From a candidate division FCPU426 bacterium (GTDB lineage: Bacteria; Oederibacteriota; PGYV01; Palsa-1178): a DNA stretch of 40,411 nucleotides. Positions 1-40,411 of this stretch are shown in pieces (position 1 is the first letter of the stretch; each line of letters opens with the position of its first letter). The stretch spans positions 1-40,411 of the forward strand of contig PMTB01000268.1 in the NCBI GenBank assembly GCA_003167475.1, in the 5' to 3' direction. Made by a program: the position numbers and the translations under genes. The notes below the pieces were generated by a model. That model searched no databases. It had not been told where the DNA came from and was given only the letters and a program-made list of their open reading frames with translations.

Positions 1-1053
1 AACAACCTGGCGTATGGGTTCTGCTACGATGACGTCAGTAACCAGTCAACTACGTTGGTCAGCACAAACCCCCGCGGTATGGTGGTTGTGATCGGAGCCA
101 ATAACCTGGCCACCCTGACAAAGACAATGACGCCTGTCAACACGGCAACCAGGACATTTACAATGACAGCGACCAGGACAAGCACAAGCACAAGCACTTC
201 AACTGCAATATCAACAGCGACAAGCACGGCTTTAGCGCTGACAGTGACTGCAACAGCCACAAATACAAGGACACTCACGGCTGTAAATACGCCGACCCTT
301 ACCCCTGTAATAACAAATACCGCTCAAAATACGGCCACCAGGACATCAACAGCCGCCGGCACTTTTACTCCGCTTCTGACATCTACACCCGCCAACACGG
401 CAGTAAATACTGCCGCAGCGACGGCAACACCTTCCAATACCACGGCAGCCACAGCCCTCAATACTTTCACCCGGACAACGACGGCAACCGTCTTCATGAC
501 CCAGCCGCCTACCGCCACACCAAGCGCGGCAGCCTCCATGTCCGCAACCCGTACATGGACAAATACGGCGGTAAATACTTTTACAGTCACGCCTTCAAAC
601 ACTGCCCAGTTTACTTCAACCCGGACATTTACATCGACCGCCACACAAACTTTCACTTTGACAAGCGCTGATACGGCCACACCCTTAAATACGCTTACTC
701 CGACAGCGACAAAAACGCAGGGCGGGGAATTTGAGATACAAGACCCTGTCGCGTACCCAAACCCGGATAATGTTATAAATAATACAGGGGTGAATATCAG
801 GTTCAAACTGACGGTAACAGCAACAAAGATAAAGTTCAGGCTGTTTACAGTGAGTTACAGGCACATAAGGGAAGAATCATTTACGGCCGGCCAGGTAAGT
901 GGGGGCCTTACAACCGGGACCAATGTTATTACCATACCGCCAAAATATTTTACAGGATTAGCCGCCGGCACCTATTACTATATGTTGTCCGCCGAGGACG
1001 GCAGCGGGAACAAAACCTCCTCAGGGCTTAAAATAATCATTATAATAAGATAA
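1..1053 (+). CDS. Threonine-rich stalk protein with FlgD/Ig-like C-terminal domain (5' end outside window)
   Basis: Frame 1 is open from base 1 (NNLAYGFCYDDVSNQSTTLVSTNPRG...), so the ORF-track start at 55 is not the true start. Residues encoded at ~115-720 have Thr at nearly every second position, followed by 'DPVAYPNPDNVINNTGVNIRFKLT...', like FlgD-type C-terminal domains. Confidence 0.8.
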   Translation, partial: NNLAYGFCYDDVSNQSTTLVSTNPRGMVVVIGANNLATLTKTMTPVNTATRTFTMTATRTSTSTSTSTAISTATSTALALTVTATATNTRTLTAVNTPTLTPVITNTAQNTATRTSTAAGTFTPLLTSTPANTAVNTAAATATPSNTTAATALNTFTRTTTATVFMTQPPTATPSAAASMSATRTWTNTAVNTFTVTPSNTAQFTSTRTFTSTATQTFTLTSADTATPLNTLTPTATKTQGGEFEIQDPVAYPNPDNVINNTGVNIRFKLTVTATKIKFRLFTVSYRHIREESFTAGQVSGGLTTGTNVITIPPKYFTGLAAGTYYYMLSAEDGSGNKTSSGLKIIIIIR

Positions 1054-1179
1054 AAGAGCGGGTACAGACCCCGCTGGCTGATAGTGATGGCAACGCATTG
1101 AAATTATTCATGTTTCAGCAATAAATCCCGTCCTTTTTCGTCTATATAGATGAGGGCCGTATTTAAAAGGAGGGATAAC

Positions 1180-1407
1180 ATGTTTGGGAACAAATCAACC
1201 GCGTTTGTCACTGTTAATACACATAATTGTATTGCCTGTAATAAGTGCGTGGAAGTGTGCGGCAACAGCGTTCTCGCCATAAAGGGGCCGTCATTCCACA
1301 GGCACGTGCACCTGATAAGGAAAGACGCCTGCAAAGGCTGCCTGAAATGCGTCCAATGTTGTGAAAACGGGGTTTTTGGGATAAAAACTATTTATACTTG
1401 TCTTTAA
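1180..1407 (+). CDS. Small 2x[4Fe-4S] ferredoxin-like protein
   Basis: Two CxxCxxCxxxC motifs (CIACNKCVEVC, CKGCLKCVQCC). ATG at 1180 preceded by AGGAGGG; the track start at 1150 has no such SD. Confidence 0.85.
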   Translation: MFGNKSTAFVTVNTHNCIACNKCVEVCGNSVLAIKGPSFHRHVHLIRKDACKGCLKCVQCCENGVFGIKTIYTCL

Positions 1408-1891
1408 GTGTATAAAATTTTGTGGCAAGTTCTTTTATAACGGATGATATCGCTATGCTTATCGTCTTGTCAAAATCGCCCCGGATGCATACCCCGACTG
1501 CAGTGGAGTTGATCTGGTCAAATTCCTGGAACGACATCCTTACAGAATACGCGACCGGGTATACCGTGCCGGCCGTAACAATCTCAACATTGACGTGCCA
1601 GGTGCCCGCGTTATCGCCGGCCGTGCCGGTCACCCTGTCCGGGTTTGTCCCGGTTTCTTCGGAAGTGACTTCTGTTTTTCCGTTGTTGGATATTATCTTG
1701 TATGTGGAAAAATCATTCTTAAGCTCGTCGGCTATCTGCGAAACCACGCTCTTCTTGTTGATCTTGATATCAGATGAGGAGTAAACGTGCGGGATATCTA
1801 TAGTAAAAGACGTTACTTCTTTGGCGGTGATTTCCTTTGAAAAAGCGCTGCACCCCAGCAACATGAACAAAACAACCAAAAATCTTTTCAT
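1388..1891 (-). CDS. Secreted/lipoprotein-like hypothetical protein
   Basis: N-terminal MKRFLVVLFMLLGCSAFS signal/lipobox-like; SD AGGGAGG upstream on the minus strand. Converges with the ferredoxin gene, overlapping by 20 nt. Confidence 0.65.
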   Translation of the reverse strand: MKRFLVVLFMLLGCSAFSKEITAKEVTSFTIDIPHVYSSSDIKINKKSVVSQIADELKNDFSTYKIISNNGKTEVTSEETGTNPDRVTGTAGDNAGTWHVNVEIVTAGTVYPVAYSVRMSFQEFDQINSTAVGVCIRGDFDKTISIAISSVIKELATKFYTLKDKYK

Positions 1892-2192
1892 AAAAACCTC
1901 CCTATATACCTGTTATTTTTCAAGGCCGGCGCCTGCGTCAAAACCCGGACATAATAAGATATACACCTGATTAAACGGTTTGAGGATGGCTGTATTCCAC
2001 TTTTAACTGACTTTTATCCGGCACATATATGCCGGCGTTTGCGTGCAGGGTTATCATGAACGACTGGTTTAACTGGCCGTTGCCGGAGATTTTTATTGAT
2101 TTGCCATGAAAAATAGAAAAGGGTATACTGTAAAAGAAATTAATTATGCCGACCCGTAAACGCGAGGCAAATAATGACGGTGGTTCAATTGA

Positions 2193-2621
2193 ATGGGATT
2201 TGAAACGGATTTTGAAAAGTGGAAAGCGGAATATTTCGGAGGGTATTGCATGACAAAATGCGATACGACGTGCTGCGATATGCAGAATGTTTCTTTGTAT
2301 GTGAACGGGAATGAACTGGCTGAGATCTATGGCGGAAAAATAAACCCTGAAAATTTTAAGGAAACGGGCATTAAATCCGCCAAGGCCATGGGGATGTATA
2401 GTATTGAAAGTAAATGCTTTTGCCGGAAATTTGACGAGAGCACGCGTAAATGCCTTATTTACGACCGCAGGCCTGTAAGCTGCAGGGAATACCCGCTGCT
2501 GGTGGAAAAGGACGCCGTTGTGATAAAAAGCGGCTGCCCCCTTACCAAGGGCGACCCGGCGTACAAAAAACTTGTTGAAATAGCGTCCTTGTATGGAAAA
2601 GTGATCGTAAAACGCGCGTGA
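2193..2621 (+). CDS. YkgJ-like CxxCxxCC cysteine-cluster (putative Zn/Fe-chelating) protein
   Basis: MTKCDTTCCDM ... KCFCRKFDESTRKCLIYDRRPVSCREYPL matches the layout of the YkgJ family. Confidence 0.75.
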   Translation: MGFETDFEKWKAEYFGGYCMTKCDTTCCDMQNVSLYVNGNELAEIYGGKINPENFKETGIKSAKAMGMYSIESKCFCRKFDESTRKCLIYDRRPVSCREYPLLVEKDAVVIKSGCPLTKGDPAYKKLVEIASLYGKVIVKRA

Positions 2622-2859
2622 AATCCCTTGCGGATACTTTTATCCCCGGGCCTGCAAACCATCCGGCGAAAGCCCGATCCTGGAATTGCCAGTCAAAGTC
2701 AAGGCCGGCGCTGAATGCGGTGCCTGTGTCCATGGCGCCGTTAAACATCATATATGATCTCCCATAAGAGAGCGTTACAGCCGCTGCCAATTGCCTGAAG
2801 AAAATCCTGTGGTAACCCGCGCTTTTCAATTGTCCTATCGCGGGTCCAAGGTCCCACAT
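2542..2859 (-). pseudogene. Possible remnant of an outer-membrane beta-barrel gene
   Basis: Minus-frame translation includes TLSYGRSYMMFNGAMDTGTAFSAGLDFDWQFQDRAFAGWFAGPGIKVSARDF, with alternating hydrophobic/aromatic barrel-like pattern, no signal peptide, and overlap with the YkgJ-like gene. Confidence 0.25.
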
Positions 2860-2954
2860 ACATCTTTACAAATCACCGCGCACTGGGTATAATTTTGTTA
2901 TTCCATACTGGCAACTGTCGGGCCTTTTGATGCAAAAAAAACAGGGAGGAAAAA

Positions 2955-3704
2955 ATGCGTAAAATCGCGGTTTCAGTATTATGTCTTTTATTTTCGGTTC
3001 CGGTTTTTGCAGGCATCGTGGTCAAACCTTTTGGGGGTTATACCACGGTTTCCATGGCGCGTGTAAACAGCGCTTTGGACGGCCTTTATAACTCATCGAC
3101 GTTTGACGGGCTTAATAAAAGCAGGACAAATTTCAGGGATGCCTATCTTGCCGGGCTTGACCTGGGGTATTCATTCATACCAGGGTTGGACGTTTGTTTA
3201 AGGGGCGAGTACATCGGGGCCTATTCGGAATTAAAAGGTAAAAATCCTTCGCCCCCGCCTGACAACCTCGTTTATTCATTTCCGGCCGATATCATGCCCG
3301 TACTTGCCGGTGTTTCCTATACTTATGGTTTTTCCGGATCACCTTTTTCAATAGGCGCGGAAGCTTACGCGGGTTATGGTTTCGCGCACCTGGCTTTGAC
3401 TCAGACTGAAGACGCTTATGACGGCACCTACTCGGTCAAATTCACGGCGCCGACATACGGGGGCGGGTTTGTGCTCGATTCGGCGGTAAAATTCGGCTAT
3501 GCCATATCCAGCATGATAAACCTGAACCTCACGGCCGGTTACAGACAGGCAAAAGTAAGTTATGTAAAATCCTTAAAAGACACAATAGGTTCGTCCATGT
3601 TCACATTTGCCAAGGACGAGGTCATAAAGGGTCCGGACGGCAAGGATCTGAACCTTGATTTCGGCGGATTGATCCTGAACATAGCATTAGGCTTAAACTT
3701 TTAA
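2955..3704 (+). CDS. Outer-membrane beta-barrel protein, paralog 1
   Basis: Signal peptide MRKIAVSVLCLLFSVPVFAG, FGGYTTVSMARVNSALD, Gly/aromatic alternation, C-terminal LGLNF; SD AGGGAGG. Confidence 0.8.
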   Translation: MRKIAVSVLCLLFSVPVFAGIVVKPFGGYTTVSMARVNSALDGLYNSSTFDGLNKSRTNFRDAYLAGLDLGYSFIPGLDVCLRGEYIGAYSELKGKNPSPPPDNLVYSFPADIMPVLAGVSYTYGFSGSPFSIGAEAYAGYGFAHLALTQTEDAYDGTYSVKFTAPTYGGGFVLDSAVKFGYAISSMINLNLTAGYRQAKVSYVKSLKDTIGSSMFTFAKDEVIKGPDGKDLNLDFGGLILNIALGLNF

Positions 3705-3721
3705 GGGCTAAGGAGGCCAAA

Positions 3722-4471
3722 ATGAAAAAAATAATATTTGCCGGGCTCCTCGCAGCCCTTTCTGCAGCGCAGGTTTTTGCCGGTTTTACTTTAACGCCTT
3801 TCGGCGGTTATACAAGTGTTTCCATGGCACAGCTAAATCACAGGCTGGACTATATCAAAACCTCGATGTTTGGTTCTTCCTCACTTAAGGATAAAAAAGT
3901 AAGTTATTTTCACGACGCGTGGTCAGCCGGGCTTGACGCGGGGTATGATTTTTTTTCCGGCTTTTCAGCGGGCTTAAGGTCGGAGTTCATCGGGTCAGGC
4001 GGATATGTGTATGCCAGGACCATCGCAAGCGTCACGGAGAAGTCCGGCGTTGACGCGAACCTCATACCTGTTATGGCGGGCATATCCTATATGCTCAACT
4101 GGAAGGGCTGCCCTTTCACCATCGGCGCCGACGCATACGCGGGAGTGGGATTCGGCAAAGGCGGATTTTTCCTTAATTATTATGACAGGGACAACCTTGA
4201 AAACCTTTCCATATATGTGCCCATGAGCGGAAATTGCCTTGTTCTTGACGGCGCGCTCAAGGCCGCTTATTCTTTCGGCAGAATGTTCTCCATAAACCTT
4301 TCCTGCGGTTACAGGCAGGCGAAGTTCGATAAGATATTCTGCGATAAGGACGGAACCGCTTATAACGCAAACTGGCAAAAGGGCAAGGAAGCAAAAACAT
4401 TGACCGGCGCGACGCTGGCCCCTGATTTTTCGGGGCTTACAGCAAAACTCGGCGGAAATATAAGTTTCTGA
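3722..4471 (+). CDS. Outer-membrane beta-barrel protein, paralog 2
   Basis: Same length (249 aa) as the preceding gene; shared GGYTSVSMAQLNHRLD, GxAGYG(F), CGYRQAKF, C-terminal GGNISF; SD AAGGAGG. Confidence 0.8.
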   Translation: MKKIIFAGLLAALSAAQVFAGFTLTPFGGYTSVSMAQLNHRLDYIKTSMFGSSSLKDKKVSYFHDAWSAGLDAGYDFFSGFSAGLRSEFIGSGGYVYARTIASVTEKSGVDANLIPVMAGISYMLNWKGCPFTIGADAYAGVGFGKGGFFLNYYDRDNLENLSIYVPMSGNCLVLDGALKAAYSFGRMFSINLSCGYRQAKFDKIFCDKDGTAYNANWQKGKEAKTLTGATLAPDFSGLTAKLGGNISF

Positions 4472-4483
4472 TGTGAATATACA

Positions 4484-4516
4484 AAAAGGCGGGCTGTAAA
4501 AGCCCGTCTTTTTTAT
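4484..4516 (+). terminator. Rho-independent terminator after the beta-barrel pair
   Basis: GGCGGGCT-gtaaa-AGCCCGTC followed by TTTTTT. Confidence 0.8.
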
Positions 4517-4541
4517 TTGAAGGCTGTCACAGGGGGAAAAA

Positions 4542-5363
4542 ATGAAAAAAATTTGCGCCGCGATTTTAATAATTACAGCCATGATAGCCGCCTTGTCCTG
4601 CGGCTGTAAAAGCAATGCCTCGCCTTCTTCTGCCGGACCGGAAGGAACCGCTACCATTACTCCGACTTTTACGGCAGTGCCGTCACCCGGAACTTTTTCA
4701 GGGACTATAACCGGGTTAAGCAATGACCAGGCCGGAAAAAATCTGTATATCACACTCGATATGGACCTGGATTACGCGGACGGCTACGCCGCAAGGCTGA
4801 CGTTAACGGCCTCTTCCGGCACGTCCATTGCGTACAGTTTCCCGCAGGTTGCCGGAGGGCATTATAATGTCTCGGCCTGGATAGACATGGACTCCAACAC
4901 CATACCGGGAGTGGCCGATTATTACGGGAGTTACGGCGCAACATATCCCGCAATGCCGGCCGTGCAAAATGTGGAAATAAACGGCGACACGGCGGGAATA
5001 GACATAACTGTCGTGAAATTGACAGCCAATGTCAGCGGGACAATAACATTCCCCGGAGACGCGGCGGGAAAAAAATACATTGTGGCCATTGACAACGATA
5101 ATGTGGGGACCAACGGCGGGCAGAGGACCTATTACTCTGATTATTGTGCAACCCCCGGACCCACGACAGCCGTCAATTACAGTTTGTGCGTGCCTTTTCC
5201 CATGAATAATTTCACGGTTTACTGCCTTGTATCCATGAACGGGCATTTACTGGCAACCGGCAAAGAATCCGGCGATTATGTGAATTTTGTGCCGGGAAAC
5301 AACCTTGCTGACCCGGCTTTTCCTGTCAGCCCGATAAATTTCTCCCTCATTAAGATGCCGTAG
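4542..5363 (+). CDS. Lipoprotein with short Thr/Pro linker and two related Ig/carboxypeptidase-regulatory-like repeats
   Basis: Lipobox IAALSCG/C; linker TATITPTFTAVPSPGT; internal repeats GTITGLSNDQAGKNLYITLDMDLD and GTITFPGDAAGKKYIVAIDNDNV. Confidence 0.7.
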   Translation: MKKICAAILIITAMIAALSCGCKSNASPSSAGPEGTATITPTFTAVPSPGTFSGTITGLSNDQAGKNLYITLDMDLDYADGYAARLTLTASSGTSIAYSFPQVAGGHYNVSAWIDMDSNTIPGVADYYGSYGATYPAMPAVQNVEINGDTAGIDITVVKLTANVSGTITFPGDAAGKKYIVAIDNDNVGTNGGQRTYYSDYCATPGPTTAVNYSLCVPFPMNNFTVYCLVSMNGHLLATGKESGDYVNFVPGNNLADPAFPVSPINFSLIKMP

Positions 5364-5376
5364 CGATAACAAAAAC

Positions 5377-5403
5377 TGTAGAGAGGGGGCTTGCTCCCTC
5401 TCC
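5377..5403 (+). repeat. TGTAG-palindrome element
   Basis: TGTA(G)AGAGGG-GGCTTGCT-CCCTCTCC; GAGAGGG pairs with CCCTCTC. Confidence 0.55.
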
Positions 5404-5441
5404 GGGCGGGGCGTTTCTTTTGACCCGGGAAAGGAAACGAA

Positions 5442-5639
5442 ATGAAATGCACCCTGTGTAAAAAGGACATAGTCAGCTACAATCCAGAGTTTCACCATTT
5501 TGTCATCGATGAGAAGCATTCCACGGATATCTGCGGGGAGTGTACGGACAAGTTTTTCAAATGGCAGGGGAAGAAGATGTCCGTGCTTTTTCCCACAAAC
5601 GCCATGAAGAAGCGTTATGGCGGGGGGAAGCGGGAGTGA
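5442..5639 (+). CDS. Small CxxC zinc-ribbon-like hypothetical protein
   Basis: 65 aa with two CxxC motifs (CTLC, CGEC), preceded by GGAAAGGAAACGA. Confidence 0.5.
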   Translation: MKCTLCKKDIVSYNPEFHHFVIDEKHSTDICGECTDKFFKWQGKKMSVLFPTNAMKKRYGGGKRE

Positions 5640-5831
5640 ACCCGGAATTGCGCCGTTGACCGCGGAAATGGATTTTTTCATCAACGGACTAATGTTTTCA
5701 GGCCCCCGTCTTTTTGATAATACATCCATCCTGTTTATTGTTGTATCGCCGGCGCACTTATGATATTATTACTCATGGGGGATACAAAAAACTTTTGATT
5801 ATTTTCTAAAATATCATTCAGGGAGGATTAA

Positions 5832-6677
5832 GTGAAAAAACTTTTTATTGCTTCGCTTTCCATGGTTTTTCTTGTTGTTTTTTGTGCAAGCGCTTTTTCG
5901 GCGACTGCGAAGGATTATTATGATTATGGAAAAAAACAACTCGACAGCGGGGACGCTAAAGGCGCCATCAAGTACTTCACAGCGGCGGCGAAGCTCGAAC
6001 CCAGGAACGCGGATTATTATAGGGCCATCGGTGACTGCTATAAGGAAACAGGGAACAAAGCAATGTCCGATAAATATTACGCGTATGCCGACAAGCTTGG
6101 GAAGGGAAGCGCTTCCTTTAAGAGCAATGAGGCAAAAGTCGAGATAACAATGTTCTCCGGAGGCACGTCCTCCACCGGCACCAGCTCCTTTATTCCCGTG
6201 TTCGCCCTGGGTTATACCAAGTACTTAAACCCGACGTTTGACATAGGCGGAAGCGTTGGATATGCCTACGGCGGTAACCAGACATCGGGCATGTCTGGCG
6301 ATTCAGTGTCGCTTTCAGGGGGCGGAGTGATGGTGCAGGCCAAATGTAACTGGCATCTTGATAATCTCATGAAAGGTGTTTTTGTCGGCCCGAATATCGG
6401 TTATCTTCCTATGAACTATCAATACAAGGTTGATATGAGCGGTTTTTACGGAAGCCCGTCTACATCCACATCCAACATTAACATAACCATAATCATGGGA
6501 GGAATGCAGCTGGGTTACATATACACCCTTGACAGCGGGTTCAAACTTACGGGCTTTTTATGCTTTGACATCGCCTCTGAATCCGTAAAAAGCGACGAGG
6601 GATTATTCGGAGGAATGGCGGCGTCAGAGGTGGGATTAATTCAATTCTATGGTATAAGCGCCGGATACGGTTTTTAA
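5832..6677 (+). CDS. Secreted TPR + outer-membrane beta-barrel-like protein
   Basis: GTG start after GGGAGGATTAA; signal peptide; TPR-like GKKQLDSGDAKGAIKYFTAAAKLEPRNADYYRAIGDCYKETGN; Gly-rich C-terminal barrel-like segment. Confidence 0.75.
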   Translation: MKKLFIASLSMVFLVVFCASAFSATAKDYYDYGKKQLDSGDAKGAIKYFTAAAKLEPRNADYYRAIGDCYKETGNKAMSDKYYAYADKLGKGSASFKSNEAKVEITMFSGGTSSTGTSSFIPVFALGYTKYLNPTFDIGGSVGYAYGGNQTSGMSGDSVSLSGGGVMVQAKCNWHLDNLMKGVFVGPNIGYLPMNYQYKVDMSGFYGSPSTSTSNINITIIMGGMQLGYIYTLDSGFKLTGFLCFDIASESVKSDEGLFGGMAASEVGLIQFYGISAGYGF

Positions 6678-6765
6678 TTTTCATCGCGACAGGCATGATC
6701 TGCACGCAAACGGATGATTTTTTGCCATAAAGCCGCAACCTTTGGGTTTATAGCGGAGATAAAAT

Positions 6766-6804
6766 AAAAAACACGGGCTGGTTTTTGGACCGTGTTTTTT
6801 GTTT
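6766..6804 (+). terminator. Rho-independent terminator
   Basis: AAAAAACACGG-gctggtttttgga-CCGTGTTTTTT. Confidence 0.75.
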
Positions 6805-7031
6805 TATTACCCCGGGTATTTGACAACCGGGGTTTTTGCGTGTTGTATAAATAATATCCCCGGAATTTCAAACTAAAATCACACATCCGACCCGCCACGG
6901 TCATACTTTTAACGGCGGAAAAAGTGTCAGTTTAATGGGGAATACAGTCATGCTCCCTGAAGGGGTTTAATTGTATATTAAATGCAGCCGCCCTACACAA
7001 GGCCGGTTAAATACACTTTTGGGAGGTAATT

Positions 7032-7811
7032 ATGAAAAAGTCATTTTTGTTCCTGTTTTTGGCATTGACCTCAGCTTTTCTTGCCGTGATCGTGCCCGGA
7101 TGTTCCAAAGGCACACCCTCATCCCCGAACTCCACTGACACTCCGGTGATAATCCTTAACACACATACCATAACTCCGACATGGACCAATTCTCCTGCCG
7201 TATCGCACACGAATACGCCCACCATCACCCAGACCGCCACTATTTCACCCACAAGCACTTCTACACCTTCCGGTTATATCGTGGATAATTTCGAGTCGGG
7301 CGTGGACAACTGGACCACTGCAAAAGACGGCGGCAGCCTGTCCAACATACATACCGGGATAGTCGGCTCGCCCAATGCCGGCTTATACGGCTCATACGCG
7401 CTCGGAGTGACCGGCGAGGCATGGGCTGAGACAGGTTCCTACTTCGGGTTTTCCAGCGCGCAGAAAACTTTCGGGCCGGTTGATCTAAGTGCTTACGCAA
7501 CGCTAGACCTTGCGGCTTCGGAAAAGATCACATTCACCCCATTATACGGAGGAAGTGTGGTTTATAAGGTGAAAATACAGAGCGGCGCAAACCTGATAGA
7601 AACAACAATCCCGGCTCCGGCCGCTTCAATGGCAAACGTATCTTTGCCGCTTACGGGTTTCACGCTCCCATCAGGGGCCGGCGGTTACACGGCTGCGTCG
7701 GTCCTGGCAAACGCTGACGGGATAATAATCGAGGTTGATATGGTTTCAGGGGTGCAAAACGATTGGATAGGGTATGAGATATACCTTGATAATATCGAAT
7801 TCAAAATGTAG
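7032..7811 (+). CDS. Lipoprotein: Thr/Pro linker + carbohydrate-binding/jelly-roll-like domain
   Basis: Lipobox VIVPGC; linker NTHTITPTWTNSPAVSHTNTPTITQTATISPTSTSTP; VDNFESGVDNWTT start and YLDNIEFKM end; SD GGGAGG. Confidence 0.7.
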   Translation: MKKSFLFLFLALTSAFLAVIVPGCSKGTPSSPNSTDTPVIILNTHTITPTWTNSPAVSHTNTPTITQTATISPTSTSTPSGYIVDNFESGVDNWTTAKDGGSLSNIHTGIVGSPNAGLYGSYALGVTGEAWAETGSYFGFSSAQKTFGPVDLSAYATLDLAASEKITFTPLYGGSVVYKVKIQSGANLIETTIPAPAASMANVSLPLTGFTLPSGAGGYTAASVLANADGIIIEVDMVSGVQNDWIGYEIYLDNIEFKM

Positions 7812-7835
7812 AAAGTCTTTTTAAGGAGGGATAAT

Positions 7836-8399
7836 ATGAAATACGCGGTTGCTTTTGCGGTTGCGGCCGGGTTATTTTTGGCCGGGTGCGCCAATAATGG
7901 CGGTGATATAAAAAAACAGGAGGTTACGGCTTTGAACATTTATGACATCACGGTTAAGGATATGGCGGAAAAAGATGTTGTTTTATCGGAGTACAAGGGC
8001 AAGGTGCTTCTTATAGTGAACACGGCAACGCATTGCGGTTTTACACCGCAATACCCCGGCTTGCAGGCGCTTTACGCGAAGTACAAGGACAAAGGATTTG
8101 AGATACTTGATTTCCCATGCAACCAATTCATGGGCCAGGCGCCGGAAGGGATAGAGGAGTACCATAATATATGCACAACAAGGTTTGGCGTTACATTCCG
8201 GCAGTTTGCGAAAATAGACGTGAACGGCGGGAATGAATCCCCGCTTTACACCTATCTCAAGAAAAACTCAGACGGAAAGAATATAGGATGGAATTTCACG
8301 AAATTTCTCATAGACAGGGAAGGCTCTCTGGTGAAAAGATTTGATTCCAAGGACAAGCCGGAAAGCATAGACCCGGAGATCGCGAAGCTTGTGGAATAG
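7836..8399 (+). CDS. Glutathione-peroxidase-family (Cys-type, thioredoxin-peroxidase-like) lipoprotein
   Basis: NTATHCGFTPQYPGLQALYAKYKDKGFEILDFPCNQFMGQ and ICTTRFGVTFRQFAKIDVNG are GPx family motifs; lipobox FLAGC; SD AAGGAGG. Confidence 0.9.
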   Translation: MKYAVAFAVAAGLFLAGCANNGGDIKKQEVTALNIYDITVKDMAEKDVVLSEYKGKVLLIVNTATHCGFTPQYPGLQALYAKYKDKGFEILDFPCNQFMGQAPEGIEEYHNICTTRFGVTFRQFAKIDVNGGNESPLYTYLKKNSDGKNIGWNFTKFLIDREGSLVKRFDSKDKPESIDPEIAKLVE

Positions 8400-8469
8400 T
8401 TGAAAGTTGAGGTTTGTTTCCATAGCAGTATGGGTTTAAGGCTCCAAACAATGGAGTCTTACCGGTACT

Positions 8470-8495
8470 TGTAGTGGCGGATATTATCCGCCACA
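8470..8495 (+). repeat. TGTAG-palindrome element
   Basis: TGTAGTGGCGGATATTATCCGCCACA; GTGGCGGATA / TATCCGCCAC is a near-uninterrupted palindrome. Confidence 0.65.
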
Positions 8496-8544
8496 TCGCG
8501 GGAAGTCAATAGGCTGGCGCATCATTATATGCGCCGCAACACAT
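8493..8544 (-). repeat. Dispersed palindromic repeat, copy 1 (upstream of giant gene)
   Basis: acatCGCGGGaAGTCAAtAGGCTGGCGCATcatTATATGCGCCGCaACAC matches the reverse complement of 18279-18330 with few mismatches and a 3-nt indel. Confidence 0.75.
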
Positions 8545-8547
8545 GCT

Positions 8548-8611
8548 TTAAAACACCTGATAGTGTTTAAAAACCTACACTATGTATTAAAACCCGACAG
8601 TTGGGTTTCGC
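8548..8611. repeat. Three ~20-bp TTAAAA-led mini-hairpins
   Basis: TTTAAAACACctgataGTGTT / TAAAAACCTACActaTGTAT / TAAAACCCgacagttGGGTTTCG. Confidence 0.4.
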
Positions 8612-8639
8612 TGGACAAAATCCTTTCATAAAATCCCAT

Positions 8640-8689
8640 GTTTATAAGCCGAAATATTGAAAATATTGGTATGAATATTGCTTATAAAC
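8640..8689. promoter_or_regulatory. Candidate operator/promoter region of the giant surface gene
   Basis: Perfect 10-bp inverted repeat GTTTATAAGC (8640-8649)/GCTTATAAAC (8680-8689) with three AATATTG motifs between or overlapping; TATAAT at 8696-8701. Confidence 0.45.
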
Positions 8690-8734
8690 TTATGGTATAA
8701 TTATTTATATCCTCAGCTGAAAGGAAAGAAACAT

Positions 8735-11700
8735 TTGAAAAATAACACTAAAACCGGCAGGCTGCTTTCATCCAATCAGTTGTTTTTTATGTTTTTGTCC
8801 TTGCTGTTATTTTTACCTGTTTTATCATCCGCGACAACCTGGACCAATGTCGGCTCCCCAGGGTTTTCAGTTGGCACTTCGAACTATCCCACGCTTAAAG
8901 TTTACAACAGCGTCCCTTATGTATCTTTCATGGACGCGGCCAGCAACTCGAAAACATCGGTCATGAGGTATTTGGCCGGTTCCTGGCAGTATGTGGGCGC
9001 CCCCGGAATATCAGCCGGCACGTCGCAGTATGTTTCAATGGATATAGACCAGGCAAACGGGAACATATATATAGCCTATCAGGACAGCGCAAATGGAAAC
9101 AGGCTCAGTGTTATGAAATATGACGGGACCTCGTGGGGTTATGTCGGGGCCCCGGGATTTTCTTCCGGCGCGGTATATGTGGCGCTGCCTTTTGTGCGTA
9201 ATGGAATTCTTTATGTTTTTTGCGACGACAACCAGGGGTCAGTATATAAATTTAACGGGTCCAGCTGGGCGCTGGCGGCGCCGCAGGGATTTATCACAAG
9301 CGCTTCGGACTATTCTTTTTTTGTGGCTGACGATCTCACCATGTATGCCGCGTACAAGGATTTTAACAACTCGAGCAAAATATCCGTGCAAAAATCAAGC
9401 GGTTTGTCCTGGACCTATGTCGGCGGCTCGCCGGGCATCACGCCCGGGGCGGCGCAGGCAAGTTCAATATGGATAGATAACGGGACGCCCTACCTGGCGT
9501 ACTCGGACCAGCTTAACGCAAGCAGACTTTCCGTGATGAAGTTTGACGGCTCGTCGTGGGGATATGTCGGAGCGCAGGATTTTTCAGGGGCGGCCGCGTC
9601 TTTTGTTTCGCTGTTTATGTACAACGGGACCCCGTTTGTCGGGTTTCAGGACAGCGCGAACGGGAACGGTGCTTCTGTCATGAAATTTGACGGGACTTCA
9701 TGGGGATATGTGGGCACACCGGGATTCTCGGCAGGCCTTGTATGGTTCACTTCGCTTTACGTGAACCTCGGAACGCCCATCATCGCGTATATGGACAACG
9801 CGTACAGCGCCATGGATACGGTCATGAGTTACGGGCCGTTGACGGGGGTGGATACTCCCACTTTTACTTGCACCATAACACCCACGCCGACTTCCACGGG
9901 CACGCAGTGCGTACTTCTGCCTGTGTCGACAATAACCTATCCGGGAACGGCTTTCACAAACAGCGCTTCGTATATTTCAGGAACCGCCTTTGCGGCCTGC
10001 GGCACCATCACGCAGGTTGACGTTTCAATATATTCGGCTCCGCTCGGCCAGTACTGGAACGGTCTCACATGGCAGGCCGTGCAGTTCTGGGTTCCGGCAA
10101 CGGTCGCAATAGGATGGATATATAATTTTACGCCGCCGTCCGACGGGCAGTACACGATACGCAGCAGGGCTCACGATTCTTCAGGCAATATAGAAATTCC
10201 CGGCGCGGGTATAATGCTCAACTACGACCACACTGTCCCGTTATCTGTCATTACTTCGCCTTCAAACAATGTTTACTACAACACCATCCCGCCGAATTTC
10301 GCCGGCACAGCGGCTGATACGGGTTCGGGAGTGGGGAAAGTACGCCTAATGCTTTACAACATAACCAATGACGTATACTGGGACGGCTCCAGTTGGATAC
10401 CGTTCGCGACCCAGTGGTTTGACGCGTCAGGGACGAACAGCTGGTTTTATTCCTCGGCCAATCCCGGATGGACATCCGGAAGCTACGATTTCGCGTCCGA
10501 GGCAGTGGATAATGCGGGGAACACCCAGGCCACACTGACAACAGGGGTGAACCACATTAGTTTTATTTTTGACAACACCGCGCCCGCAAGCGCGATAAGT
10601 TATCCCATAAACTCATCCACGCTCCCGAGCCTGACAAATATTTCCGGAACGGTTACGGAGAACACAGACGGAAGCGGATTATCGACATCCGGTGACGCTT
10701 TGCAAATATATATATATAACCTCACGGATAACGTCTACTACGACGGCGTCAGCGGTTGGACAGCGGCCCAGACATGGATAAACACAAACGTATTATGCAC
10801 AGCCTGCGTATCAAGCGGATGGACCTACGCCGTATCTGACTCCATCTGGATCTCCGGGAAAACATACCAGATAATGGCAAGGGGAAAAGACAAGCTTGGA
10901 AATACGGAAACAACAGGCGCATGGGTGGATTTTACGTTCCTTCCGCTTACTGCGACGTATACTGTCACAATTACCCCTACATTTACACAGACACCGACCC
11001 GTACCGTGACCCCGACACTAACCATAACGCCCACGTCCTGCGTGAGGCTTGACACTTCTTTTAACGGAACAGGGTTCGTGACACTCAACGGCGGCGGGAC
11101 GGGCGGGTCCGCAAATGATTTTGGTTTTGACCTGAAACTGGACGGATCCGGCCGCATAATTTTAGCCGGAGTCCGGTATAACGGGACAAATGGCGATATG
11201 GCCCTCTGGAGGTTTAACAGCAACGGGACATTGGACACCACCTTCAACGGAGGCGCCGGCTATGTGATGAACAACGGCACGGCCGGTGGAAATGGAGCCG
11301 ACGCAGCCAATGCTGTTGTAATAGATTCTTCAGGCAGGCTCGTCGCCTGCGGGTACAGCACAAATGCCACCGCTTATCAGAGCATGGTTATATGGAGGTA
11401 TAATAGCGACGGCACGCCGGATACATCTTTTAACGGAACGGGTTATATCACGCGCAGCGGCACGGCTGGAGGAACGGCAAGTGACGGCGGAACGGACCTG
11501 AAGATTGACAGGCTTGGCAGAATAACGGTATGCGGTTACAGCACAGCTTTGAGCGGGGATACATACATGGCAATCTGGAGATATTTAAGCGACGGCACCC
11601 CAGATACATCGTTCAACGGTACGGGTTTTGTGACGAACCACAACGCGGCCGGCGGTAACGGTTCGGACTACGGGAGCGCCATGGCAATTGACGCCAGTGA

Positions 11701-14700
11701 CAGGATAATAGTAACCGGATTTTCCGACGAGCAGCCGGGAGGGGGGCATAATTTCGACATGACAGTCTGGAGATATAATCCGGACGGGACCATAGACACC
11801 ACATTCGGCGCGGGGAACGGGTATATGACCCATAATAACGCGGCCGGAGCGAACAGTGATGACCGTGGAAATTCCGTTATCATAGATAATTCCGGGAATA
11901 TTGTGGTGGGCGGCGCTTCCGCCAAAAGCGGAGCCCTGACAGCCATGGCTGTATGGAGGCTTCTGCCGAACGGACAGCTTGATAGCACTTTCAACGGACT
12001 CGGTTACGCGGTCATGTCGGTCAGTTCTTCAAATGACGCCGCGAACGCAGTTGCCATAGACGCTAACAACAGGATAGTTCTCGCAGGAATAGTCTTTAAT
12101 CCGGCGGCAGGTTATGACCTGGCTATATGGAGGTACAATAATGACGGCACTCCTGATACGACATTTAGTTACAACGGATACGTGACGCATAACAGCGCGG
12201 CTGGAGGCAACGGCAGCGATGAAGTGTCGGGCCTGGCAATCGACGCGCAAAACAGGATAGTAGCCGGGGGAGACTCGGTGAGCGTTTCCAACAGCTATGA
12301 TGTGGCCGTTTGGCGCTATACGGACAACTGTTCCGTGTTCAATACGCCGACACGCACGGCCACTTCCGCAACGTCAGCAACGCCGACCAATTCAGTTACT
12401 GCAACCATGACTTCCACTCCGGCGGCCCTGCCAAACGCCGGGAATTCATGGACCATGGCCGCGTGCTCGGCTCCGTTCGCGGACAGGAGCGCTTTCGGTT
12501 TTGCTTCATATAACGGCCTGATGTGGGTTGCGGGCGGTACTTCGGGCGGCACGCCTTACCAGGATGTGTGGAACACTTCCGACGGCATCAACTGGAACCT
12601 TGTAACCGCAACTGCGTCCTGGCAGGCGCGAAGCGGGTTTGCCATGCTGCCGTTTAACGGAAAACTTTACATAATTGGCGGCGTCGGCGGGATGGGATAC
12701 ACAAGCGAAGTATGGTCCACCTTAAACGGAACAACATGGAACCTTGAAACAACGGCTCCTTTCACAGGCAGGGACGGATTCACTGCCGTGGTATATAATA
12801 ATGAAATCTGGGTCATAGGCGGGTTCGGGCCGCCGACCGGGCTGAAAAATGACGTGTGGCATTCAGCTAACGGGGTGGACTGGACTTTAGCCACGGGCAA
12901 CGCGGCTTTTGGGCCGAGGTCGGGGCATACGAGCGTGGTAATGAACGGCTTTATGTGGGTGATAGCCGGGGCCAACAGCACGCAGCAGGTAAATGACGTG
13001 TGGTATTCATCCGACGGAGCGGCATGGACCCGGATGACGAACTCCGCTGGATTTGCAATAAGGGAAGGCCACGCGAGCGTGGTATATGACGGGAAGATGT
13101 GGGTCATAGGAGGACAGAGCGGCAACGGCACAAACGAATATAACGACGCGTGGTACTCTTCAACAGGCGGGGTATGGACAGCGGCGACAGCCGGCGGAGG
13201 TTTTGAAACGCGCAGCGGGCTTGGGGCGGATATTTTCAACAATCAGATATGGATAGCCGGCGGATATCATGATTCAAACGGCGCTTATTTGAATGACGTG
13301 TGGTATTCACCTCTTGCCGGGACCGTGACACCGGTAAATACCTGCCCTCCCGCGTCAACATATACATTTACGGCCACCAGCACGCGGACGAACACCATTA
13401 TACCAACGCTCACGCATACGGTCACGCCCTCGCTCACCCCCACGCCGGGCGCGCCGCCGTGCAAGACGTTCCTTAATTACGCGGGCAACGAATGGCTCGG
13501 CAGGACATTTGGCAACGCCAATGCGGCGGCAGTCGGGCCGAATAATTACACTTACGTTATCCTGCCCGGGCAGGTGCTTGTTTATGATGAATTCGGATTT
13601 TATAATTCCTCGTTCGGCGCGACCGGGTTCGGCAACGGCGGATTCAATAATGCGATGGGAATAGCAGTGGACGCATCCGGTAATATATATGTGGCCGACC
13701 AGGAGAACAGCCTGATACAAAAATTCGGGCCGGCCGGGAATTTTATAACGCAGTGGGGCGGATTGGGCTTGGGAGACGGGCAGCTTGACCAGCCTGACGG
13801 CGTGGCCGTGGATAACATCGGAAATATATATGTGGCCGACACGGGCAATAACAGGGTGGAAAAATTCACTAACACAGGGGTGTTTATCCTGAAGTACGGC
13901 TCAGCCGGGACCGCCATAATGCAGTTTGATTCGCCGCAGACTTTGGCCTGCGACGCCGCGGGCAATGTGTATGTCACCGATACGAACAATAACAGGGTGC
14001 AGAAGTTCAGCTCAACCGGAGTTTTCATCACAACATGGGGCGCGAACGGGTCCGCTGCCGGGCAGTTCATCAATGAGCACGGTATTTGCGTCGACGCAGG
14101 CGGCAACGTGGTTGTCAATGACAGGGGAAACAACAGGTTTGAAGTATTTGACACTAACGGCGGATTTATAAGGCAGTTTGGCGCCTTTGGCGACGCTGCC
14201 GGGCAGTTTGACGATGTCAGGGGCATAACGATGGACAATTCCGGAAATATCATAGTTGTCGACCAGGCCCCGAACATGCTTGAGTGGTTCGACATTAACG
14301 GCAATTATTTGAAAAAAGTCGGGAATGCGGACAATGCGCCCGGCAATACCATCAGGCCTTTTGGGCTTGCTTCCGGCGGGACGGGATTCCTTTACTTTAC
14401 AAATGACTCGGATTTTTACATACAAAAGTTTGCCCTGTCAGGCGCCTATATAGGCACGATCGGCAGCGGTTCAGGAAGCGGCAACGGGCAGTTCAATAGC
14501 CCCAGGGGCCTTGCGGTCGACGCGGCAGGCAACGTGTACGCGGTGGACCAGTCGAATTTCAGGGTACAGAAATTTTCCAGCGCGGGAGCGTTCCTGCTGA
14601 AGTTCGGCAGCCAGGGCACGGCTAACGGCCAGTTCAAAACCGCGCAGTATCTGGCGTTGGACGCTTCGGGGAATATATATGTGACTGACAATGACAGCGC

Positions 14701-17700
14701 GCTCAACAGGGTGCAGAAGTTCAGCCCCGCTGGCGTTTATATCACACAGTGGGGCGGCTTAGGAGGCGGCAACGGGAAGTTTAATTCGCCGGCCGGCATT
14801 GCGGTGGACGCGGCAGGGTATGTGTATGTGGCGGACCAGTATAATGACAGGGTTCAAAAATTTGACGCGAACGGGGTTTATATTTCGCAGTGGGCAGTGC
14901 CGGGCGCGCCCGTGGGGCTGGCGGCTGATATTTCCGGCAACATATGGGTATGCGACACGGACAACATGAACATAAATAAATATTCACCTGCCGGCGTCCT
15001 GCTTGATACCATAACCGGCGGCAAAGGCGAGGCTCCGGGCCAGTTTAACGCATTAAACGCGGTAGCGGTAAGCAACAACGGCGACATATACGCCGGTGAT
15101 TATTGGGCATGCAGGGTCGCGCATTATTACTGCTCCATGCCCGCGGCAACCGCCACATTTACCGGTACATACACGGTCACCATGACAATAACGCCGAGCG
15201 TGACACCGTCGTGTACGATGACTTTTACAGCCACCCCGACCGCGACATTTACCGGGACAATTACCAATACGTTCACAAATACCCAGGTTACATCGACCTT
15301 TACGCCGTCTTCCACGCGGACATCCACCTTTACACAGTCTTCAACGGTAAGCCCGACATTTACCATAACGCAGACATGGACAACTCTGCCGGTTGCGACC
15401 GCAACCTCAACGCCGAACGGGTTGTACACGCTTGCCGGAAATATAATAACCGACGGATATCTAAACGCGGTGACAGCCGATTCTTCAGGGGTGTTCCTCG
15501 GGGGCCTGTTCAATTATATCGGGCCGCGGACCGGTCAGGGAATTTCGCTCAATAAAAATACCGGCACAGCGGTTGCGGGTATGCCGGAGATAGCCGGCGG
15601 CGGGTCTTACGGCGTCGACACAGTCGTGCCGGACGGCGTTGGCGGATGGTACATAGGAGGCGACTTCACATCTGTCGCGGGCCAGCCAAGGGCGCACATC
15701 GCGCATATACTTTCCAATGGCGTGCTTGACGCGCAGTTCAACCCCGGAGCGAACGGGACCGTCATAGTACTAGCTCTTGACGGTAACGGCAATATATTTG
15801 CCGGAGGATTCTTTACCGTCATAGGGAGTCAGAACAGGAACCTAATAGCAAAATTAAACGCGGTGACAGGGGCGGTCAACGGCAGCTTTAACCCGGCGCC
15901 TGTCGGCAGTTATGTGCAGTCACTGGCGCTTGATACGGCCGGGAATATTTACGTGGGCGGAACATTTACGAACATAGCCGGCCAGAATATAAACTACCTG
16001 GCGAAACTTAACGCTGCAAACGGAGTTGCGGACACGGGGTTCAACGCGAACCCGAACGCCACGGCGCACTCAATACTTCTCGACGGCTTGGGAAGCCTGT
16101 ATGTTGCCGGAGATTTTACAACAATTGGAGGGCAGGCATATTACGGTCTCGCCAAAGTTGACGCGGAGACAGGTCTTGCGGACACCAACTTTACGCCCGT
16201 GGTCGATAATATAATGCAGACAATGGTTTTGGACGGCAGCGGCAATTTGTTTATCGGAGGCTGGTTCACCCATGTGAACGGCTCAGTCAGGAATTACATA
16301 GCCAAGATAAACGCCTCAACTGGCGCGCTTGACGGCTCATTCAATCCCGGGGCGGACAATCCGGTGTATCCGCTGGCTCTTGACGGCTCCGGAAATATAT
16401 ACATCGGCGGATCGTTCACAAACATGGGCGGGTCCCCCAGGGGCCGCATAGCCAAGGTAAACGCCTCAAACGGAAGTGTTGACCCGTCATTTACACCATA
16501 CGCGGACAACAATGTGTCGGCAATAGCCTTTGACGGAAGCGGGAATGTTTTTGTCGGTGGGCTTTTCAACTCGATCGGCGGGTATGCCAGGCAGAACATC
16601 GCGAGACTGCACGCTGCGGACCTGTCCGTGGATACGGCTTTCAACATCAATTGCAATAATGAAGTGCTTTGCCTGCTGCTGCAGGGAAGCGACAATCTTT
16701 TTGTCGGCGGAAAATTCACAACCATAGCGTCGAGCGCGAGGCTTAATGTCGCGAAAATAAATGCCTTGAGCGGGGCGGCGGACGGAAGTTTCAATCCCGG
16801 CGCCGGCGCGTGGGTTTATTCCATGGCCATTGACCAGTCCGGGAATATTTACCTGGGCGGGCTTTTCACCATGATAAACAGCGTGGTGAGGCCGCATGTG
16901 GCAAAACTCAGCGCCTCAAATGGCGCCGTAGACGGGACTTTCAGCGCAATAGGCGCTGATTCGACGGTATTTTCCCTAGCCCTTGACCCAAGCGGCAGCC
17001 TTTACGTTGGCGGGATATTCAGCAATATAGGCGGCCTTTCCAGGAACTCACTTGCCAAAATAGATATGGGCAGCGGCAACGCTGACCCGGCTTTCAATGC
17101 GACGGCGCCAGTGGGTATAACTGTTGCGGCGCTCGCGCTTGACGGCGGCGGAAATATTTACGCTGCAGGCACATTCGCCTCCATCGGCGGCATAGCCAGG
17201 AGCGATATCGCCAGACTAAACGCAACAACAGGCTCGGGCGACGCGTCATTCACAATAAACTCGGACAATTCCGTGAATACCCTTTTAACGGATGGTTTCG
17301 GGGATATATACGCGGGCGGCAATTTCGGGGCCATGGGCGGTCAGGCCATATCTTACCTGGATAAAATAGCGATGTCATCCGGCACGGTGGACACAACTTT
17401 TAACATGGCCGTTAACAATCATGTAAACTCCATATATTTCTCGCCGGACAAGACCACGCTTTACGTTGGCGGTAATTTTACATCCATGCAGGGGAAACCC
17501 GCGGCCAATTTCGCGGCCATACACATGCTCGCGGGGATAGCGACGCCCACGTCGACATTTACAAAGACATTCACCGTGTCCCCGACACATACTTTTACCA
17601 GGACAGCCTCACCGACATATACAGCCACAGCCACGTCCACTCCGACATACACGGCCACGAACACCCCAACCCCTACCTTTACGGCCACGGATACGGCGAC

Positions 17701-18274
17701 ATCGACGCCCACGTTCACATCCACTTCAACCCGCACGGATACTAACACATCCACATATACGCCGACATTTACCATGACTTTCACGGACACGCAAACTTAT
17801 ACGGCAACTCCGACATTTACCGGGACATTTACATTTACGGCCACGGCGACGGCGACAGGGACAATGACCGCGACCCCGACATATACTGATACGCCGCTGC
17901 CCACGGATACTTTCACGATAACGCAGACCTGGACGGTAACTTTGACCGCGACCATAACGCCGACATTCACAAACACGCCCACGCCGTACGTGGACATAGC
18001 CATAGACCGGAACTATGTACAGCCGGGCAAAGGGGAAACAGTCAATATAAAGATCAATGCCGGCGCCATAGGCGTGGAAGTCACGGCGAAGATATATAAC
18101 CTTACAGGCGAATTCCTGAAGGAAATAAAATATACCACCACAGCCGTAGGCTGGAACGACATCAACTGGGACGTCAAAAACGCGGCCGGAAAAACAGTGG
18201 GGCAGGGGATTTACTTTATTCACATAAAGAACGGTTCTCAGAGCGTGATACGGAAGGTATTTGTTTTGAAGTAA
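8735..18274 (+). CDS. Giant multi-propeller secreted protein with Thr-rich linkers and FlgD-like C-terminus
   Basis: ORF 8678-18274. A TTG start at 8735 after AAGGAAAG fits the signal peptide NQLFFMFLSLLLFLPVLSSA better; the 8678 ATG lies inside an inverted repeat upstream of the TATAAT box. Modules: WGYVGxPGFS repeats, Ig-like x3, delta-60 (LDTSFNGTG), Kelch-like (NDVWYSSDGxxW), NHL-like, GGxFTxIGG repeats, then FlgD-like IYNLTGEFLKE...WDVKNAAGKTVGQGIYFIHI. Confidence 0.85.
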   Translation: MKNNTKTGRLLSSNQLFFMFLSLLLFLPVLSSATTWTNVGSPGFSVGTSNYPTLKVYNSVPYVSFMDAASNSKTSVMRYLAGSWQYVGAPGISAGTSQYVSMDIDQANGNIYIAYQDSANGNRLSVMKYDGTSWGYVGAPGFSSGAVYVALPFVRNGILYVFCDDNQGSVYKFNGSSWALAAPQGFITSASDYSFFVADDLTMYAAYKDFNNSSKISVQKSSGLSWTYVGGSPGITPGAAQASSIWIDNGTPYLAYSDQLNASRLSVMKFDGSSWGYVGAQDFSGAAASFVSLFMYNGTPFVGFQDSANGNGASVMKFDGTSWGYVGTPGFSAGLVWFTSLYVNLGTPIIAYMDNAYSAMDTVMSYGPLTGVDTPTFTCTITPTPTSTGTQCVLLPVSTITYPGTAFTNSASYISGTAFAACGTITQVDVSIYSAPLGQYWNGLTWQAVQFWVPATVAIGWIYNFTPPSDGQYTIRSRAHDSSGNIEIPGAGIMLNYDHTVPLSVITSPSNNVYYNTIPPNFAGTAADTGSGVGKVRLMLYNITNDVYWDGSSWIPFATQWFDASGTNSWFYSSANPGWTSGSYDFASEAVDNAGNTQATLTTGVNHISFIFDNTAPASAISYPINSSTLPSLTNISGTVTENTDGSGLSTSGDALQIYIYNLTDNVYYDGVSGWTAAQTWINTNVLCTACVSSGWTYAVSDSIWISGKTYQIMARGKDKLGNTETTGAWVDFTFLPLTATYTVTITPTFTQTPTRTVTPTLTITPTSCVRLDTSFNGTGFVTLNGGGTGGSANDFGFDLKLDGSGRIILAGVRYNGTNGDMALWRFNSNGTLDTTFNGGAGYVMNNGTAGGNGADAANAVVIDSSGRLVACGYSTNATAYQSMVIWRYNSDGTPDTSFNGTGYITRSGTAGGTASDGGTDLKIDRLGRITVCGYSTALSGDTYMAIWRYLSDGTPDTSFNGTGFVTNHNAAGGNGSDYGSAMAIDASDRIIVTGFSDEQPGGGHNFDMTVWRYNPDGTIDTTFGAGNGYMTHNNAAGANSDDRGNSVIIDNSGNIVVGGASAKSGALTAMAVWRLLPNGQLDSTFNGLGYAVMSVSSSNDAANAVAIDANNRIVLAGIVFNPAAGYDLAIWRYNNDGTPDTTFSYNGYVTHNSAAGGNGSDEVSGLAIDAQNRIVAGGDSVSVSNSYDVAVWRYTDNCSVFNTPTRTATSATSATPTNSVTATMTSTPAALPNAGNSWTMAACSAPFADRSAFGFASYNGLMWVAGGTSGGTPYQDVWNTSDGINWNLVTATASWQARSGFAMLPFNGKLYIIGGVGGMGYTSEVWSTLNGTTWNLETTAPFTGRDGFTAVVYNNEIWVIGGFGPPTGLKNDVWHSANGVDWTLATGNAAFGPRSGHTSVVMNGFMWVIAGANSTQQVNDVWYSSDGAAWTRMTNSAGFAIREGHASVVYDGKMWVIGGQSGNGTNEYNDAWYSSTGGVWTAATAGGGFETRSGLGADIFNNQIWIAGGYHDSNGAYLNDVWYSPLAGTVTPVNTCPPASTYTFTATSTRTNTIIPTLTHTVTPSLTPTPGAPPCKTFLNYAGNEWLGRTFGNANAAAVGPNNYTYVILPGQVLVYDEFGFYNSSFGATGFGNGGFNNAMGIAVDASGNIYVADQENSLIQKFGPAGNFITQWGGLGLGDGQLDQPDGVAVDNIGNIYVADTGNNRVEKFTNTGVFILKYGSAGTAIMQFDSPQTLACDAAGNVYVTDTNNNRVQKFSSTGVFITTWGANGSAAGQFINEHGICVDAGGNVVVNDRGNNRFEVFDTNGGFIRQFGAFGDAAGQFDDVRGITMDNSGNIIVVDQAPNMLEWFDINGNYLKKVGNADNAPGNTIRPFGLASGGTGFLYFTNDSDFYIQKFALSGAYIGTIGSGSGSGNGQFNSPRGLAVDAAGNVYAVDQSNFRVQKFSSAGAFLLKFGSQGTANGQFKTAQYLALDASGNIYVTDNDSALNRVQKFSPAGVYITQWGGLGGGNGKFNSPAGIAVDAAGYVYVADQYNDRVQKFDANGVYISQWAVPGAPVGLAADISGNIWVCDTDNMNINKYSPAGVLLDTITGGKGEAPGQFNALNAVAVSNNGDIYAGDYWACRVAHYYCSMPAATATFTGTYTVTMTITPSVTPSCTMTFTATPTATFTGTITNTFTNTQVTSTFTPSSTRTSTFTQSSTVSPTFTITQTWTTLPVATATSTPNGLYTLAGNIITDGYLNAVTADSSGVFLGGLFNYIGPRTGQGISLNKNTGTAVAGMPEIAGGGSYGVDTVVPDGVGGWYIGGDFTSVAGQPRAHIAHILSNGVLDAQFNPGANGTVIVLALDGNGNIFAGGFFTVIGSQNRNLIAKLNAVTGAVNGSFNPAPVGSYVQSLALDTAGNIYVGGTFTNIAGQNINYLAKLNAANGVADTGFNANPNATAHSILLDGLGSLYVAGDFTTIGGQAYYGLAKVDAETGLADTNFTPVVDNIMQTMVLDGSGNLFIGGWFTHVNGSVRNYIAKINASTGALDGSFNPGADNPVYPLALDGSGNIYIGGSFTNMGGSPRGRIAKVNASNGSVDPSFTPYADNNVSAIAFDGSGNVFVGGLFNSIGGYARQNIARLHAADLSVDTAFNINCNNEVLCLLLQGSDNLFVGGKFTTIASSARLNVAKINALSGAADGSFNPGAGAWVYSMAIDQSGNIYLGGLFTMINSVVRPHVAKLSASNGAVDGTFSAIGADSTVFSLALDPSGSLYVGGIFSNIGGLSRNSLAKIDMGSGNADPAFNATAPVGITVAALALDGGGNIYAAGTFASIGGIARSDIARLNATTGSGDASFTINSDNSVNTLLTDGFGDIYAGGNFGAMGGQAISYLDKIAMSSGTVDTTFNMAVNNHVNSIYFSPDKTTLYVGGNFTSMQGKPAANFAAIHMLAGIATPTSTFTKTFTVSPTHTFTRTASPTYTATATSTPTYTATNTPTPTFTATDTATSTPTFTSTSTRTDTNTSTYTPTFTMTFTDTQTYTATPTFTGTFTFTATATATGTMTATPTYTDTPLPTDTFTITQTWTVTLTATITPTFTNTPTPYVDIAIDRNYVQPGKGETVNIKINAGAIGVEVTAKIYNLTGEFLKEIKYTTTAVGWNDINWDVKNAAGKTVGQGIYFIHIKNGSQSVIRKVFVLK

Positions 18275-18278
18275 GCTG

Positions 18279-18330
18279 TGGGTGTAGCGGCGCATATAAT
18301 GCGCCAGCCTTTTGACTGCCCGCGGTGTGT
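18279..18330 (+). repeat. Dispersed palindromic repeat, copy 2 (downstream of giant gene, inverted)
   Basis: TGGGTGTAGCGGCGCATATAATGCGCCAGCCTTTTGACTGCCCGCGGTGTGT; reverse-complement match to 8493-8544; also begins TGTAG + palindrome. Confidence 0.75.
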
Positions 18331-18365
18331 TAGTAATTCCGCATAACAAAGTAAAAGGGGTGTTT

Positions 18366-19124
18366 ATGGCCAACAACAAAAAAACAGCCGTCATTACAGG
18401 CGGGGCGCAGGGTATAGGGCTTTGTCATGTGAAGGAGTTTTTGAAATCCGGATACAATGTTGCCTGCGCGGACCCGGATAAAGAGGCCGGGATTGAAATG
18501 ATGAAAGCCTTAAAGGCGGGCAAAAAACTTTTTTATTCCGATTGCGATGTTTCATCAGAAAAAGAAGCAATAAAATTCATAGGTTCGGCCATAAGGAAAT
18601 TTAACGGCATAGACGTCCTAATAAACAACGCGGGAATAGGGATAAATAAACCTGTCACGGAGCTGACGCTCAAGGAATGGAACCGCGTCATCGGCGTAAA
18701 CCTGACGAGCGCATTTTTATGCGCAAAACATTCCGCAAAACACCTTGAAAAATCCGGCGGCGTCATCATAAATACCGCATCGACCAGGGCGATTATGTCC
18801 GAAAAAAACACCGAAGCATACTCAGCCACCAAAGGCGGTATACTCGCCCTTACCCACGCGCTTGCCGTGAGCCTGGGGCCGAAGATAAGGGTGAACAGCA
18901 TCAGCCCGGGGTGGATAGAGGTTTCCGACTGGAAAAAGAAAAAGGATTTCAAAATACCGGTCCATTCGGAAGCGGACAAAAGCCAGCATCCCGCGGGCAG
19001 GGTTGGGACGCCGTATGATATATCAAAACTCGCGTTGTTTCTTGCATCGGAAGACGCGGGATTCATAACCGGGCAGAACTTCGTGGTGGACGGCGGCATG
19101 ACGAAAAAAATGATATATGTGTGA
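18366..19124 (+). CDS. SDR-family oxidoreductase
   Basis: ITGGAQGIG cofactor motif, NNAGIG, YSATKGG catalytic motif, C-terminal FITGQNFVVDGGMT. ATG at 18366 after AAAAGGGG preferred over 18312. Confidence 0.9.
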   Translation: MANNKKTAVITGGAQGIGLCHVKEFLKSGYNVACADPDKEAGIEMMKALKAGKKLFYSDCDVSSEKEAIKFIGSAIRKFNGIDVLINNAGIGINKPVTELTLKEWNRVIGVNLTSAFLCAKHSAKHLEKSGGVIINTASTRAIMSEKNTEAYSATKGGILALTHALAVSLGPKIRVNSISPGWIEVSDWKKKKDFKIPVHSEADKSQHPAGRVGTPYDISKLALFLASEDAGFITGQNFVVDGGMTKKMIYV

Positions 19125-19155
19125 TAATGTAAATTCGTTGTTTATGTTGCCGCAA

Positions 19156-19270
19156 CAGGACAAGGTCCGCAACCTAAAGGTTGCGCCTACACAAACAAAT
19201 GCAAAACGTGGTTAGCAGGTTTTTTGGATTATGTAGCCGCAACCTTTAGGTTGCGGATCTTGTTTGTTTC
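19156..19270. repeat. Pair of inverted TGTAG-palindrome elements
   Basis: Reverse complement of 19156-19197 (TGTTTGTGTAGGCGCAACCTTTAGGTTGCGGACCTTGTCCTG) matches 19232-19270 (TGTAGCCGCAACCTTTAGGTTGCGGATCTTGTTTG). Confidence 0.75.
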
Positions 19271-19274
19271 GTAA

Positions 19275-19303
19275 CTGAAGAACTCGCTCCCCCGCAATGA
19301 CAA
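19275..19303. repeat. Half copy of CATTGCGAG-type dispersed repeat
   Basis: CTGAAGAACTCGCTCCCCCGCAATGAC vs CTGAAAAGCTCGCTCCTCGCAATGAC at 28858-28883. Confidence 0.6.
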
Positions 19304-19380
19304 TCATTAATGATGAAAATCGTAGATATTTGTGTTATATCATTAGTATGCGTTAAATATCAGACCCGAAGGTGGAATGA

Positions 19381-19968
19381 ATGAAAAGAATATTAATTAT
19401 CGCGGTGTTGGCCCTTGCCTTATCCGCGTCCTGCAAGAATGCCGCAAACCCTACGGGCCCTTTTGCGGCCGCCACTTTTTACAGTTTTGACTCCTCGCTT
19501 GACGGCTGGAACAGTATGGGAACAGCCAATGAAACGCTCTCCATTAATACTGACGCGGCATATATCAAGGCCGGGGCAGGGTCGGTGAAATGCACGGCCA
19601 CTCTTTCTTCAACCGGATCCAAAGCCATCATATTCTATAAAGCCTTTGGTACCAACCAGAGCCTGACAAGCCGGACAGTCACTCTCTGGGTGTACGTCCC
19701 AGTGGCTTTGTCTGCAATGAGCCCCGGATATTACATAGACCTGAATATCAAAAGGTCGAGTATGCCCAATCCCGACACAATTTACGGACCTGCCCTTAAC
19801 ACATCAGGATGGAAAAGCTGCACGTATACCATACCGGCATATTCTTCCGACGGGAACGTCACGCATGATTATTCCGACGTGACAATGATGTATTTCATCG
19901 TCGAAAATACCGGCCAAACGCCGGCCGACTGGACAGGGGATTTATACTTCGACGAGCTCAGCTGGTAA
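19381..19968 (+). CDS. Lipoprotein with jelly-roll/carbohydrate-binding-like domain
   Basis: Lipobox LALSASC; YSFDSSLDGWNSMG start and LYFDELSW end resemble the domains at 7032 and 20449. Confidence 0.6.
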   Translation: MKRILIIAVLALALSASCKNAANPTGPFAAATFYSFDSSLDGWNSMGTANETLSINTDAAYIKAGAGSVKCTATLSSTGSKAIIFYKAFGTNQSLTSRTVTLWVYVPVALSAMSPGYYIDLNIKRSSMPNPDTIYGPALNTSGWKSCTYTIPAYSSDGNVTHDYSDVTMMYFIVENTGQTPADWTGDLYFDELSW

Positions 19969-20365
19969 TAAAGTTTTCTGATGGAAATTTTATTAGGTTT
20001 GAGGAGTAAGGGCGGGCTGGTTTAAAACAACTGACATTTTTTCCTGTTTTTTCCATCGTTGGACTTCCAAAAAATATATGCAACCGTTTTTGTATAATTA
20101 TAAAACCACGGGTCGACAAATAAAATACACTTTCGTATTTTTCCTCCTCTGATTAACTCTTTAAGCAAAAACGCCTATTTTCAACTATTTTAATTTCATT
20201 TTCACGTAAAATCGAGCCAGTTTTAAAGTTAAGAAAACGTTGGTAATTATTTTGTTATTGGGCAAAAATTTGCTTTATAAACGGCGGGTTGTTATTATCA
20301 ATATAAGAAGAACGCATTGGTCTTACAGAACACTGTAACGTTATATCGTTTAAACAGTAATTAAT

Positions 20366-20381
20366 TGTGATATACGTCACA
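20366..20381. promoter_or_regulatory. CRP/FNR-family-like operator
   Basis: TGTGA-TATACG-TCACA within TTGTGATATACGTCACAA, about 70 nt upstream of the 20449 start. Confidence 0.5.
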
Positions 20382-20448
20382 AAAATACAAGTTGTTTTGA
20401 AGTTGTAAGGATCAAAGAGACTTACTTGTTTCTAAAACGGGGGCATTT

Positions 20449-22971
20449 ATGATTTTAGACGCTATCTATTCAGGCATACAGAAAAGGACATTTCCCAGGG
20501 CGATATTCGGTTGCTTATTTCTGATTCTTTTTTTTCCCGCTTTAACCCGGGCTGCCATCATTAACGGTGATTTTGAAAATGGTATGACGGGTTGGACCGT
20601 CACCACTCAATATGTCAGCGCGACCGCCCTCAGCACAAACTCAGTAGGCGATAAATTTCCATACGCGACAACCATAACCCCCGGCGTCGCCCCGTATTCC
20701 ACAAACATGACGTCCGGGGCGTTTCTTAACGATGTATATGCCGGAAATTATTCAGCCAAATTATTTTCCGGTTACGGGGAAAACGGGAGGGTCGACTGGT
20801 CGAGGATACAGCAGACCGCGGCCGTGCCGGACGGGTACTGTTACCTGGAGGTATATCTTGCAATGGTCCTGCCGGGATACCATCTTACGCAGGGCCAGCC
20901 GAACGACGACCCTTATGTGGAATTTGATGTGTTTAACAGCACTACGGGAGCCACCCTTTATAGCAAAACCTACAGGTTTGGAGACCCGGCGCTGCAGCCT
21001 TTGTTGATCGACGGCAATACAACAACCGCGTCAGGAGGGCCGTTTAAGTTCCTGCCGTGGACAAGGATATTGATAGACCTTACTGCATTCAGCGGACAGA
21101 CAATCACCATAGCCTTTACCGCCAACAAGTGCGCCCAGACCGAGCATTTTTCATACGCTTACCTTGACAATGTGAGTTTCCTTCCGTGCAACACGCCTAC
21201 TGTGACCAAAACAGTGACGCCGACCAGGACCATTACAAGGACAATAACCCCGACAAATACAATAACCCGGACCGTCACGCCGACATTTACGCCGAGCTTT
21301 ACAGTGACAGTTACGGTTACAGTTACCGTCACAAAAACTTTTACCCCGACCTTCACACCCACTTTTACCGTGACATACACGCCGACCTTCACCGTGACCA
21401 AAACCCCCACTCCCACCTTCACGCCGACCTTTACGGTGACTTTTACCAGGACAGATACCCCAACTTTGAGCCCGACCGTAAGCAAAACAATTACGCCCAC
21501 TGTCACAGCAACGCCGACGTACACGGACACCGTTACTTCCACTCCTACGTTCACGGCCACACCGACTTTTACCATGACCTTTACCCAGACCGACACGCGG
21601 ACTTTTACGCCCACATTTACGGCCACGCCGACGTTCACCATGACCTTCACGCTGACCGATACGCCCACATCCACGCCCACATTCACCTGTACTAGTACAA
21701 TGACCGCCACCCCGACTCAGACCCCCACGTCTACTTTTACAATGACATTCACGGATACATACACATGCACGGACACAAAAACAAATACTCCGACTTTTAC
21801 GTCAACTCCGACCTTTACGGAGACGTTTACATTCACAAACACGCCAACATTCACGGCCACTTATACATCCACATTCACAAGCACCGCGACGCCGAGTTTC
21901 ACCCCCACATTTACGCAGACCTCAACCGCGACAATAACGCGCACGGTTACGGACACAAATACCCCGCCGCCGTCGCCCACTATCACGCCTACGCCGCTTA
22001 AAGGCGGATATCTGATCACTATAAAGGTTTACAATGAAGCCGGCGAAGTGGTCCGCACGATAGCCGTACTGCCGTCATATGACCCCATTACAAACATCAT
22101 TACAAGCATAAACGGGGACACGGGCGCTACGGCAATCGGCTACGGCGGGATAATGAACATATTACTGCCCGGTGTGGGATTGAACGGGTCGGACGTGAAT
22201 ATTACATGGGACGCGAAAACAGACGGCGGGCAGTACGCGGCATCAGGGTCCTACTCGATCAGGGTCGAGCAGGTTGACACGTATAACCGCGAAAAAGATA
22301 CGATTATCCAGGTCACGGTGATAAGAAATGAAACATACATACAAATGAACGTTTATAACAGCGCGGGCGAGCTGGTAAGGCAGGTCACAAATTATGACTT
22401 TGTCATGCCCCCTGATTTTACGCCCGGTCCCGGGGTCGGCGTGAATATGGATATTCCGCCCCTGGTAATTTCCAACAAAGGTGACCCGTCCACGGTGCAG
22501 ATAAGGTTCGGGTCCGCGACCGAAGACTTCATGCTATGGGACGGGAAGAACAATTTCGGTCAAGCGGTCTCAAGCGGTGTGTATGAGGTAAAAATCGTTA
22601 TTAAAACCGAATCATTGCTGATAACCGTCGCCACGGACAGCGTGACCGTTTTAAAAGAGGACAGTGTGATATTAAGCAACCTGAAGGCCGTGCCGAGCCC
22701 GTATGACGGCACCGGGCCGGGCATAGAACTTCGTTGGGATTCCGGGTTGACAGGCGAAGTTACCGTAAATATTTATAATTTAAACGGCGAGGTTGTGCGC
22801 GTAATGCACGAGAAACTTGAAAGCACGAGTGCCATGTGGGATATCAGGACCTCCAGCGGCAATCTTGTATCAAATGGTATATATATAGCAGTGCTGCAGG
22901 GAATTTCGTACGACGGAAACAGGGGAACCAGGAAGTTGAAAATAGCGGTTAACAGGAGGACAGGGCTGTAG
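20449..22971 (+). CDS. Threonine-rich stalk surface protein with N-terminal jelly-roll-like domain and three FlgD-like C-terminal repeats
   Basis: [14 protein letters not shown]...[10 protein letters not shown], then ~270 aa of alternating Thr, then three VYNxxGEvVR ... WDgk..G....sGxY repeats. Confidence 0.85.
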
Positions 22972-23106
22972 AATAATGGCCGGCCGCTGATTCTTAAGAA
23001 AGCCGGGCAAAAGTATTTAAGGCGCCGCAAAGGGCGCTTTCATAAACATCCTTATTTCTAAGGCGGAAAAAAGCAAAAAAACATGCGATATTTAATTAAA
23101 ATATTA

Positions 23107-23134
23107 TTGACATAACGGATAAAAAGTGTAAAAT
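23107..23134 (+). promoter_or_regulatory. Sigma70-like promoter
   Basis: TTGACA (23107-23112), 16-nt spacer, TAAAAT (23129-23134). Confidence 0.55.
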
Positions 23135-23140
23135 ATAGCC

Positions 23141-23240
23141 TTGCTGTCTTGATACAGCTGTAGAATCATGGAAGTTAAGGTAATCCCTTGTTTTCCTGAT
23201 TTAAAAGCAAACAAAACAAGCAGATTTTTATTTTTTTTTG
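23141..23240 (+). ncRNA. Candidate small RNA/leader transcript
   Basis: Downstream of the TTGACA/TAAAAT promoter; GCTGT-cttgat-ACAGC hairpin, CTTGTTTT...AAAACAAG stem, then TTTTTATTTTTTTTT. Confidence 0.3.
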
Positions 23241-23357
23241 TGTTCTTTAAAAACAAAGCAGTTGTGTCGGCGACAGTAGGCCGGTATCGGCCTTCCGATA
23301 GGCTGAGTGGAATGACTGATGATAAGGTGTTCGCCTTAAGGCGAATACAGGCAGCCA

Positions 23358-23400
23358 AGCTCAGTTACACGTTGCCCTTTGGGCAACGTGTAACTGAGCT
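23358..23400. repeat. Perfect 20-bp inverted repeat hairpin
   Basis: AGCTCAGTTACACGTTGCCC-TTT-GGGCAACGTGTAACTGAGCT. Confidence 0.9.
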
Positions 23401-23429
23401 CCTTAGCTTGTAAATTATGCTGGGCGAGT

Positions 23430-23458
23430 TTAACAGAGACAGTTGGATAGAATATAAA
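23430..23458 (+). promoter_or_regulatory. Promoter of tRNA-Lys
   Basis: TTAACA (23430-23435), 17-nt spacer, TATAAA (23453-23458), ending 10 nt before the tRNA. Confidence 0.6.
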
Positions 23459-23468
23459 ATAATTAGGT

Positions 23469-23544
23469 GGGCCGGTAGCTCAGTTGGTAGAGCACCGCCC
23501 TTTTAAGGCGGGCGTCGCGAGTTCGACTCTCGCCCGGCTCACCA
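23469..23544 (+). tRNA. tRNA-Lys (anticodon UUU), CCA encoded
   Basis: GGGCCGG acceptor pairs with CCGGCTC; D arm GCTCAGTTGGTAGAGC; anticodon stem CCGCC-CTTTTAA-GGCGG; T arm GTTCGACTC; ACCA end. Confidence 0.95.
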
Positions 23545-23545
23545 G

Positions 23546-23571
23546 AAATTTTCGCTCAAGCGAAAATTTGG
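23546..23571. terminator. Hairpin just after tRNA-Lys (processing signal or terminator)
   Basis: AAATTTTCGCT-CA-AGCGAAAATTT stem; no long U tract follows. Confidence 0.4.
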
Positions 23572-23745
23572 AGCAAGTGAGCAGATTGACACGCCTTCGT
23601 TAATACTTTGGCGTGCGAGCCAGTTGAGCAGGTTGACAAACAAGGCTTTTGCGAACCTGCGGTCAAACTGCTCAATCTGTTTAATCTGCTCAGGTTCAGG
23701 TTTGTTTGAAAACAGAAGACGGAACATACATAAGGAGGCTTTACA
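23572..23745 (+). promoter_or_regulatory. Structured rplU (L21) leader
   Basis: TGAGCAGATT(23577)/AATCTGCTCA(23683) and TTGAGCAGGTTGAC(23624)/GTCAAACTGCTCAA(23662) can pair, as can alternative combinations; ACGCC..GGCGT inner hairpin; AAGGAGG before ATG. Confidence 0.5.
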
Positions 23746-24057
23746 ATGTACGCAGTGGTTGAGATCGGCGGGAAGCAGTACAAGATGGCTGAAGGCCAGG
23801 TGGTAAAAGTCGAACAGATTATCGGAGTTGGCAAAGAAGTCACTTTTGACAGTGTTCTTTTAATAGCCACAGAAGGCGAGATCAAGGTTGGCAAGCCCAA
23901 ACTTGAGAACGTTAAGATAGTTTGCCAGGTTTTGGACGCGGAAGTGAAAGGCGAAAAGTTCATGGTTTTCAAATGGAGGCGCAGGAAGAACTCCAAGAAA
24001 CGCATGGGCCACAGGAGAAAATTCACGGTGCTCAAGGTAAAATCAATACAACTGTAG
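23746..24057 (+). CDS. rplU: 50S ribosomal protein L21
   Basis: MYAVVEIGGKQYKMAEGQVVKVEQI...KWRRRKNSKKRMGHRRKFTVLKV. Confidence 0.97.
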   Translation: MYAVVEIGGKQYKMAEGQVVKVEQIIGVGKEVTFDSVLLIATEGEIKVGKPKLENVKIVCQVLDAEVKGEKFMVFKWRRRKNSKKRMGHRRKFTVLKVKSIQL

Positions 24058-24104
24058 AAATAACAGTTTAAATTTAAAAATCAGGTTAGGATGGTGAAGC
24101 TCAA

Positions 24105-24368
24105 ATGGCACACACGAAGGCACAGGGCAGTTCAAGGAACGGAAGGGATTCAGCCGGCCAGAGGCTCGGCGTTAAGGCATACGGAGAGAACCTCGTCACA
24201 GCTGGTTCCATTATTGTAAGGCAGCGCGGAACGAAGATCAAAGCGCACCTCAATGTAGGCATGGGCAAGGACCACACCCTTTTCGCGAAGGTAAACGGCA
24301 TTGTGAAATTCGAAAAGACAGGAAAAGGCAAGTTTGTGAGCGTAATACCGGTAGCCGCGGCACAGTAA
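24105..24368 (+). CDS. rpmA: 50S ribosomal protein L27
   Basis: [28 protein letters not shown]...[29 protein letters not shown]. Confidence 0.97.
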
Positions 24369-24390
24369 ATTCACAGTTTATATTATTATA

Positions 24391-24418
24391 AGCGGGCCTT
24401 ATGGCCCGCTTTTTTTTT
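24391..24418 (+). terminator. Rho-independent terminator after rpmA
   Basis: AGCGGGCC-TTAT-GGCCCGCT-TTTTTTTT. Confidence 0.95.
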
Positions 24419-24497
24419 GCCGCTTTTCCCCGGATTAAATATGCTATAATTGTGATGGTTGCTTTGTTTTAAAAAACATCCCGCGAGAAGGTGTAAG

Positions 24498-26171
24498 TTG
24501 AGCTTAAAAGAAAAAATTCCGGGTTTTTACGCGGCCGCGGTATATATATGGAACAGCACCGTGAAGGCATTTTTTAACATAAAAAATTTTCATGTCTTCC
24601 TTTTTTCCGCGTATCCTGTGCTTTTTCTCTATGAAAATAACTGGAAATACCTCGGTTTTAATGAGATTATATTTCCGCTGTGCCTTGTCATGGCCGGCGC
24701 TTTCGCGCTTTTCTGCCTGGTAAACCTCATTGTCCGCGACGGGCTAAAAACCTCGGCAATGGTCTCTCTTTTTCTGGTGGTGTTCTTTTCCTACGGACAT
24801 GTTTATTCGTTGTATATGGACCACTTCCACGGGCATACCGGGCACGGCCCCCTGCTTACTTTTACCGTCCTGTTTTACCTGGCCCTTATCCTGCCGGTTT
24901 TTTTATATCCAAAGTTCAGGGACGTTTTTGTAAGGTATCTGGGTGTATTGTCGGTGCTGCTCATAACGGTCACCATATTACGGTTTACCGGAACGGGCAT
25001 ACATAATTTTAAGGAGTATCTGTCCAATCCCAACGCCAATGCCTTTGCCAACGCCTATAAAAACACCGCCAGTCCGGCGGTGCCTTTTGACGTAAAAGAT
25101 CACAGTGACGACCCCGACATATATTACATAATCCTCGATTCGTATTCCAACTCGCGCGCACTTAAGGAATATTACCGGTTTGACAACGGCGCTTTTATTT
25201 CCTGGCTGAGAAAAGCCGGGTTTGTACTGCCTAAAAATCCATGGACCAATTATTGCCAGACAGCGCTGTCCCTGGGCTCCTCGCTTAATATGGATTATCT
25301 GTTTAACCTGACAAAGGTACCGGACGAAAAGACCAATGATGACAGGTCATACATGTCCAAACTCATAGAGAACAGCGCCGTAAGCAGGTACCTGAAATCC
25401 ATCGGATATACCACGGTCAAGTTCTTATACGGCTATGACATCACGGATGCCTTTAAGGCGGATGTGATAATAAGTTCCGCGGGCGATTACTTTATTCATG
25501 AGTTTGAGAACGAACTCGCCAACACAACCCTGCTTATAAGCTTTAAGATTTTTATGGAAAGCCAGGGTGAGATCGCCGCCAAATCGCGCAGGGTAATGAC
25601 CATGCTTGAGGGGCTGCCTATGGTGGCCACAAAGATCAAATCGCCAAAATTTGTTTTTGTGCACATACTTGTCCCGCACCCGCCTTTTGTTTTTGACAAG
25701 GACGGGATGACCGATAAATACATCAACGCGACCGAGTCGCCCGGGGATGAGCCGAGTTCGGAGCTGACACGCGTTTATAAGGAAGGCTACATAGGGCAGA
25801 TTGAATTCATAAACAATCGTATAGAGCAGGTTATCCAACAGCTGATCCAGAATTCATCAAGGCCGCCGGTAATAATACTTCAGGCCGATCATGGCTCCGG
25901 AATGACTTTTTTTCGCCAGCTGAAAAACACGAATATCTACGACAGATTCTCGATCTTAAACGCATATTACCTGCCGCTCGGGGGAAGTTCGGTTATTTAT
26001 AACGGCATAACTCCGGTTAACTCTTTCAGGATGATATTGAATTACTATTTTGGGACCAACTACAGCAGGCTGCCGGAAAGGAGTTTCTTCTCGGCATTTT
26101 TCAGTCCATATAATTTTACAGAAATAACCGACAGCCTGAAAAAACACAATATTGATGGTCCGGCCCGTTAA
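24498..26171 (+). CDS. Membrane-anchored sulfatase/LTA-synthase-like protein
   Basis: Several N-terminal TM segments, then DPDIYYIILDSYSN, TNYCQTALSLGSSLNMDY, FVHILVPHPPFVF, IILQADHGSGM. TTG at 24498 follows GAGAAGGTG; track start is 24459. Confidence 0.75.
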   Translation: MSLKEKIPGFYAAAVYIWNSTVKAFFNIKNFHVFLFSAYPVLFLYENNWKYLGFNEIIFPLCLVMAGAFALFCLVNLIVRDGLKTSAMVSLFLVVFFSYGHVYSLYMDHFHGHTGHGPLLTFTVLFYLALILPVFLYPKFRDVFVRYLGVLSVLLITVTILRFTGTGIHNFKEYLSNPNANAFANAYKNTASPAVPFDVKDHSDDPDIYYIILDSYSNSRALKEYYRFDNGAFISWLRKAGFVLPKNPWTNYCQTALSLGSSLNMDYLFNLTKVPDEKTNDDRSYMSKLIENSAVSRYLKSIGYTTVKFLYGYDITDAFKADVIISSAGDYFIHEFENELANTTLLISFKIFMESQGEIAAKSRRVMTMLEGLPMVATKIKSPKFVFVHILVPHPPFVFDKDGMTDKYINATESPGDEPSSELTRVYKEGYIGQIEFINNRIEQVIQQLIQNSSRPPVIILQADHGSGMTFFRQLKNTNIYDRFSILNAYYLPLGGSSVIYNGITPVNSFRMILNYYFGTNYSRLPERSFFSAFFSPYNFTEITDSLKKHNIDGPAR

Positions 26172-26246
26172 AGGCTGCGGTAAAAACAATCGAAATCCCC
26201 GTTGTTTTATGTGGTATAATGTCTAAAATTCAAAGCGGAGAATAAA

Positions 26247-27500
26247 ATGTTCATAGATCACTCAAAGATAAAAGTCATATCAGGCAAGGGCGGGGACGGG
26301 GCCAATACTTTCCGGCACGAAAAATTCACCCCCAAGGGCGGTCCTGACGGCGGGGACGGCGGAAGGGGCGGGCATATCATATTTGAATCCGACAGGAACA
26401 TGACCACCCTTATTGATTTCCATAATAACAAACAGTTTAAAGCCAAAGAAGGCGGCAAGGGATTCGGGTCAAAAATGCACGGCAGGAACGCGGAAGATAT
26501 TACCCTGAGAGTGCCGCTGGGGACCATGATAAAGGATACCAGGACCGGGCTGCTGATCAAGGACATGACTACGGACAAGGAAACATTTATAGTGGCAAAA
26601 GGCGGCCGGGGCGGCAGGGGTAACTGGCATTTCAGAACATCCACAAGACAGGCGCCGACATTCTATGAAAAAGGCGAGCCTGTTGAGGAAAAGGAAATAA
26701 CCCTTGAGCTTAAGATCATGGCGGACGTCGGGATCATCGGGATGGCGAACGCGGGCAAGTCGACTTTATTGTCAAAGATATCGAACGCGCACCCGAAGAT
26801 AGCCGACTATCCTTTCACTACGCTCTCCCCGGTGCTCGGAATAGTAAAATACGGGGATGTGGACTCTTTCGTGGTAGCCGACATTCCCGGCCTTATAGAG
26901 GGAGCTTCCCACGGCAAGGGCCTCGGGTTTGATTTTTTAAGGCATATCGAAAGGACGAGGCTTTACATACACGTGGTGGACCCGACCCAGGGCAACGCGT
27001 ACAGGAATTATATAATGATCAACAAGGAATTGAAAGCATACGATAAAAAACTTATAAAAAGGCCGCAGATAGTCGTGGTCAATAAGACGGAACTGCTCAG
27101 CCCAAAGGAAATAAAGCAGATCAAGGCTGATTTTAAGAAAAAGAAGATAGAGATCGACATGATATCGGCCAAAAATAATGTGGGGCTGGACAAAGTGCTG
27201 CATAAAGTCTACAAATTGTTCAAAAAACTCGAGCCTTTGCCGGAGGAAATGCCGCAGGCCATACCCGAAGTGCAGGACAAATTATGGCTTGAAAAAGAGG
27301 ACGAGGGAGTTTATATTTTAAGGAGCGTCAAGGTTGAGCGTTTTGTCTCCATGCTGGATTTTAAATCCGACGAGACGCTGCTGGTCTTCAGGAAATACCT
27401 GGAAAAAGAGGGCCTGAATGATTTCTTCAGGCATAACGGAGTGGAACCCGGGGACGCGATAATCATCGGGGATAAGGAATTTGTATACGAGGAAGGATAG
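26247..27500 (+). CDS. obgE: GTPase ObgE/CgtA
   Basis: MFIDHSKIKVISGKGGDGANTFRHEKFTPKGGPDGGDGGRGG; G1 GMANAGKST, DIPGLIEGA, NKTE. Confidence 0.96.
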   Translation: MFIDHSKIKVISGKGGDGANTFRHEKFTPKGGPDGGDGGRGGHIIFESDRNMTTLIDFHNNKQFKAKEGGKGFGSKMHGRNAEDITLRVPLGTMIKDTRTGLLIKDMTTDKETFIVAKGGRGGRGNWHFRTSTRQAPTFYEKGEPVEEKEITLELKIMADVGIIGMANAGKSTLLSKISNAHPKIADYPFTTLSPVLGIVKYGDVDSFVVADIPGLIEGASHGKGLGFDFLRHIERTRLYIHVVDPTQGNAYRNYIMINKELKAYDKKLIKRPQIVVVNKTELLSPKEIKQIKADFKKKKIEIDMISAKNNVGLDKVLHKVYKLFKKLEPLPEEMPQAIPEVQDKLWLEKEDEGVYILRSVKVERFVSMLDFKSDETLLVFRKYLEKEGLNDFFRHNGVEPGDAIIIGDKEFVYEEG

Positions 27501-27540
27501 TTTTTAAGAATAATCGGTAATTACAAATTTGAAACGCGGC

Positions 27541-27571
27541 GTAGGGAACGCATATATGCGTTCCGCCGGGG
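27541..27571 (+). repeat. GTAG-palindrome element
   Basis: GTAGGGAACGCATATATGCGTTCCGCC; GGAACGCAT-AT-ATGCGTTCC. Confidence 0.6.
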
Positions 27572-27586
27572 CAAACGGAGCGTCTT

Positions 27587-28687
27587 ATGTACAAACGCAT
27601 TGTGGTAAAGGTAGGAACAAACCTGTTAACCGACGGCAAGGGAATCAAAAAGACATTTTTAAACTCCCTTGTTGGCCAGCTTAGCAGCCTCCATTCAAAG
27701 GGCAAAGACATCATCCTTGTCACGTCGGGCGCCATCGGCATGGGCATTAAAAAACTCGGAATGGATAAAAAACCCACAGCCATTTCGGAAAAGCAGGCGG
27801 TTGCCGCAGTCGGGCAGATCGTGCTCATGCAGTCTTATGAAACGGCGTTTACTTCAAATAACATTTCTGTCGCACAGGTGCTCCTCGGCCACGATGACAT
27901 AAAGAACAAAACCAAAAATGCCAACGCGAGGAACACGCTTAACAAACTCCTTGAATGGAAAGTGATACCCGTAATTAATGAGAACGACACCGTCGCCACC
28001 GACGAGATCAAGTTCGGCGATAATGACACCCTGGCAGGCATAGTGGGCAGCCTTGTTTCGGCCGATATGGTCATCATCCTTACATCGGTCGACGGCATAT
28101 ATGACAAGAACCCGGACTGCAACGCCGACGCGAAGATCATCAGCGAGATCACGGACATCAATGAAGCCATTAAGAATATAAACACGGACGGCCACACAAG
28201 CATGGGTACGGGCGGTATGATAACAAAGCTCGAGGCCGCAAGGAAACTTAACTATGTGGGAATACCGCTGGCCATAGCCAACGGCAACAAAGAAGGCGTC
28301 ATAGAGCATATAGTATCCGGGAAGAACGGCGGGACCATAGTCAGGCAGAAGGATATTAAAGTAGGGTCAAAAAAGACGTATATACTCATGTCTTTGAAAG
28401 AAAAGGGCAAGATCAAGGTTGATGACGGTGCTAAAACAGCGCTTTTAACATCCGGAAAAAGCCTGCTTGCGGTGGGTATTAAGTCCGTCAGCGGAGAATT
28501 TAACTTTGGCGACGCGGTTGAGATAGTGGACGGGGACGGCAATAAACTGGGCAAAGGCATAACCAACTATTCCTCGGAAGACGTGGCCGCGATAAAAGGC
28601 AGAAGGAACGCGGAGATAAAAAAGGAACTAGGGGATTTGTTCTATGAGGAAGTTATAAACAGGGACAATCTGTTTATATATAAATAG
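27587..28687 (+). CDS. proB: Glutamate 5-kinase with C-terminal PUA domain
   Basis: MYKRIVVKVGTNLLT, LVTSGAIGMG, NENDTVATDEIKFGDNDTLAG, GTGGMITKLEAA. Confidence 0.95.
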   Translation: MYKRIVVKVGTNLLTDGKGIKKTFLNSLVGQLSSLHSKGKDIILVTSGAIGMGIKKLGMDKKPTAISEKQAVAAVGQIVLMQSYETAFTSNNISVAQVLLGHDDIKNKTKNANARNTLNKLLEWKVIPVINENDTVATDEIKFGDNDTLAGIVGSLVSADMVIILTSVDGIYDKNPDCNADAKIISEITDINEAIKNINTDGHTSMGTGGMITKLEAARKLNYVGIPLAIANGNKEGVIEHIVSGKNGGTIVRQKDIKVGSKKTYILMSLKEKGKIKVDDGAKTALLTSGKSLLAVGIKSVSGEFNFGDAVEIVDGDGNKLGKGITNYSSEDVAAIKGRRNAEIKKELGDLFYEEVINRDNLFIYK

Positions 28688-28731
28688 CGGTTTAATTTTT
28701 TTGGATTATTGTTTGGATAAAAAGGCAGGCT

Positions 28732-28883
28732 GTCATTGCGAGGATCCGTTCCTGTTGTTTGGCGACGAAGCCTACAGTCCATGGAACATGGAAATCTCTG
28801 TTCCACGATAAGCCTTAGACTACGGTTCTCCACAAAAGTACAGAGATTGCTTCGTCGCTGAAAAGCTCGCTCCTCGCAATGAC
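28732..28883. repeat. CATTGCGAG-type inverted-repeat element
   Basis: Ends GTCATTGCGAGGA / TCCTCGCAATGAC; inner GGCGACGAAGC / GCTTCGTCGC and AATCTCTG / CAGAGATT. Confidence 0.8.
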
Positions 28884-28924
28884 GGTCCATAGAACACAAA
28901 ACAATCCGTTTCGGAAAGGCAGTT

Positions 28925-30661
28925 ATGACCAACCGCCAGATCATAGAAGTACTCCACAAAATATCCGAACTGCTCGAACTCAAAAACGAGAACAAATTCA
29001 AGATACGCGCGTATGTAAAATTATCCCAGTTCCTGTCCGGCTACGAGCATGAACTTGAGGATATTTATAAAAAGGGCGGCTTGAAGGCACTGACGGAAGT
29101 CCCCAACCTAGGCGAGGGTATAGGCAAGAAAATAGCCGAACTCATAGACACGGGCAAATTAAAATACGTCGAGGAGCTTGAAAAAGGGCTGCCTCCGGGG
29201 GTGGATAAGTTCCTGGACATACCCGGAATGGGGCCAAAGACCGCTTTGTTTGTGGCTGACAAACTTAAAGTCAACACTGTTGAAGAACTCGAGGAAGCCA
29301 TTAAAGAGCATAAATTAAAGGATTTCAAGGGCTTTGGGGAAAAGACCGAGGCAAAGATCCTAAGCGGCATAGAAAAACACAAAAACGGGATGCAGAGAAA
29401 ACTCCTCGGTTACGCCTATCCGATTGCCGAAGCCATAATAAAACAGCTAAAAGCCTCCCATAAGATCGACAGGATAGAGGCAGCCGGGTCCCTGCGGCGC
29501 ATGAAAGAAACCGTGGGGGATATAGACATACTCGCGGCTTCGCCTGATAAATCCATAATGGAAACTTTCTGCACTTTAAAAGATGTAAGCGCTGTCATTT
29601 CAAAGGGGGAGACAAAGTCCTCCATATACACGGTTTACGGCATACAGGTGGACATTAGGCTTGTGGATAAAGAAGCGTACGGCGCGGCATTGCAGTATTT
29701 CACGGGGTGCAGGGAACACAATGTTTTCATAAGGGAACTGGCTGTAAAGTCCGGTCTTAAGCTGAATGAGTACGGGCTTTTTAAAGCCAAAACCGGCAAG
29801 CTTGTGGCGTGTGAGAACGAGGAAGAGATTTACGGGGCGCTCGGATTGCAGTATATACCGCCGGAACTGCGTGAAGGTTCGGATGAGATAGAGGCCGCCG
29901 CCGGGAAAAAGATACCGGAACTTATAAAACAGAGTGATATAAAAGGCGATCTGCACTGCCACACGTCGTATTCGGACGGGTATGATACCATAGAAGCCAT
30001 GTCTGAAGCGGCGAAGAAATACGGTTATGAATATATGTCCATAAGCGACCACTCGCAATCCCTGAAGGTGGCCCGCGGGCTTACCCCGGAAAGCCTCGTA
30101 AAGCAGGAAAAGGAAATCGACGCACTGAACAAAAAAAGCGGGGGGTTTTGGATATTCAAGAGCGCGGAAGTGGATATACTTAAGGACGGGTCGCTTGATT
30201 ACGATGAAAGAACACTTGAAAAATTGGATATTGTCATAGGTTCGGTCCACAGTAATTTCAATATGACCAGGAAAGAAATGACGGGGCGTTTTCTCAAAGC
30301 CATGGACAACAAATACCTGACAATGATAGGGCATATAAGCGGCCGCGTCATTAACCACCGCGACCCATACGAGCTCGATTACCAGGAGATTTTTAAGAAG
30401 GCTATAAAAAACGGCATCGCGATAGAGATTAACGCCAACCCGGAAAGGCTTGACCTGATAGACGTAAGGGTAAAAGAGGCCGTCAGGATGGGCGTCAAAC
30501 TCTGCATTAACACGGATTCGCACGCCAAAGACAACCTGAACCATATGCGTTATGGTGTTGGCACGGCCCGACGGGGTTGGGCGACAAAGGCGGATATAAT
30601 CAATACTATGACCCTTAAGCAGATTGAAAAGTGGATCAAGGGGAGGAGGCAAGTCGGCTAA
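28925..30661 (+). CDS. polX: DNA polymerase/3'-5' exonuclease PolX (pol beta-like + PHP domain)
   Basis: HhH regions (VPNLGEGIGKKIAELI, IPGMGPKTA), RMKETVGDIDILAAS, PHP DLHCHTSYSDGYDTIEAM, SDHSQSL, INTDSHA. Confidence 0.93.
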   Translation: MTNRQIIEVLHKISELLELKNENKFKIRAYVKLSQFLSGYEHELEDIYKKGGLKALTEVPNLGEGIGKKIAELIDTGKLKYVEELEKGLPPGVDKFLDIPGMGPKTALFVADKLKVNTVEELEEAIKEHKLKDFKGFGEKTEAKILSGIEKHKNGMQRKLLGYAYPIAEAIIKQLKASHKIDRIEAAGSLRRMKETVGDIDILAASPDKSIMETFCTLKDVSAVISKGETKSSIYTVYGIQVDIRLVDKEAYGAALQYFTGCREHNVFIRELAVKSGLKLNEYGLFKAKTGKLVACENEEEIYGALGLQYIPPELREGSDEIEAAAGKKIPELIKQSDIKGDLHCHTSYSDGYDTIEAMSEAAKKYGYEYMSISDHSQSLKVARGLTPESLVKQEKEIDALNKKSGGFWIFKSAEVDILKDGSLDYDERTLEKLDIVIGSVHSNFNMTRKEMTGRFLKAMDNKYLTMIGHISGRVINHRDPYELDYQEIFKKAIKNGIAIEINANPERLDLIDVRVKEAVRMGVKLCINTDSHAKDNLNHMRYGVGTARRGWATKADIINTMTLKQIEKWIKGRRQVG

Positions 30662-30988
30662 TTATTTTTTACAGACATAATCCTTCGTATAATCCCTTCC
30701 TTTATGCCTCACCCTGAGTCTTATGTATATCCTGTATTTATCTATCTCGCTTATGGTGTGATAAAGCACGTCCCGCCCCAGGTTGTCTTCGCCTGACATT
30801 TCCGGCTGGGAGCCGTTGTCTTCGTAGTCATGCACTGCAAGGGTGAGGGCCGAGTTGAGCAGCCACTTCACTTTCATGCTGTCGTAATAAGCGCCGGCGG
30901 AAAGCCTTGCGCCCAGCCCGTAGATGAAGATAAAAAAATTAAGCGTTATGACCAGGAGGCTTAAAAACAGCACAAGGAGTTTTTTCAT
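30662..30988 (-). CDS. Small single-TM secreted protein of unknown function
   Basis: N-terminal hydrophobic helix; 4-nt ATGA overlap with the upstream gene. Confidence 0.6.
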   Translation of the reverse strand: MKKLLVLFLSLLVITLNFFIFIYGLGARLSAGAYYDSMKVKWLLNSALTLAVHDYEDNGSQPEMSGEDNLGRDVLYHTISEIDKYRIYIRLRVRHKGRDYTKDYVCKK

Positions 30989-31479
30989 TTGAATATGTCC
31001 GTTCCTTTTTCAGGAACCGGGAGGAAGTCCGGAAGCACAGAGGAAAACTGCTGAAAATTTACCCCGCCTATGGAGCATGTGAATTCGAGGACATTGCCGG
31101 ACGAGTTAAGGGCGCACTCCGGAAAGTCCCTGTAATAGATGGTCCTGTGTTTTCTTCCAGTCGCCGGAGACGGGATCATGGAGAACATCAGTATATGCCC
31201 GGATATCGTGATCGCGCAGTGGTCAAAATTTTCAGGCATTATCGTGCCGTCCAAATTGACTGAAGGTATCTTTATAATGGCTGTGTTTGCGTCCGCTTTC
31301 AAACCCCCAAGGGTATCTTCCAGGGCGCAGGCAAGGCCCGTTGCGCCGGATATTTTGGAACGGGCGCGCATGAAACCGTCATAAGCGGTAAATTTGGATA
31401 TGCAGGAGAAAAACAATATCAAAATTGCCACGGTCGCGGCGCAGGACAGGATAAATATTATTTTTTTCACGGGTATCAC
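30985..31479 (-). CDS. Single-TM protein of unknown function (pseudopilin-like topology)
   Basis: Hydrophobic N-terminus VKKIIFILSCAATVAILILFF; overlaps neighbours by ATGA on both sides. Confidence 0.6.
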   Translation of the reverse strand: MIPVKKIIFILSCAATVAILILFFSCISKFTAYDGFMRARSKISGATGLACALEDTLGGLKADANTAIIKIPSVNLDGTIMPENFDHCAITISGHILMFSMIPSPATGRKHRTIYYRDFPECALNSSGNVLEFTCSIGGVNFQQFSSVLPDFLPVPEKGTDIFK

Positions 31480-31835
31480 CTGCGTTCCCTTGCGTCAAGA
31501 AGGGTTTCAAGGGTTACGGATGAAAACCCCGGTTTTTTGACCACTACCGCAGCCTGGCGGATTGAAAAAACAGATTTATAGTAGGAACTATATAAGGTGC
31601 CGCGCAATTGCCTGTCCTGTTCAAGGATCACATTCGACTGGTATGCAGGGAGCCTGACGGGTTCGGCCGTATTACCGGCTATCTGGGGCATGGAGCGCAG
31701 GAACTCAAGCTGGTTTTCAGCGGCCAGAAGGGCCATCCTTGTGTTATAAGAATCGGCTGTCATATATATTCCCGCCACCCCGAGCAGGACAGCCATGGCG
31801 AGGGCGGCGTGAAGCGGGCTTATTTTTCCGCGCAT
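31476..31835 (-). CDS. Single-TM protein of unknown function
   Basis: HAALAMAVLLGVAGIYMTADSYNTRMALLAAENQLEFL; 1-nt and 4-nt overlaps with neighbours. Confidence 0.6.
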   Translation of the reverse strand: MRGKISPLHAALAMAVLLGVAGIYMTADSYNTRMALLAAENQLEFLRSMPQIAGNTAEPVRLPAYQSNVILEQDRQLRGTLYSSYYKSVFSIRQAAVVVKKPGFSSVTLETLLDARERR

Positions 31836-32353
31836 TATTTTGCTTCCCTGAGCCAGTTCCTGACGTCATCCAGGCAAGTCGGGGAATAACCCACGTATAT
31901 GAACTGTATTATCCCGCGCGGATCTATGATAAGTATGGCGGGCCGCGCGGGAAACGAGTATGCCTTTGGAATATTCCCGGAAAGCGTGCGGTAGCGCAGC
32001 TTAAGCAGGGAAGTGGCTTCGCTTATTTCAGCGTGTTGTTTGTCCGAGGTTATATTGAACCATAACAGCCCCGGCCTTAAACGTGCCATGGAAGCGACTG
32101 TGCCTGTTATGAGCGTTTTTAGTTTTGAGGATCCGGGGGATAAATCCAAAAACGCCAGCACTATGAAGCGTTTTCCCACAAGGGCGCTCAGATTATATAC
32201 TGTGGTATTTTTCATCCCCAGGATGAAGTCGGTGAAAGATACGCCTGTTTTTATCGAATCCTTATTGTTCATCACGCTTGTGCCGGATAATCCGGCGGCG
32301 GTAAAGAGCAAAAACAGCACAATGACGACCGCAGGTTTTAACTGTTTCAACAT
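31835..32353 (-). CDS. Redoxin/TlpA-like thioredoxin-fold protein lacking the CxxC pair
   Basis: Signal/TM, then RFIVLAFLDLSPGSSKLKTLI in place of a WCxxC loop, PARPAILIIDPRGIIQFIYVGYSP. M at 32353 preferred over 32371. Confidence 0.6.
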   Translation of the reverse strand: MLKQLKPAVVIVLFLLFTAAGLSGTSVMNNKDSIKTGVSFTDFILGMKNTTVYNLSALVGKRFIVLAFLDLSPGSSKLKTLITGTVASMARLRPGLLWFNITSDKQHAEISEATSLLKLRYRTLSGNIPKAYSFPARPAILIIDPRGIIQFIYVGYSPTCLDDVRNWLREAK

Positions 32354-32355
32354 TT

Positions 32356-33744
32356 TTATTTCCCCATGCAAAAGTTTGAAAATATTCTTTCCAGGACGTC
32401 TTCCGTGGCTATTTCACCCGTGATAGACGCCGTTTCTCCGGCGGCGGACTTTACGTGCTCGGCCGCTATTTCATAACCCAATAAATAGTTCAGGGAAAGC
32501 AGGCCTTCCTGCATTTCCTTAAGCGCCCTTGCCAGCGCCGTCTTATGGCGTAGCGCGGATATCACGGGCTCTTCCCGGTCATCCAGGCCCATGGAACTTA
32601 TTATAGTATCTTTAAGGGTTTTTGTTAAGCCGTTTATATTTTCATTTTTAAGGGCGCTGACCAGCACGACAGGAACCGCGGCATTGAGTTTTTGCATGAT
32701 AAAATCGGGTTCAAAGGCGTGCTCCAGGTCGGACTTGTTAAGGGCGACCACATGGGGCCTGTCCTTGAGTTCCATGTAAAGCAGGCCGTCCTCTTCAGTG
32801 AAGGGAGAAGAAATATCCACTGCAAATATGACGGCATCACAGCCGGTCACCGCCGCTTTTGCCCGCCTTATGCCCTCTTCTTCGATCGGGTTTGAGGCGT
32901 TCCTTATGCCGGCTGTATCTGTAAGCGTCACGGGAATGCCTTCCATAACCACGGATTCCTCCAGGGTATCCCTTGTTGTACCGGGTATGTCGGTCACAAT
33001 GGCCCTGTTCAGGCCGGTAAGCGCGTTTAAAAGGCTGGATTTTCCGGCATTGGGCCTGCCTGTTATGGTTACCCTGACGCCTTCCCTGATAAGCAGGCCC
33101 TTGTCCGCGCTTTTGATAAGCTTTTCAAGCGAGATTATTATGGACTCAAAACGCGCGGCCACGTCAGCCCTGGCCGACGGTTCCTCTTCATTTTCAAAAT
33201 CCACGTCAGCCTCGAGCATGGCCAGGACGCCTATGAGCTGTTCCCTGAGTTTTTCTATCACTTCTTTTTCAGCGCCGAAAAGCTGGTTCAGCGAGAGTTT
33301 AAGCGCGCCGTCTGTGCGCGCGGAAATTATATCGCATACCGCCTCGGCTTTTGTAAGGTCCATTTTTGAGTTCAAATAAGAGCGCCTTGTAAAATCCCCG
33401 GGCCCGGCGGGTACGGCCCCGTATTTGACAAGCAGCTCCATGACCTTGCGCAATATGAGCGGATTGCCGTGGCAGGAAAGTTCGGCCATATCCTCGCCAG
33501 TATATGAGTCGGGGGACCTAAAGACCGAAAGCAGGGCCTCGTCAAGGGCCGTTTCATTGTCACGTATCACGCCCAAAGACAGGGAGCCGCGGGGGGTATT
33601 GGCCATGTTCCTTGACCTGTTCCTGAAATGGAATATTTTTTGTATTATTTCAAAGGTTGCCGGCCCCGAGACGCGGATAATGCCGAGCGGAGCGCGTGAC
33701 ACGCCGGTCGCTATGGCGGCTATTGTGGCGTTTTGGATCTTCAT
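32356..33744 (-). CDS. mnmE: tRNA modification GTPase MnmE (TrmE)
   Basis: TIAAIATGVSRAPLGIIRVSG, GRPNAGKSSLLNALTG, DIPGTTRDTLEE, C-terminal FCMGK. Confidence 0.97.
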   Translation of the reverse strand: MKIQNATIAAIATGVSRAPLGIIRVSGPATFEIIQKIFHFRNRSRNMANTPRGSLSLGVIRDNETALDEALLSVFRSPDSYTGEDMAELSCHGNPLILRKVMELLVKYGAVPAGPGDFTRRSYLNSKMDLTKAEAVCDIISARTDGALKLSLNQLFGAEKEVIEKLREQLIGVLAMLEADVDFENEEEPSARADVAARFESIIISLEKLIKSADKGLLIREGVRVTITGRPNAGKSSLLNALTGLNRAIVTDIPGTTRDTLEESVVMEGIPVTLTDTAGIRNASNPIEEEGIRRAKAAVTGCDAVIFAVDISSPFTEEDGLLYMELKDRPHVVALNKSDLEHAFEPDFIMQKLNAAVPVVLVSALKNENINGLTKTLKDTIISSMGLDDREEPVISALRHKTALARALKEMQEGLLSLNYLLGYEIAAEHVKSAAGETASITGEIATEDVLERIFSNFCMGK

Positions 33745-34391
33745 AAAAGCGAGGTAATGACTACCTTTTTGTAGGAACCCCTGCCTATGGAAAAAGTTTT
33801 TATGTTGCCCATATTTTTCACCTCTTCGTGTATCAGCTTCCTCTCATATGATGGGAGAAAATCCGTGATACTTTCAGAGAGCGTTTCCGCGGCTTTTTCC
33901 GCCATGGTCTTTACCACGCCCTTAAGGTACGCGGCGCGTTTGTCCACGTATGAATCGACGTCTATGATAACCTGGGTATGGCGTTTTAAGTTTTTGTCCA
34001 GCGCGTTTGAGAGAAGGTACTGCATGGCCATGATATTCTGGCCGTTTTTTCCTATCAGAAGGCCGTCTTTGCCTGGGGTTGTGACACGCAGAATGACAGC
34101 GTCCCCGTGTTTTACAGACTCGGTCTTAAATACCGTAAAACGCATGAGGGTGAGCAGATTTTCGACTATTTCCCTGGCATAAGCCGTATCATCGTCCGAT
34201 ATGAAGGCGGGCCTTGGTATGGAACCCGGCGCGGGCCGTACTGAGCACTCCACGGTATATTCTTTTTTATCAATGAATACTTTTTCGCAAACGAGGTTTA
34301 ATGAAACCGACTCAAGCGGGACATTCGCCTCGTTTAAAAATTCCCTGACCGCGTGTGAAACCGTCGCCCCTGTTTTTTTGACGCTGTTCAT
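33741..34391 (-). CDS. jag: Jag/SpoIIIJ-associated RNA-binding protein (KH-R3H)
   Basis: GLLIGKNGQNIMAMQYLLSNAL, R3H-like YERKLIHEEVKN, synteny between yidC and mnmE. Confidence 0.9.
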   Translation of the reverse strand: MNSVKKTGATVSHAVREFLNEANVPLESVSLNLVCEKVFIDKKEYTVECSVRPAPGSIPRPAFISDDDTAYAREIVENLLTLMRFTVFKTESVKHGDAVILRVTTPGKDGLLIGKNGQNIMAMQYLLSNALDKNLKRHTQVIIDVDSYVDKRAAYLKGVVKTMAEKAAETLSESITDFLPSYERKLIHEEVKNMGNIKTFSIGRGSYKKVVITSLL

Positions 34392-34421
34392 GTAAACCTC
34401 CGGATCTTTTTAATGCTTTAT

Positions 34422-36071
34422 TTATTTAGACTTGTTAACCAGCATTTGCTGCGCTATACCGAGTACGTTTGATATGCTCCAGTAAAGCATGAGGCCGGCC
34501 GGCCATGAAAATGCCATATAGGTCAGGAATATCGGCATGCCGTACATCATTATTTTTTGCGACTGGTCGTTTTCTGTGTTCATGGAAGGCTGTGTCGACA
34601 TCTTCTGCTGAAGCAGCATGGTAAGACCCATGAATATGGGGAGCACGTAGAACGGGTCGGGTTTGGACAGGTCCTTAAGCCAGAACGCGAAATTGGCGCC
34701 CTTTAATTCCACGACATTGATGAGCGTGCCGTAGAGCGCGATGAATATGGGAAGCTGCAGGAGCATGGGCAGGCATCCGCCAAAGGGGTTTATTTTATAT
34801 TCCTGGTAAAGTTTCATGGTCTCTTCGTTAAGTTTCTGGGCGTCGTCCTTATATATTTTTTTCAGCGTTTCCATGCGCGGCTTTATCACGGCCATCTTTG
34901 ACTGCGTTTCCTTCATCTGTTTAAAACTGGAATTTGAAGGTATCCATAGGATCACCCTGATAAGGAACGTGAGCAGCAGTATGGCTATACCGTAATTTTT
35001 TGTCAGTTTATAGATGTAATCCAGGCCGTAGAACATCCACTCCCCCAGGAACCTGATGGCGCCGAGGTCTATGATCTTGTCCATGCCGAGTTTTTTGAGC
35101 CTGTGGAATTCCGCCGGACCTATATACGAGTCTATTGATATATCCTCTTCCGAGCCGCCGTTGACAAGCACGTCGCGCAGGTTCATGCCGAGGTACACAA
35201 AGCCGCCTGCTTCGTCCTTGATGACGGAGCTCTTGATGTCGGCTTTTAGGACCGGTTTGAGCGCCGAGGTGAAGTAAAGGTCCTTCATGGCGATCCAGTC
35301 GGGAATAGCGTCCAGGACGGTTATTTTGTTCTCCCTGCTTTTTAAGTTGGTGGTGATCAGCTTGAAAGTTTTGGCGTATGTGTAAACAACCTTGTTGTAC
35401 CCGCCGCCCGTGCCGCTTTTTACATGGGTAAGTTCGCCCGGAAGGTAGTGCACGTTGGGGCCGTATGAGTATTGGAGGTCCTTGAAAGCGTATGGGGCCC
35501 CTGATTTATTGATGAATCTTAGTTTCGTGTTAACCGTATAGGAGTCGTCCGGGACGGAGAATTCTTTTATTACGGTTATCCCGGGTTTTATCTGTTTTGA
35601 AAAGGATATGGTCTGTGTGCCGTTGGCCGAGGATATACCTTCATTTTTCCAGGCTGAATCCACGAGGTTTGTTTCGGCCGAATAAAGGCTTAAGTATGTG
35701 GAAACGCTCCTTGCGGGGAGCATTTCGAGCTGTTCTTCCTTCCCGTTCTTCATGTCATTGTATTTTTTGAGCTTAAAACTTGAAAGCGATCCGCCTATGT
35801 TTGAAAATGAAATGACAGCGAGGTTATTTTCCAGCGTAAATAATTTCTCGTCGGTAGTCCTGATAGTGGAAGGTATCATTTGCGCGGAAGGGACCTGTGC
35901 CGAGGCCGTCAGGGAGCTTCCCGCAGGGGCCACAGCCGGGTTCTGGGCCGTGCCTGTTGCCGCGGCGGCGCCCGGAGCTTTCGGTTTCGGCCCGTAAAAA
36001 TAATTAAAGCCAAAAAAAACAGCGCCGGATATCAGGAAAAACACTATAAGCCTTGTAGTTTCGTTTCTCAT
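34422..36071 (-). CDS. yidC: Membrane protein insertase YidC
   Basis: YGIAILLLTFLIRVILWIPSNSSFKQMKETQSKM, NPFGGCLPMLLQLPIFIALY. Start at M 36071 (MRNETTRLIVFF) with SD GGAGG; track start 36101. Confidence 0.95.
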   Translation of the reverse strand: MRNETTRLIVFFLISGAVFFGFNYFYGPKPKAPGAAAATGTAQNPAVAPAGSSLTASAQVPSAQMIPSTIRTTDEKLFTLENNLAVISFSNIGGSLSSFKLKKYNDMKNGKEEQLEMLPARSVSTYLSLYSAETNLVDSAWKNEGISSANGTQTISFSKQIKPGITVIKEFSVPDDSYTVNTKLRFINKSGAPYAFKDLQYSYGPNVHYLPGELTHVKSGTGGGYNKVVYTYAKTFKLITTNLKSRENKITVLDAIPDWIAMKDLYFTSALKPVLKADIKSSVIKDEAGGFVYLGMNLRDVLVNGGSEEDISIDSYIGPAEFHRLKKLGMDKIIDLGAIRFLGEWMFYGLDYIYKLTKNYGIAILLLTFLIRVILWIPSNSSFKQMKETQSKMAVIKPRMETLKKIYKDDAQKLNEETMKLYQEYKINPFGGCLPMLLQLPIFIALYGTLINVVELKGANFAFWLKDLSKPDPFYVLPIFMGLTMLLQQKMSTQPSMNTENDQSQKIMMYGMPIFLTYMAFSWPAGLMLYWSISNVLGIAQQMLVNKSK

Positions 36072-36115
36072 TAAAAAACCTCCTAATAAAGTGGGTAACA
36101 ATTACATTAGTTTAA

Positions 36116-36163
36116 AGTTCTAAGTTTTAAGAGAATTCAAAAGCAATCTTAAAACTTAGAACT
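36116..36163. repeat. Perfect 17-bp inverted repeat, heptamer-like
   Basis: AGTTCTAAGTTTTAAGA ... TCTTAAAACTTAGAACT with 14-nt loop. Confidence 0.85.
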
Positions 36164-36177
36164 GTTCTTATCTGTCT

Positions 36178-36387
36178 TCAAGGTAAAGGATCGTACCCGC
36201 CCTTGCTCCACGGATTGCACCGCAGGACCCTTTTTATTGCCAGCAGGCCTCCTTTTACAGAACCATATTTTTCTATGGCTTGCATTCCGTATTCGGAGCA
36301 TGTCGGGTGGAACCTGCAGGACTGCGGCAGGTAAGGGGAGACCGCCTTTTTGTAAAACATTATCAGGGTTATCAGCAGTTTTTTCAC
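36178..36387 (-). CDS. yidD: Membrane protein insertion efficiency factor YidD
   Basis: [32 protein letters not shown]...[17 protein letters not shown] at 36387 after AGAGGC preferred. Confidence 0.94.
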
Positions 36388-36388
36388 T

Positions 36389-36724
36389 TTAAAGCCTCTT
36401 TTTTGCCCCTTCAAATAGCCCGGCCAGGTTCGCGTCTATTTCGGCGAAAGACTTCAAGGCCGGCATACCGCGCCTGGGCATTATAAGAACGGTAACGTCA
36501 TTCAGGGAACTTTTATGTTTATGGTAAGCGGCCCTGATCCAGCGTTTATACCTGTTGCGGTCAACGCTTAAGTTTATGGATTTTTTTGCGATATTGGCCA
36601 CAAAAAAGCCAGTTTTATGACCCACGGGTTTTGTCATATATACGGAAAAAAAGGTATTTCCTTCTTTTATCCCGTTTTTAAGGATGAATTTTATATCCTT
36701 TGTCTTGGGCGTCTGGCGTCCGAT
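36389..36724 (-). CDS. rnpA: Ribonuclease P protein component, apparent ATC start
   Basis: [30 protein letters not shown] is RnpA-like. The ORF-track Met at 36637 would drop [28 protein letters not shown]; no ATG/GTG/TTG lies between the upstream stop (36743-36745) and 36637. Confidence 0.75.
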
Positions 36725-36801
36725 GTATGTAACCCCGGGTTTTTATATAGTTTATAGTGTGAATTTAACATTTAAATTCAAAATTTAAACTTAAATTTGT
36801 C

Positions 36802-36945
36802 CTATTTGGGCCTTGTAAGGGCCTTACGTCCCTTGCGGCGCCTGGCATTGATGACCCTTCTGCCGTTCTTTGTGAGCATTCTTTTTCTGAAGCCGTGTTT
36901 CTTTTTTGCTTTTCTTCTATTGGGCTGAAACGTCCTTTTTGGCAT
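36802..36945 (-). CDS. rpmH: 50S ribosomal protein L34
   Basis: [47 protein letters not shown]; the track start at 37026 is too early. Confidence 0.96.
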
Positions 36946-37173
36946 CTTTTCTCTCCGTTTTATATAGAATATAAGGGTTTTGTAAAAAACCGTAAGAATT
37001 ATAAAGGAATAAGGCGTATGTGTCAATAGTAAAGGTATGTCAATGGTCCATGGTACAAAGGTCCGGTGTCCAAGGAAAATGAGGCAAAAACAGACGCGTT
37101 TTATTTGACTTTGAGTGATTAAGCGGCTATACTTGGCCTAATTCACATTCAAATTAAGGAAGGAGGTGAATAT

Positions 37174-37590
37174 ATGAAAAAAATGTTAATATTGGTTTTA
37201 TCGCTGGTTTTGACGGCTTCCGTGGCTTTTGCGCAGGAGAAAGCGGCTGCGGCTCCTGAAAAAGCCGTACAAATGGAAGGGACCATCATAGACAACGCTT
37301 GCGCCACGGCTAATAAGGCAAAACTTCCCGAATTCATCAAGACACATCCCAAATCATGCGCCTTAATGCCGAACTGCGTCAAGAGCGGGTATTCTTTGTA
37401 CCTGCCGGACGGCACTTTAAAAGCTTTTGACAAAACAAGCAACGTAAAGATCGAGATGTTCCTTAAGAAAAAAGCGAGCAGGCTCGATGTCATGCTGACC
37501 GTCAAGGAAAAGAACGGGGAACTTCAATTAATAACTATAATGAACTCCATGAAAAAAACCGCGCCTGCAAAGACCGCGGCAAAGGCGTAA
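37174..37590 (+). CDS. Small secreted protein of unknown function
   Basis: Signal peptide MKKMLILVLSLVLTASVAFA; Cys-containing DNACATANKAKLPEFIKTHPKSCALMPNCVKSGYSLYLPDG; SD AAGGAGGTG. Confidence 0.75.
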   Translation: MKKMLILVLSLVLTASVAFAQEKAAAAPEKAVQMEGTIIDNACATANKAKLPEFIKTHPKSCALMPNCVKSGYSLYLPDGTLKAFDKTSNVKIEMFLKKKASRLDVMLTVKEKNGELQLITIMNSMKKTAPAKTAAKA

Positions 37591-37724
37591 TCTGAATGTT
37601 TTGATTTACGGAACTTCCGGGGTCCGCCATTCGTCTAATTTTTGTAGGTCTCAAAAACCTATTCCCCGGGAGTTTCCCTACCCCTCCCAAACCCCTTATA
37701 CTCCCGGGGATTCTAAAAAAATCA

Positions 37725-37753
37725 CCCCGGCCGCAAACGGCCGGGGTTTTTTT
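37725..37753 (+). terminator. Rho-independent terminator
   Basis: CCCCGGCCG-CAAA-CGGCCGGGG-TTTTTTT. Confidence 0.95.
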
Positions 37754-37754
37754 A

Positions 37755-37833
37755 TCTGTTCTGTGTTATCTGTTCTATGTTCTATGTTTTAACGCCCTTC
37801 AAACACAGAACACAGAACAGAGAACACAGAACA
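37755..37833. repeat. Heptamer-based inverted repeat
   Basis: GTTCTGTGTTATCTGTTCTATGTTCTATGTTT and AAACACAGAACACAGAACAGAGAACACAGAAC are near-perfect inverted copies built of ~7-bp units. Confidence 0.8.
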
Positions 37834-37899
37834 AACCGAAAAATCCTTTACAACAAACTCCCCGTTATGATATATTGAAAAAAAACGGGAGGCGTCAAA

Positions 37900-38346
37900 A
37901 TGGATAATTTAAACATCAGGGAAAACACTGCGGCTTGCGGAATAGATTGTTTTAACTGTGAATTTTTCCACACCAATATTCAGGGATTTTTTGAGACCAT
38001 GGACCCCCAGCGCAAGGCGGGATTTTTGGCCAGGGGCGCCACGGTTGAAAAATTGAGCTGCAAAGGCTGCAGGCTCGACGGCTGCAAGATGCTTGGGGGC
38101 GCCTGCGAAACCCTCAAATGCATAAAGGAAAAAGGCCATGAGTTCTGCTATGAGTGCGCTTCTTTTCCGTGCTCCAAACTCCAGCCGCTTGCCGAAGGCG
38201 CCGACAGGTACCCGCACAATTTGAAAGTATATAACCTCATGCGCATTAAGAACGTGGGAGTAGAGGCATGGGCTAAGGAAACCACAGAGATAAGGAAAAA
38301 ATATTTTAAAGGGAAGTTCATGGTAGGCGCGGGCCCGCAGATATAG
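37900..38346 (+). CDS. DUF3795-like Cys-rich protein
   Basis: ACGIDCFNCEFF...SCKGCRLDGCKMLGGACETLKCIKEKGHEFCYECASFPCSKL. Confidence 0.75.
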   Translation: MDNLNIRENTAACGIDCFNCEFFHTNIQGFFETMDPQRKAGFLARGATVEKLSCKGCRLDGCKMLGGACETLKCIKEKGHEFCYECASFPCSKLQPLAEGADRYPHNLKVYNLMRIKNVGVEAWAKETTEIRKKYFKGKFMVGAGPQI

Positions 38347-38436
38347 CCGGAACAGTAATTGGACCAACTTTTGAACATTTAAACAATAAACAGCGGCGTG
38401 GTATCTTGTTGTTGCGAGGGAAATTTTAAAATATAA

Positions 38437-39000
38437 ATGGGATGTTTTATGTATAAAAAAGAAAATGAAGACGGGTTGGGCGGCCGGATTATCAGGGACC
38501 TTTCCGGACTTGACCCGAAATTCAGGCAGAGTTCCAAATTTGCTGCCGAAGAAATAATCCGGGGAGGCATTGACCTGTACGATATTGTATTTAATGCGGC
38601 CATTTCGGGTGATGGGTATGACGCGGCAAGGTGCGCCGAAGCTTGCGCCAGGGCTGCCGCTATAAAGCCGGAAATTGCCGAAAACTCGGTAAAGAAACTC
38701 ATGGCAGCCATACTAAAAGGGCAGGACGGGGAAATAAGGTATTATCTCAGCGTTATACTGATCTATGTGAATGTTCCAAAAAAACAGGCAAAAAAATGCG
38801 CCGTTATGCTAGCCGAATGGATTAAAGAAGAGACCGGCAGGGGGGCAAGGGCGGCTTTTCTTGAGGCTATAGCGTATCTATCATTCATTGACCCGGAATT
38901 AAAGCCTCTTGCTTCAACACTCCTGGGAGAAGCCCTAAAATCGCCAATTCCATCCTATGCGGCAAGGGCAAGGCAGATAATAATGCGGATGGGGAAGTGA
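38437..39000 (+). CDS. HEAT-like alpha-helical repeat protein
   Basis: Helical Ala/Leu-rich repeats (AAAIKPEIAENSVKKLMAAIL, FLEAIAYLSFIDPELKPLASTLL). Confidence 0.5.
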   Translation: MGCFMYKKENEDGLGGRIIRDLSGLDPKFRQSSKFAAEEIIRGGIDLYDIVFNAAISGDGYDAARCAEACARAAAIKPEIAENSVKKLMAAILKGQDGEIRYYLSVILIYVNVPKKQAKKCAVMLAEWIKEETGRGARAAFLEAIAYLSFIDPELKPLASTLLGEALKSPIPSYAARARQIIMRMGK

Positions 39001-39003
39001 ATT

Positions 39004-39042
39004 GTTCTGTGTTCTGTGTTGAAACAGAGAACAGAGAACAAC
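39004..39042. repeat. Heptamer-based hairpin
   Basis: TTGTTCTGTGTTCTGTGTT-ga-AACAGAGAACAGAGAACAA. Confidence 0.8.
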
Positions 39043-39048
39043 CCAGCC

Positions 39049-39741
39049 TTACTTGGGCTCCGGGCTTTGGGCTATGGCAACTTTTTTATACGGCTTATCA
39101 AACCGATTTTCATAAGCTGTATTCCTTTTCAACCAGCTTGTGAAATACCAGTCGGCCAGGCCCGTTATTTTCATGAGCAAGAACACCGGGTACATCAGCG
39201 GGCTGAATTTGTAAGGCAGTTTCATCCTTGATATGATGGTTTTATCCAGGTATTCTGTCCTGCCGAATATCCTGCCAAGTTCCGTGAAGTCCGCGAAAAG
39301 TTTTTTTGTCATTGACGGCGGCATGACCTGTATGCCCTCAACCCCGCCTTTGGCTATGGTTCCCAGATAAAAGCAGCCCAGTTTTACGCACAGCTTTTTC
39401 AGGTATTTTTCCAGGAAGGCTATGTTTGCGCCCTCGGTAAAACCGGACTGCACTATGAAGCCTAGCTGCGGATTGGTTTTTTTCCCCTTGAATTCCTTAA
39501 GAGACTCTATGAATATCTTGACCTTCGCCGGCATGGAATCGGCGTAAAGGGGGAACGCTATTATGACAGCTTCCGATTCTTTGAAGAGCTTTTTGCCTGC
39601 CTGGTGATCACCGACGGACAGGTAAGCCAGTTCAAAACAATTACCCGGCGTTTCCATGAAACCCGTTGTGAATTTTTCAAGCAATATCTTTGTATTGCTT
39701 GCCTTATACCTTGGCGAGCCGTTAAAAATCGACAGTTTCAT
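39049..39741 (-). CDS. NADPH-dependent FMN reductase/flavodoxin-family protein
   Basis: MKLSIFNGSPRYKASNTKILLEKF, AVIIAFPLYADSMPAKVKIFIESL. Confidence 0.75.
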   Translation of the reverse strand: MKLSIFNGSPRYKASNTKILLEKFTTGFMETPGNCFELAYLSVGDHQAGKKLFKESEAVIIAFPLYADSMPAKVKIFIESLKEFKGKKTNPQLGFIVQSGFTEGANIAFLEKYLKKLCVKLGCFYLGTIAKGGVEGIQVMPPSMTKKLFADFTELGRIFGRTEYLDKTIISRMKLPYKFSPLMYPVFLLMKITGLADWYFTSWLKRNTAYENRFDKPYKKVAIAQSPEPK

Positions 39742-40273
39742 GTATGAGCTCCATTGGCGGTTTTTTTGTTGACGCGTAAAATATTACGGTGCTCCTGAAA
39801 TTAAGGGCGAACCGTTCAAATATATCCCTGTTTATCTGCACATCCTCTTCGTCGGTATCGGCTTCGGCCTTGTATATGAAGGCAAGTTCGGGCGTGGTGC
39901 CATAACGCAGCGTATGGCGCGTCTCGCCCATGACAAGCTCGGAAAAGGGCAAAAGAAGCGGTACCATGCGTTCCTGCAGGGTTTTCGCCAGCGAGTGCAT
40001 GAAACCCATGGCATAAGGCGCCGCGAAGACCACAAGGTCATTGTGGTTGATATGCGTGAGGATCTTATACACGTCATCCTTCAAAACGCATACGCCCGGT
40101 GTTTTTACCCAGCAATCCCAGCAGCCGATGCATGGTTTGACGTCCATATCGCGGACAGTCAGGTATTCCACGCTGTGAAGTTTAAGTTCCAGCCCGTTTT
40201 TGAATTCGACGGCGTACTTTTCAAATTCGGCGTCTTTTTTGTCCGGGTTTAGATTAAGCAATAGTATATTGAT
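39722..40273 (-). CDS. Flavodoxin/NADPH-dependent FMN reductase-family protein, apparent ATC start
   Basis: KPCIGCWDCWVKTPGVCVLKDDVYKIL, DLVVFAAPYAMGFMHSLAKTLQERM. The track TTG at 40261 truncates the first beta strand; ATC at 40273 gives (M)NILLLNLNPDKKDAEFE and sits 7 nt after GGAGGT. Confidence 0.7.
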   Translation of the reverse strand: MNILLLNLNPDKKDAEFEKYAVEFKNGLELKLHSVEYLTVRDMDVKPCIGCWDCWVKTPGVCVLKDDVYKILTHINHNDLVVFAAPYAMGFMHSLAKTLQERMVPLLLPFSELVMGETRHTLRYGTTPELAFIYKAEADTDEEDVQINRDIFERFALNFRSTVIFYASTKKPPMELIHETVDF

Positions 40274-40411
40274 ATGAAGTACCTCCGGTTAAGTGTTTAA
40301 GATGTTTATAGTCGGATGTTTTAGCTGTAACCTTTTATGGGAATATGATAGCAAAAAAGCCAGCCATAATCAATGGCGGATTAAGCAAGTGTCAATGCAA
40401 AATAAGAATGT

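Follow-up and report, generated by a model that had tools for sequence, protein, structure and literature searches.

The closest described counterparts of the protein analysed here are SprB and RemA of Flavobacterium johnsoniae, T9SS adhesins of the Bacteroidota whose ectodomains are large and repetitive or lectin-like. They share with it a large ectodomain as well as SprA and shuttle-type proteins in the genome, and probably also a Sec-type start and a C-terminal sorting domain, but the present protein is encoded in the uncultured phylum FCPU426, carries several propeller families in series, and contains Thr-rich linkers. SprB has a tail of type B and a PorP/SprF partner (PMC12618676), whereas the tail found here is of type A or FlgD_ig-like. 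Domain-shuffled bacterial adhesins are known from the Ag43-type autotransporters (PMC10058404), which likewise combine a conserved secretion part with exchanged passenger parts. They use, however, another secretion system, and the heads exchanged at the locus described here are unrelated in fold, ranging from ice-binding-like to propellers. FCPU426 is absent from the T9SS phyla as given by PMC11285876, and no report of T9SS or adhesins in FCPU426 was found in the literature searched (largely without subscription journals).

The protein seems rather likely to be a giant, stalked surface protein that T9SS displays and that carries several heads, which bind several ligands and are exchanged in front of a conserved anchor. 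Its novelty would lie in the unusual head set at a head-exchange locus, whereas a T9SS-type surface protein as such is of a known kind. The gene is located in the analysed window, a stretch of 40,411 nucleotides (contig PMTB01000268.1 of assembly GCA_003167475.1), where a reading frame without a stop extends across 8675-18274 as a single ORF (Table 1). The N-terminus has a basic stretch followed by a hydrophobic stretch, as judged by eye. The preliminary description had proposed one ORF with serial propeller-like blocks and Thr-rich linkers, which agrees with the single open frame and with the blocks as located by sequence, and its module borders match ours to within about 20 bases. The repeat counts of M1 to M6 are 7, 3, 7, 6, 12, and 14, some of them obtained by eye on the repeat units.

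Table 1. Features of the focal gene, its neighbours, and the translocon gene of the same genome. Positions refer to the window unless a contig or locus is given.
Feature	Position	Strand	Basis or remark
Focal ORF	8735-18274	+	likely start TTG 8735, shortly 3' of GAAAGGAAAG; 3179 aa
TTG start and signal-peptide-like N-terminus LKNNTKTGRLLSSNQLFFMFLSLLLFLPVLSSA	8735..8833	+	sequence
M1, seven WxYVGxPGFS-type repeats, predicted as one seven-bladed beta-propeller	8834..9844	+	AlphaFold2, PDB fold matches
Thr-rich linker 1, 27 aa	9842..9922	+	sequence
M2, three bacterial Ig-like domains, Big_13 at cut-off	9923..10942	+	Pfam
Thr-rich linker 2, 35 aa	10943..11047	+	sequence
M3, seven delta-60/DUF5122 repeats, probably one propeller	11048..12331	+	PF17164, TIGR02608
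Thr-rich linker 3, 32 aa	12332..12427	+	sequence
M4, six Kelch repeats, probably one propeller	12428..13321	+	Kelch_1, PF24681
Thr-rich linker 4, 50 aa	13322..13471	+	sequence
M5, twelve NHL repeats, probably two six-bladed propellers	13472..15148	+	PF01436, spacing ~47
Thr-rich linker 5, 88 aa	15155..15418	+	sequence
M6, fourteen GGxFTxIGG repeats (DUF5122 family), probably two seven-bladed propellers	15419..17536	+	Pfam, AlphaFold2, PDB
Thr-rich stalk, 153 residues, 46% Thr	17537..17995	+	sequence
C-terminal domain, T9SS sorting-tail/FlgD_ig-like, conserved putative anchor	about 17978..18271	+	Pfam; start overlaps stalk end
Short-chain dehydrogenase (SDR), downstream syntenic marker	18312..19124	+	84% identical in G001
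Lipoprotein-like gene	19381..19968	+	syntenic in G001, 53%
Second Thr-stalk protein with FlgD_ig-like domains	20449..22971	+	syntenic in G001, 61%; in G003, 50%
Obg GTPase, landmark of the locus	26247..27500	+	93% in G001
SprA-like translocon gene, own genome	G000:C254:10377-16862; L112:1243-7728		

On their own modules the repeat-unit models reach 331-796 bits, partly by construction, so that the real test lies in the other values, which stay at or below 7.2 bits for 100 shuffles of the same module and at or below 3.5 bits for each of the other modules. Because the unit models do not recognise each other's modules and shuffled sequences score low, the head blocks can be regarded as differing in sequence from one another, although M3 and M6 are both members of PF17164. 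The possibility that all propeller blocks are of one family, which had been raised as an objection in the preliminary description, is rejected by the same models. Its count of five sequence-distinct propeller-like modules stands for the blocks but not for the families, because M3 and M6 share PF17164 and the five blocks therefore represent four families. It also does not hold for the propellers themselves: with 12 repeats in M5 and 14 in M6, both blocks are long enough to form two propellers each and probably do, so that the five blocks would comprise about seven propellers.

M1 has no Pfam match at E 0.01 when searched as an isolated module. The AlphaFold2 model, computed with eight aligned relatives, is a confident seven-bladed propeller (pLDDT 93.7, pTM 0.91), in support of the propeller proposed in the preliminary description. 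Among solved structures, the folds nearest to it are those of the LGI1 EPTP propeller (TM ~0.7), the Photorhabdus PLL lectins, the Aleuria lectin, and Bacteroides glycoside hydrolases including BT3686. Judged from the model, M1 is a propeller family without a Pfam entry. M2 reaches Big_13 with 27.1 bits (cut-off 27). From their family membership M3, M4, and M5 are probably propellers as well: M3 matches PF17164 (DUF5122) with 161.3 bits (cut-off 27), TIGR02608 gives 234 bits when the whole protein is searched, M4 matches Kelch_1 with 95.2 bits (cut-off 20.1) and PF24681 with 95 bits, and M5 matches PF01436 (NHL) with 181.7 bits (cut-off 20) and is also hit by SGL and similar models, which overlap the NHL propeller. 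M6 matches PF17164 with 197.9 bits (cut-off 27) and is 66% identical over 729 aa to a protein of the relative G003. The best AlphaFold2 model of M6 has a mean pLDDT of 91.7, but the five models diverge, down to 66.8, and the PDB entries that it matches, with a low global TM, consist of two seven-bladed propellers in tandem; two propellers are thus likely from modelling. M3, M6, M4, and M5 exceed the curated cut-offs and in this respect agree with the known DUF5122/delta-60, Kelch, and NHL propellers. They differ from those in being combined in one chain, together with the Pfam-less M1.

Propeller proteins with a stalk are widespread in the phylum and numerous in the genome of the window. About a dozen other ORFs exceeding 2500 aa were examined, picked by similarity to the focal protein and not as a census; no more than two of the propeller families were found together in any of them, and all six blocks together are present in no other sampled protein. 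The serial collection of heads, which the preliminary description had considered unusual, is therefore the most mixed architecture in the sample, but the stalked, modular style is not special within the phylum. Thr-x-Thr linkers abound in the genome as well. The alternation is found at 764 + 670 places genome-wide (1434), compared to 0 + 6 for the reversed control pattern. In Bacteroidota the O-glycosylation motif is D-[ST]-[AILVMT]. All linkers and the stalk of the focal protein contain just one such motif, so that any glycosylation would need another motif.

The preliminary description had called the C-terminal domain FlgD-like. This is correct in so far as the isolated domain exceeds the cut-off of FlgD_ig (32.7 bits), but Por_Secre_tail (PF18962) is exceeded too (29.0 bits, both cut-offs 27), and the domain, predicted to be of beta-sandwich type, is better read as a T9SS-type sorting or anchor domain. 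On the whole focal protein PF18962 gives 23.0 bits (cut-off 27). Among the results that count against the T9SS reading, TIGR04183 reaches 21.5 bits on the focal protein (cut-off 23), and solved FlgD structures are closer in sequence to the tail than PorU is; the score of the own SprA just under its cut-off, the PorU and GldM results, and the lack of a PorV gene at the focal locus (all given below) count in the same direction. It could thus be that the tail is a generic Ig-like cap with an incidental T9SS likeness, and that the protein is brought to the surface in some other way. The slightly higher score on FlgD_ig than on Por_Secre_tail, the 45 FlgD_ig-like matches in the genome, some of which are not C-terminal, and the PorU model, which is over cut-off in none of the 25 genomes, would agree with this, as would the GldM model (0 of 25), for which no control matched either. 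We regard this explanation as unlikely: SprA is accompanied by many PorV-family proteins, both in the genome and in the phylum, models of PorU, PorZ, and T9SS-dependent peptidases match the C-terminal ends of such proteins, and the full-length FlgD model NF005176 is far from being reached by the focal protein (20.9 of 230 bits), the match being confined to the Ig-like part.

The SprA/Sov translocon homologue of the host genome is identified by TIGR04189 with 188.8 bits (E 1e-55), just under the equivalog cut-off of 200, and by 47% identity over nearly the whole length to the protein of G002. The SprA-like ORFs of the four relatives tested all score 216-264 bits on the same model. SprA is present in 41 of the 45 phylum genomes and in none of the 14 outside, with one main copy in nearly every phylum genome, and the SprA N-terminal model gives weak matches in single ORFs of ~2000 residues. 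The homologue of G002 has fibronectin III domains near its N-terminus. The PorV family (NF033709, cut-off 90) is represented by 33 copies in the own genome, the best with 167 bits, although the specific PorV equivalog is not reached there (65.5 of 250 bits). All 25 genomes tested (G000-G024) have family members over cut-off, with up to 63 copies in one relative. PorV-like genes directly adjoin Thr-stalk genes at several loci (L057, L106, L110); a PorV gene was looked for at the focal locus and none was found there. Thus, a phylum outside the list of PMC11285876 now combines SprA with a large PorV family and with tails of the T9SS type. G001 encodes a peptidase of the C25 type (gingipain/PorU-like) that contains Thr linkers as well as a T9SS-type tail (G001:C10:37702-39003; L041:8818-13341) and adjoins a GGxFT propeller stalk protein.

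The tail belongs to a tight group, whose members match it with E values of at most 2.6e-27, while the next tail among the C-terminal domains collected follows at 5e-12. A profile of the group scores above 100 bits in nine of the 14 genomes of the order, with one or two copies each, and more weakly in three more. From these profile matches and the gene order, the C-terminal anchor is conserved across the order and in the genus resides at one syntenic locus near rplU-obg-proB. In G001, the nearest relative and a member of the same genus, the orthologous gene is found at the same place, and rplU (named from sequence) lies between the second Thr-stalk gene and obg. In the window, the ORF at 23746-24057 is by its sequence the gene of ribosomal protein L21, and a conserved opposite-strand ORF (23559-24080) is a shadow of the L21 gene. 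The ORF of G001 has 921 residues, its head is Ice_binding (PF11999, 100 bits) and unrelated to the focal heads, and the alignment of the two proteins is limited to the last 95 residues, which are 67-68% identical. On the same anchor, G003 carries a 149-residue domain and M6, G002 and G004 have M3-type heads, G005 combines M3 and Kelch repeats in one gene and has Ig-like or DUF11-like material in others, and G006 has little beyond the stalk before the conserved anchor. Judged from these alignments, heads are replaced wholesale between relatives in front of the conserved anchor. In most relatives the anchor gene is paired, in tandem or nearly so, with a second stalk-protein gene whose tail is related (G005:C7, G013:C6, G010:C95, G002:C121, G001:C88, G004:C40, G006:C7; L198-L204, L047), and a search of the window's genome with the tail-group profile found no second anchor copy. 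Recent recombination at the linkers was considered as well and is unsupported, because no long exact repeats were found in the window and in the 383 kb of the same genome that were compared. The M1 head also occurs at the C-terminus of lipoprotein-like proteins of the same phylum (L080-L085, L087). These share the seven-repeat M1 head and a Thr stalk with the focal protein, but the stalk is N-terminal, the anchor is N-terminal and lipobox-like, and there is no sorting tail.

Tentatively, and with less confidence than in the nature of the protein itself, the rplU-obg-proB locus might be a standing display site of the order. A conserved T9SS anchor and stalk would remain in place there, whole heads (propeller arrays, ice-binding-like domains, Ig arrays) would be exchanged in frame via the Thr-codon linkers, and dozens of PorV-type shuttles would serve many such cargoes, in a phylum not so far credited with T9SS. 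With one anchor, one locus, and unrelated heads in close relatives, the locus offers a natural case in which gain and loss of binding heads in giant surface proteins are directly testable.

The genes to the left of the focal gene have no clear orthologues in G001 and those to the right are syntenic with it, so that synteny breaks at or just upstream of the focal gene. Therefore, a chimera of the assembly, in which two or more stalk proteins of the family were joined at Thr-codon repeats, has been retained as an explanation, as had already been envisaged in the preliminary description. The source genome (2.75 Mb, of the same family as G003) is distributed over 281 contigs, with the window on contig 250, and is 86.6% complete, and the combination of all six blocks is absent from every other sampled protein, both of which would fit such a join. 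On the other hand, no exact match of at least 27 bases exists between the ORF and 383 kb of its own genome (14%, chosen for related proteins) and none of at least 22 bases to the ORF elsewhere in the window, and accordingly no repeat of a size that could cause an assembly join was seen. Moreover, the reading frame is kept at all joints, a signal-like start and a tail occur once each, the order of linker, M6, stalk, and tail recurs in G003, and multi-head proteins of 2500-3700 aa exist in other genomes. The exact-repeat comparison, the frame, and the order in G003 are indirect tests and lend the chimeric join no support; we consider it very improbable.

If the protein is indeed displayed by T9SS, as the gene content suggests, it would be exported by Sec, its C-terminal domain would direct passage through the SprA translocon, and a shuttle of the PorV family would then take it over and fix it to the cell surface. 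The Thr stalk, which may be O-glycosylated, would keep the heads away from the cell. The heads would bind several different ligands, most likely extracellular glycans or proteins, and the overall role would be that of a multi-ligand adhesin or substrate-capture scaffold. The role in adhesion or polysaccharide binding that had been suggested for the heads is derived from the predicted folds, because no clearly catalytic family explains any module. Glycoside hydrolases such as BT3686 rank among the folds closest to M1, and the genome encodes many proteins built like the focal one, as might be expected if the heads were enzymes or formed a structural coat similar to a sheath or S-layer. However, the SGL-type matches on M5 overlap the NHL propeller, and the heads vary in family and number between relatives on the same anchor, which fits poorly to a uniform lattice. 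Enzymatic or coat-forming heads are therefore quite unlikely, and binding heads remain the preferred reading. Upstream of the focal gene, the window contains two lipoprotein-like genes with short Thr-rich stretches (4542-5363 and 7032-7811) and, in tandem, two apparently paralogous secreted proteins of 249 aa (2955-3704 and 3722-4471), which are possibly outer-membrane barrels.
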